DNA of 64,000 nucleotides, taken from Terriglobia bacterium (GTDB lineage Bacteria > Acidobacteriota > Terriglobia > Terriglobales > Acidobacteriaceae). The DNA is taken from NCBI GenBank assembly GCA_020073395.1, contig JAIQFF010000007.1:1-64000 (forward strand), in the 5' to 3' direction. The notes beneath the pieces were generated by a model. That model saw nothing but the letters and a program-made list of their open reading frames with translations, ran no database searches and had not been told where the DNA came from. Both the position numbers and the translations under genes were made by a program. Below, one piece after another: positions 1 through 64,000 of the stretch (the first letter of the stretch is position 1; every line of letters starts with the position of its first letter).

Positions 1-1
1 G

Positions 2-1159
2 TTCCGGGAATTCCAGTCGGCGAATGCCTCCTGGCTGGACGACTATGCACTGTTCATGGCGCTCAAGGAGGCTCATGGCGGCGAGTCCGTTTGGACCAGG
101 TTGGAAGACGGTGTGGCGCAACGCCAACCGGAGGCGCTGGCGGCCTGGAGTACACGCCTGGACGTCGAGGCAGAGAAGCACAAGTTCTGGCAATGCCTCT
201 TCTTCCTCCAGTGGGGGGAACTGAGGCGCTATTGTGCGGAAAAAGGGCTGCAGATCATGGGCGATCTGCCCATCTACGTCGCGCACGACAGCGCCGACGT
301 GTGGGCGCACCCAGAACTGTTCGGCCTGAAAACCAATGGCGAACCGGAAAACGTGGCCGGCGTGCCGCCCGATTATTTCAGCGCCACTGGCCAGTTATGG
401 GGCAATCCACTCTACCGTTGGGAGGCGCACGCGCGCACCGGTTACCGGTGGTGGATTGAGCGCCTCCGGTCCGCGTTCGTGCTTTTCGACATCTGCCGCA
501 TTGATCACTTCCGCGGTTTTGCTGGCTATTGGGAGGTCCCGGCCGGGGAAACCACGGCTCTCCATGGAAGGTGGACGCCAGGGCCTGGAGCGGCGCTGTT
601 CGAGGCGGCGGAACAAGCCCTGGGGAAGCTTCCGATAGTGGCCGAAAATCTTGGCGTCATCACCCCGGACGTCGAGGCTCTCCGCAGCCAGTTCGGCTTC
701 CCCGGTATGAGCATCTTGCAGTTCGCCTTCGGCAACGATCCGCAGGCGCCCGATTTCAAACCGCACAACTATCCACGTAACCGCGTGGCCTATACCGGCA
801 CGCACGATAATGACACGACGGTGGGGTGGTGGACGGGCAGCGGGGTAGGCGGCAGCACACGCACCCAGGCGGACATCCGCAAAGAACGCGCGTTCGCGCG
901 CCAGTACCTGGACCTTGACGGACGCGAAGTCAATTGGGTGTTTATCCGCAGCGTGCTGGCGTCGGTGGCCGACCTGGCTATGTTTCCCTTGCAGGATGTT
1001 CTTGGTCTGGGCAGCGAAGCCCGCATGAATCTGCCCGGAACTTCCAGCGGAAACTGGCGCTGGCGATTCACCGCAGACATGCTGACGCCAGCGCACCGCG
1101 AGCGCTTGCACGAGTTGTCGGTTGCTTACGACCGGGGATGCGGCGTTCGACTGCCATGA
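2..1159 (+). CDS. malQ: 4-alpha-glucanotransferase (amylomaltase), 5'-truncated by window edge
   Basis: The reading frame is open from the first base, and about 385 of the usual ~500 residues are present. Amylomaltase (GH77) transfers alpha-1,4-glucan segments between maltodextrins in the cytoplasm. GH77 signatures are visible in order: WLDDYALF at the left edge, RIDHFRGF with the nucleophile Asp, AENLGVITPDVE with the acid/base Glu, and YTGTHDNDT with the third carboxylate. The C-terminus has the usual LTPAHRERL-type helix, so the end is intact. The gene converges on the minus-strand trehalose synthase cluster, which fits a shared role in glucan and trehalose metabolism. The start codon lies outside the window. 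Confidence 0.95.
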   Translation, partial: FREFQSANASWLDDYALFMALKEAHGGESVWTRLEDGVAQRQPEALAAWSTRLDVEAEKHKFWQCLFFLQWGELRRYCAEKGLQIMGDLPIYVAHDSADVWAHPELFGLKTNGEPENVAGVPPDYFSATGQLWGNPLYRWEAHARTGYRWWIERLRSAFVLFDICRIDHFRGFAGYWEVPAGETTALHGRWTPGPGAALFEAAEQALGKLPIVAENLGVITPDVEALRSQFGFPGMSILQFAFGNDPQAPDFKPHNYPRNRVAYTGTHDNDTTVGWWTGSGVGGSTRTQADIRKERAFARQYLDLDGREVNWVFIRSVLASVADLAMFPLQDVLGLGSEARMNLPGTSSGNWRWRFTADMLTPAHRERLHELSVAYDRGCGVRLP

Positions 1160-1208
1160 CCCATCGGCTGCCGGCCGAACGGATGAGACTGCCCAGTCCA
1201 CGGGCTGG

Positions 1209-1910
1209 TTACAGGTGGGTTATTTCCTCCTCTTTCTCCGCTTCCCCGGGAGAGAAGCTCTTTTGTAGAACCTGCCGCGCCAGATGTTGGCTGGCGATGC
1301 CAAATGCGATGGCCAGCCCCAGCATGACGGCGCCAAAAAGAATCGTGAAGGCAATCAGTACCGTTCGATGCGCCAGCGCGATCTGCTCCAAGGCCATGCT
1401 GACGGTCAGCAGCACCACCAGGAAGCGGACGGACCCGGCGAGCAGTCGCGCGAAGGGCAGGTTGGCATTCACTGCCGCCAGCAGCGCCGCCCGCGCCAGA
1501 AAGTTAGCCAGCAGGAAGCCCACGAACAGGATCAGCACGGCAACGAAAATCTGGGGCAGGAACAGCAGGACCTGCGAGATCTGGTCTCGAAGCGAAACCA
1601 CCCCCAGGGCGTCAATACCCAACAGCAGAAACACAATCCAAACCACCCAAAACGTCAGGCTGGCAACCAGGTCCCTGGGCGCGGGCAAAGCCGCGTTCCG
1701 GAGTAATTGGGCCGTGCCGGCGCTTTCCGAGAGGGCGTCGAACTTGGCCAGCGCCAAGGCGCGCCTCGCGATCGTCTTCGATAGGATGGCAATCAGCCAT
1801 CCCACGATGATGATCATCAGCATCACCAGCAGCCGAGGCAGAAACTGTTCAACGGCAGCTGCCAGGTGATTGAGCATCTCCTTGAGACTGTTCATAATCG
1901 TGTCTGCCAT
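1209..1910 (-). CDS. Conserved TM-helix repeat membrane protein, mechanosensitive-channel-like
   Basis: A 233-residue membrane protein with about five hydrophobic segments near residues 24-44, 82-103, 113-138, 159-178 and 184-207. It ends in a charged tail (EAEKEEEITHL). The amphipathic repeats resemble the conserved TM helix (PF05552) family related to small mechanosensitive channels, but the cytoplasmic MscS beta domain is absent, so it may be a pore-forming half or a partner protein. I chose the ATG at 1910 because GAGG lies six bases upstream. A GTG at 1922 in the same frame overlaps the previous stop but has its Shine-Dalgarno too close. It is last in the treS-glycosyltransferase cluster, so a role in osmotic response is a reasonable inference. 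Confidence 0.75.
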   Translation of the reverse strand: MADTIMNSLKEMLNHLAAAVEQFLPRLLVMLMIIIVGWLIAILSKTIARRALALAKFDALSESAGTAQLLRNAALPAPRDLVASLTFWVVWIVFLLLGIDALGVVSLRDQISQVLLFLPQIFVAVLILFVGFLLANFLARAALLAAVNANLPFARLLAGSVRFLVVLLTVSMALEQIALAHRTVLIAFTILFGAVMLGLAIAFGIASQHLARQVLQKSFSPGEAEKEEEITHL

Positions 1911-1918
1911 GGTTAACC

Positions 1919-3232
1919 TCACTTCTCCTGCGACCAGCGTTCGACCAGATACGGTTTCAGCCGCTCACAAGCCAGGCACAGCTCTTCCAGGCGGTTTTCT
2001 ACTTCCGCCGTCGTGGCTCTCTCGGTTTCCATTACGAAGGAAAAAACCTTGCCGCGATAGAGTGGAAGAAGAGCCTGGAGCAGGTGGTCGCGAGCCAGAA
2101 CCGACCGGTGGTAGGAGGCGGCGAACTCGTAAACTACCCTGACCCACAGCTCGTCAGGAAAGTGGAATCCTCCATCGCTGAGCTTGCCCAGGTCTTGAAC
2201 GGCTCGCCAGGTGTCCGGGGCGAGGATCGCTTCCAGAATGGCTCCCAGTTCCTCCACGCCCAGGCGGAAGCCCTGCAACAGGCGTTTGCGGCTCACGCGC
2301 ACCGGTTGCAGCGCCACGCTGTATTCGAAACCGAAGGTAGGTACCTGCGAACTGCCGTCCCGGTTGGCCCAGCATGCATGGTCCGCTTCCAGGCCCTGGA
2401 ACAATGCGCCTACGCTGTCCTGGAACACCTGCACCAGATCCGGCTCCTGGCGGCGGGATTGGTAGATCCGCGGCCCCAGGAAGGACTGACAGGTGCGATA
2501 GTCATTCGCAATGGCGGCGGCCATCACGCCCAGAGCGGGACCGACTTCGCAACACCGTTGCTGCCAGCCACCGCTCTCCAGCAACCGGGAGGCGAGTTGC
2601 CCTGAGAAAGCGAACTCGCTGCCCATCGGCTCTCGGATGCGGAAGCCGTAGGCTGCACGGAATACGGGGGCGACAAGGTTCTTGATGAGCAGGCCCTCAT
2701 ACTTATGGCGGTGATAAATGGGAGCGACGAAATCAAACTCCTGGCGACGAATCGGGCGGACCAGGGACTCCACCCATTCCGGGGCGATGCTCAGGAGATC
2801 GGGAGACACTACCGCACAGGCCTTGGCCCGCATTAATTCCGCCGCCGAGAGCAGCAGTTCCAGGGCTCCCCATGATCCCTTGCTGTTGTCATAGGCGGCG
2901 GTAATGCGGTGCATGGTCCGCAGCGGATTGGCGGCCAGGAAGGCGCGGAAGTCTGTGATGATGGAATCCCGCACCACCTGGGGGGTCCCGTCATGCGAGC
3001 CGCCGTCGGCGTTGAGAACCGCGGTGCGCTCCCGCGGAAAATACTTCACCAGCCCGAGTTGCAAGGCGTTCATGACGTGCCCGATGGTGTCGCGGTTGTT
3101 CAGGCTGGGAACAAACAGCAGGATGTCGACCTCGCCTGCGGCGGTAAGCTGCCGCAGGAAATCGTCGGGCAGTTCCGCCGGTTCCGGCCCGGGCACTCCC
3201 GGTTCGATCGCAATGGGGTTTGCCTTCATCAT
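1919..3232 (-). CDS. GT-A glycosyltransferase, possibly glucosylglycerate-synthase-like
   Basis: A 437-residue soluble protein. Residues 35-85 look like a GT-A nucleotide-sugar fold: a VDILLFVPSLNN strand-loop, then LNADGGSHDGTP, which corresponds to the DDGSxDGT region of GT2-type enzymes. A later stretch (SPDLLSIAPEWV and YHRHKYEG) resembles retaining enzymes that make glucosyl- or mannosylglycerate. No transmembrane segment is seen. It starts seven bases after the trehalose synthase stop and ends next to the TM-helix gene, so the three genes are probably cotranscribed. The compatible-solute role is inferred from this context; a cell-envelope sugar transferase is the main alternative. Confidence 0.7.
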   Translation of the reverse strand: MMKANPIAIEPGVPGPEPAELPDDFLRQLTAAGEVDILLFVPSLNNRDTIGHVMNALQLGLVKYFPRERTAVLNADGGSHDGTPQVVRDSIITDFRAFLAANPLRTMHRITAAYDNSKGSWGALELLLSAAELMRAKACAVVSPDLLSIAPEWVESLVRPIRRQEFDFVAPIYHRHKYEGLLIKNLVAPVFRAAYGFRIREPMGSEFAFSGQLASRLLESGGWQQRCCEVGPALGVMAAAIANDYRTCQSFLGPRIYQSRRQEPDLVQVFQDSVGALFQGLEADHACWANRDGSSQVPTFGFEYSVALQPVRVSRKRLLQGFRLGVEELGAILEAILAPDTWRAVQDLGKLSDGGFHFPDELWVRVVYEFAASYHRSVLARDHLLQALLPLYRGKVFSFVMETERATTAEVENRLEELCLACERLKPYLVERWSQEK

Positions 3233-3239
3233 TCAGTCA

Positions 3240-4898
3240 TCAGAACCGGCGCAAGCGAAACCAGTAAAACTGGTAAGGGCCTAGCGTCAACAGGTAAGGC
3301 GCTTGCCCGATCCGGGGGAACAGGCTACCGCCGAACAGCTCGATGGGAATGGACCCGGCCAGATGGCGCAGATCCAGTTCCGCAGCCTGCGCCGAGCTGG
3401 ACAAATTATTCACCACCAGCACCCGCTCATTATTCCACTGCCGCACGTACGCAAGCACGCGGTGGTTGGCGGCGCTGAGGAATTCGATGGAGCCGCGGCT
3501 GAACACCCGGCTGGACTTGCGAACCCCAAGGATGTGCTGGGTCCAGGAAAGCAGGGAATGCTCCGAGCGCCTCTGCGACTCCCGATTGACCACTTGGTAG
3601 CCATAAACCGGATTGGAAATCAGGGCAGAATACAGCTGCTCCGGATCGGCGGTGGAAAAACCGGCGTTCCAGCCCCCGCTCCACTGCATGGGCGTGCGCA
3701 CCCCGTTGCGGTCGCCAAGATACAGGTTATCCCCCATACCGATCTCGTCGCCGTAGTAGATGATGGGGGTGCCGGGGAGGGAGAGAAGCATGCTGGTCAT
3801 CAGCTCGATCCTGCGCCGGTCGTTCTCCATCAGGGGCGCCAGCCGCCGGCGGATGCCCAGGTTCAGCCGCGCTGATTTATCTTTGGCGTACTCGTCATAC
3901 ATGTAGTCCCGTTCTTCGTCGGTGACCATCTCCAGTGTGAGCTCATCGTGGTTGCGCAGAAAGGTTGCCCATTGGCAGGTTTCGGGGATTTGCGGCGTCT
4001 GCTCCAGAATGTCGATGATGGGCTTTCGATCTTCCAGCCGGACCGCCATGAACATGCGCGGCATCAGCGGGAAATGGAAAGCCATGTGGCACTCATCGCC
4101 GTCACCGAAGTAGGGCCGCACATCGGAAGGCCACTGGTTGGCCTCGGCCAGCAGTATCTTGCCCGCGAAGCTTTCGTCGATGCGCCGGCGCAGGGATTTC
4201 AGCACTTCGTGAGTTTCCGGAAGGCTCTCGCAGGAGGTGCCCTCCCGCTCCACCAGGTAGGGCACGGCGTCCACCCGGAATCCGTCAACTCCCATTTCCA
4301 GCCAGAAGCGCATCACCTTCCACATTTCCTCGCGCACGGCGGGACAGTCGAAGTTCAAGTCCGGCTGGTGGCTGAAAAAACGGTGCCAGTAATACGACCG
4401 GGAAACCGGGTCCCAGGCCCAGTTGGAGAGTTCGGAATCCAAGAAGATGATCCGCGCCTGCTGGTAGCGGTCAACGCTGTCGCTCCAGACGTACCAGTCG
4501 CGACGCGAATTGTCCCGGGAGCTGCGCGATTCCTGAAACCACGTGTGCTGGTCCGAAGTGTGGTTGAGCACCAGTTCGGTGATCACCTTCAGCCCCCGGG
4601 TGTGGGCCGCATCCAGAAAAGTCCGGAAATCGTCCAGGGTTCCGTAGCTGGGATGAATGCTGGTGTAGTCGGATATGTCGTATCCGTCATCCTTCAAGGG
4701 CGAGGGGTAGAAAGGCAGAAGCCAGAGGGCAGTGACTCCCAACTGCTCCAGGTGATCCAGCCTCTGCGTCAGGCCGCGGAAATCTCCCATCCCGTCGCCA
4801 TTGCTGTCCTGAAACGCGCGGACGTGAAGTTCGTAGATGATCGCATCTTTGTACCAGAGGGAATCCTGGTCGCTAATGCGAGTTGAAGCATCGGTCAT
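3240..4898 (-). CDS. treS: Maltose alpha-D-glucosyltransferase (trehalose synthase), GH13
   Basis: A 552-residue cytoplasmic GH13 enzyme that interconverts maltose and trehalose. It opens with [20 protein letters not shown], typical of TreS. Catalytic residues are visible: nucleophile Asp210 in GFRVDA, acid/base Glu252 in LLAEANQWP, and Asp318 in FLRNHDEL. The [16 protein letters not shown] stretch after the acid/base is characteristic of TreS rather than alpha-amylase. The open frame extends upstream to 5153, but that part is low-complexity and not conserved, and MTDAST at 4898 is the credible start. No maltokinase domain is fused. The gene leads the cluster that continues into the glycosyltransferase and the membrane protein. 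Confidence 0.93.
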
Positions 4899-5419
4899 GG
4901 CACGGACACCGGGGCAGTAGCCTGTGGACCCCGAGCGAAATTGTACTCGTCCGCGTCTTTCCTCAGGCGGCAACCGAAGACATAAACGAAAACGCGCCTG
5001 TTCACGTGCCTTCAATGCGTGGAATCCTGCGTTTGGCGCAAACGACACTCGACGCCCAGCAGGCTTCCTACAAACTACGCGACTCATGGAACAGCAAGAT
5101 GCGCAGCAGGCCTTGGTGAACGCCGTTGACGATGTTGTGGACTTCGAGAGCATAGGTCATGCGAAGCTTCCCATCTGGTGATCAGGTGATCTGGTGATCG
5201 AAGGCGCACGCGAGGGCCTGTGCATCACAGGAGGCGTGCGTTCGGCAAGGTGCCGAGGATCAGAGAATGACGGCGGGAATTCGCATAGCAGTCTGCCCGG
5301 AAAAGATGCTACGCCGCTCCGAGGGACAACGTCAACACGGGAACGGCACACACGGATTCTTGGCTCCCCCGGAGAGGAGAGCGTCCGCTCCCGTCACCGT
5401 TCTGGAGATCAGAATTCGC
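4899..5419. other. Intergenic stretch upstream of treS, no convincing gene
   Basis: This 521-bp stretch lies between the treS start and the end of the NAD(P)-binding gene. It holds three short direct repeats of TGGTGATC/AGGTGATC around 5172-5200 and a GC-rich inverted region near 5205-5235. A 30-codon minus-strand frame at 5068-5160 has a plausible peptide but no clear ribosome-binding site. The treS promoter should be in the part nearest 4900, but I see no clear -10/-35 pair. Confidence 0.5.
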
Positions 5420-6046
5420 TCAGTTGCATACGCCGACGATTTTGCCGACCCAGGCGCGATTCTCGGCGGTTCTGATCATGAAATCGGCCACATCGGCGCG
5501 CGAAATCTTGAATCCGAACCTCGGCAGGTGCCCTTCTCGTACCCGGTACTTCCCCGTCCGCGGCTTGTCCGTAAGTTCGGGTGGTCGCACGATGGTCCAG
5601 TCCAGTCCGTCTTGGCGAAAGATATCTTCCATCGCAGACGCATCGGCGACCGTGTAGGGAAACAACAGGCGGCCGACCAGGTAGGCGGGAGGAATGACGG
5701 AATCTTTGAAAAGGAAGGCCACTGACACAACAATGACACGCCGGCTTCTGGCCTGGGTCATTGCGGTCGTCAGCGCAGCCGCGAAGCGTCGCATGAGAGT
5801 GGAGTCGGCCTTCGTTACGGGCTCCCGCGCACCAAAACTCGACAGAATTGCGTCTTGGCCTTCAAGGACCCGGGCAAGCTCCCCACTGCTCAGGAGGTCC
5901 CCCTCAATCAGCGCGATTTTGCCAGCCACACTCTTGAGCCGCTCCGCAGACCGGACGAACGCTGTCACCGAGTGGCCGCGTTCCAGCGCTTGCGATACAA
6001 CCTCCAGACCGATACCTCCCGTAGCGCCAAGTACAACGAGTTTCAT
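5420..6046 (-). CDS. NAD(P)-binding NmrA/SDR-like oxidoreductase
   Basis: A 208-residue Rossmann protein of the atypical short-chain dehydrogenase (NAD(P)H-binding, YwnB/BVR-B-like) type. The N-terminus MKLVVLGATGGIGLEVVSQA carries the GxxGxxG dinucleotide motif, followed by an AFVRSAERL segment that would bind the cofactor phosphate, then IEGDLL. The C-terminal half has the DWTIVRPPELTD motif common in this family. Size is normal. The substrate cannot be predicted. It stands alone, with decayed gene remnants upstream on the same strand. Confidence 0.85.
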   Translation of the reverse strand: MKLVVLGATGGIGLEVVSQALERGHSVTAFVRSAERLKSVAGKIALIEGDLLSSGELARVLEGQDAILSSFGAREPVTKADSTLMRRFAAALTTAMTQARSRRVIVVSVAFLFKDSVIPPAYLVGRLLFPYTVADASAMEDIFRQDGLDWTIVRPPELTDKPRTGKYRVREGHLPRFGFKISRADVADFMIRTAENRAWVGKIVGVCN

Positions 6047-6137
6047 AGCCCACTGCCTCCACGATTGTTCGTACCTGGATTTTTCTCCTTATCTTTCGCC
6101 TTATTCATTTGTGTAGCGATCGGTAGCGTTAATTGGC

Positions 6138-6836
6138 CTAGGCGACAGCCTCCTCCTGCTCGGAAACGATCACTTCAGGGTCCGCACTCTTTGTGGATAC
6201 GGACGCCCGCGTTCGCGCCACCAGCACATAGATGGACGGCACGACAAACAGCGTAAAGAGTGTTCCTATGATCATGCCACTCACCAACATGATGCCAATG
6301 CTGTTGCGGGCCCCTGCTCCCGGGCCCTTCGCAAGAACCAGCGGAAAGTGACCGATTACGGTCGCGGCGGTCGTCATCAGAATCGGCCTGAGTCGCGTTC
6401 CCGCCGCTTCGATGATCGCGCCGAGCTTGTCCATTCCTGATTCCTGGAGGTGGTTCGCAAACTCCACGATCAGGATGCCGTTCTTGGATACCAGGCCCAC
6501 GAGAGTGATCAAGCCTACTTGGCTGTAGATGTTGAGCGTCGTCAGCCCGAGGAAAGAGAACAGCAGCGCCCCGGAAATTGCCAGCGGAACCGAGCCTGCG
6601 AGAATGATGAAAGGATCTCGAAAACTTTCAAACTGGGCCGCCAGGACCAGATAGATCAGGATCCCAGACAGCAGGAACGTACCAAGGAACTTGCTGCCTT
6701 CGGTACGGAGCTGCCGTGACTCGCCGGCGTAGTCCACGGTGAAGCCCTGAGGCAGATTTACCCTGGCCTCGTCTTCCAGCACCCGGAGCGCTCGGTCCAG
6801 GGGTACGCCAGGCGGGACCACTCCCTGAATGCGGTC
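6138..6836 (-). pseudogene. C-terminal remnant of an RND efflux permease (AcrB/MexB family)
   Basis: About 233 codons matching the last quarter of an RND inner-membrane pump (normally ~1,040 residues). They run from IQGVVPPGVPLDRAL through the pseudo-repeat transmembrane helices TM8-TM12. The family motif ending in GLVSKNGILIVEFAN is present, as is the RLRPILMTT segment. The large periplasmic domains and the first half are missing, so this cannot be a working pump. The 5' edge abuts an antitoxin-like fragment in the same frame, indicating a recombination or deletion join near 6836. A GTG at 6821 could start translation of a truncated membrane peptide. Confidence 0.85.
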
Positions 6837-7060
6837 CTGCTCCGTGAGAGGGGTGAAAGCATTTGGTGCGCAGAAAATCTTTCCCTTAAACCGACCTGGG
6901 ATTCGATTTCTTGGCCGCCTTCAGCTCCCGGACGGGCACCAACTTGACTCGGAGTTCCTTGCAGGCGATCACAATCTCCTCGCCGGCGCATGGTTTCGTT
7001 ACCAACCGGGCAAGCTTCCTCGCAGCTCGGAACTGGTGTATTTCATTGATTCCAGTTCAC
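6837..7060 (-). pseudogene. Decayed Phd/YefM-type antitoxin remnant
   Basis: Translating the minus strand here in two frames restores a recognisable Phd/YefM antitoxin. The upstream frame gives NEIHQFRAARKLARLV, then AGEEIVIACKELRVKLVPVR. A one-base shift near 6890-6905 then gives IPGRFKGKIFCAPNAFTPL. The AGEEIVIA...KLVPV core and the GRFKGKI...F.PL tail are hallmarks of these antitoxins. The start codon is lost and a stop (6886-6888) interrupts the first frame. The second frame runs directly into the RND pump remnant. No partner toxin (PIN or RelE type) is seen beside it. It is almost certainly non-functional. Confidence 0.6.
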
Positions 7061-7077
7061 CGTTCAGGGTACGAACC

Positions 7078-8769
7078 CTATGCGTTAGTTTTTAGCATCT
7101 GCTCGGCGTGCTTGCGCGAGGTCTCGGTCAGCTTGGCGCCGCTCAGCATGCGGGCGACTTCCTCGGTGCGCTCGTCCCCGGTGATGAGGTGGACGCCGGT
7201 GCGGGCGCGTCCGCCGACCGCCTTCTTTTCGATCAGGTAGTGATGGTCGGCGAAGGTGGCGATCTGGGGCAGGTGGGTGACACAAAGGACCTGGTTCGAG
7301 CGGGACAGGCTCTTCAGCTTCTTGCCTACGGCCTCGGCCGCCCGGCCCCCGATTCCGGTGTCAATTTCGTCAAAGACCAAGGTACGTTGCGCCCCGGAAC
7401 TGCGCTTCCTGCCCGATGAGGCCTCAACGCTCGCCTTAAGGGCCAGCATGACGCGAGATAGCTCTCCGCCGGAAGCGATGTGTTCGAGCTGCCGCAAAGG
7501 CTCACCGGGATTAGTGGCGATCATGTATGCCACCTGGTCGAAGCCGGCGGCAGTCCAGTTCCCTTCCTCGTCGGTGCCGCTGACGTCAATTCGGAAAGAG
7601 GACTTCATAGCCAGGTCATTGATCTCAGCCTCGACCAATTTTTCCAGCTTGCGCGCGGCTTCGTAGCGCTTCTTGGAAATGGTGCGGGCCGCAACGAGGT
7701 ACTCCTCGGCCGCCTGCGCCAACTCGCCACGCAACTGCCGCAGGATTTCGTCCTTGTTCTCCATCTCCGAGAGTTTGCGGCTGACTTCGGCGCCGTGTTT
7801 CATCACGTCTTCGAGAGTGGGGCCGTACTTGCGCTTGAGCCGGTCCATGGCTGCGAGGCGGTCTTCTACCTCGGCCAGGTGTTCGGGAGAGGCTTCGATG
7901 CCGCCGGCATAGTCGCGCAGGCTGGCGCCGACATCCTCCACGCTGATGCGAGCAGTTTCGAGCGTGGCCATGGTCTCCTGAAATTTCGGTTCGTAGCGGG
8001 CCAGTTCTTCGATGTGTTTTTGCGCCGTCCGCAATGACGCTGCAGTCGAGGCGTTGCCTTCGTAGAGCAGATCGAAGGCATTCATGGCCGCACTGTGGAT
8101 CTTTTCCGCGTTGGCCAGGACGCGCTTCTCAGTCTCCAGTCGCTCGTCTTCTCCTGGCTGCAGCCTGGCTTCTTCGATTTCACGCGCCTGGAATGTCCAC
8201 AGATCGAGCAGGCGCAGCCGGTCCTGCTCATCGCGTTGCAGTTCTTCGATGCGACCGTTGATGCTCTTCCACTTGGAAAACGCTTCCGTGGTCGCGTCGA
8301 GCTGAATATTGGCGAACGTGTCGAGCAGGCGAAGGCGGGTGGATGCGTCAAAAGACAGCAGTGATTCGTTCTGGGCGTGAATGGTGGCGAGGTACGGAGC
8401 CAGTTGACGCAACACGGCAACGGTCGCTGGCTGGTTATTGACGAACACGCGTCCCTTGCCCCCAGCCGCAATTTCGCGGCGCAGGATGACCGACTCGTCT
8501 TCCTGATCGATGCCATTGTTTTCGAGGATTTGCGCGACTGTTTTTTCCGCCCCACCTTCGACTTCAAAGACGGCGGAAATCGTGGCCTTGTCGGCCCCGG
8601 AGCGAATCACGTCCGCGGAGGCTTTGTCCCCCAGCAGGAGCGCCAGGGCATCAATGAGAATGGATTTTCCAGCGCCGGTTTCGCCGGTCAGCAGGTTCAG
8701 GCCGGGCGCGAACTCTACCGCCAGGTTGTCTATGACCGCGTAGTTTTCGAGCCGCAGTTCGATGAGCAC
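7078..8769 (-). CDS. recN: DNA repair protein RecN
   Basis: A 563-residue SMC-like ATPase acting in double-strand break repair. The N-terminus MLIELRLENYAVIDNLAVEF leads to Walker A (GETGAGKS). A long coiled-coil middle region follows (roughly residues 150-370), then the ABC signature SGGELSRVMLALK and Walker B LVFDEIDTGIGG. Length is normal for RecN (~555). It is apparently monocistronic, starting at an ATG at 8769. I see no LexA-type box in the 150-bp upstream region, though I would only recognise a canonical one. Confidence 0.97.
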   Translation of the reverse strand: MLIELRLENYAVIDNLAVEFAPGLNLLTGETGAGKSILIDALALLLGDKASADVIRSGADKATISAVFEVEGGAEKTVAQILENNGIDQEDESVILRREIAAGGKGRVFVNNQPATVAVLRQLAPYLATIHAQNESLLSFDASTRLRLLDTFANIQLDATTEAFSKWKSINGRIEELQRDEQDRLRLLDLWTFQAREIEEARLQPGEDERLETEKRVLANAEKIHSAAMNAFDLLYEGNASTAASLRTAQKHIEELARYEPKFQETMATLETARISVEDVGASLRDYAGGIEASPEHLAEVEDRLAAMDRLKRKYGPTLEDVMKHGAEVSRKLSEMENKDEILRQLRGELAQAAEEYLVAARTISKKRYEAARKLEKLVEAEINDLAMKSSFRIDVSGTDEEGNWTAAGFDQVAYMIATNPGEPLRQLEHIASGGELSRVMLALKASVEASSGRKRSSGAQRTLVFDEIDTGIGGRAAEAVGKKLKSLSRSNQVLCVTHLPQIATFADHHYLIEKKAVGGRARTGVHLITGDERTEEVARMLSGAKLTETSRKHAEQMLKTNA

Positions 8770-8915
8770 CGGCGTCCTGAAACGCAGAAATGTGAGGTGA
8801 ACGAAGTTGAGCGCAGGATAGCATGGACTCGCCCCCGTAGCGACAAGCGTCTCGCCCAGGCCGTTCAGGAGTCGTTAGCGTTGCCTGGCCCTCCCAGATC
8901 CTCTGGGATCAGGCT

Positions 8916-9161
8916 TTAGAGCTTCCGGCCGGTTGCGGTCTGACCGGCCAGCAAGAATGTTTTTGGATATATACCTTCACCACAGATCTTGAACGATCCG
9001 AAATCCTTGTACCAGGCGCCTTGGGGGACGTCAGGCCTGGATTCGATCCAGATGCGAAGTTGATTGACATCGTCGAGACTGATCTTGCGCTCGCGCATGC
9101 GATCGACAAGATGGTCGCGAATTACCTGGGGAAGGCGCGACCAGGTTTCGATTTGCGGCAT
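8916..9161 (-). CDS. Small protein, putative toxin partner of an RHH regulator
   Basis: An 81-residue basic protein of unknown fold (MPQIETWSRLPQVI...GKTFLLAGQ-like tail; the actual tail reads KTFLLAGQTATGRKL). Its ATG overlaps the stop of the upstream RHH gene by one base (TAATG), the tight coupling typical of toxin-antitoxin operons. It has no recognisable RelE, PIN or MazF motif. A toxin role is inferred only from size, order and coupling. It could instead be a small companion protein. Confidence 0.55.
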   Translation of the reverse strand: MPQIETWSRLPQVIRDHLVDRMRERKISLDDVNQLRIWIESRPDVPQGAWYKDFGSFKICGEGIYPKTFLLAGQTATGRKL

Positions 9162-9409
9162 TATTCACCAAACACAAATTGCCCCAACTCGTCTCCCAGT
9201 CTTTTTACTTCTTCCGGGTCCTGCGATGCGCGGAAGCGTTCCGCCAGTTCGAAGAAGGCTCTCTCTTTGCGTTCACGGGCTTCGATTCCCAGCTCAATCA
9301 GTTCTACGAGCACCCGGTTGTCGCTCAGGCGCCGGCGTTTGGCGATGCTGTCCACCTGCTTGGCCACCTGTGCCGGAAGCGTCAGGCTACGCCGCACTTG
9401 CTTTGACAT
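9161..9409 (-). CDS. Ribbon-helix-helix DNA-binding protein, putative antitoxin
   Basis: An 82-residue protein beginning MSKQVRRSLTLP. The N-terminal 50 residues have the RHH/CopG pattern: a basic beta-strand (RRSLTLPAQVAKQVDSIAKR), a turn, and a second helix (NRVLVELIELGIEARER). An acidic/charged helical tail would bind a partner. A second in-frame ATG lies at 9415, and the open frame continues upstream to 9598 without family-like sequence. The gene sits directly downstream of a perfect palindrome overlapping a TATACT -10-like box, consistent with autoregulation. It is coupled to the 81-residue ORF that follows. Confidence 0.7.
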   Translation of the reverse strand: MSKQVRRSLTLPAQVAKQVDSIAKRRRLSDNRVLVELIELGIEARERKERAFFELAERFRASQDPEEVKRLGDELGQFVFGE

Positions 9410-9427
9410 TGGCATGGCACCAGTATA

Positions 9428-9440
9428 CACCATAATGGTG
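9428..9440. promoter_or_regulatory. Palindromic operator candidate for the RHH gene
   Basis: CACCATAATGGTG is a perfect 6-1-6 inverted repeat. On the minus strand it is followed at once by TATACT (9423-9428), a good -10 hexamer. The first ATG (9415) lies only about eight bases beyond the -10, so the message would be leaderless or nearly so. RHH antitoxins typically repress by binding such short palindromes in their own promoter. Confidence 0.55.
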
Positions 9441-9559
9441 CATTTATGATCGAGGCGGGGGGTGGCATCAGGAACATCGCCTGGATGCCGTTGGGTTCGA
9501 CCGGCTTCGGATATATACTTCCCCCGCGAAGCGTGGAGCACGCGCTGGAGTAGACATCG

Positions 9560-10672
9560 ATGAGTGACGAGACGGATGCCAAACAAGGGAAGTTTCATTG
9601 GCCTAGTGCTCTCGGTAGTGCCCTCATCGTCGCAATCGTTGCACCGCTGATTGTGTCATGGGTACAGTCTCGTGAACCGCGTCTAGTTTTTACCACTCCT
9701 CAGGTCTTGCCGTTCCAAGGCCCCACGAAGAACATCGCCAACTACGCGGTAACAATTAGCAACGAAGGTTCGAGTGCGGTTGAAAGCGCTGTCTGCGTGA
9801 TAAGAGTGCCAAACGGGACTATTGAGCAAAAGGCGGTTACTGCCGACGCCTCAATCGCACATTCGGAAACCATAGAAGGCGATCATTTGCGCATTGAGAT
9901 TCCGAATCTCAACCCATCGGAGCATGTCCAAGCATCCCTGCTGGTTTCGAGTTCGGTCAATCTTCCAGGAGTACCTGAGGTTTCTTTGCGGGGAAAGGGC
10001 GTGACAGGAAAGCTCAGTGTACAGAACGTAGAGTCCCCGTTCATGGTTTGGTTAAGGATATTCTCAACAGCATCTACGGTTGTCAGCTTGGCGTTGTGGG
10101 CGTTCGTCTTCATTCGGTATGCTCCCATCTTCGGATCTTTGCCTAACATTAAGAAAAGGATGAACCAAATTGCCGAAGGCGAAAGGGAGACCGAACGGGA
10201 GCAGAAAGACCTGAGGGCAATGGTCGAAGGACTCATCCAGGATGAAACTCTCAACCCAAGATTCAACTTGGCTTACTTCTGCCGCACGCTTGGCCTTGCC
10301 ACCGACGCGGACGACTACCTGTTAAACCGCAGCGATCCGCTTAGTTATTGGGCCGAAGCGGACAGATTCACTTCTCTTGCTCAAACCGCTTCAGAGACGG
10401 GTTATCGTGACAAAGTAATTGCGCTTCTGCAGACTCTCGCGGACCATGCCGTGATGAATGACCACTCACGAGCAACGATCCTCTTCGACCTTGCTCTGCT
10501 TCAACGGAACGGGTCTGACGTAGAGCTCAAGAGCCGGATTGAGAAGGCTCATTCCTTGTCTCCGGTGCGGATTGAAACACGTCTCGCTCTGGATCAATCC
10601 CTGAGCGGCATGGCCTGGGTCAAGGAGTTGACCGCCAAGAAACAACCGAATTTGGAAGGAACGGGAAGCTAA
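9560..10672 (+). CDS. Hypothetical membrane protein with two TM segments
   Basis: I do not recognise this 370-residue protein. It has a TM helix near residues 17-35, then an extracytoplasmic domain of about 125 residues rich in beta-type sequence. A second TM follows near 163-188, then a charged coiled-coil stretch (MNQIAEGERETEREQKDLRA) and a helical cytoplasmic C-terminus with repeat-like helices. Base composition is clearly AT-richer than the core genes around it, suggesting horizontal gain. GGAG precedes the ATG by nine bases. It stands alone between the RHH pair (opposite strand) and the tol cluster. A signalling or stress-sensing role is possible but unsupported. Confidence 0.6.
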   Translation: MSDETDAKQGKFHWPSALGSALIVAIVAPLIVSWVQSREPRLVFTTPQVLPFQGPTKNIANYAVTISNEGSSAVESAVCVIRVPNGTIEQKAVTADASIAHSETIEGDHLRIEIPNLNPSEHVQASLLVSSSVNLPGVPEVSLRGKGVTGKLSVQNVESPFMVWLRIFSTASTVVSLALWAFVFIRYAPIFGSLPNIKKRMNQIAEGERETEREQKDLRAMVEGLIQDETLNPRFNLAYFCRTLGLATDADDYLLNRSDPLSYWAEADRFTSLAQTASETGYRDKVIALLQTLADHAVMNDHSRATILFDLALLQRNGSDVELKSRIEKAHSLSPVRIETRLALDQSLSGMAWVKELTAKKQPNLEGTGS

Positions 10673-10820
10673 GGGTCGTAATGCGTCATTTCTCGTCCTT
10701 CGTATATTAAATGCCGCCAACCATCAACCCTAAGACATCGGGTGGACGGACCGCGTTTTTGCACAGGGGTGACGGGTTAATGGATCGTGTTCACCCGCGA
10801 ATTAGGCCGCCTCCATGGTC

Positions 10821-10826
10821 TATAAT
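10821..10826 (+). promoter_or_regulatory. Candidate -10 box of the tol operon
   Basis: A consensus TATAAT 26 bases before the tolQ ATG. No good -35 hexamer lies at 16-18 bp spacing, so this is a tentative call based on position at the head of the cluster. Confidence 0.35.
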
Positions 10827-10851
10827 CGAAGCAGGAATCCTCCTAAAAACA

Positions 10852-11580
10852 ATGAATCTGTATCCCTTGCTGGCAGTAGCGGTCGGCGGCGAAATTATTG
10901 ACTTGGTGGGTCAAACCGGCCCCGTCGCCAAGGTGGTCTTACTTATCCTCCTGATCTTCAGCCTGGTTTCCTGGGCAATCATTCTTTCCAAGTGGAGCGT
11001 GTTGCGGCGGGCGCGGGTGCAGAGCGGCCGCTTTGTGCGCGCCTTCCGCAAGGCCCAACGTCTGCAGGACGTGGGCGCGGTGGCTGAACAGTTTCGTCCC
11101 AGCCCACTGGTGGGAGTGTTTGAGGGCGGTCTTGAGGAGTACCGGCGTCAGGGTGCCGTGGCCAATGGCATCATCCGAAGTCCGCTGGCTATTCAGCGCG
11201 CCATGCAGATCGCCAACTCGGAAGAGCTGACCCGCTTTGAACGCAACTTGCCCTGGCTGGCGATTACCGGCGCGGTGACGCCGTTCGTCGGACTGTTTGG
11301 GACGGTGTGGGGAATCATCGACGCATTCCACGGTCTGGGCACGGCGGGAGCTGCCACCCTGCGCGCGGTCGCACCGGGGATTTCGGAAGCCCTGATTACG
11401 ACCGCTGCCGGACTGGTGGCTGCTATCCCCGCGGTGATTGCCTACAACCTGATTGGCGGATCGATTCGTGAACTGGCGGCCCGCGGCGACGACTTTGCCA
11501 TGGAAGTATTGAACGCAGTCGAGCGCCAGCAGGCGCAGCCCGCCTACCGCACGGCTGAAGCTCCGGGGGGGCAGCGGTAA
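10852..11580 (+). CDS. tolQ: TolQ/ExbB-type proton channel protein
   Basis: A 242-residue inner-membrane protein of the MotA/TolQ/ExbB family, which forms the proton channel that energises the Tol-Pal system. A first TM helix lies near residues 25-45. A cytoplasmic loop follows, and then the two C-terminal helices with the conserved GxxxxFVGLFGTVWGIIDAF region and the ALITTAAGLVAAIPAVIAYN stretch. The frame is open from 10711, but homology begins at MNLYPLL. The ATG at 10852 is 25 bases after a TATAAT (10821-10826). It is first in the tol cluster and overlaps tolR by one base. Confidence 0.92.
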   Translation: MNLYPLLAVAVGGEIIDLVGQTGPVAKVVLLILLIFSLVSWAIILSKWSVLRRARVQSGRFVRAFRKAQRLQDVGAVAEQFRPSPLVGVFEGGLEEYRRQGAVANGIIRSPLAIQRAMQIANSEELTRFERNLPWLAITGAVTPFVGLFGTVWGIIDAFHGLGTAGAATLRAVAPGISEALITTAAGLVAAIPAVIAYNLIGGSIRELAARGDDFAMEVLNAVERQQAQPAYRTAEAPGGQR

Positions 11581-12008
11581 TGGCCTTTACGGCTTCTAAC
11601 GGACGAACTCAAACCTCCCTCTCCGACATCAACATCACCCCGCTGGTGGACGTGGTTTTGGTCCTGCTCATCATCTTTATGGTGACCGCCCCGGTGCTGC
11701 AATCCGGCATCGAAGTGAGCGTGCCCAAGACCCGGACGGTGAAAGAGATCACCGAAGAACGCCTGGTGATCAGCATCAACAAACAGCAGCGCGTTTTTCT
11801 GGGCAATGACGCCATCAACATCAACGAAATCGCCTCCCGGATCAAACAGAGAATTCGCGACCCTCAGCACCAGTCCATCTTCGTCCGCGCCGATGAAGAT
11901 GTGCCCTTCGGCGCCTTCGCGACCGTAATGGATGCGGTCAAATCATCCGGCATCACCAACGTTAGCATCGTCACTCAACCCCTGGACGCGCATGGCAGCA
12001 AACGCTGA
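11580..12008 (+). CDS. tolR: TolR/ExbD biopolymer transport protein
   Basis: A 142-residue ExbD/TolR protein with one N-terminal TM helix. The key motif SDINITPLVDVVLVLLIIFM carries the membrane Asp that couples proton flow in this family. A periplasmic domain follows (TRTVKEITEERLVISI...). The ATG overlaps the tolQ stop by one base (TAATG), so the two are translationally coupled. Together with TolQ it should energise the TonB/TolA-like protein encoded next. Confidence 0.93.
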   Translation: MAFTASNGRTQTSLSDINITPLVDVVLVLLIIFMVTAPVLQSGIEVSVPKTRTVKEITEERLVISINKQQRVFLGNDAININEIASRIKQRIRDPQHQSIFVRADEDVPFGAFATVMDAVKSSGITNVSIVTQPLDAHGSKR

Positions 12009-12780
12009 GATCTTCTTCGAACACGATCGCTGGGGCCGCAACCTCACCTGGTCACTCGGGTTGCACATCGCGATTGCGGGTTCCATTGTGCTCTACACCG
12101 TGGTCGCACCCAGCAGTCATGGTGAAGGCTGGGGCGCGGGTGGAGGCGGCGATGCCATGGGCGTGAGTCTGGTGAGTACCGTCCCTCTGCCGGCCAATCC
12201 CATAAAGACGGAAAACGTTTTGGCCAACGATTCGAAAGGGCTCACGCAGTCCCAGCCCAAGCCGGTGGAGAAAGAACCGGACGCGATTCCGATCCCGGAC
12301 AAGGCGACCAAGATCAAACCTACGCCGAAGAACAGCGCTACTCATCAGAAGCCCCAGCCGGAGGCCGTGGTCGAAGCCGACAACGAAGTCCCCTTCGGAC
12401 AGGGCGGACCGGTCAGCGGGCCCTACGGCAGCTTCAGCGCAAACGGGGCCAAGGGCGGCTTCGGCTTCACCGGTGGGGGCGGCGATTTCGGTTCGCGCTA
12501 TGCCTGGTATGTGCGCGTGGTGCAGCAGAAGGTTTCCGAAAACTGGCTAAAATATGAAGTTGACCCCAGCATCACGACGGCGCAACGGGTGTACATCACC
12601 TTCGACGTGATGCGCGACGGCCACCCGGCGAACGTTCAGGTGGAGCAATCGAGCGGTGTCCCATCGCTTGACCAGTCGGCCACGCGGGCCATCCAGCGCA
12701 TTGACACTTTTGGTCCCTTGCCCTCGGATTATGCCGCGAATAAGGTGTCGGTAGAGTTCTGGTTCGATTACAAAAGATAA
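11992..12780 (+). CDS. TonB/TolA-family energy transducer (TolA position)
   Basis: A 262-residue protein that starts inside the end of tolR (17-base overlap). It has one TM helix near residues 20-40. A Gly/Pro/Lys-rich spacer (about 50-150, with KPVEKEPDAIPIPDK-like repeats) would span the periplasm. The C-terminal TonB-type domain includes YAWYVRVVQQKVSENWLKY and VEQSSGVPSLDQSATRAIQR. The long alpha-helical TolA domain II of enterobacteria is missing. By position it is the TolA equivalent linking TolQR to TolB-Pal, but on sequence alone it is TonB-family. The frame is open from 11932, and MAANAEIFF is the sensible start. Confidence 0.85.
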   Translation: MAANAEIFFEHDRWGRNLTWSLGLHIAIAGSIVLYTVVAPSSHGEGWGAGGGGDAMGVSLVSTVPLPANPIKTENVLANDSKGLTQSQPKPVEKEPDAIPIPDKATKIKPTPKNSATHQKPQPEAVVEADNEVPFGQGGPVSGPYGSFSANGAKGGFGFTGGGGDFGSRYAWYVRVVQQKVSENWLKYEVDPSITTAQRVYITFDVMRDGHPANVQVEQSSGVPSLDQSATRAIQRIDTFGPLPSDYAANKVSVEFWFDYKR

Positions 12781-12831
12781 CAGCTGGCTTTTAGCTCCAT
12801 GCTGTTAGCGAGTTAGAGGACATCATCATTG

Positions 12832-14154
12832 ATGAAGCGATTTTTCTTACTACTGTTACCGCTGTTTTTGTTGACCTCGGGCTTGGCCCAGGACTGGATC
12901 AAAACCGGCACGGGATTGGGCGTGGAAAAAGTCCGTCTCGCGGTCCCCGATTTCAACGCTTCCACGCAGGATGCCAAGAACGCCGACCTGCTCAAGGCGT
13001 TCAACGAAACCCTGTGGAACGATCTGGACAATGCCGGCATCTTCGACATGGTTTCGAAGAGCTTCTATCCCCTAGGGCAAGTGGGCACTCCCGCTGATGT
13101 GAAGTTCGAGGGTTGGAGCGCGCCGCCGCCCAATGCCGCCATGCTGGCCTTTGGCAACCTGGGCGTCTCCGGCAACGGCATGACGGTGCAGGGCTGGCTT
13201 TACGATGTGAAGAACGTGACCTCGCCGCAGGTGCTGGGCAAGCAGTATCAGGATGCCGCAACCACCGACGCCGCCCGCACTACCGCGCACAAATTCGCCG
13301 ACGAAATTATCTTTCGGCTGGGGGGCGGAATTCCCGGGATTGCGGAAAGCAAGATTTATTTTGTGAGCAGCCGCAGCGGGCACAAGGAAATATGGGCGAT
13401 GGATTACGACGGCGCCAACCAGCATGCCGTCACTCATCTGGGCTCGATTTCGCTGTCACCGCGCGTCTCTCCGGATGGATCGCGCATCGCCTTCAGTTCG
13501 ATGACCAAGTCGGGATGGGAAATTCTGATGTATTCGCTCGACCTGGACCGGCTGGTTTCATTTCCCCGGTTCGGTGGAACCAATCTTTCTCCGGCATGGT
13601 CCCCGGACGGAACCAAGATCGCTTTCTCCTCCTCGCGCAGCGGAGATCCCGAAATCTATGCGGTGGACTCCTCCGGCGCGGGTCTGAAACGTATTACCTC
13701 CTTTAAGGGTCCCGATGTTTCTCCGGCATGGAATCGCAAGACGGGCACACAGATTGCGTGGGTAAGCGGACGCACAGGCCTGCCGCAGGTTTACACCATG
13801 GAGGCCGACGGCACCAACGTGCAGCGGCTCACCGACCAGGGCTACGCAGTCTCTCCGGCGTGGTCGCCGAATGGGCAGTTCCTGGTGGTTTCGTGGATGC
13901 GCAAATACGGCCCGGGAGCGCCGGGGGCGCAGGACATCTACATCATGGACATTGCCAGCAAGCAATGGGTGCAGCTGACCCACGATGGCGGTCGGAATGA
14001 CTTCCCATATTGGTCGCCGGACGGCAGGCACATCATTTTCCAGTCCAGCCGTGCAGGCAGTCTCCAGATATGGACCATGCTGGCCGATGGTACGAACCAG
14101 AAGCAGCTGACATTTGCGGGCGCTAACAGTCAGCCCAACTGGAGTTGGAAGTGA
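12832..14154 (+). CDS. tolB: Tol-Pal system protein TolB
   Basis: A 440-residue periplasmic protein with a clear signal peptide (residues 1-20, ending GLAQ). The N-terminal TolB alpha/beta domain starts KVRLAVPDFN. A six-bladed WD40-like propeller follows, with repeated LSPxxSPDGxxIAFSS units (residues ~200-435), ending in SQPNWSWK. It bridges inner-membrane TolQRA and outer-membrane Pal. A TTG at 12829 is in frame, but the ATG at 12832 with GAGGA eleven bases upstream is preferred. It follows the tolA-like gene by 51 bp. Confidence 0.95.
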   Translation: MKRFFLLLLPLFLLTSGLAQDWIKTGTGLGVEKVRLAVPDFNASTQDAKNADLLKAFNETLWNDLDNAGIFDMVSKSFYPLGQVGTPADVKFEGWSAPPPNAAMLAFGNLGVSGNGMTVQGWLYDVKNVTSPQVLGKQYQDAATTDAARTTAHKFADEIIFRLGGGIPGIAESKIYFVSSRSGHKEIWAMDYDGANQHAVTHLGSISLSPRVSPDGSRIAFSSMTKSGWEILMYSLDLDRLVSFPRFGGTNLSPAWSPDGTKIAFSSSRSGDPEIYAVDSSGAGLKRITSFKGPDVSPAWNRKTGTQIAWVSGRTGLPQVYTMEADGTNVQRLTDQGYAVSPAWSPNGQFLVVSWMRKYGPGAPGAQDIYIMDIASKQWVQLTHDGGRNDFPYWSPDGRHIIFQSSRAGSLQIWTMLADGTNQKQLTFAGANSQPNWSWK

Positions 14155-14302
14155 TCTTTAGGAATTGATCTTCGGGAATGGAATCATATTTGCCGTTTTT
14201 GCAGTTAATTCCCGGAAGAGGCGGGGCACGATTTCCCCTCTCCGGACCTGAGCCGGGCGCGGCGATCGCAATCACTGCGCACCAAGAGTACGGAGGAGCA
14301 GA

Positions 14303-15034
14303 GTGAAGCAACGAAAACTGAGATGGATGATGTTAGCGTTCGTCCTGATGACGATCATGACGCTGGGCGCCTGCAAGAAGAAAGTAGCGCCTCCGCCCCC
14401 GCCGCCACCCCCACCGCCGGCTGCGCCTACGGCTTCGCTGACCGCTAACCCCAACACGGTCGAGAAGGGCGGGTCCACCACGTTGACCTGGCAGACGAGC
14501 AACGCGACCGATGTCAGCATCGACGGGGTAGGCGCAGTGCAGCCCAGCGGGTCGCAGAGCGTGACCCCGGCCGACTCCACCACCTACACCTTGACCGCCA
14601 AAGGAGCGGGCGGGACGCAGACGGCCACGGCAAGGGTCACGGTGACGGCACCGCCACCACCGCCGCCGCAACCGTCGGCCACCGAGGAAGAACTTTTCTC
14701 ACAAACTGTGAAGGACATCTACTTCGATTACGACAAGAGCGATATCAGGACGGAAGAGCAGTCTTCCCTGCAGGGCGATATCGAGTTCCTCAAGCAGCAT
14801 CCCAACATCAGCTTCACGGTAGAGGGACACTGCGACGAACGGGGATCGACGGAATACAACTTGGCCCTTGGGGATAGCCGCGCCAACTCCGTACGCAATG
14901 CTCTGGTACAGGGAGGCGTCGCCGCCGACCACGTCAAGACCATCAGCTACGGCAAGGAGAAGCCGTTCTGCACCGAATCGACCGAGCAGTGCTGGCAGCA
15001 GAACCGGCGTGGTCATTTTGTGTACGGGAAGTAG
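14303..15034 (+). CDS. pal: Peptidoglycan-associated lipoprotein Pal with inserted Ig-like domain
   Basis: A 243-residue lipoprotein. The signal sequence ends in LGAC (residues 21-24) with Cys24 as the lipidated residue. A run of ten prolines follows, then an Ig/CARDB-like beta domain (about residues 42-115, with TLTWQTSNATDVSI and TTYTLTAKG), a second polyproline linker, and the OmpA/Pal peptidoglycan-binding domain from about 145 (IYFDYDKSDIR, GHCDERGSTEYNLALGDSRA). Classical Pal lacks the Ig-like domain. The start is GTG, chosen because GGAGGAG lies four bases upstream. It sits in the tol cluster between tolB and cpoB. Confidence 0.92.
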   Translation: MKQRKLRWMMLAFVLMTIMTLGACKKKVAPPPPPPPPPPAAPTASLTANPNTVEKGGSTTLTWQTSNATDVSIDGVGAVQPSGSQSVTPADSTTYTLTAKGAGGTQTATARVTVTAPPPPPPQPSATEEELFSQTVKDIYFDYDKSDIRTEEQSSLQGDIEFLKQHPNISFTVEGHCDERGSTEYNLALGDSRANSVRNALVQGGVAADHVKTISYGKEKPFCTESTEQCWQQNRRGHFVYGK

Positions 15035-15040
15035 GGTCTT

Positions 15041-15142
15041 TGTAGCGCCGGCGTCCCGTCGGCTGCCGCGAGGGAGTCTCGCCTTCGCACGCTTGGAGGT
15101 ACCGATGTCGCCTCCCTGCTGCAGCGAGAAGTCGGCGCTACA
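15041..15142. repeat. Hairpin repeat, family B copy 1
   Basis: Bounded by a perfect 10-bp inverted repeat, TGTAGCGCCG at the left and CGGCGCTACA at the right. It fills the gap between pal and cpoB. Related copies lie at 16697-16817 and 44603-44719; all share the GTAGCGCC/GGCGCTAC ends and a CCCGKCGGCTG core at the left end. Confidence 0.65.
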
Positions 15143-15203
15143 TCACTGCTTCGTCCTCTGGCCCGGACGCGGTAAACACTCTTCACATCGTAGGTGTTGA
15201 AAT

Positions 15204-16049
15204 ATGAAAATCCAGCGATATCCCGTCTTACTCGGTCTTCTTGCCCTGCTCTGTACCGGCATGACTCCGGCCTGGGGCGTGAACAAGGACATGGTCCAAC
15301 TGCAGACCCAGGTGCAGGACCTACAGGACAGAATTGCCCATATGCAGCAGTCATTTGACGAGCGCATGGGCGTGATGCAGCATCTGATCGAACAGAGTAC
15401 CGACCGCGCCAACAAAGTCGCGACCTCGGTCACCGACCTTCAGACCACACTGCAGAAACAACAGAGCGACAGCGGTACTCATGCGGACCAGCTTTCGGGC
15501 CAGATCCAATCCTTGAACGATACTCTGGATGAACTCAAGGCGAGGCTGGGCAAGGTGAGCAAGCAGCTGGAGGACATGCAGGCGGCCCAGCAAAGCCTGG
15601 CCGTTCAGCAGACCCAGCAACAGCAGCAGGCGGCAACCGCTCCCCCCCCCGATGTTCTCTACAACAATGCCTTGCGTGACTACCAGGCGGGCAAGAATGA
15701 TCTGGCGGCGCAGGAATTTGGGGATTACGTGAAGTTTTATCCCAACACGGATCTGGCCGGGAATTCGAGCTTCTACCTGGCCGACATACAGTTCAAACAG
15801 GGTAATTATGCGGCTGCGGTCAAGAGTTACGACCAGGTCCTGCAGAGCTTCCCGGATGGCAACAAGGCAGCCTCAGCCGAACTGAAAAAAGGCCTGGCGC
15901 TCATTGAACTGGGACAGCAGGAAGCCGGGATCGCATCCCTTCGCCACGTGATGCAGCGCTATCCCAAGTCGAATGAAGCCTTGCAGGCCCGCGACCGGCT
16001 GCGCAAGCTGGGAGTGGCCACGACAGGGGCCACGCGGAAACCGGAGTAA
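15204..16049 (+). CDS. cpoB: Tol-Pal system protein CpoB/YbgF
   Basis: A 281-residue periplasmic protein with a signal peptide (residues 1-22). A coiled-coil region (~25-125) follows, with heptad-rich QTQVQDLQDRIAHMQQSF. A Gln-rich linker leads to a TPR domain (~150-275) containing YNNALRDYQAGKNDLAAQEF and repeats of the same type. The arrangement matches YbgF/CpoB, which couples outer-membrane constriction with cell-wall synthesis. It closes the tol operon and is separated from pal by a repeat element, so expression from pal must read through that hairpin. Confidence 0.9.
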   Translation: MKIQRYPVLLGLLALLCTGMTPAWGVNKDMVQLQTQVQDLQDRIAHMQQSFDERMGVMQHLIEQSTDRANKVATSVTDLQTTLQKQQSDSGTHADQLSGQIQSLNDTLDELKARLGKVSKQLEDMQAAQQSLAVQQTQQQQQAATAPPPDVLYNNALRDYQAGKNDLAAQEFGDYVKFYPNTDLAGNSSFYLADIQFKQGNYAAAVKSYDQVLQSFPDGNKAASAELKKGLALIELGQQEAGIASLRHVMQRYPKSNEALQARDRLRKLGVATTGATRKPE

Positions 16050-16070
16050 GTGCGGCTCTGACCCGTCCCG

Positions 16071-16259
16071 CTACGCCTTGCCATGACGGCGATGATTGCG
16101 GCGGTGCCGGCGGCGATGATGATGGCGCGCGGCGTGGTCCTTGGCTTCGCGCCGGTGCGCGGCCACGCTGGCATGCGCCTGCTCCCCCGCCGCCGTTTGT
16201 CCCCAGCCGGCCAACGTCAAGAGCATGGTTGCTGAAAGAGCCAGTAGCAGAGGCCTCAT
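16071..16259 (-). CDS. Small secreted His/Arg-rich protein
   Basis: A 62-residue protein with a signal peptide (MRPLLLALSATMLLTLAGWG). Its mature part is very rich in His and Arg (HAARHHHRRRHRRNHRRHGK). A strong ribosome-binding site (GAGGAGGG) stands just upstream of the ATG, which makes it a real gene despite its size. The composition suggests metal or nucleic-acid/anionic polymer binding in the periplasm; no family is recognised. Confidence 0.6.
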   Translation of the reverse strand: MRPLLLALSATMLLTLAGWGQTAAGEQAHASVAAHRREAKDHAARHHHRRRHRRNHRRHGKA

Positions 16260-16382
16260 TCCACCCTCCTCATTATTTATTTCGCCAAATCTACAGGATT
16301 AACCCTTCCCACCGGCAAAAGTTTCGCGATAGGCTAACCAGGCCGGGCCGAGTGCAACTCCACGCCTGGTTAAGGACACTCC

Positions 16383-16619
16383 ATGACTGAATCGAGAAAC
16401 GATCTAAACGCCGCTCTCGCCAACGACCAGGATCGCGGCAAAGGCGCTGTTGAGCAGGATAGACCACAGGAGCAGAACAATACTTCCATGCAGGGCCAAC
16501 TCGGCCATCGCGACCAGGATCCATTGCTGAAATCCTCGGATACGGATTTTCCTGAACCAGGTGGCAGTCCTGAACACTCCGGCGAACCCACAGAGCCTAA
16601 GAAACGCGGTGCGGCCTAG
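16383..16619 (+). CDS. Small hydrophilic hypothetical protein
   Basis: A 78-residue Gln/Asp/Glu/Pro-rich protein with no TM helix or recognisable fold; it is probably disordered. AAGGA is located about six bases before the ATG. The codon pattern is plausible, but the opposite strand is also open here, so the call is moderate. Confidence 0.45.
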   Translation: MTESRNDLNAALANDQDRGKGAVEQDRPQEQNNTSMQGQLGHRDQDPLLKSSDTDFPEPGGSPEHSGEPTEPKKRGAA

Positions 16620-16696
16620 CGGCAACTCTGGTTTCTATCATCCCGAGCGCGGCTCGAGCCGCGTTGGCACGCGTCTTCTACCTGGCCGCAAACTCA

Positions 16697-16817
16697 TCAG
16701 TGGCGCCGCCGTCCCGGCGGCTGTCGTGGGGGCGTCCCGCCCGCACGCCGAGGGCAAGGCTTGTCCTAAGCGAAGTCGAAGGATGCCCTCGGGACAGCCG
16801 GCGAGACGCGGATCTAC
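16697..16817. repeat. Hairpin repeat, family B copy 2
   Basis: Shares more than 80 bases of near-identical core with copy 3 at 44603-44719, including GTCCCGGCGGCTGTCGTGGG, GCCGAGGGCA, CGAAGTCGAAG and CCTCGGGACAGC. It has the left end GTGGCGCCG, and the right end is eroded (GATCTAC). It lies just beyond the end of the AsmA-like gene. Confidence 0.6.
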
Positions 16818-16833
16818 GTTTGTTCACTCGGCG

Positions 16834-18396
16834 TTACTCGCCCTTTTCTTTTTCTGTGTCCTTGTGGCCGAGGTCGAGTCCGAAGGATGGGTGCTCCCGC
16901 TGGCCCGTGATCTTGATGGGCACTTCAGTTCGACCGTTATTGCGGAAAAAGGGATCGACCGCTTTCAACAGGAAGGACTTCACGCCGGTCGTGGTCTGTG
17001 AAATCTTGGCCTGCATAATCAGCTTGCCGTGGAAGTCGAGGTTTTCTTTATCCAGTCCGTACTTGCCGTTGAGAGCGACCTCTGCGCCGGGAACGCTGAA
17101 AGTCAGTTCCCGGAATGTGATCACTCCGTTGTCGAGGACGAAATTCCCCTTCAGTTGGGACACGCTGCTGCCCGCATCCTTGTTTTCCGGCTGGCCTTGC
17201 GCCTTGCGGCTCAAAGTCTCGATCTTGGCCGTGACTTCCGGGCTGGTAAATTGCCCCTGCTCTACGTCGAACTTTCCGTTCAGATTCAACCGGTCGGATA
17301 TGTCGCCTTGTCCCTGAGGCAGATCAAATTTCGTACGGAACTTTATCGCGCCGGTCAGCGGAAGTTTTTCTGACTTTACCGCCAGGCGCAACAAGTCTTC
17401 GATCCTGCCTTGTTCAACGGTCACGTCGAGTGTGATTTCCTTGCCCTTCTTGTCTTTGTCCTGAGGTTTCACGACGCCGCCCTGGGCCACGATGACCGTA
17501 TTCAAAAGGTGGGCTGTCACCGGATGCAGAAGCGTGTCTCCGTTGGTGCCGTCCACAGTGGCGCTGAAAACCGTCTCCAGATCGAGTGGATGCCCACCGA
17601 TGGTGACCGTAAAATCGGGGGTGGAGGTTTTGCCTTCTACTTCAATTTTCTCCAGCACGCCACCAAATTTGCCGGTCGATGAAAGAATGCCGCTGATCCC
17701 TTTGAACACTCCCAGATCAGCCTTGTCGAATGTGTACTCAGCCGCCAGCGGCGTCTGGCCGGGATCGTCCGGACTCCACGGCCCGAAGCTTCCGTGGGTA
17801 TCGATCTCTCCCGGAGGCACCGCGTTGGTGAGCTGCGCGGTAAACGATGCGGGGCGATCAAGCCCGACCGAATGCATCACCAGGTGGTGAATGGGGAACA
17901 CGTGGGGATCTTTGTCGGCGAACTTGGGCAACAGCCGAAGTTCCGCGTCGTCGGACACAATTTCGCCAATCAGGACGGGCGCATTGCGCGCCTTTGACCA
18001 ATCCTGTTTGGGTCGCTCGCCCTTGGGGGGAATTTGGATTGTCAGCCCCTTGAGCTTTACCTGCCGCACTTTCCACGGCTTGCCGATCAGTCCCAGGATG
18101 TCGGCCTCAGCGGAGAATTCGCCGATTGAAATCAGAGGTGGCACGTCGGTGCGGCCTTCGTGGCGAAGGGCGAGTCCTGCGCCTTCGATCCGCACTCCTG
18201 GAAACAGATAAACATGGAAGTCCTTGAGTTCCACTTCAGCGTGAAATTTAGCGCTGAGCATCTCCACGACCTTCTTATGGAGATACGGATTGGAGAGATG
18301 CATTCCGGTCATGACCAGGACCACTACGCCGATCACGACCATTGATATCACGATCAGCAGCGTCCTGCTTGCCGGTCTGGTTTTCGTTTCAGTCAT
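16834..18396 (-). CDS. AsmA-family protein
   Basis: A 520-residue envelope protein anchored by one N-terminal TM helix (about residues 12-33). It has a long beta-rich periplasmic region. The N-terminal part (KFHAEVELKDFHVYLFPGVRIEGAGLALR; motif split here for clarity as KFHAEVELKDFHV then YLFPGVRIEGAGL) is typical of AsmA domains. The C-terminal part (GKYGLDKENLDFHGKL, PIKITGQREHPSFGLDL) matches the AsmA/TamB-like lipid-transfer architecture. Family members are linked to outer-membrane lipid homeostasis. It is monocistronic, with a family B repeat beyond its 3' end. The specific role is unknown. Confidence 0.8.
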   Translation of the reverse strand: MTETKTRPASRTLLIVISMVVIGVVVLVMTGMHLSNPYLHKKVVEMLSAKFHAEVELKDFHVYLFPGVRIEGAGLALRHEGRTDVPPLISIGEFSAEADILGLIGKPWKVRQVKLKGLTIQIPPKGERPKQDWSKARNAPVLIGEIVSDDAELRLLPKFADKDPHVFPIHHLVMHSVGLDRPASFTAQLTNAVPPGEIDTHGSFGPWSPDDPGQTPLAAEYTFDKADLGVFKGISGILSSTGKFGGVLEKIEVEGKTSTPDFTVTIGGHPLDLETVFSATVDGTNGDTLLHPVTAHLLNTVIVAQGGVVKPQDKDKKGKEITLDVTVEQGRIEDLLRLAVKSEKLPLTGAIKFRTKFDLPQGQGDISDRLNLNGKFDVEQGQFTSPEVTAKIETLSRKAQGQPENKDAGSSVSQLKGNFVLDNGVITFRELTFSVPGAEVALNGKYGLDKENLDFHGKLIMQAKISQTTTGVKSFLLKAVDPFFRNNGRTEVPIKITGQREHPSFGLDLGHKDTEKEKGE

Positions 18397-18716
18397 TTAT
18401 GCTGCTTCTCAGACGCTGTTTTCGAGCAAATGGTTGGCAAAGGCAGGTTAACAGCCTTGGTCAACTTGTGCATTGGGCGGGCAACCCTACCTGGCGCTAT
18501 TTCCCCGGGACGCGTAGAACAAGCCGTTCAATTTCTGAAGACGGGAAGCGAGCAATGTCGACGACCACGTAAGCCTGGACCGGTGGATGTAAATCTTAGC
18601 GACAGGGCAATAAGGCATCCGGCACGCAACGACAGAGTCAATCAGGGTGAATCGTTTCTCTTCAGCAACGCGCGCAATTGGAATTGAGGGCAAGCGGAAA
18701 GTGTGATTGAGCAATC
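18397..18716. other. Gene-free stretch ahead of a plus-strand terminator
   Basis: No protein-coding frame is convincing on either strand here. The stretch ends in a strong intrinsic terminator for plus-strand transcription (18717-18748), although no plus-strand CDS precedes it for about 1.8 kb. A small RNA is possible, but I could not find a clear promoter. The part nearest 18397 should also contain the promoter of the AsmA-like gene. Confidence 0.4.
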
Positions 18717-18748
18717 AAGAGGGGCCCTCGCGGGCCCCTCTTTATTTC
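18717..18748 (+). terminator. Strong intrinsic terminator, possibly bidirectional
   Basis: A perfect 11-bp stem (AAGAGGGGCCC / GGGCCCCTCTT) with a TCGC loop is followed on the plus strand by TTTATTT. On the minus strand the tail is weaker (TTGATTG), but the korB stop is only 60 bases away. It may therefore also end the korAB transcript. Confidence 0.75.
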
Positions 18749-18802
18749 CTTGCTATTGTTTATCGGAAAGGTTCGACCCCAAGGCCAGGGCTCTATTCCC
18801 AC

Positions 18803-19855
18803 CTACCTCAGCTCCTCCATCACCTGCTCCAACACTTCCCTGCCCGGACGGACGGCGGATTCCGGCAAAGTGGCCAGCGGCTCTTCGGTCATGTTCAGCA
18901 GGTCGACGAAAGTCGGCGCCTTGGAGTTAACGTAGAACACGCCAGTCAGGACTTCGCCCTTTTCGTGCGCCTCGTTCAGGCGAGTGATGGCCTGGATCCG
19001 ATTGGTGGGGTCAAAATCTTCTTCGAGTTTGCGCAGGCGGAGGTGTGATCCGTCGTGCATGGTCACATCGATCGTGGTGCCGGGATCGTAGTCGATGGCG
19101 ATATCCTCGAACGCGGGGACGAAACTGACTTCCTGCAGCGGCTCATCGTGGTCTTTCATGTACTTGTAGGACTTGGTGGAGCCCTCGTGGTCGTTGAAGG
19201 TCACGCAGGGCGAGACTACGTCGAGCATGACCGTGCCGTTGTGCGCGATGGCCGCTTTCATCATGGCGTGGAGCTGCTTCTTGTCGCCGGAAAACGACCG
19301 GCCCACGAAAGTCGCGCCCAGGGTGATGGCCATGGCGCAAGTGTCGATGGGAGGCAGATCGTTGATCACGCCGGTCTTCAGAGTCGATCCCATGTCAGCG
19401 GTGGCGGAGAATTGGCCCTTGGTCAGCCCGTAAACACCGTTGTCTTCGATGATGTAAATGATGGGCAGATTGCGCCGCATAAGATGAATAAACTGGCCTA
19501 CGCCGATCGAGGCGGTGTCGCCGTCGCCGCTGACGCCGAGAGCGATCAGATGGCGATTGGCGAGCACCGCGCCGGTGGCTACCGATGGCATCCGGCCGTG
19601 CACGGCGTTGAAACTGTGCGAACGTCCCATGAAGTACGCCGGACTCTTGGACGAGCAGCCAATGCCGCTGGGCTTAATCACGCGCTCGGGCGGGACTCCC
19701 ATTTCGTACATCGCGTCAATGATGCGCTCGGAAATTGCGTTGTGGCCGCAACCGGCGCACAAGGTGGTTTTGCCGCCGCGATAATCCAGGACGGCCAGGC
19801 CAATGCGATTGATTTTCGGTGCGGGCGCGGGCCGGTCGGGGGTTGAGGTCGCCAT
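18803..19855 (-). CDS. korB: 2-oxoacid:ferredoxin oxidoreductase, beta subunit
   Basis: A 350-residue thiamine-diphosphate-binding subunit. It has LCAGCGHN near the N-terminus, the GIGCSSKSPAYF cysteine motif, and the ThDP/Mg motif GDGDTASIGVGQFIHLMRRN followed by IEDNGVYGLTKGQ. With the alpha subunit it oxidises a 2-oxoacid (2-oxoglutarate is most likely for this fused-alpha type) to its acyl-CoA, reducing ferredoxin. Its ATG lies immediately after the alpha stop, so the two are cotranscribed. The exact substrate is inferred from family resemblance. Confidence 0.9.
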   Translation of the reverse strand: MATSTPDRPAPAPKINRIGLAVLDYRGGKTTLCAGCGHNAISERIIDAMYEMGVPPERVIKPSGIGCSSKSPAYFMGRSHSFNAVHGRMPSVATGAVLANRHLIALGVSGDGDTASIGVGQFIHLMRRNLPIIYIIEDNGVYGLTKGQFSATADMGSTLKTGVINDLPPIDTCAMAITLGATFVGRSFSGDKKQLHAMMKAAIAHNGTVMLDVVSPCVTFNDHEGSTKSYKYMKDHDEPLQEVSFVPAFEDIAIDYDPGTTIDVTMHDGSHLRLRKLEEDFDPTNRIQAITRLNEAHEKGEVLTGVFYVNSKAPTFVDLLNMTEEPLATLPESAVRPGREVLEQVMEELR

Positions 19856-21691
19856 TTACTTACCCTCCATGGTCATGAGTTCGTCGGTGACCGAGCGCGC
19901 ATCGAGCGGCAGGCCGTGAATGTGAGCAATGCTACGCAAGCGGGTATGGAGTGCGGCCTCCAGGTCCATCTTAAGCAGGGTGAGCATCTGGGCGTCGCGG
20001 TTCTGTTCCACCACGTAAACCCGGTCGTGCTGTTTCACAAAATCGTGCACTTCGCGGGTAAACGGATAAGCGCGCAGACGCAGATAGTCGGTCTCGATGT
20101 TGTACTCCTGGCGCAACTGGTCGCGGGCCTCGATCAGTCCCCAGTGCGATGTGCCGTATCCGATGATGCCGATCTTTGATTTTCCGGTGTCAACTTCCGG
20201 CCGGGGCACGAACGAGCGCGCGGTCTCGAATTTCCGGTTGAGCCGCTCCATGTTGCGTTCGAAGTCGTCGGGACGTTCGCTGTATTGGGCTTTTTCGTTG
20301 TGTCCGCTACCCCGGGCAAAGTAGGCGGCAGCAGGATGATCAGTGCCGGGCAGCGTGCGGTAGCCCACCCCGTCGCCGTCGACGTCTTCGTAGCGGGCAA
20401 AGCCGCCGAGGCGATCCAGATCTGCTTTGCTCAGCACCTTGCCGCGACTGATCGGCTTCTCCGGATACTTGAAGGGATCGGCCATCCAGTTGTTCATCCC
20501 CAGATCCAGGTCGGACATCACGAAGACCAGGGTCTGGAACTGTTCGGCCAGGTCGAAAGCCTCGCTGGCCATGCTGAAACACTCTTCCGCCGAACACGGC
20601 AGCAGCAGGATGTGCTTGGTGTCTCCGTGGGAAAGAAACGCGGTGGAGAGAATATCGCCTTGCGAGGTACGCGTGGGCAAACCGGTGGACGGACCAACGC
20701 GCTGGATGTCCCAGATCACTCCCGGCACTTCGGCGTAGTAAGCCAGTCCGGCAAATTCCGCCATCAGCGAAATCCCCGGCCCGGCGGTCGCGGTCATGGC
20801 GCGCGCACCGGCCCAACCCGCACCCACCACCATGCCGATCGCAGCCAGTTCGTCTTCCGCCTGCACGATGGCAAAAGTAGCCTTACCGTCGGCGCGGATG
20901 CGGAAGCGCTTCATGTAGTCAATCATGCTTTCGGGCAGCGACGAAGACGGCGTAATGGGATACCAGGCCACCATAGTGGCGCCGGCGAACATGCAACCCA
21001 GGGCGGCGGCGGAGTTACCGTCGATGATGATTTTGCCAGCGGTCTTGTCCATGCGCTGGATGAAATACGGGTCGCGTTTGACCAGGTTGGCGGCTGCGTA
21101 ATCGTACCCTGCCTTGACCGCGGCCAGGTTCAGGTTGGCCGCTTTCACCTTCTTGGCAAACTGCTTGCGGATGGCTTTTTCGACCTCGGCAACGTCGATC
21201 TCCAACAGTTTGGCCACCACGCCCACGTAAATCATGTTCTTGACCAGCTTGCGCACCTTAGCCTCAGGGCATACGGGAGCGACCAGCTTGTCGTAGGGAA
21301 CGGCGTAAAAAACCAGATCGGAGCGCAGCCGGCTGAGGTTCAAGGGTTCGTCGTACAAAACAGCAGCGCCCGGGGCCACGGACATCACGTCTTCCTCGGC
21401 GGTCTCGGGATTCATGGCGACCACGAAATCAATTTCTTTCTTGCGCGCGATGTAGCCATCTTTGTTGGCGCGAATGGTGTACCAGGTGGGCAGGCCGGCG
21501 ATATTCGAGGGGAAAAGATTCTTGCCCGAGACGGGAACGCCCATCTGAAAAATGCTGCGTAACAAAACCGTGTTGGAACTTTGCGAGCCGGAACCGTTGA
21601 CCGTCGCGACCTGGATACTCATGTTGTTTACGACCGGCTTTTGCCCCGCCTGGCTGCTGCCTTCGCGGAGCCCTACATCCGTGGTGGCCAT
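19856..21691 (-). CDS. korA: 2-oxoacid:ferredoxin oxidoreductase, fused gamma-alpha subunit
   Basis: A 611-residue protein. The N-terminal gamma-type domain (about 25-210: ATVNGSGSQSSNTVLLRSIF, NLFPSNIAGLPTWYTIR) is fused to the pyrimidine-binding alpha domain (from about 225: GNSAAALGCMFAGATMVAWY; PITPSSSLPE; QAEDELAAIGMVVGAGWAGA). The C-terminal transketolase-like domain includes YGTSHWGLIEARDQL. The TSSSLPE-type pocket and fusion order match 2-oxoglutarate ferredoxin oxidoreductases. It leads the two-gene operon with korB. The mapped ATG carries a short non-conserved N-terminal tail, and a second ATG 23 codons in is a possible alternative. Confidence 0.9.
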   Translation of the reverse strand: MATTDVGLREGSSQAGQKPVVNNMSIQVATVNGSGSQSSNTVLLRSIFQMGVPVSGKNLFPSNIAGLPTWYTIRANKDGYIARKKEIDFVVAMNPETAEEDVMSVAPGAAVLYDEPLNLSRLRSDLVFYAVPYDKLVAPVCPEAKVRKLVKNMIYVGVVAKLLEIDVAEVEKAIRKQFAKKVKAANLNLAAVKAGYDYAAANLVKRDPYFIQRMDKTAGKIIIDGNSAAALGCMFAGATMVAWYPITPSSSLPESMIDYMKRFRIRADGKATFAIVQAEDELAAIGMVVGAGWAGARAMTATAGPGISLMAEFAGLAYYAEVPGVIWDIQRVGPSTGLPTRTSQGDILSTAFLSHGDTKHILLLPCSAEECFSMASEAFDLAEQFQTLVFVMSDLDLGMNNWMADPFKYPEKPISRGKVLSKADLDRLGGFARYEDVDGDGVGYRTLPGTDHPAAAYFARGSGHNEKAQYSERPDDFERNMERLNRKFETARSFVPRPEVDTGKSKIGIIGYGTSHWGLIEARDQLRQEYNIETDYLRLRAYPFTREVHDFVKQHDRVYVVEQNRDAQMLTLLKMDLEAALHTRLRSIAHIHGLPLDARSVTDELMTMEGK

Positions 21692-21945
21692 TTCCCAACC
21701 TTCCCTTGTGGTTAGCTTTCCTGGAGCAGGCTTTCATCTACCCGCAGTAATCAAATTGCGCAGAACTAGTTATTATACGGCAGGAACCGGCACGAACAGG
21801 CATCGAAGACGGAGTTCAGACGAGGAGGTACCAGTCTGGGAACTAGAATCTTTCTCAACCAACGATGGCGGAAGGCAGCTGGGCACACTTCCACCCGGAC
21901 CTGCGGCGCCGCAACGCGGCGGCGTTTGCAACTGCCTGCCCCGTC

Positions 21946-22314
21946 TTATGCCGCTGCCGTTGCTTCTTCGCTTCCGTCCGTCTGCCTGTCGATAATTTCG
22001 CGAAGTTTAGGCAGCACGCGAGGCGGGTAGAGGGACAGAGTGCACGGCTTCGTGCACTTCGTCCTCGGGGGCGGCGTAAGAGCTGCATTCTCCATCTTCC
22101 CATACAACAAATTTTCAAGGGCTTTGAACGCATTTTCCAGGGAAGTTCTCTCCTCATCGTTCAGGTTGGTGAACATCGCTGTCATTATCTGGAAATCTCC
22201 CTTGGTCAAGCGGAAGCCATAGTTGTCGGCCGTCCCTAGCGGGTCACACAGAAACAACTCACGAAATCCGGGATCCACGGCGGCATTTCCGATCAGAGTG
22301 ATGAGTAAATCCAT
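21946..22314 (-). CDS. NHLP-type (Os1348-like) leader protein, putative RiPP precursor
   Basis: A 122-residue protein whose first ~70 residues resemble nitrile-hydratase-like leader peptides of the Os1348 type: LIGNAAVDPGFRELFLCDPL, then GFRLTKGDFQIMTAM. The C-terminal ~50 residues differ in character, with Pro-rich stretches, a CTKPC pair, and an acidic Ala-rich end, as expected of a precursor core. AGGAGG stands five bases before the ATG. The start lies 22 bases inside the end of the upstream kinase gene, so the two are translationally coupled. No cyclase, radical-SAM or lanthipeptide enzyme is nearby. A non-RiPP role for the leader-like domain is a real alternative. Confidence 0.6.
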   Translation of the reverse strand: MDLLITLIGNAAVDPGFRELFLCDPLGTADNYGFRLTKGDFQIMTAMFTNLNDEERTSLENAFKALENLLYGKMENAALTPPPRTKCTKPCTLSLYPPRVLPKLREIIDRQTDGSEEATAAA

Positions 22315-25172
22315 ACGTTCCTCCTGTTTGGTTTGACTTGTGCAGCAGGCCCTGAAGCAGCAGGGCCCAGTTTTCCATTGGATGGGCCGACCTTCGGTTT
22401 CAAGTCCTGTAATTCGTGACGGGCTTGCCGCAGGATAGGAAGGTCATCGGCGTGTGGCCACATGCGGACGATCTCCTGGTAATGCTTGAGGGCAAGATCA
22501 CGATTGTTCATCTGACCATACACGCGTGCCACTTGCAGGTGGGCGACCGCCAAATCAGGCGGAAACCCGCTTTGAAGAATCTCGTTTCTCTGACTGATAA
22601 CTTTTTCCCAGGCTGGCGCGGACAGGTCCCAGCGTCTCTGTTCCTGATAGGCACGGGCCAGGCCAGTGGAGGCGATGAACGGCGCGAATCCTTCATCCGC
22701 GGCCGCAAAGGAAATCGCGGCTTGCTCGGGTTTCGCCTCGGCCAGCAAGATCTCTCCTTCCAGGCTGTGAAAATTCTCCTGGTTCGAGGAACTCTGGATG
22801 GTCTTCCGGGATTCATCCAAACGACGGAGTACCCGTCGCGCCTTGTCGACATTGCCCGCTCGGGCATAGAGCGTACCCGCACCCAGGAGGTCGCTGGCCT
22901 GCAGGCCGGTGCTGGGGACCTGCAACATAAGATCCGCCTGCAATTCTGCCGCTCGCGAATTGTCCTGGACAAGATAAATGCGGCCAACCAGATATCTCCG
23001 AAACAGCTGCAAGCCACCGCTCTGCGCAGGTACCGCCTGGATTTGCCGGACCAGTTCAGCCCGGGCTCCGTCCAGTTTTCCTTGGTATAGATCTGCGATG
23101 GCCAAGGACAACTCCTGCAATTCGCGGTCTATTCCTCCGGTTCCGCCGATTTGCTCGAACTCTTGCCTGGCCGGGGCCACGTTTCCCTGACCGAGGTAGG
23201 CCAGGCCGAGTCCCCAGTGCATTCGCGGAGAGGCCAAACCCCGCCGTGAGGCCTCGCCGGCGGCAGTGATCGCCGCTTCGGGCTTGTTGCTCCGTGCCAG
23301 ATATAACACCAGATTCCCGTAGGCGGGGGCCGAGTGAGGGTTCAACCTGAGGACCTCGCCCAGTTCGAGCACCGCTTGATCGAGTCGGCCGAGATCGTAA
23401 TAGGCGCTGGCCAATTCCTGATGAGCTTCCTCGTCATCGGGATAGAGGCTGACCAGGACCCTTAGGGATTCCGCCTTGTCGTCGTAACGCTCCTGCAGTC
23501 CGTAGTAGGCAGCTTCGATCCTGCGCTGCTCCCGGCCCGTGACGCCGGGCCGCAACTGGTAGGCGCGATCCAGTTCCGCCAAGGCCCTCTCGTTTTTGCC
23601 GACCAGCGCTGAATAATACTGACCCAACCGCATATGAGCCATGGCGAAATCCGGGTCCAGCCGGAGGGCGCCTTGCAGCAGAACCGGGACCTGTTCGTCC
23701 TTGCCCTGGTCCGTGGCATCCTTGGCCTGGGAATAGAGTTGCAAAGCCTCGAGCGATGAGGTGGTCACCTTGGCCAGAGGGCGACTGGTTCCCTGTATCC
23801 GCTCCAGAGATTCCCCGAGATCGGTCCGCACTTTTTTCGCCAGCGCATCCACTTTGTCAAAAAATTCGTCCTGGCGGTCGAATCTCTCGTTCTCCGCGAA
23901 TAATAGATTACCCCGCATAGGATCCAGTCCTCGCACCGTGATCTGGAACACTTGCCCGGCTCGATCAATACTGCCTGCCAGCAGCACCTGCAGGTTCTCG
24001 CGCTGGCAAATCTCGCGGCCAAGATTTTCGTCGATCCGGGTCGTGCTTTCCTTTTTCATGCGCTGAAGGACCTCGTAGGCGCGACTCCTGGGAAACACGT
24101 TGACGTAGCGCGACTGCTGCAGCGCGATGGTCAGAGCCTCGCGCACACCTTTGTCGGGAATGGCCGGCTCGCCTGAAGTCTCGAAATCCGCGATCAGCAC
24201 CCAGCCGCGCTCGGCGAGAATCGGGCCTCTATGCTCCCACCAGTAAACGCCGAACACAGCAGCCACCGCGACCGCCACCCCGACGATGCCAGCCGCCAGC
24301 CAGCGCTTCTCTTTCCGCCGAACACGCACGGCGGTAAGTTTGCTCGGCGTCGCTCCCGCATAGACCAGATGCAGGTCGTCGAGCAATTCGCGGACGTGAG
24401 CATAGCGCTCCGTCGGTGCTTTAGCCATCGCTTTCATAACGACGGTGACCAAGCCGTCCGGCACGGTGGGATGGAAAGCACGAATCGCCGCCGGGGTCTC
24501 GTGCAGGACCCGTTCACTGGTAGCTACGAAACTGCTCGCCAGGAATGGGTTCTTCAGGGTCAACATCTCGTACAAAACAACTCCCAGAGAGAATATGTCC
24601 GCACGTTCATCGGGCGACCGTTCGAGTAGAACCTCGGGCGCCATGTAGGCAGGCGTGCCTCCGCCCGAGCCTGTACGATCCACCGTGGAACTCTGATCGG
24701 AGCGAGGGAGTCGCTTAGCCACACCGAAATCCAGTATCTTCACTCGTCCCGCCGGAGTAAGCATGATGTTTTCTGGCTTGATGTCGCAATGCACGATGGC
24801 GCGTTCGTGCGCCACCATCAGGGCTTCGGCGCATTGCGTGGCGATGTCAAAGAATTGCTTCAGGCTCATCGACCGCTGCAGTCGCTGCCGCAGGGTCTCG
24901 CCTTCTACATACTCCATCACCAGAAAGAGCTCGCCATGCTCTTCCACCACGTCGTAAACGCCGGCAATGTATTCCGAGTTGAGGGCGGACGCACGTTGCG
25001 CTTCTCGCAGGACCTGGCGCCGGGATTCGGGATCGTTGCCCAGCCTCCGGGACACACGCTTAAGAGCTACTGGACGCCGCAGTTGAGTATCTTCTGCGTA
25101 GTAGACCTCACCCATTCCTCCAGCACCCAGCTTCGAGCGGATAACGAAGCGGCCGACGCTGGTACCCGTCAA
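22293..25172 (-). CDS. Membrane Ser/Thr protein kinase with C-terminal TPR domain
   Basis: A 959-residue PknB-type kinase. The glycine loop is GAGGMGEV (16-23), Lys38 is in VALKRV, the catalytic loop is HCDIKPEN (128-135), DFG is at 148-150 and APE at 178-180. A TM helix at about 291-312 separates the cytoplasmic kinase from an extracytoplasmic part. That part has a FlgO-like region (~325-470: GWVLIADFETSGEP, ALTIALQQSRYVNVFP) and then many TPRs to the end. The catalytic loop has HCD in place of HRD, so it is a non-RD kinase. The only in-frame start is TTG with GAGGA very close, suggesting weak translation. It overlaps the NHLP-type gene that follows. Confidence 0.9.
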   Translation of the reverse strand: MTGTSVGRFVIRSKLGAGGMGEVYYAEDTQLRRPVALKRVSRRLGNDPESRRQVLREAQRASALNSEYIAGVYDVVEEHGELFLVMEYVEGETLRQRLQRSMSLKQFFDIATQCAEALMVAHERAIVHCDIKPENIMLTPAGRVKILDFGVAKRLPRSDQSSTVDRTGSGGGTPAYMAPEVLLERSPDERADIFSLGVVLYEMLTLKNPFLASSFVATSERVLHETPAAIRAFHPTVPDGLVTVVMKAMAKAPTERYAHVRELLDDLHLVYAGATPSKLTAVRVRRKEKRWLAAGIVGVAVAVAAVFGVYWWEHRGPILAERGWVLIADFETSGEPAIPDKGVREALTIALQQSRYVNVFPRSRAYEVLQRMKKESTTRIDENLGREICQRENLQVLLAGSIDRAGQVFQITVRGLDPMRGNLLFAENERFDRQDEFFDKVDALAKKVRTDLGESLERIQGTSRPLAKVTTSSLEALQLYSQAKDATDQGKDEQVPVLLQGALRLDPDFAMAHMRLGQYYSALVGKNERALAELDRAYQLRPGVTGREQRRIEAAYYGLQERYDDKAESLRVLVSLYPDDEEAHQELASAYYDLGRLDQAVLELGEVLRLNPHSAPAYGNLVLYLARSNKPEAAITAAGEASRRGLASPRMHWGLGLAYLGQGNVAPARQEFEQIGGTGGIDRELQELSLAIADLYQGKLDGARAELVRQIQAVPAQSGGLQLFRRYLVGRIYLVQDNSRAAELQADLMLQVPSTGLQASDLLGAGTLYARAGNVDKARRVLRRLDESRKTIQSSSNQENFHSLEGEILLAEAKPEQAAISFAAADEGFAPFIASTGLARAYQEQRRWDLSAPAWEKVISQRNEILQSGFPPDLAVAHLQVARVYGQMNNRDLALKHYQEIVRMWPHADDLPILRQARHELQDLKPKVGPSNGKLGPAASGPAAQVKPNRRNVWIYSSL

Positions 25173-25563
25173 AATCCTCGGGGAAAGGAATAGCCATCGG
25201 TGCTCTGCGGGATCTGCTCATGGCGAAACACCCGCATCAGCTGATCGCGTGAACTCTCTCAGTGGGGAATGTAAGCCCGAGCAGACTGCGCCAGGGCCGA
25301 TTGCGTAGCCATTCTCTCTCAGGTCAGGCCGCTTGCATAGCGTCAGGGCATGGCGGGATATATCTAGACCTTCAACAGCTGTAATGTCTTCTGGCTGGGT
25401 TTGGTGTAACTACCTGAACAGCTGTTACTTACCGAGACCACTGCCGAGGCGTTGTGAGATGGAAACTGGCCTTCGCCCCGGGAAAAACAGGGCCAGCCTC
25501 ACTGCGCCCGGTTGATAGAGGGTGAGCCCGCCCCGAAAAAGAACATTACGCCGACGGAAGAAT
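25173..25563. other. Intergenic stretch upstream of the kinase, paired AACAGCTGT sites
   Basis: No convincing gene. The palindromic nonamer AACAGCTGT occurs twice, at about 25374 and 25418, in the same arrangement 45 bp apart (about four helical turns). Both lie 200-250 bp upstream of the kinase start. They may be operator half-sites. A GC-rich inverted segment near 25475-25500 could terminate transcription. Confidence 0.4.
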
Positions 25564-27627
25564 TCAGCGAACTCGAGTGACGGTCACGAGCGGTTCGATC
25601 TGCGCCGCCGGACGCACGAACACAAAATCCAGCAGGGTGTCGGTCGCACGCAGACTGGAGTTGTTGCCGATCTGGATGGTTGTGGCATGGGCGGAAGTCC
25701 CCTGCGCCAAAGGCTGCGGAGTAGTGGTGCTGATCAATTCACCGAACGAGTCGAGGACGGAGGCTTGTTGGGTGCCCTGGATTTCGTCCACAACCGTTCG
25801 CAGACGATAGTCTTGGCCGTGGTTAAAGCTGCTTAGAATTGGCACGAATTGTTGGTTCGAAAAAATTCCTGATTGCGAAGTCGGGTCGGCAGCGTGGGTG
25901 GATGGCAGTTCCCAATTGACCAGGCGCGAAGGCGATCCGGAAGCCTGCCCCTGCAGCAGCACTGAAAACTGGCTTCCCCCCGGCGTCGGACTGGACCGGA
26001 AGCGAAATTCGAGGGCGTAACGGGTGAAGTCGAAATTCAGCGCGTGGCTGGCGACTCCGGGCGCGAGTTGGCTGAGTACGTGAATGGAGCCGGCGGGCAC
26101 CGTGGACGGCGGACCTATGGACAAGGTCAGGGCCTTGATATCTGGCTTCTGTTGATTGTGCGAGTCGGAGTAGTAGGCTACATACACGTGCCCGTTCGGC
26201 AGCAGCATTGGCCAGGAATAGCCGCCATCGATTTGCTTCCCGGTGTAAGCGTCGAGCACTGTACCGTAGCCAAATGTCTGTCCTCCGTCGTAAGAAACGA
26301 AAGCAGCCAACTGCCGGGGAAAGCCGGTAGTATTGGGCGGTTGGACTCCAGGGATCTGGATGGCCTCGCGTCCCATGAGGATGAGCGCCGATCCGGCCTG
26401 CACCATCACCGGCCCTTGCAGGACCCCCACTTGCGAAGTGTAAGAGATCAGCGGCCCCCAACTCATTCCCATATCACTGGAGTACCGTCCGTAGGTATTC
26501 AGAGTGTCGTCCGCTCGCATGATCGCAAATAATTTGCTGGGCGCGGTCCGGGCAATCGCGGTTTCGCTAAGCGACGGATCGCCCGCCTCACGAAGCACCG
26601 AGAGTTTTGTCCAGTTGAAACCGTCGTCCGACGACGACCACAGGCCGGGTGCTTGGCCGGAGCCAAGTGTGTACAGTCCGTAGCCCGCTCCATACATCGT
26701 CTGTCCAACCGTCAACGAGGGCGCCACGCTGAAGGTATCCGCGGACGGATCAAAGAAGAACGTGAACGGGGCCCAAGTCAAGCCGTTGTCGGTCGAACGG
26801 CTGTACGCCGCGAACTCACGGCCACTCTGATCAGCTTTGCCCAAAGCCATTACCAGGGCGCCGAGAGGAGTCCGAAGCAGCGCTGGGTCGGGCTGGGAAG
26901 AATCGAAATAGACGACTTCAGGGCTCCACGTCATACCTTTATCCAAGCTATGCCTCAGCACGACGAATGGACTATTCACGTGAGTTGTCCCTTTCTTGTA
27001 CGCCAGCACGAAGTCTCCGTTGGCCGCCTGCGCCACACCGGGAAATCCGTTATACAATCCGTCACTCTCGATTACGCTACGGCCACCGATGGTAAGCGGG
27101 CCTGCCGTGATGGTGTTCGTCACCCTGAGGTGGTTGGTCGCATGCCAGCCTGCGGTGTCATGGACGTCGCTAAAAAAGGGGAAGACCGAGTAACCGTCGA
27201 ACGAGGAAGTGGAAGCGACACAGCCTGTCGCATGCCCGGCCGTCAACAGGAGGCTCTGCGATGCTTGCGGACCCAACCCAGGCACCTTCACCCATAACAG
27301 TGCTTTCCCCGCTGCTGCATCGTACGACTCCAGCCAAGCTGACATCGGCTGACGGGTCGTAGCATCCCATAAGGCCATGGCAGATTCTTTTTTGGGAACC
27401 GTGAAATCGAAAACCGTTTCATCCAGCAAGATAGCAACGGGATAGTTCTGTAAGGTCTCTTGCCCAGTATTCTGTATCGTCAGCGACAGCACTTCAGGTG
27501 CTGCGTTGGGGTCACAGCTGGGGATGGAAGGCCGCAGAGATCCGCCACAGCCGACCAGGAACTCCATCCACAGACAGACAAAAACCAACCGCTGACTTTT
27601 GACGCTGACCGGGCCCGCGAAGAACAA
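25564..27627 (-). CDS. Sialidase-like (BNR/Asp-box) lipoprotein with DUF2341 domain
   Basis: A 687-residue lipoprotein: the signal ends in FLVGC, with Cys as the lipidated residue. Residues ~45-130 match DUF2341 (NYPVAILLDETVFDF, then LLWVKVPGLGPQASQS). Residues ~190-480 form a six-bladed sialidase-like propeller with Asp-box motifs SLDKGMTWS, STDNGLTWA, SSDDGFNWT, SSDMGMSWG and SYDGGQTFG. A concanavalin-like C-terminal domain follows. The start is TTG with GGGAG about seven bases upstream. Full catalytic residues (Arg triad) cannot be confirmed by eye, so exo-sialidase activity is unproven; the family also contains other glycan-binding propellers. It is divergent from the fucosidase gene. 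Confidence 0.75.
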   Translation of the reverse strand: MFFAGPVSVKSQRLVFVCLWMEFLVGCGGSLRPSIPSCDPNAAPEVLSLTIQNTGQETLQNYPVAILLDETVFDFTVPKKESAMALWDATTRQPMSAWLESYDAAAGKALLWVKVPGLGPQASQSLLLTAGHATGCVASTSSFDGYSVFPFFSDVHDTAGWHATNHLRVTNTITAGPLTIGGRSVIESDGLYNGFPGVAQAANGDFVLAYKKGTTHVNSPFVVLRHSLDKGMTWSPEVVYFDSSQPDPALLRTPLGALVMALGKADQSGREFAAYSRSTDNGLTWAPFTFFFDPSADTFSVAPSLTVGQTMYGAGYGLYTLGSGQAPGLWSSSDDGFNWTKLSVLREAGDPSLSETAIARTAPSKLFAIMRADDTLNTYGRYSSDMGMSWGPLISYTSQVGVLQGPVMVQAGSALILMGREAIQIPGVQPPNTTGFPRQLAAFVSYDGGQTFGYGTVLDAYTGKQIDGGYSWPMLLPNGHVYVAYYSDSHNQQKPDIKALTLSIGPPSTVPAGSIHVLSQLAPGVASHALNFDFTRYALEFRFRSSPTPGGSQFSVLLQGQASGSPSRLVNWELPSTHAADPTSQSGIFSNQQFVPILSSFNHGQDYRLRTVVDEIQGTQQASVLDSFGELISTTTPQPLAQGTSAHATTIQIGNNSSLRATDTLLDFVFVRPAAQIEPLVTVTRVR

Positions 27628-27828
27628 GTTGGACTCCCCGAACCTGGAAGGAGAATTCTGTGTCCTGCAACGGCTGAAGTCAGGGCCTTGAATTCATGGC
27701 AGGAAATCCAGCGTAACAGTCAGGGGAGGACGGAGGTTAGGCACGGAGGGACGTGGGTTGCAGCTCAGACGAAACCAATTACACCAGCTATACTCTTCGC
27801 CGAGGTTAGTAGGGAAACGAGGTACTTC

Positions 27829-29202
27829 ATGTTGCGCGCCGTGTGCTCCGGCAGAATACTCGCAGTGGCGGCCTTGGGGTTGCTGATCTCTGTTCCACTT
27901 GCTCCCGCCCAGAATTTCACCGAGATCAAACCCTCCCCGCAGCAGGTGCAGTGGCAAGACCTCGAATTCGGCGTGATCATTCACTTTGGCCCGAATACTT
28001 TCATGGATCGAGAATGGGGAGACGGCACGGCCAGTCCACAGGGATTCAACCCCACACAATTCGATCCTGATCAATGGATGCGAGCCGTGCAAGCGGCGGG
28101 AGCAAAGTATGTCGTTCTGGTGGCCAAGCATCACGACGGTTTCTGCCTGTGGCCTACGGAACAAACCGATTATGGCGTGAAGAGCAGCCCCTGGGAGAAT
28201 GGCCGCGGCGATGTGGTGCGGCGAGTGTCAGATGCGGCGCGAAAGTTTGGCTTGAAGTTCGGCGTTTATCTTTCTCCATGGGACCGCCATGAGCCCCGCT
28301 ACAGCAATTCCACCGAGTATGACAAATACTACCTCGCCGAGTTGAGCGAATTGGCCCAGCACTACGGCGACCTGGTTGAATTCTGGCTGGATGGGGCGGG
28401 CAGCGCCGGTCACGTTTACAACTTTCCGCGCATCATCGAGGAGCTCCGTACTTACCAGCCCAATACACTCGTGTTCGCCGACACCGGACTGTTCGAGTAC
28501 GGCGACATACGATGGGTGGGCAACGAGGATGGAAACGTTCCCTACGAAAACTGGAACGTGATCGACCGTCACGGCTTCCTGCGCTGGCGGCCGGTGGAAG
28601 CTGACACACCGTTGCACAAGGGGCACTGGTTCTGGCATCCAGATGACGAAGCTAGCCTCAGGACAACGGAGGAATTGGTATCGATATACGAGCAAACTAT
28701 CGGCCATGGCAGCCAGCTCATGCTGGGCCTGGCGCCGGACCGGCGCGGACTTCTGCCCGAAGCGGATGTAAAGCAGCTGCAAGAATTCGGCGTAGCCATT
28801 CGCCAGCGCTACGCCAACAATCTGGTCGCGTCCGGACATATTCGGACTGCGGGTGCGACCGAGGCGGCGCTTGATGGCGATCCCGATACATTCTGGTCGG
28901 CTCCGCCCGGCTCGCACCATGCCGTGCTCGAGGTAGGCTTTTACAAGCCGATCACGTTTGATCGCGCCTTGACTATGGAGTGGTTGAACGGTGGGCAACA
29001 CGTCGAGCACTTTCGTATCGAGGTGTGGAATGGCAAAGCCTGGAGCGCGGTCGTGGACGGTCGAGCCATCGGGCACAAGCGCATCGATCGTTTCACGCGA
29101 GTCACGGCTTCACGCATCCGCCTGAATATTCTCGCCTCCTCGGCGGAAGCGCATATTCGCGAGTTCCAGGTGTTTGATGGAGGCAAGTCCGCAGCACCGT
29201 GA
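27829..29202 (+). CDS. GH29 alpha-L-fucosidase, secreted
   Basis: A 457-residue protein with a signal peptide ending PLAPAQ (residue 28). The GH29 catalytic domain is clear: FGVIIHFGPNTFMDREWGDG, KHHDGFCLWPT, GVYLSPWDRHEPRY, and the nucleophile Asp188 in EFWLDGAG. The C-terminus (~325-457) is an F5/8 type C-like carbohydrate-binding domain (ATEAALDGDPDTFWSAPPGS, RIEVWNGKAWSAV). Although the frame is open from 27460, the signal peptide fixes ATG 27829, with GAGG seven bases upstream. It is divergently transcribed from the sialidase-like lipoprotein, a likely glycan-degrading pair. A family A repeat lies just downstream. Confidence 0.88.
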   Translation: MLRAVCSGRILAVAALGLLISVPLAPAQNFTEIKPSPQQVQWQDLEFGVIIHFGPNTFMDREWGDGTASPQGFNPTQFDPDQWMRAVQAAGAKYVVLVAKHHDGFCLWPTEQTDYGVKSSPWENGRGDVVRRVSDAARKFGLKFGVYLSPWDRHEPRYSNSTEYDKYYLAELSELAQHYGDLVEFWLDGAGSAGHVYNFPRIIEELRTYQPNTLVFADTGLFEYGDIRWVGNEDGNVPYENWNVIDRHGFLRWRPVEADTPLHKGHWFWHPDDEASLRTTEELVSIYEQTIGHGSQLMLGLAPDRRGLLPEADVKQLQEFGVAIRQRYANNLVASGHIRTAGATEAALDGDPDTFWSAPPGSHHAVLEVGFYKPITFDRALTMEWLNGGQHVEHFRIEVWNGKAWSAVVDGRAIGHKRIDRFTRVTASRIRLNILASSAEAHIREFQVFDGGKSAAP

Positions 29203-29253
29203 TTCAGGATTCGGGCATTGCTCGCAGACGGCCTCAGACTCCTGTGAAGGGGG

Positions 29254-29365
29254 GTGTGGGGCGGACACTCTTGTCCGCCGCTCTTGAAGTTGCATGGTTT
29301 GTGAGGCGCATTTGACTGCTCAAGGGCAAAGTCAAAGGCGTCGGACAGGAGTGTCCGACCCACAC
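29254..29365. repeat. Inverted-repeat element, family A copy 1
   Basis: A 112-bp element with long inverted ends (GTGTGGGGCGGACACTC at the left; GAGTGTCCGACCCACAC at the right). Its inside reads CTTGAAGTTGCATGGTTTGTG... GGCAAAGTCAAAGGCG. The reverse complement of copy 2 (45685-45805) matches this inside, so the two are inverted copies of one sequence. It sits between convergent gene ends. Confidence 0.75.
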
Positions 29366-29389
29366 AATAAGGACGGCCGGCGCTACAGT

Positions 29390-30352
29390 CTAGTCATCAC
29401 CGGTGAAAAATTGGGCCATCTTGCGGAACTTGGCATAGCGCGTGGCGACCAACTCTTTGACTGGGCTTGTCTTCAGCTCGGCAAGCTGCTCTTGCAGGGT
29501 GGCATCAAGCAGGGCTGCGGCGGCTTCGTGGTCAACGTGCGCGCCGCCCTCGGGTTCGGGCACGATGCCGTCGATGCAGCCCAGTTCTTGCAAGTCTTCG
29601 GCGGTGATGCGCATGGCCTGGGCGGCAAGCGCTTTCTTGGTGGGATCGCGCCACATGATGGAAGCGCAGCCTTCTGGTGAGATCACCGAATAGATCGAGT
29701 TTTCCATCATCAGGACGCGGTCGGCGATGGCGATGGCAAGCGCTCCGCCACTTCCGCCTTCGCCCGTGATGGTCGCAATGATGGGAATCCGCAGTCGCGC
29801 CATCTCGCGCAGATTGTGCGCAATGGCTTCTGCCTGGCCCCGCTCTTCTGCCCCCAGACCGGGATACGCGCCCGGCGTGTCCACGAAAGTAATGAGCGGA
29901 CGGCTATATTTTTCCGCAATCTTCATCACCCGCATCGCCTTGCGGTATCCCTCCGGGTTAGGCATGCCGAAGTTGCGGTAAACCTTTTGCTTGGTATCGC
30001 GGGCCTTCTGATGTCCGACGATCATCACCTCTTCGCCGTGGAAACGGGCCATGCCGCAAATGATGGCGGGGTCATCCGCATAGCCGCGATCGCCGTGGAT
30101 CTCGCTCCAGTCGGTGAAGATGCGCTCGATATAATCGAGAGGGTAGGGGCGCTGGGGATGCCGTGCCAACTCCGTTTTGTCCCAGGCCTTGTAGTGCGAA
30201 GTTGCCATGTCTTTGCGTAAGGCTTCGATGCGGTCGCGCAATTGCTGAATCTCGCGCTTTGTACTTTCGTCAGGTCCAGCGGCCGCCTGCAAGCGGGCGA
30301 TCTGCTCCTCGATCTTCTCCAACTGCTGGTGCGTCTTCTCCCCAGACTCCAT
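29390..30352 (-). CDS. accA: Acetyl-CoA carboxylase carboxyltransferase subunit alpha
   Basis: The alpha subunit of the carboxyltransferase that makes malonyl-CoA for fatty acid synthesis. It has the N-terminal coiled coil (HQQLEKIEEQIARLQA), the HPQRPYPLDYIERIF segment, and the core RDTKQKVYRNFGMPNPEGYRK... TFVDTPGAYPGLGAEERGQ... TGEGGSGGALAIAIADRVLM... YSVISPEGCASIMWRDP, all diagnostic of AccA. The frame is open to 30463, with starts at 30463 (GTG), 30418, 30391 and 30352. AccA normally begins with the coiled coil, so I use 30352, but no start has a convincing Shine-Dalgarno. The gene stands between a repeat and dnaE on the same strand. Confidence 0.93.
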   Translation of the reverse strand: MESGEKTHQQLEKIEEQIARLQAAAGPDESTKREIQQLRDRIEALRKDMATSHYKAWDKTELARHPQRPYPLDYIERIFTDWSEIHGDRGYADDPAIICGMARFHGEEVMIVGHQKARDTKQKVYRNFGMPNPEGYRKAMRVMKIAEKYSRPLITFVDTPGAYPGLGAEERGQAEAIAHNLREMARLRIPIIATITGEGGSGGALAIAIADRVLMMENSIYSVISPEGCASIMWRDPTKKALAAQAMRITAEDLQELGCIDGIVPEPEGGAHVDHEAAAALLDATLQEQLAELKTSPVKELVATRYAKFRKMAQFFTGDD

Positions 30353-30565
30353 TTTGCCGCCGCCGTTCCTGGCCAAGCGCGCTTCCACCATGGAGAGGAG
30401 GAACTCGGCCCCTGCCATCACCAGCGCTTCGTTGGGCACCGGTGGTGCGTTCTTTGCCCCCACCTTGAAAGTCTTTTGAATGGAAACTCTTATCCGCCGC
30501 AGATTTCGGTACGGCTCGTCATGAAGCGGTTACCGGAGTGTCAAGCTAGCGCTCCGGCTGTTGTA

Positions 30566-33500
30566 TCAGTCAATTACCCGCACGGCGCCCCGGCCACAAA
30601 GCTCCTCGACGCGCGCGATGAAGTTACGGTCTGGCAGGACATTATAGCCTTCCGCCTCCATCACCACCATGAAATCGCCCTGGCGTTCCACGTCAAACAA
30701 TACCTTGGCTGCGCCCTTCTGCTGGGCACAAAGGCTGTGCAACGCGTCCACCGTGGACTCACTTGCGGTCTCGAGCGGGACCCGAATGCGGAGCGAATTC
30801 GGCAACGGCACTTTGGCGTCTTCCAGGGGAAGAATCTCGTTTACCGTCAGCTTGGGATTGGCGCCTTCCTCGATGCGCACCCCGCCCCGGATCAGCACCG
30901 GCACTTCCAGCCGTACCTTGTCCTGCAGTTTGCGGTAGGCCTCGGGAAACACCAGCATCTCGACGGTGCCGGCCATGTCTTCGAGGGCTCCCTGAGCGTA
31001 GAAATCGCCGCGCTTCGATTTCAGCACGCGCAGATTAGTGATGATGCCGGCGGTGGTGATGTTCTCGTCCTTGCCCGTGGACTTGGTCAGAGCTGAGATC
31101 TCCTCTGTGGAGAGCGCGCGCAGGTCTTCCAGCTTGTCGCGGTATTTTTCCAGGGGATGCCCGCTGATAAAGAAGCCGAGAATTTCTTTCTCGTTGGCGA
31201 GCCGGGTGTGTTCGTCCCAGTCAGGCGTTTCGGGAAGCTTGTTCTGCGACGCCGAAACTTCTTCCTGCTGGAAGACGCCAAACAGGCCGTGCTGGCCGCT
31301 CTCGGCATCACGCTGGGTTTTCTGCGCGCCTTCGATGGCGCGGTCGAGCACCGCCATAAGCTGGGCCCGCCGGCCGAGTCCATCCATGGCGCCGCTCTTG
31401 ATCAGCGATTCCAGAACGCGCTTGTTAAGAAGACGCAACTCCACCTTCTCGCAGAATTCGTAAATCGAGTTGTAGCGGCCCAGCTCTTTGCGTCCGGCAA
31501 CAATCGATTCGATGGCGTTGTGGCCGACATTCTTGACCGCCGCCAGACCGAAACGGATGGCCTTGCCATGGGGCGTGAAGTTGGCGTCGCTCACGTTGAT
31601 GTCGGGGGCTTCGACGGCAATGCCCATCTCGCGGCACTCGTTGATGTACTTCACCACGTCGTCGGTGTTGCCGGTCACCGAAGTCAGCAGAGCGGCCATG
31701 AATTCGACCGGATAGCGGGTCTTCAGATATGCAGTCTGGTAGGCCAACAGCGCATAGGCGGCCGAATGTGCCTTGGGGAAGCCGTATTCGGCAAACTTGG
31801 CCAGCAGGTCGAAGATCTTTTCAATCTTCTTTGGAGGATACCCGCGCTGTACCGCGCCCTCGATAAAACGCTCGCGCTGCTTGGCCATCTCTTCCGGCTT
31901 CTTCTTTCCCATCGCGCGCCGCAGCAAGTCGGCCTCGCCCAGCGAGTAGCCCGCAAGCCGGTGGGCAATCTGCATCACGTGCTCCTGGTAAACGATCACG
32001 CCGAACGTTTCTTCCAGGATCTGTTCCAGTTCCGGCAGTTCGTATTCAATCTTTTTGCGCCCGTGCTTGCGCTCAATGAAGTAGTCGATCATGCCGCCCT
32101 GAATCGGCCCGGGACGGTAGAGGGCATTCAGGGCGGTAAGGTCTTCGATGGTGTTGGGCTGGTAGCGGCGCAGCACGTCGCGCATGCCGCGGGATTCAAA
32201 CTGGAACACGCCAGACGTGAGCGCGCTGTGGAACACCTTCTCGTAAGTCTCACGATCATCGAGCGGGAGGGTTTCGAGCGCAATGTTCTCGCCGCGAGTT
32301 TGGGCGATCAGTTTCAAGGTGTCGTCCAGAATGGTCAGCGTCGTCAATCCCAGGAAATCCATCTTCAACAGGCCCATTTTCTCGATGGCGACCATGTCGA
32401 AAGCGGTGACGATTTCGTCGTTCTTGGTGCGATGCAGCGGAACCAAGTCGGTGAGCGGACGCGGAGAAATCACGACACCCGCGGCGTGAACTCCCGCATT
32501 GCGCACCAGCCCTTCCAGTTTGCGCGCGGTGTCGAGAAGCTGGCGTACCTGCGGTTCGCTCTCATAGGCCTGTTGCAGCCCGGGCGATTCCCGGATCGCG
32601 TCTTCCAGCTTGATGTTCAGCGTGGTGGGTACCATCTTGGCGATCCGGTCCACGTCGGCATAGGGGATATCCATGGCGCGTCCTACGTCTTTGATGGCCG
32701 CTTTGGCTGCCATCGTGCCGAAGGTGATGATCTGCGCCACATTCTCCCGGCCGTATTTCTGGGTAACGTAGTTGATCACTTCGCCGCGCCGGTTCATGCA
32801 GAAATCCATGTCGATATCCGGCAGCGAAATGCGTTCGGGGTTCAGGAAACGCTCGAAGAACAACTCGTGTTGCAGGGGATCGATATCTGTGATCCTCAGG
32901 GAATAGGAAACCAGCGAGCCGGCAGCCGATCCGCGACCCGGTCCCACCGGGATGCCATGCTCGCGCGCGTAGCGGACAAAGTCCCAGACAATCAGGAAGT
33001 ATCCGGAAAACTGCATCTGCTGGATGATGGCGATTTCCTGCGCCAGACGCTGCTCGTAGTCGGCAACGCTATGCTTCGCCGCGCCTGGACTCCCGACCGT
33101 GCGCAGCGCCTCCAGTCGCCGCGCGAATCCCTCCCTCGTAACGTGCTCGAAATAGCTGTCGAGAGTGAATCCGTCGGGCACGTCGAAGTGCGGAAACGGA
33201 TTGCTGACCTTTTCCAGCCGCATGTTGCAGCGTTCCGCGATGGCCAGGGTCCGGGAGAGCACGTCCGGCGCGTCTTTGAACACCCGATGCATCTCGTCAT
33301 GACTCTTGACGAAAAACCCGGTTCCCTGGAACTTCATGCGGTTAGTGTCCTGAATGGACTTGCCGGTCTGTATGCACAGCATTACGTCCTGAGCGTGAGC
33401 ATCGTCCTCGCAGAGGTAGTGGCTGTCATTGGTCGCCACCATCGGAAGGCCCAGGTCTTTTTCCAGACGGAACAGGTTGGAATGGATGCGATGTTCCTGT

Positions 33501-34048
33501 TCCAGGCCTTGGTCCTGAATTTCTAGAAAGAAGTTGTTCGGACCGAAAATGTCGCTGTAGATCGCCGCCGCCGCCCGCGCCGCCTCGTAGTTTTCTTCCA
33601 TCAGGCGCTCGGCAACCTCGCCTTTCAGACAGCCTGAGAGTCCGATCAGGCCCTTGGAGTGCTCTGCCAGAAACTTCTTGCTCACCCGCGGCTTGTAGTA
33701 GAAGCCGCGCAACGAGGCTTCCGATGTGATCTTGGCCAGGTGCCGGTAGCCTTCCTCGTTTTCCGCGAGAACCAGAAGGTGGTTGTAGGTGTCGCCGTCG
33801 GGAGGAGTGCGTTCGATGTTATGGTCGTCCTTCTTGCAGATGTAAAGCTCGCAGCCGACGATCGGCTTCACCCCCGCCTTGTGAGCGGCGTTCACGAAAT
33901 GGACTGCGCCAAAAATATTGCCGTGATCGGTCATGGCGACTGCGGGCATACCCAGCTCTTTCACGCGCTGGACAAGCTTTTCCACGTCGCAGGCGCCGTC
34001 AAGCATGCTGTAGTCGGTATGGAGGTGCAGGTGGACGAATTGGGACAT
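30566..34048 (-). CDS. dnaE: DNA polymerase III alpha subunit
   Basis: A 1,160-residue replicative polymerase (DnaE1 size). The N-terminal PHP domain (FVHLHLHTDYSMLDGA) is followed by the polymerase core with the catalytic Asp cluster in LPDIDMDFCMNRRGEVINYV (split: LPDIDMDF, then CMNRRGEVI). The VGPGRGSAAGSLVSY motif, helix-hairpin-helix and C-terminal OB-fold (TAGIITNLRVLKSKRG) are also present. The length is standard and uninterrupted. It starts at ATG 34048, and a perfect DnaA box lies about 70 bp upstream. Confidence 0.97.
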   Translation of the reverse strand: MSQFVHLHLHTDYSMLDGACDVEKLVQRVKELGMPAVAMTDHGNIFGAVHFVNAAHKAGVKPIVGCELYICKKDDHNIERTPPDGDTYNHLLVLAENEEGYRHLAKITSEASLRGFYYKPRVSKKFLAEHSKGLIGLSGCLKGEVAERLMEENYEAARAAAAIYSDIFGPNNFFLEIQDQGLEQEHRIHSNLFRLEKDLGLPMVATNDSHYLCEDDAHAQDVMLCIQTGKSIQDTNRMKFQGTGFFVKSHDEMHRVFKDAPDVLSRTLAIAERCNMRLEKVSNPFPHFDVPDGFTLDSYFEHVTREGFARRLEALRTVGSPGAAKHSVADYEQRLAQEIAIIQQMQFSGYFLIVWDFVRYAREHGIPVGPGRGSAAGSLVSYSLRITDIDPLQHELFFERFLNPERISLPDIDMDFCMNRRGEVINYVTQKYGRENVAQIITFGTMAAKAAIKDVGRAMDIPYADVDRIAKMVPTTLNIKLEDAIRESPGLQQAYESEPQVRQLLDTARKLEGLVRNAGVHAAGVVISPRPLTDLVPLHRTKNDEIVTAFDMVAIEKMGLLKMDFLGLTTLTILDDTLKLIAQTRGENIALETLPLDDRETYEKVFHSALTSGVFQFESRGMRDVLRRYQPNTIEDLTALNALYRPGPIQGGMIDYFIERKHGRKKIEYELPELEQILEETFGVIVYQEHVMQIAHRLAGYSLGEADLLRRAMGKKKPEEMAKQRERFIEGAVQRGYPPKKIEKIFDLLAKFAEYGFPKAHSAAYALLAYQTAYLKTRYPVEFMAALLTSVTGNTDDVVKYINECREMGIAVEAPDINVSDANFTPHGKAIRFGLAAVKNVGHNAIESIVAGRKELGRYNSIYEFCEKVELRLLNKRVLESLIKSGAMDGLGRRAQLMAVLDRAIEGAQKTQRDAESGQHGLFGVFQQEEVSASQNKLPETPDWDEHTRLANEKEILGFFISGHPLEKYRDKLEDLRALSTEEISALTKSTGKDENITTAGIITNLRVLKSKRGDFYAQGALEDMAGTVEMLVFPEAYRKLQDKVRLEVPVLIRGGVRIEEGANPKLTVNEILPLEDAKVPLPNSLRIRVPLETASESTVDALHSLCAQQKGAAKVLFDVERQGDFMVVMEAEGYNVLPDRNFIARVEELCGRGAVRVID

Positions 34049-34113
34049 GGGTCGCCGTGGCGAAGTTGCTTACTCCTATTCTAATGGGAAATTGCGGGTG
34101 AGAGGCGGGTAGT

Positions 34114-34122
34114 TTATCCACA
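34114..34122 (+). promoter_or_regulatory. Consensus DnaA box upstream of dnaE
   Basis: TTATCCACA matches the DnaA-ATP/ADP high-affinity box exactly. It lies 66-74 bp before the dnaE start and next to a run of alternating GC dinucleotides (34134-34144). It is only one box, so this is a regulatory candidate, not an origin. Confidence 0.35.
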
Positions 34123-34155
34123 GAAGGACAAGACGCGCGCGCGCGAGTCGCCCGC

Positions 34156-34232
34156 GGCCACATGGTCGCCTGTGGCCACACGAAACCACGTAGGCCCGGA
34201 CGCCTCGTCCGGGCAGGCCAGCGCAGCTCGCC
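34156..34232. repeat. Hairpins between dnaE and the Gly-rich gene (family C copy 1)
   Basis: A GGCCACA...TGTGGCC hairpin (34156-34177) is followed by CACGTAGGCCCGGACGCCTC... (34187-34232). That segment recurs at 51821-51870 with the same hairpin parts (GCCCGGAC.../GTCCGGGC; GCGCAGCTCGCC vs GCGTAGCTCGCC). Confidence 0.5.
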
Positions 34233-34239
34233 AGAGGAT

Positions 34240-35013
34240 TTAGCGCGGGACCGCGAAGCCTACGCCGCGATCGTCGTTGGCCTTGGTGGTGGCCTCAATG
34301 TCCAGCCAAGACAATGGAAGCTTGGTGGCTCGCTGCTCGTTGAAAATCCAAAGCGTGCCGCCCACCACCGCATAGTTCTGCACTTCCTGGGTATGCTTGT
34401 CGCGAAAGACCAGCAAGGTGGGAGTAGAGGGCTCCGATGTGCTTTCGGTTTGAGGGCCCGGCGCATCACGCGCTTCCCGTTGCTCCGTTTCCCTTTGCTC
34501 GCGCAGACGCGCCACTTCATCCTCCAGGCGATTGATGTCCTGTTGCTGCTGCGCTATGTCATTTTGGGCAGAGTACGCAGGGGAGGCGTACGACGAGCCA
34601 TAGTAGTCGTATCCCGGATAGTAATCCCCAGTCGAGTAGAAGGCGCCACCGTAGTAAGTGGGATAACCGTAGTACGCAGGGAACGCCGAGCCAAAGAAGG
34701 CGCGGTGATGAAAATGCCGGGAGCCGAAAACCGGCCGGTGGAAACCGCGGAACGACCCGTTAGTACGGAGAGAAGGCTGGCGCAAGCCAGTGCCGAACGC
34801 TGCTCCGAATTGAGGGGCCGATCCAAAGTGCGGAGCTGTACCGAGGCTCGAACTGCCGCGAAAACCAACTGGACCGTGGGAGGAAAATCCGCCGCGCCCC
34901 ATCGATCCTCCTCCAATCGACCCTCCGCCTCGGGACCCGCCGTGCATCTGGGCCAGCAAGGGAGCCGGTAGCAACGTCGTGGACAACGCCGCAATGGCCA
35001 ACCAGCGCTGCAT
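34240..35013 (-). CDS. Secreted Gly/Tyr-rich hypothetical protein
   Basis: A 257-residue exported protein with a signal peptide ending PAPLLAQ. The first ~170 residues are low-complexity (GGSRGGGSIGGGSMGRGG; later many Tyr, Gly and His). A coiled-coil stretch (QQDINRLEDEVARLREQRE) follows, then a small C-terminal domain ending KANDDRGVGFAVPR. No family is recognised. It may be a surface or biofilm protein. Confidence 0.65.
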   Translation of the reverse strand: MQRWLAIAALSTTLLPAPLLAQMHGGSRGGGSIGGGSMGRGGFSSHGPVGFRGSSSLGTAPHFGSAPQFGAAFGTGLRQPSLRTNGSFRGFHRPVFGSRHFHHRAFFGSAFPAYYGYPTYYGGAFYSTGDYYPGYDYYGSSYASPAYSAQNDIAQQQQDINRLEDEVARLREQRETEQREARDAPGPQTESTSEPSTPTLLVFRDKHTQEVQNYAVVGGTLWIFNEQRATKLPLSWLDIEATTKANDDRGVGFAVPR

Positions 35014-35142
35014 ACGGGGGATTATAGCGCCGGCAGCGGCGTCAAGTTGTCAAATCTTTGCCACCTCGGGGAGAGCGCCTCCATCGTTGAAGATGGGGGA
35101 AACGCAAGATTCTCGCCTCCTCTCTGTCCTGAGCGGAGTTAG

Positions 35143-36819
35143 CCCTAATTTCTCACCGCTTGGCAGGAGAGGGATGAGTTTTGTAGGAATGGGAGTTGGG
35201 AGATAGTTTCGCGAGGTGCGGTTGCGTAGCTGATCGGTTTTTCGTTTTTGCGTGAGCGTTTTTTCTTTCCGTGGCGTTTTCGATGCACACTGCACCAGGG
35301 GTTGACATAAGCCATAAAAAAGTTGTCGGGGATCTTTCTTTTTCAGTACTTTAGCGGCAGGGCGCACAGCTTTTCATAGACTTGCCGGAAGAGCGCGACA
35401 TAGGGGTAACCACCGGCCAGCGAAACCCACACTTTGCGCACCGTGATGCGGATCAGCGCGCCGATCTTCAACACCTTGAGTCGAATGGTGGTGCAGTGGG
35501 CCTTGGCCAACTCCGTTCCCTGCAGTCCCAGGCGCCGCAGCATCTGCAACAGCACGTAAGCGATCGAAGAAAAGTACAGCCGCAGTTGATTGCTCCGCAG
35601 GTAGTGCGTGCTGGTGCGGTCTGAAAACAGCATCAGTTGCTCCTTGATGCGATTTTCCATGTCCCCTCGGGCACAGTAGCGCTCTTCATACAGCGCCTGC
35701 GCCGGCCATGGTTCTCCCCTCAGAGAGGTCACCACGAATCGCGGGTTCTCTCCTTTCTCCAAGTGCTCGGCCTTGGCCACCACCCGTCGCGCTCGACTCC
35801 AGCTCTTCCGCGTCTGATAGACGAACTCCTGGAATAACCGGACGGCGCGGCCCGTCTCTTGGTATCGTGCTTTCGCCTCCTCCATCTCCTTCACGATCTC
35901 CGCTTTTAGACGTTCGTTCTTCGCCAGTCCCAGCAGATAGTCCACGCCTTCCGCTTCACACCAGGCCAGCAGCTCCTCGCGGCAGAATCCCGAATCTCCC
36001 CGCACCACGATGCGCACTTGCGACCACGCCGAACGAATCTGTGCCACGATGCGCTTCAGCTCCGCTACACTTCCCGCGGACGCATCGATGTTCGACGGTC
36101 GCAATCGCGCACACAACAGAAACTCTCCGCAGAAGATGTACAAGGGTAAGTAGCAGTAGTGTCCATAGTAGCCATGGAAGAAACGCCCTTCCTGCTCCCC
36201 ATGCAGCGGATCGTCGGTGGCATCCAGGTCCAGGATGATTTCTTTCGGCTCCTCCGCGTGGGCGGCGAGGAAAATATCCACCAGCAACCGGTCCACGGCT
36301 CCGTGATCCAGCACGATCTTTTTGTAGCGCTCCTTCCGACTGGCCGTCTCTTGGGTCAGTTCCAGCCGGTTCAGGGTGCTCTTTCCGGCTAAGACTGGAC
36401 TGCCGCCATCCGCCTTCTCCACCAACACTGCCAACAAGGGATCGTTCCGCAACTCCTCGTGATCGTTCAGATCTTCATATCCCAGGGCCAGACCATAGAC
36501 TCTCTGGGCCACCATCTCCTCCACTCGGTGCTCGATCAGATCGGGATTCCGATAATCGGTGAAGCAGGCGGCAAACTGGTGGAGGATCCCAATGCGTTTC
36601 TCGACCTCCCGCAGGAGCAGACCACCGCCATCGCTGGTGATGGCTCCGCCATCGAACTGGGCCCGAATCTCGCGTCGTTTTTGGGGATGAAATCCGAAGA
36701 CAAACTGGTTACACTCTGTAGTCATAAGGCTGTTCTCCTTCTTGGCACCATTTCTTTCTCGTCAAAAGAGTTATGCCATGAAGCGACAGCCTTTTCTATT
36801 TAATTGTGAGAAATTCAGG
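35143..36819. mobile_element. Complete IS1380-family insertion sequence
   Basis: A 1,677-bp element. The left end is CCCTAATTTCTCAC (35143-35156) and the right end, read inward on the minus strand, is CCTGAATTTCTCAC (36806-36819): 12 of 14 bases match. TTAG occurs directly outside both ends (35139-35142 and 36820-36823), a 4-bp target duplication as expected for IS1380 elements. The single transposase gene is intact, and about 185 bp of non-coding sequence follows it inside the element. The clean ends suggest recent insertion. Confidence 0.88.
35343..36725 (-). CDS. IS1380 family transposase
   Basis: A 460-residue DDE transposase of the IS1380 (IS4-like) group. It has the N-terminal FDGGAITSDGGGLLLREVEK motif. 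The catalytic Asp is in IILDLDATDDPLHGEQEG, the second Asp in IVVRGDSGFCREELL, and the late Glu region reads YEERYCARGDMENRIKEQLM. All hallmarks are present and the frame is intact, so it is probably active. ATG at 36725 lies about 80 bp inside the right terminal inverted repeat. Confidence 0.93.
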   Translation of the reverse strand: MTTECNQFVFGFHPQKRREIRAQFDGGAITSDGGGLLLREVEKRIGILHQFAACFTDYRNPDLIEHRVEEMVAQRVYGLALGYEDLNDHEELRNDPLLAVLVEKADGGSPVLAGKSTLNRLELTQETASRKERYKKIVLDHGAVDRLLVDIFLAAHAEEPKEIILDLDATDDPLHGEQEGRFFHGYYGHYCYLPLYIFCGEFLLCARLRPSNIDASAGSVAELKRIVAQIRSAWSQVRIVVRGDSGFCREELLAWCEAEGVDYLLGLAKNERLKAEIVKEMEEAKARYQETGRAVRLFQEFVYQTRKSWSRARRVVAKAEHLEKGENPRFVVTSLRGEPWPAQALYEERYCARGDMENRIKEQLMLFSDRTSTHYLRSNQLRLYFSSIAYVLLQMLRRLGLQGTELAKAHCTTIRLKVLKIGALIRITVRKVWVSLAGGYPYVALFRQVYEKLCALPLKY

Positions 36820-36953
36820 TTAGTTCCGGAACGGTGACAACAGTACCCTTGTCCGATGCAAACTTCAACGTCGCGACCACCGTCGCCGACATAGATGTTT
36901 TCAGCTTTTCGGGGGACTCTAAGGTGTCTCGCCTGGAAACTGGAGACCAGAGA

Positions 36954-39182
36954 CTAGAAACCGCCCTTCGCCGGCTTCCCTTCCAGCATGGCGTAGATTG
37001 CGGGGTTAGTGCATACCTCGTAGTACGGGCGCTCGGTCCAGTGCTGCAGCGAAAATTTTTGCGGATCGATTTGAGCAACCCGGCTGGAGCGGACCAGGAT
37101 TTTCTTGAAAATCTCGTTGCCCACCGGCACCAGGCCACGGTGCAACTGGAAGCTTTCGCTTCCCCACAACTTGGGCAGCTCCAATGGGCAGGGCTCGAGC
37201 GAAATTTCCTGCTGTAACCGTTGAAAAGCGGCTTCGCTCAGGCGGATTCCGTTCAGGTTGTATTTCAGGATGAAGTCTTCCGGACTTTCTCCGGCGTCGG
37301 CATCTTTAACGGTCTGGAAGGCATAGACATTGAACGGGCCGTCCACGGCGGCGATGGCCTTGCGCACGCGTTTGCTGCACGAGGACAGCCGGTCGCTCTC
37401 GTTCAATGCATCTGAAATCATGATCTGCTGTTCGCCATCCAGCAGGTACATGGGGGCCGAATCTTGGAACGAAATGCCGGTCCCCAGCTCCAATGCGGGG
37501 AGTCCGGCTCGCTCCAGAAGATGGTTGTAGCCGCGCACGATGTCGATGATCTCCCGCGCCAGCACGCACGCCCGGCTGACCGCGAGCGGGGCCTCGCCTT
37601 CATGCTCCAGCAGGGCGACGATGATAGCGTCGCCTTCGACAAACACTTTGCGGGCGCCGTACTTGGCCAGCAGCTTGTTGACCGGATCGTAAAAATTAAG
37701 GCTGAAGTAGGAGGCCGGGTTCATGCCCTGCTCCAGCAGCGATCGCGTCAGCCGCGATGAGTCCCGGATGTCGGCCTTCAGAATTACGTGGCGCAGTACT
37801 TTGTCCTCTGTCGGCTTCTGTTCTTCCGGCAGCAGGAACTCATACAGGGTGCCGTTCATGGCCGAGAGTTCCCGCAGCTTCCAGTTGCCGATAAGGTTTC
37901 CGCTATCCAGCGCGGAATTCAGCGCCTCTAGGCGTCGCAGGTCGCGGTGATAACGCAGAAAGTCGCGCAAGAAACGTGCCGCCATTTTGGCCCGTTCCGC
38001 TCCACGGCAGCCGGCCACGCGGGCTGCCGCCGAGTTCAGGCTCTGCACGGAAAGTTTACCGTGCTCCTGGATCAGCTTCTCCACCCGGTCGCGTTCTTCG
38101 CGTGAGATCAGAGCGTTTTTCAATTGCTGCGCGTTGATGCGGGGCGAGTACTCCGCGAGGAGCGGCACGGTTTCGTAGGACGCGATCACGTAGTCCATGA
38201 GCTTTTCGCGCTCCAGCATTTCGACCCAGGCTTCCAGTCGCGCTTTCTGACTGCGTCCCTCGTGAGTGGCCTCGTCAGGCTGGCCCGAGCCTACGAGTTC
38301 CTGGGCGTTCTCCGGAACATTCAGCCAGCCGTCAACCACGGCTTCATCCTCGGCTGTCGAACCCAGCTTGAGGGAAAGCAGGAAATCACGGGCGATCCGG
38401 CGTACGTTGGAAAATCGGTCGGGATCGCGGTCAAAGTTCCCCAGCATCACGTAATGCTCGGCGTTCAGGTAGGTGTCACAACCGTCTTCCGTGAAGATCA
38501 GCGGGTTCAGAAAGAGTTTGTACTCCGCCTCGCTGCGATTGCCGAACAGCGACCGGCGCATGCGGGCCAGGGTTTCTTTTTCAATCTCGCGCAGGATGCG
38601 AAACAGCTCCTGCCCGGTCTTGCGCAGGATGATCTTCTTGGCCACCTGAAAGCCAGCAACGCGCTCGCGATACTCCAGCGCCTTCTGCTGGCGCACGCCT
38701 TCGTAACTCTTGAGCATCATGCGGCCGCGTTCCAGCATTTGCGCGAATTGCGAGTTCAACTCGACGCGCAGGAATTTGACGATCGCCGCCCGCGCCAGCA
38801 TGTCGAGGGAAAGATTCTCCGCCGCCTTGGCGCGATTCAGTACCGACACGTGCAGGTCAGCCAGAAGAGGCTTGAGTTCGGACCCGCTCGCTTTGGCGGG
38901 CGCCTTCGCCAAAGGAGTCGATCCTATAAAGTGGTTGCCACCCGCCCGCTCCGTCTTCTCGGCCGCCAGCAGTCCTTCCATGTCGCCATGGCGGACGATG
39001 AGGCGCGCGATCTGCAGCCGCGCCTGTTCCACAAACCGGGGGCTGAGATGCACGTCATGCCGGAGGTTGTCCACTCCCAGCTGCAAACCTTCCAGGGTAA
39101 GTTTCGGCGTGTAGCTACTGAGCTGCGGAGGCAGCACCTCTTCGGCCGAGCGTCCGAGTCTGAAGATGGGAATGCGTGGCAT
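36954..39182 (-). CDS. Large protein with class III nucleotide cyclase domain
   Basis: A 742-residue soluble protein. Residues ~465-640 form an adenylate/guanylate cyclase domain. The metal-binding Asp residues are Asp471 (LKADIRDSS) and Asp518 (VFVEGDAIIV), and the transition-state pair is Asn594/Arg598 (DALNESDRLSS), so the active site looks intact. The ~460-residue N-terminal part is helical (with RGRMMLKSYEGVRQQKALEYR) and I do not recognise it. The C-terminal ~100 residues are also unknown. The architecture differs from common PAS-, GAF- or HAMP-cyclases. The IS1380 element lies downstream. cAMP versus cGMP specificity cannot be read off. Confidence 0.75.
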   Translation of the reverse strand: MPRIPIFRLGRSAEEVLPPQLSSYTPKLTLEGLQLGVDNLRHDVHLSPRFVEQARLQIARLIVRHGDMEGLLAAEKTERAGGNHFIGSTPLAKAPAKASGSELKPLLADLHVSVLNRAKAAENLSLDMLARAAIVKFLRVELNSQFAQMLERGRMMLKSYEGVRQQKALEYRERVAGFQVAKKIILRKTGQELFRILREIEKETLARMRRSLFGNRSEAEYKLFLNPLIFTEDGCDTYLNAEHYVMLGNFDRDPDRFSNVRRIARDFLLSLKLGSTAEDEAVVDGWLNVPENAQELVGSGQPDEATHEGRSQKARLEAWVEMLEREKLMDYVIASYETVPLLAEYSPRINAQQLKNALISREERDRVEKLIQEHGKLSVQSLNSAAARVAGCRGAERAKMAARFLRDFLRYHRDLRRLEALNSALDSGNLIGNWKLRELSAMNGTLYEFLLPEEQKPTEDKVLRHVILKADIRDSSRLTRSLLEQGMNPASYFSLNFYDPVNKLLAKYGARKVFVEGDAIIVALLEHEGEAPLAVSRACVLAREIIDIVRGYNHLLERAGLPALELGTGISFQDSAPMYLLDGEQQIMISDALNESDRLSSCSKRVRKAIAAVDGPFNVYAFQTVKDADAGESPEDFILKYNLNGIRLSEAAFQRLQQEISLEPCPLELPKLWGSESFQLHRGLVPVGNEIFKKILVRSSRVAQIDPQKFSLQHWTERPYYEVCTNPAIYAMLEGKPAKGGF

Positions 39183-39427
39183 CGTTAGCGATCTTTGTTG
39201 GCTAGGGCTGTCGCGCCGGACCGATCACACCAGCGCATAGTCGCGGGAGGCCGATTCCGGCCTCGTCGCTGCTCGGCTGAGAGGGCGCAGACGCGGTGCA
39301 CCTGCCTCTGACTTTCATTCCTCGCAAATTGCTGATTTTCCTACCTATGCGGGAGCGTAGCACGCGTGCGCAGCCCGGCCAACGTTACCCAAGTTACGTC
39401 TTTCGGGCTCGGTTAGAATTTGTTTCC

Positions 39428-40330
39428 TTAGGGGCGCGTCTCCAGGGGGTGGGCCGCCTTTTCGAAAAACTCGTTCTGGAGCTTGAGGCTTTCCTGGTCC
39501 GCCTTCACGGCGCGAGTGGCTTTTACGATTCCGTCAATCCACGCATTCATTTTGAATTGGCCAAGTTCAGTGGTAGCCAGCGAACCGTCTCCGGAATAGT
39601 GGTTAGGGAAGCGGGCATACCACCAGATTCCGGTGTAAAGGTCATCGGGCAGCTTCTGCCGGCCGAGATCGGCGCCGGACTCACTTCTGGCCCGGTCCTG
39701 ATGCACCAGTTCAGGATGCGCGATCAGCATGCTCGAGGTTTCGGCTTCTCCCGCGTGCCAATCCGGGCCGGTGCTTTTCGCCGCCGGGCCGCCGGACGGC
39801 GTCTCCACCCGCACTAGCACGTAAACCACGTAATCATGGGGCTTTTGCAGTTGGCTCTGGGCGAAGAAGGGCAGCAAGTGCTCATTGCCGCCGTGCCCAT
39901 TCACGATGATGATTTTCTTGCACCCGTTACGGGCCATCTCGTCCGTGGTTTCCTGCAGAAGTTGCAACTGCAGCTCCCGGCTGTAGGCAACGGTGCCGGG
40001 TTCGTGCCGGGCTTCAAAGATCTGGCCAAAGTAATACTCCGGAAAAACCACGGTGTATTCCTGCGCGGCGGCATGCAAGGCGGCGTACCGCACGTCTAGA
40101 AGATCGGTTCCCAGGGGCAGGTGCGGACCATGCTTTTCCAGAATGCCGAAAGGCAGCAGGCAGGTGCCCTGCGATTGCTGAATGGCAGAACGGAAATCGG
40201 CCGCCGTGAGCTCTTCCCAGTGCACTGATAACTTTGACTGCGACCAGCCCAAATGGGTGCAGAAGGCCAGCAATCCAGCCACGATTGCGACTCTGCGAAT
40301 CAAGGTGTTGTGAGATAAAGCTTTGCGCAT
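39428..40330 (-). CDS. Secreted creatininase-family amidohydrolase
   Basis: A 300-residue metal hydrolase of the creatininase (CrnA/MftE-like) fold, preceded by a signal peptide ending LGWSQ. Metal-binding motifs are present: LPFGILEKHGPHLPLGTDLL, then IVNGHGGNEHLLP, with a later WHAGEAETS. Family members cleave cyclic amides or formamide-type bonds. An exported version is unusual, and its substrate is unknown. GGGAG sits seven bases before ATG 40330, which decides the start over the upstream GTG frame. Confidence 0.85.
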   Translation of the reverse strand: MRKALSHNTLIRRVAIVAGLLAFCTHLGWSQSKLSVHWEELTAADFRSAIQQSQGTCLLPFGILEKHGPHLPLGTDLLDVRYAALHAAAQEYTVVFPEYYFGQIFEARHEPGTVAYSRELQLQLLQETTDEMARNGCKKIIIVNGHGGNEHLLPFFAQSQLQKPHDYVVYVLVRVETPSGGPAAKSTGPDWHAGEAETSSMLIAHPELVHQDRARSESGADLGRQKLPDDLYTGIWWYARFPNHYSGDGSLATTELGQFKMNAWIDGIVKATRAVKADQESLKLQNEFFEKAAHPLETRP

Positions 40331-40440
40331 GAGTATTCTCCCGAGGTTGCGCATTTTAGCATTTGGACCTGGTCAGAGTTACTTCGGTCACCGTGCGCCG
40401 GCACCGCGCTCACGGTATGATTTCTGGAACCGTGACCTCA

Positions 40441-41373
40441 ATGAAGAAACTAAAATTTCTAGTTTCGCTGACCACCAACGACAACGATTATCAGATCGAA
40501 CAGGCGGCGTCCGCAGAAGAGGCAGCGCGGCGCCTGGGCGCGGACATCCAGATTATCTACGCGGAAAACGATTCGATCACTCAGAGTCAGCAGATTTTGA
40601 ACGTTATTCAGTCACGGTCCGACTCTCACCCTGACGGAATTATCTTCGAACCAGTGGGCGGGACCGCGCTACCGCAGGTGGCTCGGGCCGCGGTAGCTGC
40701 CGGCATCAGTTGGGTAGTCCTGAATCGAAATGTCGATTACATCGCGGAGATCCGCAAGACCCATCGGGTACCGATTTTTGGAGTCAGTTCGGACCACGAA
40801 GAAATCGGCCGCATCCAGGGACAGCAGTTTGCCGCCCTTCTGCCCAAGGGTGGAACGGTCCTTCACATCCAGGGCCCATCCGAGAGTCTGGCCGCCAAAC
40901 AACGCACCACCGGCATGTACGAGACCAAGCCCGCCGATGTCCAGGTAAAAGTAATGCGGGCACAGTGGACCGAAGCCAGTTCTTACCGGGCGGTCAGTTC
41001 GTGGCTGCGCTTGTCCACCTCCCACCAGAACCGTATCGATCTGATTGCCGGTCAGGACGACGGCATGGCCCTGGGCGCGCGAAAAGCTTTCCAGGAGCTG
41101 CCCGACAACGCAGCCCGGCAACGCTGGCTAAGCTTGCCGTTTATCGGATGCGACGGCCTGCCTAAGACCGGCCAAGCATGGGTGAAGCGCGGACTGCTGA
41201 CCGCGACCATCTTTGCCGGACCAAACACGGGCCAGGCTCTGGAGATGCTGGTCAAGGCCTTGCACACTGGCACCATGCCTCCGGAAAACACTCTGACCAC
41301 ACCGGTTTCCATTCCGGCTTTGGATGCCCTGGCGGCATCCCAGGCCGAGAAGGCGCGTTTGCTGTCGGTTTAG
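40441..41373 (+). CDS. Periplasmic-binding-protein-like sugar-binding protein, no signal peptide
   Basis: A 310-residue type 1 periplasmic-binding-protein fold (Peripla_BP_4-like): KKLKFLVSLTTNDNDYQIEQ, SQSQQILNVIQSR-type helix, PDGIIFEPVGGTALPQVARA, VVLNRN, FGVSSDHEEIGRIQG, and DLIAGQDDGMALGARKA. The fold is complete, but the N-terminus has no signal peptide and no lipobox, and no HTH or kinase domain is fused. Extending upstream to 40363 adds no signal either. No ABC permease or ATPase is nearby. It may be a cytoplasmic ligand sensor or a secreted protein with a misread start. Confidence 0.75.
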   Translation: MKKLKFLVSLTTNDNDYQIEQAASAEEAARRLGADIQIIYAENDSITQSQQILNVIQSRSDSHPDGIIFEPVGGTALPQVARAAVAAGISWVVLNRNVDYIAEIRKTHRVPIFGVSSDHEEIGRIQGQQFAALLPKGGTVLHIQGPSESLAAKQRTTGMYETKPADVQVKVMRAQWTEASSYRAVSSWLRLSTSHQNRIDLIAGQDDGMALGARKAFQELPDNAARQRWLSLPFIGCDGLPKTGQAWVKRGLLTATIFAGPNTGQALEMLVKALHTGTMPPENTLTTPVSIPALDALAASQAEKARLLSV

Positions 41374-41511
41374 TGCGCGTCATTTCTAGCTTCTAGCTGC
41401 TGGCTTCTAGCCCTCGACCGCGAATTCGTCCCGGCACCTCCGCCCTTCTCTTGGTAAATTGGTTGTGATTTCATCCCTGGATTCTTTTCTGATTTCATTC
41501 AAGGAGAAGCA

Positions 41512-41874
41512 ATGCCCACACTGGTCGCGCAGCCCACGCGCATCCGCGCCGCAGGCACAAAGCCCAAACTGATCGATGAATTCATCGGCCGCGTCAATAC
41601 CAAGACGTCGGGAGTAAGCGTGGCCCACATGCGCAGTCCACAGGGCTGGGAAGAGCCCGGGCAAACTCCCGAATTCGATGAGTTCACTATCGTTCTTAAG
41701 GGCACGCTTCGGGTGAAGCACAAGAACGGCGAACTGGACGTCGAGGCGGGCCAGGCTGTCATTGCCCACCGTGGCGAGTGGATCCAGTATTCCACGCCCG
41801 CCGAAGGCGGCGCGGAATACATAGCCGTGTGTCTGCCGGCATTCGCCATGGAAACGGTGCACCGCGACCCGTAA
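41512..41874 (+). CDS. Cupin-domain protein
   Basis: A 120-residue single-domain cupin. Motif 1 is G..W.EP...FDEFTIVLKGTLRVKHKNG and motif 2 ends in GQAVIAHRGEWIQYSTP. The usual metal-binding His residues are partly replaced (no clear HxH in motif 1), so metal binding is uncertain. AAGGAG lies about six bases upstream of ATG. Cupins of this size act as sugar or small-molecule binding/isomerase proteins; no specific role is supported. Confidence 0.75.
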   Translation: MPTLVAQPTRIRAAGTKPKLIDEFIGRVNTKTSGVSVAHMRSPQGWEEPGQTPEFDEFTIVLKGTLRVKHKNGELDVEAGQAVIAHRGEWIQYSTPAEGGAEYIAVCLPAFAMETVHRDP

Positions 41875-41970
41875 ATCGCGGCATCAAGAAAAAAGTATGT
41901 CATCCTGAGCGGAGCCGAAGGATCCCTAGCAGCGCCGCAGTCGGCAACTGGGAACGGGTACCATTCACGA

Positions 41971-43974
41971 ATGCCAGCATATTACGCCCGCCATGTCGGT
42001 GAGTTTCTGAGCGAGTCAGATACTTCTATTTTGGGTGTGCTCGCTCAGGCCAACTCGGAAGCTAAGTTTTTACAACTCGAGTCCGCAGCTATCGAAGCAT
42101 GGCGAAGTCAATTTGACATTTTGCGTGGTACGCTCTCGACAATTACGGAGTCGGTCTCTGGATCGTGGGGTTGGGGTCTGTTGCTGGAGTTCCCCATCCC
42201 TAGACGGCAGCGTCGAATAGATCTTGTGCTCTTAGCAGGCGACGTGGTCTTTGTCATTGAATTCAAGACAGCCAAGCCAGACAAGGCTGCCTTGAGGCAA
42301 GTAGAAGATTACGCTCTCGATTTGGCGGACTTCCACGCTCCTAGCCGTACTGCCGTCTTGGTTCCAATCCTGGTCGCCCCTGGTGCCTCGACTCAAAGTG
42401 AGTCAGGCCCAGGCAGCGGCTCGGGCGTGAAGAGAGTACTGGGGTGTGAACCCTCGAACCTAGCCGACATGTTGGCGCATAATTTCTCTCTCTACACCTC
42501 AGGACAATCCACTCAGATTGAACTGAATTCTTGGAATGGTGGAGTCTACCGCCCCGTTCCGAGCATTGTTGAGGCGGCAATGGCCATCTTTTCAGGAATG
42601 GAGGTAAGGGAGATCGCGCATGCCCACGCCGATGCTCACAACCTCACCTCAACAGTTGACGCGATATTCGACGCAATCGCGAAAACGAAACGCGACGGTC
42701 GTAAGTCAATTTGCTTCATAACAGGAGTTCCAGGGTCCGGAAAGAGCTTGGCTGGCCTTCGCGCGGTGCATGATTCTCGAATCAAAGAAGAACTCGGCAC
42801 TGATCCCAATTTCTTATCAGGAAATGGCCCATTGGTAAAGGTTCTGCGGGAGGCGTTAGTCCGGGATTTTGTCCGACGTAAGAAACAAAGCAAGTATAAG
42901 GCGCGTCGCGAAGTGGAAACCCTCATCCAGAATATTCATGTGTTCGCCAGGTACTACTGGGAAGAGAGTCCGACTAGTCAGCCACACGAGAAGATTATCG
43001 TCTTCGACGAGGCGCAACGTGCGTGGAGTGCTAAGAAGAATAAGAGAAAATTTGGACGAGATATCTCAGAGCCTTCGATGATCTTGAAAATCATGGACCG
43101 GCACCCAGATTGAGCGGTGGTCGTGGCGCTGGTCGGAGGTGGACAAGAAATCCACGATGGAGAGGCTGGCCTTGCCGAGTGGGGACGGACTCTCTCGGAG
43201 AATTTTCGGCATTGGCGTATTTTTGCGTCACCTGAAGCACTAGAGGGAGGGCCATCTGTTGCCGGCTCCAGACTGTTTGAATGTGACACGCGAGTCGGTC
43301 TTGAAATACTCCCGACCTCTGTGTTGCATCTGAAGATTTCCACTCGCTCTTACCGGGCAGTTGTGATCACGGAATGGTCTAACGAGCTCCTCAGGGGAAA
43401 CATTAGTGGAGCATTGAAGGCACTTGCTGAGGTAGAGCATTTTCCGGTCGTTGTCACGCGCGACTTGGCAAAAGCCAAGGAGTGGCTGCATAACCAAACA
43501 CGCGGAATGGCTCGATGCGGGCTAGTCGCGAGTTCTGGGGCTGCAAGGTTGCGAGCATACGGGTTCGAGACTTCGACTGGCTTTCATCGGGACTATCCGT
43601 ATGAGTATTGGTTCCTGAATGGTCCGGAGGATGTCCGATCATCATTCCAGCTTGAGGTAGTGGCAACCGAATTCGAGATTCAAGGACTTGAGTTGGACTG
43701 GGTAGGGCTGTGCTGGGGCGGAGATTTGGAATGGGCCTTACGCTCGGGAAGCTGGAACACCAGACGATTCGTGGGTACGAACTGGAATTCAGTTAAGAAT
43801 CCATTGAATCGTGAGTACCTAATCAATTCTTACCGCGTTCTCCTCACTCGGGCTCGACAAGGGATGGTAATTTGGGTACCGCGAGGAAACGATAAAGACC
43901 CGACGCTCGACCCAACGAGTCTGGATGTCACTGCCAATGTCCTGCTTGAGAGCGGCCTGAAGAACCTGGAGTAA
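41971..43974 (+). pseudogene. PD-(D/E)XK nuclease-DUF2075 helicase gene interrupted by in-frame TGA
   Basis: A 668-codon gene in one frame with a single TGA at codon 381 (43111-43113). The N-terminal ~120 residues match a PD-(D/E)XK nuclease: Asp84 (RRIDLVLLAG), Glu97 and Lys99 (FVIEFKTAKP), Gln110. A DUF2075/Schlafen-like P-loop domain follows, with Walker A ITGVPGSGKS (250-259) and DEAQ (346-349). After the stop, AVVVALVGGGQEIHDGEAGL and the C-terminal VLLTRARQGMVIWVPRG motif continue the family. TGA replaces what is Trp-like in context (HPD-x-AVVV). Low GC and isolation suggest transfer. It is probably a decayed defence-type protein, unless sequence error or readthrough applies. Confidence 0.85.
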
Positions 43975-44008
43975 ACGGCGATAGGCACGCGCCCAATCTC
44001 GCTCGCCC

Positions 44009-44557
44009 TCAGCGCTTCGCAGCCGCCTTCTCGAGCAACCCTCGAACCAGATCGAATCGGACCTGCCGGGAGCTTTCGCTGGCCACCGACAAATTTAAGT
44101 AACCGCCATCCACCAGAAAGCATGATGTAGTGAGCAGCGGCTTGCCAAGGGGCTTGCCATCAAATCCCTTCGTCATCTTCATGCTCAGGCATCCCACCTT
44201 TCCAAAGTCTTTGGTGTTGGTTTCGGGAGCCTGCTTGGCTGCGCCTAGCACCATGCGGGCCCCCATCAGACCTTGCGGGATCGATGTCGGCACCGCCCTT
44301 GTTCCCGGCGCTGCGCTCTGCAGCTTGACCGCGAGTCCACCGATGTTCACCGTGCATACGGAAGAATCTCCATCAGTGCCATGCGGATTGCTGACCTTAC
44401 CGCCGTAACTTGCCTCCAGATCCGGGGTCGGCATGAGCTTGCACGCTTTCGCGTTTGGACCATAGTAGGGAGATGATTGTGCTGCCACGGAACGCTGCCC
44501 AGCAACGGCGGCGAGAATGACCGCAAGGAGCGCGGCAGTCGTTTGCCGTCCAATCAT
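44009..44557 (-). CDS. Secreted hypothetical protein
   Basis: A 182-residue protein with a signal peptide ending RSVAAQS. The mature part has three or four cysteines (KACKLMP, SSVCTVN, GCLSMKM, TTSCFLV), likely in disulfides. It has a small alpha/beta domain pattern (GLAVKLQSAAPGTRAVPTSI). No family is recognised. It is preceded by a family B repeat and converges with the broken nuclease-helicase gene. Confidence 0.65.
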   Translation of the reverse strand: MIGRQTTAALLAVILAAVAGQRSVAAQSSPYYGPNAKACKLMPTPDLEASYGGKVSNPHGTDGDSSVCTVNIGGLAVKLQSAAPGTRAVPTSIPQGLMGARMVLGAAKQAPETNTKDFGKVGCLSMKMTKGFDGKPLGKPLLTTSCFLVDGGYLNLSVASESSRQVRFDLVRGLLEKAAAKR

Positions 44558-44602
44558 GGCAGGCCTCCTCTTCTCGATGAGTTTCCCCGAGGAAGTATAT
44601 CG

Positions 44603-44719
44603 GTAGCGCCGCGGTCCCGGCGGCTGTCGTGGGGGCGGTCCCGCCCCTCGCCGAGGGCAGGGCTTGTCCTGAACGAAGTCGAAGCGGCCTCGGGACAGCT
44701 GGCGAGACGCGGGCGCTAC
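44603..44719. repeat. Hairpin repeat, family B copy 3
   Basis: GTAGCGCC at the left and GGCGCTAC at the right. The core matches copy 2 closely, including GTCCCGGCGGCTGTCGTGGG, GGCTTGTCCT and CGAAGTCGAAG. It lies upstream of the transglutaminase gene. Confidence 0.65.
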
Positions 44720-44829
44720 CTGGTGCTCAGGCCGATTGGGATTTTGAATCCAAAGTTTGCCTCTCCATGGGTAATAATGATCGCCGATAACGCCTGGACG
44801 CGAGGCTGCCTGGGCGCGAGAGTCTTCCC

Positions 44830-45639
44830 ATGCTTATACGTTTGGGATATGACATTCAATTCGAGATTCCGGCGGCCGTGGCCATGGTCGGGATGTTGCA
44901 CGTGCATCCTTCCCGCGTCCCGGACCTGCGCGAACCAGATGAGGTGAGCATCAGCCCTGAAGTAAAAGTGGAGAGCTACATCGACAGCTACGGCAACCGA
45001 TGTGCGCGATGGTTGGCGCCGGCAGGACCGCTGCGCCTGAGCAGTTCCACTCTTATCGAAGACCCGGGCACGCCCGATGCGGGCGATCCCGATGCGCAGG
45101 AGCATCCGGTGAACGAGCTTCCTCCGGAGATGCTTCGCTATCTGCTCAACAGCCGCTATTGCGAAGTGGACCGGCTATCGAACATCGCGGTTGAATTGTT
45201 CGGCCACCTGAAGCCGGGATGGAGCCGTGTGCAGGCCATTTGCGGCTGGGTAAACTGGAAAGTCGCGTTCGGCTATCAGCATGCGCGTTCATCGAAAACG
45301 GCCCTGGACGTGTTTGCCGAGCGCACCGGAGTCTGCCGTGATTTTCAGCACCTGGCGGTCACCTTCTGCCGCGCCCTCAACATTCCGGCCCGCTACGCCA
45401 CCGGATACCTGGGCGACATCGGTGTTCCCAAAGAGCCCACGCCCATGGATTTCAGCGCCTGGTTCGAAGTCTATCTGCAAAATCGCTGGTGGACGTTTGA
45501 CGCACGTCATACCCAGCCACGCATCGGGCGGGTGTTGATGGCAACGGGCCGGGACGCTTCGGACGTCGCCATCACCACATCTTTCGGGATTGCCAATCTG
45601 ACCGGGTTTTCGGTGGTCACGGAAGAAGTCGCTGAGTGA
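44830..45639 (+). CDS. Transglutaminase-like protein with altered catalytic His
   Basis: A 269-residue cytoplasmic transglutaminase/protease-like protein. An N-terminal beta domain (residues 1-100) is followed by the core with Cys169 (ERTGVCRDFQHLAV) and Asp224 (WWTFDARHTQPRIGRV). The His expected in the DFHAW-type position is Ser209 here (PMDFSAWFEVYL). Whether that removes activity, or is normal in this subfamily, cannot be told from this sequence. Length is typical. A family A repeat follows its stop. Confidence 0.85.
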   Translation: MLIRLGYDIQFEIPAAVAMVGMLHVHPSRVPDLREPDEVSISPEVKVESYIDSYGNRCARWLAPAGPLRLSSSTLIEDPGTPDAGDPDAQEHPVNELPPEMLRYLLNSRYCEVDRLSNIAVELFGHLKPGWSRVQAICGWVNWKVAFGYQHARSSKTALDVFAERTGVCRDFQHLAVTFCRALNIPARYATGYLGDIGVPKEPTPMDFSAWFEVYLQNRWWTFDARHTQPRIGRVLMATGRDASDVAITTSFGIANLTGFSVVTEEVAE

Positions 45640-45684
45640 TCGGCTGTAACCCGTTTCCATACCAAATCACAGCCCCGTTTTCAT

Positions 45685-45805
45685 GTGTGGGTCGGACACT
45701 CCTGTCCGACGCCTTTGACGTTGCCCTTTTACAGTCAAATACATCGCCAAGAAATCACAAACCGTACAACTTCAAAAGCGGCGGACAAGAGTGTCCGACC
45801 CACAC
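45685..45805. repeat. Inverted-repeat element, family A copy 2
   Basis: A 121-bp element with GTGTGGGTCGGACACTC at the left and GAGTGTCCGACCCACAC at the right. Its reverse complement matches copy 1 (29254-29365) through the interior, with an extra ~8 bp. It lies between the convergent ends of the transglutaminase and hpf genes. Confidence 0.75.
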
Positions 45806-45815
45806 GGGCGCCGCT

Positions 45816-46418
45816 TTACGGCGCTTCGATCAGCTCCAGCTTTCCGTCTCGCGTGCGGTGCAGCACCATCACCTTGCCCTTGGGATCACGGAAGACGAAC
45901 ACGTCGCGGTCGCGGAAGTGTGCCTCTTTGATGGCTTCCTCCAGCGTCATGGGGCGCAGGGCGACGGCGTCCTCGGAGCGGACCAGGTGTACCTCGGTTG
46001 ACTTGGCGACAGCCGGAAATTTGTGCACCACCAGCGAGATCTCGGTCTCCGTGGTTTCCCCGAGCCCGACCTTCGCCGGCAGGCTATCCTGCTGTGCTTC
46101 CTTGCCATTCCATTTCTTCAGGTCATGGCGCTTCTTGCTGCGCCATCGCGTCTTGTACTTGACCGCCTGCTTTTCCAGATGGTCCAGGGCCTCGTTGACG
46201 GCAGACTTCATGTCGCCGGCCTGGGCCTCACCGACCAGCGGTCCATTGCGCGGACTGATCGTGATTTCCGCCTTATGCCGGCGCTTTTCGATGGCCAGGA
46301 TGACCTTGGTATCGAATTTGTCGCCCAGGATTTTACGGATTTTCGTCAGCCCGGTTTCGACTGACTTGCGGATGGTGGGAGTGACTTCGTAGTGTCTGCC
46401 GGTGAATTCTACGTTCAT
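45816..46418 (-). CDS. hpf: Ribosome hibernation-promoting factor (long form)
   Basis: A 200-residue long-form HPF. The N-terminal RaiA/YfiA domain (MNVEFTGRHYEVTPTIRKSV, EKRRHKAEITIS) is followed by a linker and the C-terminal domain (RPMTLEEAIKEAHFRDRDVF, FRDPKGKVMVLHR). Long HPF dimerises 70S ribosomes into 100S particles in stationary phase. ATG 46418 has AGGAG seven bases upstream and is preferred over GTG 46424. It follows rpoN with a small membrane ORF between, the classical rpoN-hpf order. Confidence 0.95.
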   Translation of the reverse strand: MNVEFTGRHYEVTPTIRKSVETGLTKIRKILGDKFDTKVILAIEKRRHKAEITISPRNGPLVGEAQAGDMKSAVNEALDHLEKQAVKYKTRWRSKKRHDLKKWNGKEAQQDSLPAKVGLGETTETEISLVVHKFPAVAKSTEVHLVRSEDAVALRPMTLEEAIKEAHFRDRDVFVFRDPKGKVMVLHRTRDGKLELIEAP

Positions 46419-46457
46419 GAGCACGCTCCTGAATCTGGTTAGTTTTCTTGTCGCAGA

Positions 46458-46742
46458 TCAGTTGAAGCCAGGCTTCATAGCCGAACACCATTTTCCGAAG
46501 ACCAGTTTTCTAGCCGCAACAACAATCCAGAGTACTGGAGGGCTGACGACAGAGAGAACGTATATCCAATCCCACCATTCCGACGCTTGCGGCCCGAGCG
46601 TTCCAAGGAGAGGTAGTTGCCATTGAGTGACACAGTGCAAGTTCTTTGGATCAGCGACAAGAAGTAAGCTCATCGAGCCGAAGTGCAGAACGGGAACGCT
46701 CAGGCAGGTGGCGATGATCGCAGCCTTGGTCAATTGCTTCAT
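46458..46742 (-). CDS. Small membrane protein, hypothetical
   Basis: A 94-residue protein with two hydrophobic segments, about residues 8-30 and 60-84 (WIYVLSVVSPPVLWIVVAAR). No ribosome-binding site is obvious and no family is recognised. It lies between rpoN and hpf on the same strand, so it could be cotranscribed. The coding call is moderate. Confidence 0.45.
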   Translation of the reverse strand: MKQLTKAAIIATCLSVPVLHFGSMSLLLVADPKNLHCVTQWQLPLLGTLGPQASEWWDWIYVLSVVSPPVLWIVVAARKLVFGKWCSAMKPGFN

Positions 46743-46810
46743 ATGAGGTGGGTCGCAAAGCTCCGGCCAGATTGACGACGCGGCTGAAAGCTGTGCCCTC
46801 CAAATCTTAC

Positions 46811-48595
46811 TTACTTTTTTACTCTGCGCTGGTGAGTGCTGGGGATGCGCATATCCTCCCGGTATTTCGCCACCGTACGGCGCGTGACCTGGATGCCTTG
46901 TGATTGCAGGATGCGAGTGATCTGCTCGTCAGTCAACGGCCGGCTTGGGTCTTCTTCCTCGATGAGCTTTTTGACCCGGCGCTTGAGGATAAGCAACGAA
47001 GTGCTGCCGCCCTGGGGGCCGTTCACGCTCTCGCTGAAGAAATAGCGCAATTCGAATACGCCCTGGGGGGTATGGGCGTATTTACTGGCAACCGCCCGGC
47101 TAACCGTGGAAGGATGCACGCCGATTTCTTCGGCGACCTCTTTAATCATCATCGGTTTCAGCTGGTCGATGCCTTTTTCCAGAAAATCCTGCTGCCGGGT
47201 GACGATGGCATAGCAGACTTTGGTGATGGTCTGCTTGCGCTGTTCGATATTCTTGATGAGCTGGATGGCGCTCTTGTAGCGCTCTTTGACGTAGTTACGC
47301 GTGTCTTTGTCGTTGGTGTCGCGGGTCAGCAGGCGCTTGTACGCGGGATTCAGACGCAGCACCGGGACATCGTCTTCGTTCATCATCACCAGCCACTCGT
47401 CACCATGCTTGATGAAGGCTACATCAGGTTCGATCAGGCGTGGCTGGCTCTTGTTGTAACGCAGACCGGGACGAGGATCGAGCGTCCGGATATAGTCCAG
47501 GGCTTCCTGCACTGCTTCCGGCGTGCGACCGATGGCGCGCGCGATTTCTTTGTATTGCTTGTTCTGTAAAGCGCGCAGATGTTGGTCCACAATGGCAACC
47601 GCGTCGGAAAGCACTTGTGCGGTGGCCTCGCCGTTTCCATTCTTGTGCGTGGCCAGTTGCGCCTGGTGGTACCTCAATTGATAGAGCAGACAATCGCGCA
47701 AGTCGCGGCAGGCGACTCCGGGCGGATCCATCTGGCGCACCAGGTCCAGAGCTTCATGCAGATCATCAACTTTGAAACTGGGCTGAAAAACAGGTTGCGC
47801 TGGCTTTTTCGGAGCCGCCGTTTCGGGCTGCGGTGCGGGCGGCGGGGTGGGTGCGGCCGTTTCTGGAGCAGGCGCAACGGCAGTTCCGTCAGCGCTGGCG
47901 GAAGGCGGCATTGCGGGCGCGTCCAGCGCGTCCCATTCCGAAGACAACGCCGCGTCGGCCCCATCCACCGGCGATTCTTCTTCTTCCAGTTCCGTGGCCA
48001 GCCCCAGGGCAGCCGCTTCCTTGACCACGTTTTCGGCGATGCTGGCATCCACCTCCGGAGCAGACGGCGGAGCGATGCCCAGCAATTCCTCATCACTGGC
48101 AATCAGGTAGCCATCTTCGCTCAGGTTGCCGATGATCGTTTCGGCGGCCTCGCGCACCTCCGGGCGAACCGACAAGGCGCCGAGCTGCCACGCCAAATGG
48201 TCGGAGAGAGTTGTAGGCTTGGAGAGAAAATTCTCGAACGACGGGCGCTCAATCTCTTCCATCTCGCTCCGGCTGCGATAGCCGGGATCGAGATATTCCT
48301 GGAAGAAGGAGCCAAAATCGATCTCTTCGAAAGGGTCTTTCTTTTCTTCAGCCGTGACTGTGTTTTCTTCAGGCTTAATCCGTTCGCGATCTTCCTCCTG
48401 GCGAGCGGCATCATCGAGCAGCGGTACAGTGTCTTCCAGTTCCTCCAGCACCGGGTTCTCCACCATCTCGGCGGTGATCATGTCGCGCAGTTCGAGCTTG
48501 TTGAGCGCGAGCACGCTGACCATTTGCACCAGGCCGGGCGTGAGAATCTGCCTCTGCGACAGTCTCAAGTGCAACTTGGGTTGGAGAAGAACCAT
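46811..48595 (-). CDS. rpoN: RNA polymerase sigma-54 factor
   Basis: A 594-residue sigma-54. The Gln/Leu-rich region I (LHLRLSQRQILTPGLVQMV) is followed by an acidic and then Pro/Ala-rich region II (EEKKDPFEEI... APAPETAAPTPPPAPQPE) that is longer than usual. The core-binding domain (DPPGVACRDLRDCLLYQLR, DYIRTLDPRPGLRYN) follows, then the HTH (EIGVHPSTVSRAVASKYAHT). The RpoN box ARRTVAKYRE is near the end. It sits between lptB and hpf, the usual order. The low-complexity insert in region II is the only oddity. Confidence 0.97.
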   Translation of the reverse strand: MVLLQPKLHLRLSQRQILTPGLVQMVSVLALNKLELRDMITAEMVENPVLEELEDTVPLLDDAARQEEDRERIKPEENTVTAEEKKDPFEEIDFGSFFQEYLDPGYRSRSEMEEIERPSFENFLSKPTTLSDHLAWQLGALSVRPEVREAAETIIGNLSEDGYLIASDEELLGIAPPSAPEVDASIAENVVKEAAALGLATELEEEESPVDGADAALSSEWDALDAPAMPPSASADGTAVAPAPETAAPTPPPAPQPETAAPKKPAQPVFQPSFKVDDLHEALDLVRQMDPPGVACRDLRDCLLYQLRYHQAQLATHKNGNGEATAQVLSDAVAIVDQHLRALQNKQYKEIARAIGRTPEAVQEALDYIRTLDPRPGLRYNKSQPRLIEPDVAFIKHGDEWLVMMNEDDVPVLRLNPAYKRLLTRDTNDKDTRNYVKERYKSAIQLIKNIEQRKQTITKVCYAIVTRQQDFLEKGIDQLKPMMIKEVAEEIGVHPSTVSRAVASKYAHTPQGVFELRYFFSESVNGPQGGSTSLLILKRRVKKLIEEEDPSRPLTDEQITRILQSQGIQVTRRTVAKYREDMRIPSTHQRRVKK

Positions 48596-48599
48596 AGTT

Positions 48600-48716
48600 A
48601 GTCTACAGTCGTCGGTCTACAGTCGTCGGTCTTCAGTCGTCAGAAAAACCAGCCGTCAGTCTTAGCCCGTAATTTGCTTCGGCTGAAGACCGACGACTGA
48701 AGACTGGCGACTGCTT
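48600..48716. repeat. GTCGTCGGTC-rich hairpin, family D copy 1
   Basis: GTCGTCGGTCTACAGTCGTC-type repeats face their complement (CTGAAGACCGACGACTGAAG), forming a long imperfect hairpin in the rpoN-lptB gap. The GTCGTCGGTC unit recurs at 57987-58072 and 58671-58694. Confidence 0.5.
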
Positions 48717-48717
48717 T

Positions 48718-49446
48718 CTAGACCAGCGAGAAACTCTCGCCCAGGTACACCTTCCGTACCTGGGGATCGCTGGCCAGCTGCTCGGGCATGCCCGAGGCTA
48801 AAATTCGTCCACCATCAATGATGTATGCCCGGTCCGTTACTGCCAACGTCTCACGGACGTTGTGATCGGTGATCAAAACTCCGATCCCGCTCGACTTCAG
48901 ATCACTGATAATCTTCTGCAGGTCGAGAACAGCGATCGGGTCAATCCCGGAAAACGGCTCGTCGAGCAAAATAAATGTGGGGTTGATGCTCAGAGCGCGG
49001 GCTATTTCCACGCGCCGCCGCTCTCCCCCGGACAGAGCGTATCCACGATTCTGGCGGATATGCTCCAAGCCCAGCTGATCGATCAGCTCTTCCATTTTTT
49101 CCCGGCGCTCGTGCCAGGAAATGGGCTGGGCTTCCAGCACGGCAAGGATGTTTTCCTCAACCGTAAGCTTGCGGAATACCGAAGCTTCCTGAGGGAGGTA
49201 GCTAATGCCGTACTGGCGTGCCCTTAAGTACATCGGCACGTCGGTGATTTCTTCTTCGTCGATTAGTACTCGACCGGCATCCGGGGGTATCAGGCCGACG
49301 ATAGCGTAGAAGGTTGTCGTCTTGCCGGCCCCATTAGGTCCAAGCAAACCAACAACTTCGCCCTGCCCCACGCGAATGCTGACCCCGTTTACAACCCGTC
49401 GACCACGGTAGGATTTGCCGATTTCGTCTGTGGCCAGGGTACGCAT
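48718..49446 (-). CDS. lptB: LPS export ABC transporter ATPase LptB
   Basis: A 242-residue ATPase with Walker [10 protein letters not shown], signature [19 protein letters not shown], and Walker [14 protein letters not shown]. The [20 protein letters not shown] opening and the fixed position next to the LptC/A gene mark it as LptB. It powers LPS movement from the inner membrane. Its start lies one base beyond the upstream stop, so it is cotranscribed with the LptC/A gene. Confidence 0.95.
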
Positions 49447-51699
49447 TTAACGTGCCACTCGCGTCGTTGTGACCGTAGGGGATGTATTATTGCCTTCGAC
49501 CAAAACCCTACCATCGTGTCTGAACAAAGTCAACGAAACCCCGGTAATCTTGCCGTGTTCGGCATCAAAAATGCTAGGAGAACCGCCCGTCAGCACAAAC
49601 TTGTCGTCAGCTGTGGTGTAAACCAGCTGATCGCCCACCCCCCGGCGCCCCGGCTGGGTGACCACCACCTGCTCCCTGGCGATGATGTGGTCAATCTTAC
49701 CCGTGCTTGTAAGCGATTGATTCGAAGCGGCTTGGTTGCGGGGTTGCAGGAAGACATCCATCACATTCGCGGTGATCGTGAGTTCAGCTCCTTTGGCCTG
49801 AACCGAGCCTTCAAAGTGCGCCTTTCGCTCACCATCGGTGTAGCTCAGTCGAGCAGAGGTGATCTTGACCGGGGTGACTTTTCCACTCTTTTCAGTCTGG
49901 ACCAGCACCGTGGACACCGGTTGGGTCGGGGACCCCTGCGCCAGAACTGACCGGCGGTTGCGATCGAACTCGATCGAAGGCGCCTGAATTACGTTGGCGT
50001 TCTGCCACAAGCGAGCGTCTCCGGTGTACAGGGCGACGGCTGGACTACTATGAGCCGTCATGGTGCGGGCAGTCACGTGGATAGGGTCCGACGCAGCCAG
50101 AAAGGCTCCGCTGGGTTGCGCTTTCAAGTCGCTGTAGGTGCTCTTGACGTCGCCATCGGCAAAGGCATCTCCAGTTGCTCGATTCAGGCGCATGCTCCGA
50201 CTGGTGGTGGTCATTCCGCCATCGACTACGCGGGGCGAACCATTCAGTACGAGCATCTGGTCCGCCGGGATGTAAGTCGCACGGTCGCCCCACGCTTTGC
50301 GCTCCCCGTCCACGTAGGCCATGTGTCCCTGCTGGACGATCGAATCAATGCCGCTGCCTGGGCGGAAGGATGCGTCAAGCGTATCGCTGGTGCTGACGCG
50401 ATCCGGCTGGCCCGGCGTCTGTGACACGATGCGGGCATTCGGTGCGCCATGGACCGAAGCCAGTTGTCCCAAATCATCGAAACGCGCTTGAAACTTGCCC
50501 GCCGTCACCAGCGTCTGCTGCCCCGTGCTTGGGGTCGGGCGCAAGGCGATCTGGGCGGCTCCGGAAGTGTCGGCGCGCTGCAGCCTTCGGCCATCGGTCA
50601 CGAAGAAGTCAATGACCGATGCTGTGACCTCGACATCCTGTGCGCCGGCGGACGCCGTGGCCGGTTTCTGCTGCTGCACCAGCCTGACGTTGTCCTGGCT
50701 GTGCACCGTGCTCAGCACATTGTTTCCGGTGAAGTTCAGGATGACCCGCCCGGCGTTCCCTTGCATGGGCTGCGAACCCGAATTTTCCATCCGGACATCG
50801 CCCCAAAAAGTGGCGGACCGAACCGTGTCCTGCTTGTCCGCCATGAGCAATTCCAGTTGGTTGGACTGAACCTTCTCCGACCCCGAATCCTCCGATTCGA
50901 CCCGAACGTTGCCGCTGGCGAGAATGCGATCCACCGTGTTGTCCGGACGCAGGTAAATCGTGCCTTTATCGGCGGAAGCGTGCCGTGCGCCGTTCTGCAG
51001 GCGCGGAAGGTCTAGCTCCACCACCCGCGGATTTTTGGTGATGGTGCCGTGAATCGCAGTCAACCGGGCGGGAGTTGCTCCATGGAAGGCGACATCGACT
51101 TGCGACTGCAGGGTGAGGACGGTTGTATTGGCCGCGTAGCTCAGGCCAACGGCGGACCCGTTGGCTTGGGGAAGGCTGAACTCAACTTTGTCCCGGGTCA
51201 GGGCGTTCCCTGTCTTCTGGTTAAAGAACAGGTTTGTGGTGGTGAGGTGGACTGGGTTTTTCAGCTCCTTGGGCGTTGCCTGGTCAGGATGAAGGATGCC
51301 TTCGGGGTTGGCCTCCAGATCCATCTGGACCTGGCCTTTGCCGATTACGTCGCCAGATTGCGGATCATATTCAAAATCCGCGCCGTAGATCTGGTCGAAG
51401 CGGCTGGAATCGCGCCCGTAAAGCGTAATGGTGACGTCATGAAGTTCGGCGTGCCCGCCCTGCTTGTATTGCACCGCCTTGCTGGCCTCAATCTTGAATA
51501 TGGTGTGTCCCTGTTCGGAGCGGGAGACGGTGAAACCCTTGGCGCTCTGCTGGATTTCAATTCCGATTTTCGCCGGCACCTCGCTGAGCGCATTCTGCAC
51601 CCTGTGACGGGCGTAGAAATACACCGAGGCCACCACCAGCAGGAGGCCAATAGCGCCCCCCCCAAACCAGCGCCGAAGGTGCGAAATCTGGATGGACAT
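49447..51699 (-). CDS. LPS export protein, LptC domain fused to LptA/OstA-like repeats
   Basis: A 750-residue protein with one N-terminal TM anchor (residues 15-32), an LptC-like domain (~40-200: RSEQGHTIFKIEASKAVQYK, AELHDVTITLYG), and then several OstA/LptA-type beta segments up to ~720 (e.g. ADKGTIYLRPDNTVDRILAS, TARTMTAHSSPAVALYTGDA). In most Gram-negatives LptC and LptA are separate; here one polypeptide spans both roles. This would give a built-in periplasmic bridge for LPS. It is followed directly by lptB. Confidence 0.85.
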   Translation of the reverse strand: MSIQISHLRRWFGGGAIGLLLVVASVYFYARHRVQNALSEVPAKIGIEIQQSAKGFTVSRSEQGHTIFKIEASKAVQYKQGGHAELHDVTITLYGRDSSRFDQIYGADFEYDPQSGDVIGKGQVQMDLEANPEGILHPDQATPKELKNPVHLTTTNLFFNQKTGNALTRDKVEFSLPQANGSAVGLSYAANTTVLTLQSQVDVAFHGATPARLTAIHGTITKNPRVVELDLPRLQNGARHASADKGTIYLRPDNTVDRILASGNVRVESEDSGSEKVQSNQLELLMADKQDTVRSATFWGDVRMENSGSQPMQGNAGRVILNFTGNNVLSTVHSQDNVRLVQQQKPATASAGAQDVEVTASVIDFFVTDGRRLQRADTSGAAQIALRPTPSTGQQTLVTAGKFQARFDDLGQLASVHGAPNARIVSQTPGQPDRVSTSDTLDASFRPGSGIDSIVQQGHMAYVDGERKAWGDRATYIPADQMLVLNGSPRVVDGGMTTTSRSMRLNRATGDAFADGDVKSTYSDLKAQPSGAFLAASDPIHVTARTMTAHSSPAVALYTGDARLWQNANVIQAPSIEFDRNRRSVLAQGSPTQPVSTVLVQTEKSGKVTPVKITSARLSYTDGERKAHFEGSVQAKGAELTITANVMDVFLQPRNQAASNQSLTSTGKIDHIIAREQVVVTQPGRRGVGDQLVYTTADDKFVLTGGSPSIFDAEHGKITGVSLTLFRHDGRVLVEGNNTSPTVTTTRVAR

Positions 51700-52004
51700 C
51701 TCTAGACAAGTCTACTTGAAGGCCAGCACGAACCACGTGGAGACAGCTCCCCCGGGCTGTCTGGCGGAGCAAAGCTCCGCTGTCTGGCAGCCCCCGGCGA
51801 AAATTCGGTCGAGCGCGGAACACGTAGGCCCGGACGTCCTCGTCCGGGCGGGCGAGCGTAGCTCGCCTGGTTTTCAGCGTTGAACCACGGCTCAGACGAG
51901 CCGTTTACGAGCGGCGCTCCACTGGGCGGGTGAGGGCACCCGCCCCTACGCGAGCTGCGGAGGGTAAGAACAAGATTCCGGTCATCGTCTAAACTCAATG
52001 CACC
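51700..52004. repeat. Hairpin-rich intergenic stretch (includes family C copy 2)
   Basis: Several nested hairpins lie between the divergent lptC/A and ABC ATPase genes. They include GACAGCTC.../GGCTGTC near 51748, CACGTAGGCCCGGACGTC... at 51821-51870 (shared with 34187-34232), and GGGCGGGTGAGGGCACCCGCCC near 51927. No gene is visible, and both promoters must lie here. Confidence 0.55.
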
Positions 52005-52793
52005 ATGAACTGGCAAGAGCCCGCCCTACTGGATTTACAGAATATTTCAGTCATGCGCGGAGAGAAAATTGTGCTGGAGGATTTCAGCCTGGTGATCCGC
52101 GGCGACGAGCACGTGGCCATCCTGGGTCCGAACGGCTGCGGCAAATCCACTCTGATCAAGACCATTACGCGCGAGTGCTATCCCGTGGCTCGGGAAGGTT
52201 CGTCGATGACCATTCTGGGGCAGGACCGCTGGGATATTTTCGAGTTGCGTTCGCTGCTGGGCATTGTCTCGAACGATCTTCTCTCCAAAAGTTCCGGCGA
52301 AGCTTCCGGACGTGATGTGGTCCTGTCCGGCTTCTTCAGCAGCGCTCGCATCTTCCCTCATCACGTGGTCGATCCCCAGCACCGCGAACTGGCCGATGCC
52401 GCCCTGGCGCAACTGCAAATATCGCACCTGGCGCAGCGTCCGGTTTGCGAAATGTCTTCGGGCGAAGCGCGGCGTGTGCTCATCGCCCGCGCTTTGGTTC
52501 ACAAGCCGCGGGCCTTGTTGTTCGACGAGCCCAGCAACTCGCTTGACGTCTTCGCCCGGCACAGCTTGCGTCAGAGCATGAGTTCACTGGCGAAAGCCGG
52601 CATCGGAATCATTCTGGTGACGCACGACCTCTCCGACCTGATTCCGGAAATCGAGCGCGTGCTGCTGATGTCGAACGGGCACATCATCGCAGACGGACCA
52701 AAAGAGCAGATGCTTCAGCCGGACCGTCTGGAAGGTTTGTTCAAGACCAGAGTGGAGATGGACCAGCGCAACGGCTACTACCACATGTGGTAA
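52005..52793 (+). CDS. ABC transporter ATP-binding protein
   Basis: A 262-residue stand-alone ABC ATPase with Walker A GPNGCGKSTLIK, signature MSSGEARRVLIARALVHKP, Walker B ALLFDEPSNSLD, and the switch His in VTHDLSD. The layout resembles ModF/YheS-like or iron-chelate ATPases, and the degenerate signature (SSGEARR) hints at an uptake or regulatory ATPase. No permease gene is adjacent. It starts from ATG 52005 at the edge of the hairpin-rich region. Substrate is unknown. Confidence 0.85.
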   Translation: MNWQEPALLDLQNISVMRGEKIVLEDFSLVIRGDEHVAILGPNGCGKSTLIKTITRECYPVAREGSSMTILGQDRWDIFELRSLLGIVSNDLLSKSSGEASGRDVVLSGFFSSARIFPHHVVDPQHRELADAALAQLQISHLAQRPVCEMSSGEARRVLIARALVHKPRALLFDEPSNSLDVFARHSLRQSMSSLAKAGIGIILVTHDLSDLIPEIERVLLMSNGHIIADGPKEQMLQPDRLEGLFKTRVEMDQRNGYYHMW

Positions 52794-52805
52794 GAGTCCG
52801 AGCCG

Positions 52806-55187
52806 TTAGAACCGCTCGTCGAGCGTGATCTCCTGCACCATGCGATCCAGTAGCTGCTGTGCCTGGGTATGCTTTTCCTGCAGGTCGGAGATTTCTTTGT
52901 TCAGGGTGTTCAGGCGGTCTTCCTGAGAGTCAAGTTGGTGGGTATACCGCTGCAACAGGGCCTTCTCCTCAGCGCTACCTTTTAAGGCCTTCATGTTCTC
53001 GCGCAGGCGGACCTGATCTTTGGTGATGGACTCGACTTCCTGCTGGTGCGATTGGAGCTGCGTGGCAAGGGCGCCAACCTGGTTTTGCTGGTCGAGGACA
53101 CGACGGAAAACGTCCTGCAGTGCCGGCGTCATCCGGCCTTGCTGAGTGAGCAGGACGACCTGATCGTTATTCAGGTTGTTGAGCTGGTAGCTTGTATCCA
53201 GAGGATGATATTCCTCGACTGGCAGCTCCGCCGTTTTCCCCGCTTCTACACTGACGCGAAAACGGTAGAACGAAGCGGAAGTCTCCTCCGCTTTCGGCCC
53301 CTCGGCTAATTTCCAGCCCTCCCGGAAGGGATGCTCGATCACGACCTGGCGCGGCAAGGTATCGGCGTTACGGATCGTGTATCTGAGAATGTCGCGCTCT
53401 TCTTTGGTCAGGACCATGATGCCCTTCGCGATGCGCACGTGGCTCACAGGCTTTTCACTGGACTCCTGGTGGGCTACGACATGCACTGCTGTGTCTGTCG
53501 CGTAGGAGAGCAGGCGCCGTTCCCCGGGATTGACGGTATCGATCAGCCCTTCACCAGCGAAGGTATCGCCCTCAAGAATGTTGAAGGTACCAGAGTCCAA
53601 AGTGAGACCGCTCGAGTTGGTGACCCAGAGCGCGCGCAGGGCCCGCGAAGGTTTCTCGTCATTACTGTCGTCGCTGTCGTTGTCGCTTGCGCTCCAGAGA
53701 CTCACTTTCTCGACATCGATGTGGGACTGCAAAATGGGCACCAGAGCGGACTGATTTTTGCCGATGGTGATCTTCTGCTTGATGTCGTATTCAAACATTT
53801 CACCCACATCTTTGCCTTCGGCCTCGGCCCCCTGCTTGCGCATCGCGCTGGACACCATAGACGATTGCGTTTGGATGGTGGCCGGCTCCGCCCTGACTTC
53901 CACCGTCTCGCTCGCCGTACCCAACTGGAGGGTCGCGTGGATTTCATTGGTACGGCCCACTCCCAGGTAAAAGTTAGAAAGCGAATATCTTTGGAAGCCC
54001 GGAGCGTCAACAAATAGCGCAGAGTTGCCGGCGGGAACGTTGTACAGGTGATAGGTGCCACTCGAGTCGGTAACCGCTGTCTGGGAGGACCCGCTCTCCT
54101 CGTTCCGAATAGTGACCCTGGCGCCGGCAACGAAAGCGCCGGATGGGTCCGTGACCGTACCCTGCAGACCGCCTGTGCCTCCGGCGAACGAGGGCGGCGG
54201 GGATGGGCCGGGGACGTTCATGGCGGCCTCGTGGGTTTGCGGCGAGAGCATCATGGACTCGGGCAGAGCCACGACCGGGCGGCGGGCATAATAAGGCTGT
54301 GAGATATCCTGGATGAACGATTGCGGCGCGGCGGCCACGAGTGAAAGTTGAACGTCTTTCCAGTCGTCGCCAACCGTGTTGTCCACGATGGCCCAGCCTT
54401 GCAGCAGCGGCTTTTCGCCGGGTTTGTCCGGCAGAATGATGCGGTAGGTACTCTTCCAGATAGGAACTTCGCTGATGTAGCTGACAAAAATATCGCGGTC
54501 GCCCGTGCCCGTAGCCGAGATGGTCATGCGTCGGAGGTCGCGGGCGCGGGAGGAACCGACCAGGTTCAAGTAGCGGCCAATTTCATCGCCCAGATCGCGT
54601 TCCGCGAGCCGCACCGAAGTCCCAGGGCCGAGGTCGAAATTTTTCATCTCGCCGGTGTCGGACACGATGGAGAATTCGGTCACGTCGTAGAAGTCACCCT
54701 TTCCGTTGGCTTTCCGCTCTTTTTCGACGCTCAGAAGGCGGCCGGTGGTTGTCGCGGAACCACTGTGCACTTCCACGCGGGCGCCGCGCAGGGCCATCAG
54801 GAAGTCGGCGCGAGTCACTTGTTCTCCAAAGGGCAAGCGCAGTGCCTTCAGCCGTTCATCAAGCGGCGCGGTGGAGTTGTAGCGCACTCCGGAGATGCGA
54901 CCTTCGCCCAGGTCCACCACGGTCAGGGACTTGAGCACATCGTTAAGCTGGCCGGTGGTGAAATCGATGGCGAGGTCCTGGTTCCCGCGTACGCGAGCCG
55001 TGTGCTCGAAATATCCGATGCCATTCTTGTAGAGCACAACCCGCTTTACTGGGAGTCGCGAGGAGGAATCGTTGGCCGCCGTGGCTGTGGGTTGCGATTT
55101 TTCAAGAACACTCCCAGGTTTGTTCTGGGCGCCAGCGACGGTCGCAAACAAAAGAACAACCACAACTTTGAGGCAAACCCCGAGCAT
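52806..55187 (-). CDS. DUF4139 protein with inserted carboxypeptidase-regulatory domain
   Basis: A 793-residue exported protein with a signal peptide ending VAGAQ. The N-terminal half has DUF4139/DUF4140-like features (VKRVVLYKNGIGYFEHTARV, VPIWKSTYRIILP, GWAIVDNTVGDDWKDVQLSL). At ~340-435 a carboxypeptidase-regulatory-like domain is inserted (GLQGTVTDPSGAFVAGARVT; TYHLYNVPAGNSALFVDAPG). DUF4139 then resumes (LWVTNSSGLTLDSGTFNILE), and the C-terminus (~700-785) is a coiled coil. The insert is the kind seen at the N-terminus of acidobacterial TonB-dependent receptors. GGGAGGAG precedes ATG 55187. Function unknown; the family is linked to cell-surface structures. Confidence 0.8.
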   Translation of the reverse strand: MLGVCLKVVVVLLFATVAGAQNKPGSVLEKSQPTATAANDSSSRLPVKRVVLYKNGIGYFEHTARVRGNQDLAIDFTTGQLNDVLKSLTVVDLGEGRISGVRYNSTAPLDERLKALRLPFGEQVTRADFLMALRGARVEVHSGSATTTGRLLSVEKERKANGKGDFYDVTEFSIVSDTGEMKNFDLGPGTSVRLAERDLGDEIGRYLNLVGSSRARDLRRMTISATGTGDRDIFVSYISEVPIWKSTYRIILPDKPGEKPLLQGWAIVDNTVGDDWKDVQLSLVAAAPQSFIQDISQPYYARRPVVALPESMMLSPQTHEAAMNVPGPSPPPSFAGGTGGLQGTVTDPSGAFVAGARVTIRNEESGSSQTAVTDSSGTYHLYNVPAGNSALFVDAPGFQRYSLSNFYLGVGRTNEIHATLQLGTASETVEVRAEPATIQTQSSMVSSAMRKQGAEAEGKDVGEMFEYDIKQKITIGKNQSALVPILQSHIDVEKVSLWSASDNDSDDSNDEKPSRALRALWVTNSSGLTLDSGTFNILEGDTFAGEGLIDTVNPGERRLLSYATDTAVHVVAHQESSEKPVSHVRIAKGIMVLTKEERDILRYTIRNADTLPRQVVIEHPFREGWKLAEGPKAEETSASFYRFRVSVEAGKTAELPVEEYHPLDTSYQLNNLNNDQVVLLTQQGRMTPALQDVFRRVLDQQNQVGALATQLQSHQQEVESITKDQVRLRENMKALKGSAEEKALLQRYTHQLDSQEDRLNTLNKEISDLQEKHTQAQQLLDRMVQEITLDERF

Positions 55188-55429
55188 GAACTCCTCCCGC
55201 CTTGAGCGGGAGTTTACGCACCGTGACAACCGGGAGTAAGTACCTAGTTAGTGGCGAAGCAAGAGTTACACAATCTGGGTCGTGATTGTTCTTTCGCCCG
55301 TTCAGGGCTTCGTCATTTGCCACCCTCACCCGGGGCTTACGCCCAGGGCTGCAATGTTGCGCCGCTGCGCGGCTATGCACAGTGACGTCGATCTCATTCT
55401 AGGGAAGCCTTGAGTTGCGGGACAGACGC

Positions 55430-57379
55430 TTACAGCCCGGCCGCGATCTTCTTTTTTTCTGCTGTCCCAGTGTCATCGGCGGCTTTTTCCGGTCGCCCAA
55501 AGTCTCGCAGCGAGAGTTCGAGACCGCCGTACTCGGGGTGATCGTTATTGTCGATGGTGAATGCGATGTCGAGAGCGTCGCCGGAGAGCAGGGCGGCCTG
55601 CTGACAGCGTTCCGCCATGTGCCATCCCAGGGCATCGAAGGTAATGGCCCTGCGCCACTTGCTGTCGGTCGCTTGCCGATTGTCGGTGGCTTGGCGTACG
55701 TCACTGCGGCGCAACCCGGCTGAATCAGGATCACAACGCGGAGTTGTAAGGATCGCCACATCCGGCCCGCCCGGGCTGCGGGACAACAACCCAACTGCCG
55801 GCGCCAGCTTCAGCTTCACGTGCTTGTCTTTAATGATGCGCGGAGACGCCATGAGACGGACGGCGCGGGCGGTGAAGACAGGCTGGGGATTGCCCACGCC
55901 AAAAGGCTCCAGCCTCTGCAGCAGGTTGAAGAATTCGGGTGTCACCCGGTCAAGCGACAGCTCGGCATCAAAGTTGAGCGAGGGGTCGAAGTCAGCAAGA
56001 GTCAGGCAGGTATGCGCGTAGTCGTCGAGGCGCGCCCGAAGTTCAGGAAGATTTGCGGCAGGCAGCGAGAAGCCAACGGCGTGGGCGTGTCCACCGAAGC
56101 GCGTGAACAGGCCGGCACACGACTCGAGCGCATTCAGCAGGTGAAACGCGCGGATGGAACGGCCGGAGCCGTGGGCTTCCTCTCCGTTGCGCGAAATCAC
56201 CAGCGCAGGGCGTCCGTAACGCTCCACCACCCGCGTGGCGGTAATACCGATTACACCGCGGTGCCAGCCTTCGCCGTCGATCACAATGCAGAAAGCATCG
56301 CGCAGTCTCGGCTGTTCTTCAAAATTTGATGTGATGGATTGCAGGATGCGGCGCTCCTCCTCCTGGCGGTCACCGTTGAGCTGATCGAGCTTCTGGGCAA
56401 TCTCGCGGGCCCGGACCGGATCCTTCACGCTGAAGAGTTCGATGACATCGCAGGCCACATCCATGCGGCCTGCTGCATTGATACGCGGAGCGATGCGGAA
56501 TGCGACTTCTCCGGAAGTGAGGGTCCGGCCCGGGCTGAGTTGCGCGACTTCGAGCAAGGCTTTGAGGCCGGGGTTCACCGGCGAACGCAGACCTTCCAAT
56601 CCCAGCTTGGCGAAAACCCGGTTTTCTCCCGTGAGCGGCACTGCGTCCGCGATGGTCGCGATCGCGACCACTTTCATGAACGATTTCAACAGGCGGGTCC
56701 GATCGCCCTCGGGGATTCTGCGTTCGATCAGACCCTGGGCCAATTTGAAAGCGACGCCCGCGCCGCACAGTTCCTTGCACGGGTACCCACAGCCTGACTG
56801 ATTGGGATTAACCACAGCCAGCGCAGCCGGAACACCCTGCGGGCCCGGAAGGTGATGGTCGGTGACAATCAGGTCCACGCCCAGCCGTCGGGCGGTCTCG
56901 GCGGGAGCGAAGGCGCGGATACCCATGTCCACGCTGATGATGAGTTTGATTCCGGCGGCCGCGGCCCGCTCGATGACGTCGTCGCGCATGTCGTAGCCGT
57001 CGCGGATGCGGTGCGGAACGTGAAATTCAGCCGCGCCGCCGCAGAGTTCGATCGCGGTCTTGAGGACCACGATGGCGGTGGTGCCATCCACGTCATAGTC
57101 GCCGTAGATCAGGATCGGGTCCTTGTTCTCGATGGCGGCTTCGATCCGATCGACCGCAGCCTTCATCCCAGCCATCAGGTACGGCGGATGCAAGTGGGAA
57201 AGCGCGGGAGTCAGGAAGCGCTCGGCAGCTTCGGCTTCGGTTATGCCTCGCATGACCAGGAGGCGAGCGAGGGTCGTGGCGATTTGCGGATCGTTCAGGC
57301 GAAGGGATGGTTGTGAACTCAATTTCGCCGCGAGATGTTCAACGGCATTGGAGTCGGCGGTTTTAAGATCCCAGCGCAT
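55430..57379 (-). CDS. recJ: Single-stranded-DNA-specific exonuclease RecJ
   Basis: A 649-residue DHH-family 5'-3' exonuclease for recombination and mismatch repair. Motifs: YGDYDVDGTTAIVVLKTA (motif I), then IVTDHHLPG (DHH), NAAGRMD, and the DHHA1 motif GGHAHAVGFSL. A C-terminal OB-fold follows (FNLLQRLEPFGVGNPQPVFT). The size is typical for RecJ (about 570-730). A ~60-residue Arg/Asp-rich stretch (SAGLRRSDVRQATDNRQATD) near residue 570 may be a lineage insert. It starts at ATG 57379. Confidence 0.95.
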   Translation of the reverse strand: MRWDLKTADSNAVEHLAAKLSSQPSLRLNDPQIATTLARLLVMRGITEAEAAERFLTPALSHLHPPYLMAGMKAAVDRIEAAIENKDPILIYGDYDVDGTTAIVVLKTAIELCGGAAEFHVPHRIRDGYDMRDDVIERAAAAGIKLIISVDMGIRAFAPAETARRLGVDLIVTDHHLPGPQGVPAALAVVNPNQSGCGYPCKELCGAGVAFKLAQGLIERRIPEGDRTRLLKSFMKVVAIATIADAVPLTGENRVFAKLGLEGLRSPVNPGLKALLEVAQLSPGRTLTSGEVAFRIAPRINAAGRMDVACDVIELFSVKDPVRAREIAQKLDQLNGDRQEEERRILQSITSNFEEQPRLRDAFCIVIDGEGWHRGVIGITATRVVERYGRPALVISRNGEEAHGSGRSIRAFHLLNALESCAGLFTRFGGHAHAVGFSLPAANLPELRARLDDYAHTCLTLADFDPSLNFDAELSLDRVTPEFFNLLQRLEPFGVGNPQPVFTARAVRLMASPRIIKDKHVKLKLAPAVGLLSRSPGGPDVAILTTPRCDPDSAGLRRSDVRQATDNRQATDSKWRRAITFDALGWHMAERCQQAALLSGDALDIAFTIDNNDHPEYGGLELSLRDFGRPEKAADDTGTAEKKKIAAGL

Positions 57380-57478
57380 TTAGGGGAGAGGTCCCAGAGA
57401 CTGATTATAGCGATGCGGGTTGCCGAGCTTCGCTCGGCCTGACGGGCGGGACGCCCGTCCTCCATTTATTTACTTAGT

Positions 57479-57955
57479 TCAGGTTTCGTCGTCCTGATCG
57501 GGTTCGTCAATAGGAATGCCGCCAAAGTCCTCCGACAATTCCAGCAGGCGCTGGTAGTGGTCGTACCAGTCGGTGGACGCTTCGTACACCATCATGATGC
57601 CCTGGTGGGCGAAGCCGAGCTGCACGAACCCGGTCTTGCCAATGTAGGTCCGCAGCCAGCGCGCCTCTTCCACATCTTCTTCATTGGTGAACTCGGCGTT
57701 GCCCAGGCGCTCGATCATCTGGTCAAGCTCTTCCTTGCGCAGCATCCAGGCGTCCATGGTGAGGAAGGGCGCGGCTGCGGCCTTGGCCAGTTCCACGAAA
57801 TCCTTCCAACTGTCGGGATTGTCTTCAGTCTTCCAGACTACGCTCTGCACTTCTTCGTAATCGACGTAGCCGTGGAAGCGGCGCATGCCATGGCCTTCGA
57901 TGAAGGCGATCATGTCGTCTTTGAGGCCGGCCAGATTGTCGGGTGCAGGAGACAT
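57479..57955 (-). CDS. Conserved hypothetical acidic protein
   Basis: A 158-residue acidic, helical soluble protein (DDMIAFIEGHGMRRFHGYVD; NEEDVEEARWLRTYIGKTG; the C-terminus is DEPDQDDET). No signal peptide or TM is seen. I do not recognise the family. It sits just upstream of recJ on the same strand with a 99-bp gap, so it may share its transcript. Confidence 0.65.
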   Translation of the reverse strand: MSPAPDNLAGLKDDMIAFIEGHGMRRFHGYVDYEEVQSVVWKTEDNPDSWKDFVELAKAAAAPFLTMDAWMLRKEELDQMIERLGNAEFTNEEDVEEARWLRTYIGKTGFVQLGFAHQGIMMVYEASTDWYDHYQRLLELSEDFGGIPIDEPDQDDET

Positions 57956-57986
57956 TTAATTCTGCATTGTATGCCTGAATTTGGTC

Positions 57987-58072
57987 GTTTGTCGTCGGTC
58001 GTTGGTCGTTGGCTACCCCAAAGATACCCGGCAGGAATCGCAGTCAAGAGCGGGCCAACGACCAACGACTAA
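57987..58072. repeat. GTCGTTGGTC hairpin, family D copy 2
   Basis: GTCGTCGGTCGTTGGTCGT pairs with GCCAACGACCAACGAC across a ~45-bp spacer, just ahead of the DUF507 genes. A single arm of the same unit appears again at 58671-58694, directly after the second gene. Confidence 0.5.
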
Positions 58073-58119
58073 ACCCTGTGCTACACTACGTGTTTCGCAA
58101 ACGACAACTGATCCGCGCT

Positions 58120-58398
58120 ATGCTTCTTTCCAAAGAATATGTGGGCTACCTGGCCCGCGAAGTCACCAAAAAGCTGATTGCGGGCGGGCATATTGAAACG
58201 AAAGCCGTGCCTGCGGTCACCGAGAAGGTGCATGCCGCGATGCTGGAGGAACTGTCGCTCGAGGACCGCATCAATGACGAAGTGCGGGTCATTCTTGAAG
58301 CGTATTCCGAAGAGATGCGGCGTACCGGGGCCAATTACCAGGAAATGTTCCGCAAAGTGAAAAGCGAACTCACCCGCAAGTACAAGGCGGTGCTGTGA
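58120..58398 (+). CDS. DUF507 family protein, first of a tandem pair
   Basis: A 92-residue helical protein with the DUF507 pattern (LLSKEYVGYLAREVTKKLIA; MLEELSLEDRINDEVRVILE; YSEEMRRTGANYQEMFRKVK). The frame is open from 58009, but homology begins at MLLSKE, ATG 58120. DUF507 proteins are widespread in Acidobacteria and Deltaproteobacteria and have no known function. It overlaps the next gene by four bases (GTGA). Confidence 0.85.
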   Translation: MLLSKEYVGYLAREVTKKLIAGGHIETKAVPAVTEKVHAAMLEELSLEDRINDEVRVILEAYSEEMRRTGANYQEMFRKVKSELTRKYKAVL

Positions 58399-58670
58399 GA
58401 ATCAGCCGGGACAAGGTCAACAAAGTGGCCCATGTGGTTACGGACGCCCTGGCTGAACTCGACGCCGTCGATTTCGTCGAAGACCGCAACACCATCCGCC
58501 TCGAAGTACGCAAGATCCTCGAAGAACTGCTCAACCAGGAAGCGAGAATCGACCAGAGCGCCCGCCTGAAGATAGAAAACCAGAAGCGGACGATCCTCGA
58601 GGGCAGCCAGGAGTGGGACATTCTGTACCGCAAGTATTACAACGAAGAAGTGAAGAAGCTGGGAATCTAG
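58395..58670 (+). CDS. DUF507 family protein, second of a tandem pair
   Basis: A 91-residue paralogue of the preceding protein (MRISRDKVNKVAHVVTDALA; VRKILEELLNQEARIDQSAR; LYRKYYNEEVKKLGI). The GTG start lies within the stop of the first gene (GTGA overlap), so expression is coupled; the two may form a heterodimer. A family D repeat arm follows at 58671. Confidence 0.82.
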   Translation: MRISRDKVNKVAHVVTDALAELDAVDFVEDRNTIRLEVRKILEELLNQEARIDQSARLKIENQKRTILEGSQEWDILYRKYYNEEVKKLGI

Positions 58671-58694
58671 TCGTCGGTCGTTGGTCGTCAGCCC
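58671..58694. repeat. GTCGTCGGTC repeat arm, family D copy 3
   Basis: A single-arm match to GTCGTCGGTCGTTGGTCGT directly after the DUF507 pair, the same unit as at 57987. With that copy it frames the two genes. Confidence 0.4.
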
Positions 58695-58822
58695 CTCCTC
58701 GCGCAGGCTTTCGCCAAAAATGTCTCGTGCCAGGCGAGGCTTAAGTTCGCTCAAAAAAAAACGCCCCGCAGGTGTGGCCGCCTGCGAGGCTCCTCTGATG
58801 CAATCCGTGGGATCAGTCTTGC

Positions 58823-59149
58823 CTAGTGATCGCGGTACCGGCCATGCTCGTCGCTGTCCCAGTGGCCTTCACGGACCTCCCAGCCCTGGCGATGGTGCTT
58901 ATAACGGGGACGCACCCAGCGGGCGCCTCGGTAGGGTGGACGGTCCCAGCGTCCCGGCACCCACTCATAGCGATCCCCTTGCGGCGACCAGTAGCCATTG
59001 ACCCAGGCGTAGCCCGGACCGGGAAGCGGGCTGCGGCGCTCATATCGGACTCGCGGGGGTGGTTGTCCGATGTACACCGAAATCTGTGCCGGCATGGGGA
59101 TGGTCAGAGCGCCCGCGAACACTACCCCATATATCCAATTCCATTTCAT
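58823..59149 (-). CDS. YXWGXW-repeat secreted protein
   Basis: A 108-residue exported protein with a signal peptide ending MPAQ. It contains YXWGXW-type repeats (YAWVNGYWSPQGDRYEWVPG; GARWVRPRYKHHRQGWEVRE). These small proteins are common in Acidobacteria and Proteobacteria and have no established function. It lies just upstream, on the same strand, of the 57-residue membrane ORF at 59209, and may be cotranscribed with it. Confidence 0.8.
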   Translation of the reverse strand: MKWNWIYGVVFAGALTIPMPAQISVYIGQPPPRVRYERRSPLPGPGYAWVNGYWSPQGDRYEWVPGRWDRPPYRGARWVRPRYKHHRQGWEVREGHWDSDEHGRYRDH

Positions 59150-59208
59150 CCTGTATCTCCTCTTGTGCGTCAGGGGGAAACCTGGAAAAGTCTCCTCCGG
59201 ACCTTGGT

Positions 59209-59382
59209 TTACGTTGCGGAGTCCTTCTGGCGCGTGGCTTTGACACCCGTCAGAATTCCAATCCCCACCAGCACCAGGCCGCCCACCACAATCCAGTGGG
59301 TCGGTATGTGCATCAGGCTAGCCCCATAGATGGGCCCGGCAATCACGACCACAAAACCGGTCAGGTAAATTCCGAATGACAT
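59209..59382 (-). CDS. 57-residue membrane protein
   Basis: ATG 59382 to TAA 59209 encodes 57 residues with two hydrophobic helices (ten-residue strings such as GFVVVIAGPI and IVVGGLVLVG) and a charged end (KATRQKDSAT). AGGA lies five bases upstream of the ATG. It is small but its composition is gene-like. No family is recognised. The YXWGXW gene lies downstream on the same strand. Confidence 0.55.
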   Translation of the reverse strand: MSFGIYLTGFVVVIAGPIYGASLMHIPTHWIVVGGLVLVGIGILTGVKATRQKDSAT

Positions 59383-59580
59383 ACCATTCCTGCCCTCAAT
59401 TCGCCCGTTGGATGGTGCGTGACAGTCGCTGGCAACTCGATGATCTCGCCCTCATTGAATAGTATGGAGCGGGAACCTTGATCATTGGATTAAGAAGGTC
59501 CGATACTGGCATTGCAGGGTCTTAAATCGGGACACGGCCTCACGGACAACCGCGAAGGTTAAGGCGATTCCGGCCTCAAG

Positions 59581-60687
59581 ATGAATCAGAGCAGCCAAAT
59601 TACGAGTCTCGTCAAACAGGCAGCCCACGCTGCCGGCTTTGAATTGACGGGCGTAGCGCCAGTCCACGAGTTCGGCGAACTGGACCGCTTCCGGGAATGG
59701 ATCGCCGCCGGGCGCGCCGCGGAGATGCAGTACATGGAAGCGCGCAATGAGACCGGCGCGCTCAAGCGGGCGTCGCTCCGTACCACCCTGCCCTGGGTGC
59801 GCAGCGTGATCGTCTGTGCCATCAACTACAACACGGCCGAACCGTACTCGACCCAGGCGGATGAGCCCCAACGGGGGTGGATTTCCCGCTACGCCTGGGG
59901 ACAAGAGGACTATCATGACGCGGTGCTGCGCCGCCTGCGGCTGGTCGAGAACCAGTTGCGCGATGGGGTCACAGGATCATCAGCGCTGCAAACGCGTTGT
60001 TACGTGGACACTGGACCGCTCGTAGAACGCGTGTACGCAAAATATGCTGGCATCGGCTGGATTGGAAAGAACACCTGCATCATTAATCAGAAGCTGGGGT
60101 CTTGGTTATTCTTAGGCGTAATCCTGACCTCGCTCGAACTTGAACCTGATCTGCCGGCGCCCGACCGCTGCGGTTCCTGCACCCGCTGCATCGATGCCTG
60201 CCCCACGGATGCCCTGATCGCGCCCTATCAGCTCGATTCCAATCGTTGTATCTCTTACCTCACCATCGAGAAGCGGGGCGCGATCGCTGCGGACTTGCGC
60301 TCCGGCATGGGTCACGAGGTTTTTGGCTGCGACATCTGCCAGGATGTGTGTCCCTGGAACCGCAAAGCGCCAGCCACCGGCGTGGTGGAGTTTCAGCCAC
60401 GGGAAGGGCTGGTCAATCCCGCGCTGGAATGGCTGGCGGAGATGACCGATGAAGAGTTTCGGGAAAAGTTTCGCGGGTCTGCGGTGGGCCGCGCAAAACG
60501 CAGCGGCTTGCGCCGAAACGCGGTGATTGCCATGGGCAACAGCAGTGACCAAGGCTTTGCCCCGTTGCTGGAGAAGTTGAAAGCGGACGAGGATCCGGTT
60601 GTCGCAGAGAGCGCGGAGTGGGCGACCAAGAAGCTTTCGAGAAAAAACACAGAGTGTGGGTCGGACACTCTTGTCCGACGCTTTTGA
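59581..60687 (+). CDS. queG: Epoxyqueuosine reductase QueG
   Basis: A 368-residue cobalamin-dependent iron-sulfur enzyme for the last step of queuosine tRNA modification. An N-terminal catalytic part (WISRYAWGQEDYHDAVLRRL, RCYVDTGPLVERVYAKYAGI, GWIGKNTCII) precedes the two [4Fe-4S] motifs CGSCTRCIDACPTDAL and CDICQDVCPWNRKAP. A HEAT-like C-terminal helix pair follows. The last ~13 codons and the stop lie within family A repeat copy 3, so the original end has been replaced. It is otherwise complete. Confidence 0.95.
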   Translation: MNQSSQITSLVKQAAHAAGFELTGVAPVHEFGELDRFREWIAAGRAAEMQYMEARNETGALKRASLRTTLPWVRSVIVCAINYNTAEPYSTQADEPQRGWISRYAWGQEDYHDAVLRRLRLVENQLRDGVTGSSALQTRCYVDTGPLVERVYAKYAGIGWIGKNTCIINQKLGSWLFLGVILTSLELEPDLPAPDRCGSCTRCIDACPTDALIAPYQLDSNRCISYLTIEKRGAIAADLRSGMGHEVFGCDICQDVCPWNRKAPATGVVEFQPREGLVNPALEWLAEMTDEEFREKFRGSAVGRAKRSGLRRNAVIAMGNSSDQGFAPLLEKLKADEDPVVAESAEWATKKLSRKNTECGSDTLVRRF

Positions 60688-60788
60688 CTTGGACTTTCTG
60701 TGCGCTTTTTCCAAGTGTTGGTTCTGGGAGAGTTCTTAAGAAACAAAAAAGCAAAGTCAAAGGCGTCGGACAAGAGGGTCCGACCCAC
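60654..60788. repeat. Inverted-repeat element, family A copy 3
   Basis: A 135-bp copy with GTGTGGGTCGGACACTC at the left and GAGGGTCCGACCCACC at the right, and the GTCAAAGGCGTCGGAC sub-end. It starts inside queG, contributes its stop codon, and ends before the next gene. It is longer inside than copies 1 and 2. Confidence 0.7.
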
Positions 60789-60834
60789 CCTCCCGCACCG
60801 GGGGACGCGTGGTAGCATTTCAGCCTGGTCGAAC

Positions 60835-62793
60835 ATGTCCAGCATTTCCCTTCGCCCGCGACGCTTATTTCTCGTTGTGCTGCTCTTCGCCGCTGCGGCG
60901 TCCACGTTTGCACGCAACTCTGAACCCAAGTGGATACGTGTAAGTTCCGCTCATTTTGCCGTCCTGACCGATGGGGGCGAAAAAAAGGGCCGCGAAGTGA
61001 GCTTGCGCCTGGAGCAGATGCGTGAAGTCTTTGGCCAGCTTTTCCTGAAGACCAAAGTGCAGATGCCGGAACCGCTGGACGTCATCGCGCTGCAGGCGGA
61101 CGAAGAATACATCCGGGTAGTGCCCCTCCGCCAGGGCCAGCCCATTCCCGCTCCCGGATTCTTCTTACCTGGAGAAGACCGCAGCTACATCGTGCTTGAT
61201 CTTGCCGCCGAGGACAGCTGGCGAGCCGTCTCCCACGATTTCGCGCGCCTGTTTTTGAGTTTCAACTATCCCCCTACCCAGGATTGGTTTGACGAAGGCT
61301 TTGCGCAATATTTCTCCAGCCTGCGACTGGGCGACAGCCAGGTGCAGATCGGTGGCGACCCGGCCCGGGACCTGCCCTGGCACCATGCGCTTCCCGGTCA
61401 ATCGTCGGTCGATCCCAGCCCGCCCAAATCATTTGTCGAATTGCTCAACGGGCCATGGCTGGCCCTGCCGGAGCTGTTCACGATGCACGCAGGTCCCTCC
61501 AGCTATCCGCCCATGTTCTACGCGCAATCGTGGATGGTGATGCACTACCTGCTCAACCAGAACAAATTATCGGAGGCTGGAACTTATTTCGGACTCGTAC
61601 AGATACGCAAGGTCCCGGTCGAACAGGCCATTCAGCAGGCCTTTGGCATGAGCGCGACTCAATTGGAGCAGGCGATGAATGATTACTTTCACGCCTTCGC
61701 GGCAGCGCCGCCGACCCCACCCAACCCCAAGCCAGGCGCGACCGCGTCGGGGGTACAGGTAAACCAGTTTCCCGCTCCAGTGGGGCCGCTCGATGTCGGA
61801 GCCAGTGTCGCGGACGTAATCCAGGCTCAGGCGCAGTCGCTGGTTGCGGAAATGGCGGTGCGTCTGCCCGAACATCGCGATCAGGGCGAGAAGGATCTCC
61901 AGACCGTCATCGCCGACCCCAAGGGGGACAACGTGATCGCGCACCGCGCCCTGGCATGGGTCCGCATGGAAAGAGAAGAATTCGACGAGGCCGGCGAAGA
62001 ACTAGCCAGAGCACGGGAGCTCGATGGCCGCGATACCTGGACGCACTACTATCTGGCGCTGGTAAAGTTTCGCGCTGCCCAGGTGAGCCGAAAACCGTTC
62101 CAGGGCGTTTCGAACATGATTCAGGATCTGGTGTACGTGGTCGATAAGCAGCCCGACTTTGCCGAGGCCCACAGCATGCTTGCCCTGGCGCGCCTCCAGG
62201 GCGGTGGCGTTCATTCCGCGACCGAGTCGATAAAGGTCGCGATCCAGCTCAGTCCGCGCAACGAACAATACCTTCTCAACCTGGCGCAGATCGATCTCGC
62301 CGGAAAGAAGTGGGACGACGCTACCGCCCTGCTCAGCCGCCTTCAGGACAGCGCAAATTTGCGAATCGCGCAAACCGCCCGGAAGAGTCTGGCCGACCTC
62401 CCTACCCTGAAGAAGTATGGTGTGCTGCCGCAGGATAGTACGTCGCCGCAAGATGGCCCAACCGGTCCGGCGCCGACCGCCGCGGAGAACGATGCGGAAG
62501 AGGCTAATTCCGGCAAAGGGGAAGCGGCCCCGGCAGAGCCCGTGCCCGACCGGCGGAAATCCCAGTTCGTCCGAGGGAAGTTGCTGAAAGTGGACTGCGC
62601 TCAGGCACCGGTAGCAATTTTGACGGTCAGGGCGAGCACGCGAACCTTGAGATTGCGCACTGATGACTACAAATCACTGTTGCTGGTCGGAGTGGACGAG
62701 TTTTCTTGCGAGTGGGCGGACCGGGGTGTGATTGTGAACTATAAGGCCGGCGGAAAAGCCGATGGCGATTTGGTGTCGTTGGAAGTGCAGTAG
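60835..62793 (+). CDS. Gluzincin-like TPR protein with degenerate zinc motif
   Basis: A 652-residue exported protein; the signal ends ASTFA. The N-terminal domain resembles peptidase MA-type gluzincins, but the HExxH site reads His134-Asp-Phe-Ala-Arg138. The second His is lost, while the downstream Glu (DEGFAQYF, Glu154) is retained. Therefore it is probably not an active protease. A Pro-rich hinge (~300) leads to TPR-like repeats (~350-550) and a small C-terminal beta domain (KLLKVDCAQAPVAILTVR). The frame is open from 60700 within the family A repeat, but the signal peptide fixes ATG 60835. Confidence 0.75.
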   Translation: MSSISLRPRRLFLVVLLFAAAASTFARNSEPKWIRVSSAHFAVLTDGGEKKGREVSLRLEQMREVFGQLFLKTKVQMPEPLDVIALQADEEYIRVVPLRQGQPIPAPGFFLPGEDRSYIVLDLAAEDSWRAVSHDFARLFLSFNYPPTQDWFDEGFAQYFSSLRLGDSQVQIGGDPARDLPWHHALPGQSSVDPSPPKSFVELLNGPWLALPELFTMHAGPSSYPPMFYAQSWMVMHYLLNQNKLSEAGTYFGLVQIRKVPVEQAIQQAFGMSATQLEQAMNDYFHAFAAAPPTPPNPKPGATASGVQVNQFPAPVGPLDVGASVADVIQAQAQSLVAEMAVRLPEHRDQGEKDLQTVIADPKGDNVIAHRALAWVRMEREEFDEAGEELARARELDGRDTWTHYYLALVKFRAAQVSRKPFQGVSNMIQDLVYVVDKQPDFAEAHSMLALARLQGGGVHSATESIKVAIQLSPRNEQYLLNLAQIDLAGKKWDDATALLSRLQDSANLRIAQTARKSLADLPTLKKYGVLPQDSTSPQDGPTGPAPTAAENDAEEANSGKGEAAPAEPVPDRRKSQFVRGKLLKVDCAQAPVAILTVRASTRTLRLRTDDYKSLLLVGVDEFSCEWADRGVIVNYKAGGKADGDLVSLEVQ

Positions 62794-62819
62794 CAGCGAG
62801 GCAAGCGCCGCAGATAACA

Positions 62820-62847
62820 AACCCTCCCAGGGGAAGCTGGGAGGGTT
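62820..62847 (-). terminator. Terminator of the csp gene
   Basis: An 11-bp perfect stem (AACCCTCCCAG / CTGGGAGGGTT) with a six-base loop. On the minus strand it is followed by TGTTATC, and the csp stop is 26 bases upstream. On the plus strand the tail is not T-rich, so it mainly serves csp, though it may also stop read-through from the other gene. Confidence 0.7.
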
Positions 62848-62872
62848 CGCAGTGGCTGAACCTGGGACCGTT

Positions 62873-63079
62873 TTATTGCACCCGCACCACGTTACCTGCC
62901 TGAAAGCCCTTCGGCCCCTTGAGCAGATCGAATTCCACCGTTTCGCCTTCGTTCAGCGTGCGATAACCATTCTCCTGGATAGCGGAGAAATGAACAAAAA
63001 CGTCCTCCCCGGTGGAGCGCTGGATGAACCCGTATCCTTTGGCCCCGTTGAACCACTTCACTGTACCCTTCTCTCTCAC
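62873..63079 (-). CDS. Cold-shock domain protein
   Basis: A 68-residue CSD protein with RNP-1 KGYGFIQR and RNP-2 VFVHFSAI. It binds single-stranded nucleic acid and probably acts as an RNA chaperone. The start is GTG with GGAG about seven bases upstream. It is followed by a strong terminator and preceded by a long leader region, as is common for csp genes. Confidence 0.95.
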
Positions 63080-63509
63080 AAGGAACTCCTTTCGCCTCTG
63101 CTCTGATTTAACTTTCGCATCCTCCGTGGAGCTCGTGCTCCTCTACAACCCCCTCCGAGGGAAGACGAAAGCACCGCCGCTGAAAATCACGCCCACAAAA
63201 AAAGCTCCGTCGGTTCGGATCTTGGCAGAAACCACGACCGAACTTTACCGGGGCCATCCTGTTGGCGCGAATTGTGACTGCAGGACAAGACCATCTACCC
63301 CAAGCAAACCTGCCCGTTGCCCAAATTGCGGGCAGTGAGCAGAAGATAATATTCAGGAACTCCATTTCTGGCAAGCAAAGAAATCTGAAGCATAAAACGA
63401 TTAAATATGAACGGTCGCGGCATGCATGGAACGCCGGCGGTGCGGCCGAGAGCGCAACGTCCTTCCGTGTCTGCCGACAAAGCGCAACTGTCTGATAGGA
63501 TTAGGGAAA
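63080..63509. other. Intergenic stretch between csp and the YihY gene
   Basis: 430 bp with no convincing gene. The part near 63080-63300 would form the csp 5' leader, which in csp genes often folds into a regulatory structure; I cannot show it here. The plus-strand gene start at 63510 has AGGA about ten bases upstream. Confidence 0.4.
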
Positions 63510-64000
63510 ATGCCTGGTGACCAGCAGTCAAGGTCGGCGACTTCGCCGCCGCCAACCGGTTTGGCCGTCTCCAATCGGCCCGAAGACCCTTACTCCGGGC
63601 TGGTCAGTTCCACAGTGAAATACTTGTTACGCACCGAGGTACATACGTTTGCATTCTCCGTGGCCGCCAATGCTATCCTCTCATTTTTTCCTTTTGTGCT
63701 TCTGCTCATGACCTTCATCCGGCAGGTATTTCATTCTCCGGTGATGAATGACGTGGTGGTGCAACTGCTGCGCGACTTCCTGCCCGCCGGGCAGGACTTC
63801 GTGATTCGCAACCTGAATGCTCTGGTGGGCGCGCGGCAGCGCGCACAATTGGCTTCACTGGTTATTCTTCTGTTTACCTCAACCGGAATCTTCATGCCGC
63901 TCGAGGTGGCGCTCAACCGCATTTGGCGCTTCCCCAACAACCGGTCTTATTTCGGCAATCAACTCATCTCGCTCGCGCTGGCCTTCAGCTGCGGAGTACT
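63510..64000 (+). CDS. YihY/BrkB family membrane protein, 3'-truncated by window edge
   Basis: The first 163 codons of a YihY/virulence-factor BrkB family protein. A hydrophilic N-terminus is followed by YLLRTEVHTFAFSVAANAIL and SFFPFVLLLMTFI (the typical FxFAxxVAxxxxFxxFP region of the family), and then TM segments ending in LALAFSCGV. Family members are multi-TM inner-membrane proteins, formerly called RNase BN. The frame runs off the window. ATG 63510 is used because the protein begins MPGDQQ with no earlier conserved sequence. Confidence 0.8.
   Translation, partial: MPGDQQSRSATSPPPTGLAVSNRPEDPYSGLVSSTVKYLLRTEVHTFAFSVAANAILSFFPFVLLLMTFIRQVFHSPVMNDVVVQLLRDFLPAGQDFVIRNLNALVGARQRAQLASLVILLFTSTGIFMPLEVALNRIWRFPNNRSYFGNQLISLALAFSCGV

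Follow-up and report, generated by a model that had tools for sequence, protein, structure and literature searches.

A 667-codon gene at positions 41971-43974 of the window (the whole 64,000-nucleotide stretch of DNA analyzed here) is interrupted once, by an in-frame TGA at codon 381 (43111-43113). Its history is probably that of a stand-alone PDC-S41 gene, recently acquired and then recently inactivated by one nonsense change at the codon of an invariant tryptophan, Trp381. The gene starts at ATG 41971 (MPAYY...), in agreement with the starts of homologues at loci L005, L006 and L002, and ends with TAA at 43974. Two ORFs lie in the same frame, 41971-43113 (380 amino acids) and 43117-43974 (285 amino acids), separated only by the TGA and one more codon, after which comes a GTG. 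The search for a second in-frame lesion that was proposed with the original prediction has been made: there is no additional stop or frameshift across the gene's 2,001 bp. This is the genome's only PDC-S41 copy. The parts of the gene are:

41971..43110, + strand: codons 1-380, upstream of the stop; they encode the nuclease region of PD-(D/E)XK type (residues D84, E97, K99 and Q110), Walker A (252-259) and Walker B DEAQ (346-349)
43111..43113, + strand: in-frame TGA, codon 381; Trp in 17 of 17 aligned homologues; immediately 5' of strand 382-387, which leads to the GGGQE motif
43114..43974, + strand: codons 382-667 plus the terminal TAA, downstream of the stop; they encode the other helicase motifs GGGQE, QGLELD and YRVLLTRARQG

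Read through the stop, the protein matches the PADLOC model PDC-S41 (PDLC05014) over positions 3-653 of 657 (746 bits, E 6e-225). Both halves continue this one profile (the 5' ORF at positions 3-375 with 380 bits, the 3' ORF at 378-653 with 338 bits), just as had been predicted for a PD-(D/E)XK-helicase gene split by a single in-frame TGA. The Pfam profile SLFN-g3_helicase (PF09848, formerly DUF2075) is covered by the read-through protein from 1 to 353 of 354 (254.7 bits against a gathering cut-off of 24, E 2e-75), with 1-113 in the 5' ORF and 117-353 in the 3' ORF. By profile, the gene is a full-length PDC-S41 member; its frame is broken by the TGA at codon 381. The profiles and the alignment also confirm that the nuclease residues D84/E97/K99/Q110, Walker A and DEAQ lie 5' of the stop and the other helicase motifs 3' of it. 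The N-terminal region has the D...ExK...Q motif of the PD-(D/E)XK superfamily on a modelled alpha/beta core, and its only profile matches are a sub-threshold one to NERD (E 0.02) and one to NucS (E 0.05). Apart from PDC-S41, the PADLOC models matched are just Nhi and AbiO, weakly and at Walker A; searching the PDB by sequence gave no close relative.

PDC-S41 is an uncharacterised computational phage-defence candidate; literature searches found no paper on it and nothing on DUF2075 together with defence. It is a stand-alone, single-gene unit without a conserved partner within 1.5 kb: clustering of the ORFs in the 1.5-kb flanks of about 45 loci yielded only in-gene shadow ORFs. The window's gene matches the family model at full length and is likewise without a conserved nearby partner, but differs in being interrupted at codon 381. 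It shares its C-terminal helicase domain with the Schlafen group 3 helicases (human SLFN11 and SLFN14). In contrast to these, it is a bacterial single-gene unit, with an N-terminal PD-(D/E)XK-like region that may or may not be akin to the Schlafen core nuclease. Gabija and Hna are helicase-nuclease defence systems, which the window's gene resembles in coupling a helicase-type motor with a nuclease, although its helicase is of a different family.

In an AlphaFold2 model made from ten sequences (mean pLDDT 77.5, pTM 0.76), the D-ExK-Q signature sits in an alpha/beta region at the N terminus, and the remainder forms an SF1 helicase with two RecA domains. Modelled strands 85-89, 92-98 and 129-135 and helix 105-121 are consistent with a PD-(D/E)XK core. 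Foldseek places human SLFN11 at top rank, and VIA-align superimposes the helicase (residues about 196-667) on UvrD (Z 19.3 over 333 residues) and on SLFN11 (Z 17.9 over 283 residues); the fold search was made with the whole model, and matches to the helicase domain fill its list. In the model the stop falls inside RecA domain 1, between Walker B and motif III and just before the motif III strand. The truncated product is predicted to retain the nuclease region together with Walker A and Walker B in the first half of RecA domain 1, and to lose everything from motif III onward, including all of RecA2. The TGA at codon 381 would abolish the helicase motor by removing these parts.

The window's protein was aligned with 17 homologues (18 sequences in total) that share 38-46% identity with it. 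Every one of the 17 has Trp at residue 381, which settles the question, raised at the outset, of whether homologues keep Trp at that place. It is likewise invariant in a second alignment that includes more distant copies from viral contigs, and no homologue terminating at codon 381 was found. D84/E97/K99/Q110, Walker A (GVPGSGKS) and DEAQ are all in invariant or nearly invariant columns, the four nuclease residues being conserved at 90% or more. Columns of the 18-sequence alignment that are invariant among homologues are altered in the window's protein at 4 of 53 positions upstream of the stop and at 1 of 53 downstream. With one invariant column changed after the stop, the downstream half is undecayed, and the lesion must therefore have arisen very recently or be an error at one base. 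These were the two alternatives of the original prediction (a recent pseudogene or an erroneous base), and a single lesion at a conserved Trp with no downstream decay bears them out.

An error of assembly or consensus at this one base, which would leave the gene intact in the living organism, or a stop that only a minority of strains in a mixed population carry, seems to us unlikely. A lone substitution, unaccompanied by further lesions or by decay downstream, is what such an error would produce, and the base call at the TGA comes from a single draft assembly in 311 contigs with 4.6% contamination. Against this, the coding sequence that the window shares with a congener, about 18.7 kb, contains no comparable internal stop in the window, N-terminal extension regions aside, and real-looking lesions break PDC-S41 in 10 other genomes of the class, including one, G261, that is assembled as a single contig.

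A functional split protein would arise if translation terminated at the TGA and re-initiated at GTG 43117, four bases downstream, with the nuclease and helicase subunits then assembling. The nearness of the GTG to the stop and the entirely open and conserved downstream frame suit such an arrangement, but none of the homologues splits at codon 381, and it has been rejected as highly improbable on that ground. Moreover, the cut, between Walker B and motif III of RecA domain 1, is at no domain border, and the nearest lesion elsewhere, in G261, does not match it, being a frameshift that lies a few codons off. We give even less credence to recoding or reading through of the TGA as an amino acid, with a full-length protein as the outcome. 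The genome does have a tRNA-Sec-like sequence (49.2 bits against a cut-off of 47), but this weak hit means little because the same search finds matches in all 14 control genomes, above the cut-off in five; selenocysteine at residue 381 is rejected because the homologous residue is an invariant Trp (17 of 17) and not Cys.

The preferred reading, acquisition followed by inactivation, also draws on the recipient site. A flank-gene search in 12 relatives led to contig C58 of the congener G001, a genome without a PDC-S41 copy. The two genomes are collinear on the left (window 36952-41876 with C58 14340-19274, 82.6% identity) and on the right (window 44013-44535 with C58 19365-19887, 79%), and between the same two flanking genes the congener has 90 bp where the window has 2,136 bp. 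Finer alignment puts the left junction near 41959, about 11 bp 5' of the start codon, and the right junction near 44010. The features of the site are:

41960..44008, no strand: acquired segment, approximate extent, from the empty site in the congener
41899..41924, + strand: GTCATCCTGAGCGGAGCCGAAGGATC, an intergenic element on the left side of the junction; the congener's empty site has a related one
41512..41874, + strand: flanking gene on the left, for a small cupin protein; conserved in the congener, in synteny
44009..44557, - strand: flanking gene on the right, for a secreted-type protein that matches nothing in Pfam; likewise conserved in the congener, in synteny

Because of the related element in the congener's empty site, GTCATCCTGAGCGGAGCCGAAGGATC is assigned to the recipient site. 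The composition of the gene sets it apart: GC3 is 0.55 in both halves, compared with 0.65-0.78 in the neighbours, and the bin 42001-44000, at 52.9% GC, is the lowest of the window's 2-kb bins. Judged by GC3 and the congener's empty site, the gene appears to be foreign and horizontally acquired. The earlier description of an AT-richer, acquired gene of defence type is upheld by this composition, the empty site and the PDC-S41 match; its further statement that the gene has no core neighbours fails, since the congener has conserved both flanking genes in synteny. The neighbouring genes (cupin, sugar-binding-protein-like, transglutaminase-like and ribosome hibernation factor) indicate that the locus is not a defence island. 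Two other differences between these genomes were seen. A second stretch of the window, 52796-55499, has no nucleotide match at the congener's syntenic place and contains a gene (52806-55229, - strand) whose long protein product includes a carboxypeptidase-regulatory-like insert. The congener's transglutaminase-like gene (L069/L062, G001:C58:20261-21068; window 44830-45639) is matched in two overlapping frames, as if frameshifted.

A match to PDC-S41 at E <= 1e-60 is present in 48 of 399 genomes of the class, and re-reading of these loci found 36 copies full length and open, 11 disrupted and one (G391) split by contig ends. The disrupted copies, in 11 of 47 evaluable genomes with the window's own included, comprise single nonsense changes (G000, G019, G161, G286, G288), frameshifts (G261, with its 5.66-Mb single-contig genome, G328 and G365), truncations (G411, G191) and a remnant (G211). 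The losses look independent, because the disruption sites differ. Apparent stops in G410, G373, G176 and G537 were rejected as normal terminal stops, and G391, G563 and G657 were left out as contig-edge fragments. The best-scoring homologue among relatives (L004:1501-3495, in G019) has one in-frame TAA elsewhere in a gene that is otherwise open.

The control, the HsdR helicase family in the same genome sample, gave no in-frame stop or adjacent split copies among 82 matches. For nonsense and frameshift lesions the difference between PDC-S41 and HsdR has a Fisher p of 2e-4, or 6e-4 without the window's copy, with kinship ignored. Among 16 evaluable copies from outside the class, only one is disrupted (G578, a frameshift). 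UvrB, as a core control, has no stop among the best-scoring matches listed; Nhi, intended as a second defence control, has no matches anywhere and is uninformative. PDC-S41 thus seems to be broken unusually often in this class and not clearly so outside it, an excess that is suggestive only, since it rests on a single control family, related homologues and HsdR fragments that were not re-read. Defence systems are costly, can cause autoimmunity and are often gained and lost, and pseudogenes of restriction-modification and CRISPR systems are known (reviewed in PMC8791490), so that a broken defence gene is in itself unsurprising. Frequent disruption fits a costly immunity that is repeatedly gained and lost. 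More tentative, and in our estimate somewhat doubtful, is the proposal that selection in this class acts with unusual strength to silence PDC-S41, whose copies bear single fresh lesions far more often than the other helicase-type defence gene compared; this would suggest a toxic or self-damaging effector maintained in populations by repeated gain and loss.

An element resembling TATCCTGG lies 5' of PDC-S41 genes at L040, L043, L049, L051, L110, L111, L117 and other loci, in most cases at a distance of 18-46 nt from the start region. At least 7 of its 8 positions match in 22 of 69 upstream regions, compared with 3.2 (maximum 11) in shuffled sequences; the 64-kb window has a single exact TATCCTGG, and 56 kb of G001:C58 has none. 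The element may be a -10 box belonging to a promoter with a short leader. Upstream of the window's own PDC-S41 copy there is no such element, and TACCAT stands in its place. Relatives of PDC-S41 with 27-42% identity are encoded on ten IMG/VR viral contigs (L052-L061), and phages or prophages may therefore carry the family.

The window holds an ordinary case: an acquired defence-candidate gene that was broken recently, or else mis-sequenced. The candidate's function would be that of an anti-phage nuclease-helicase: in the intact protein the helicase would translocate on nucleic acid and the nuclease would cut the same nucleic acid during phage infection. In losing it, this soil-type bacterium may have shed a possibly costly activity, as many of its relatives appear to have done by lesions at other positions. 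The locus offers a clean example of single-gene defence acquisition, recognizable by an empty site and foreign composition, that is followed by loss through one base, and the survey suggests that PDC-S41 may be costly to carry.
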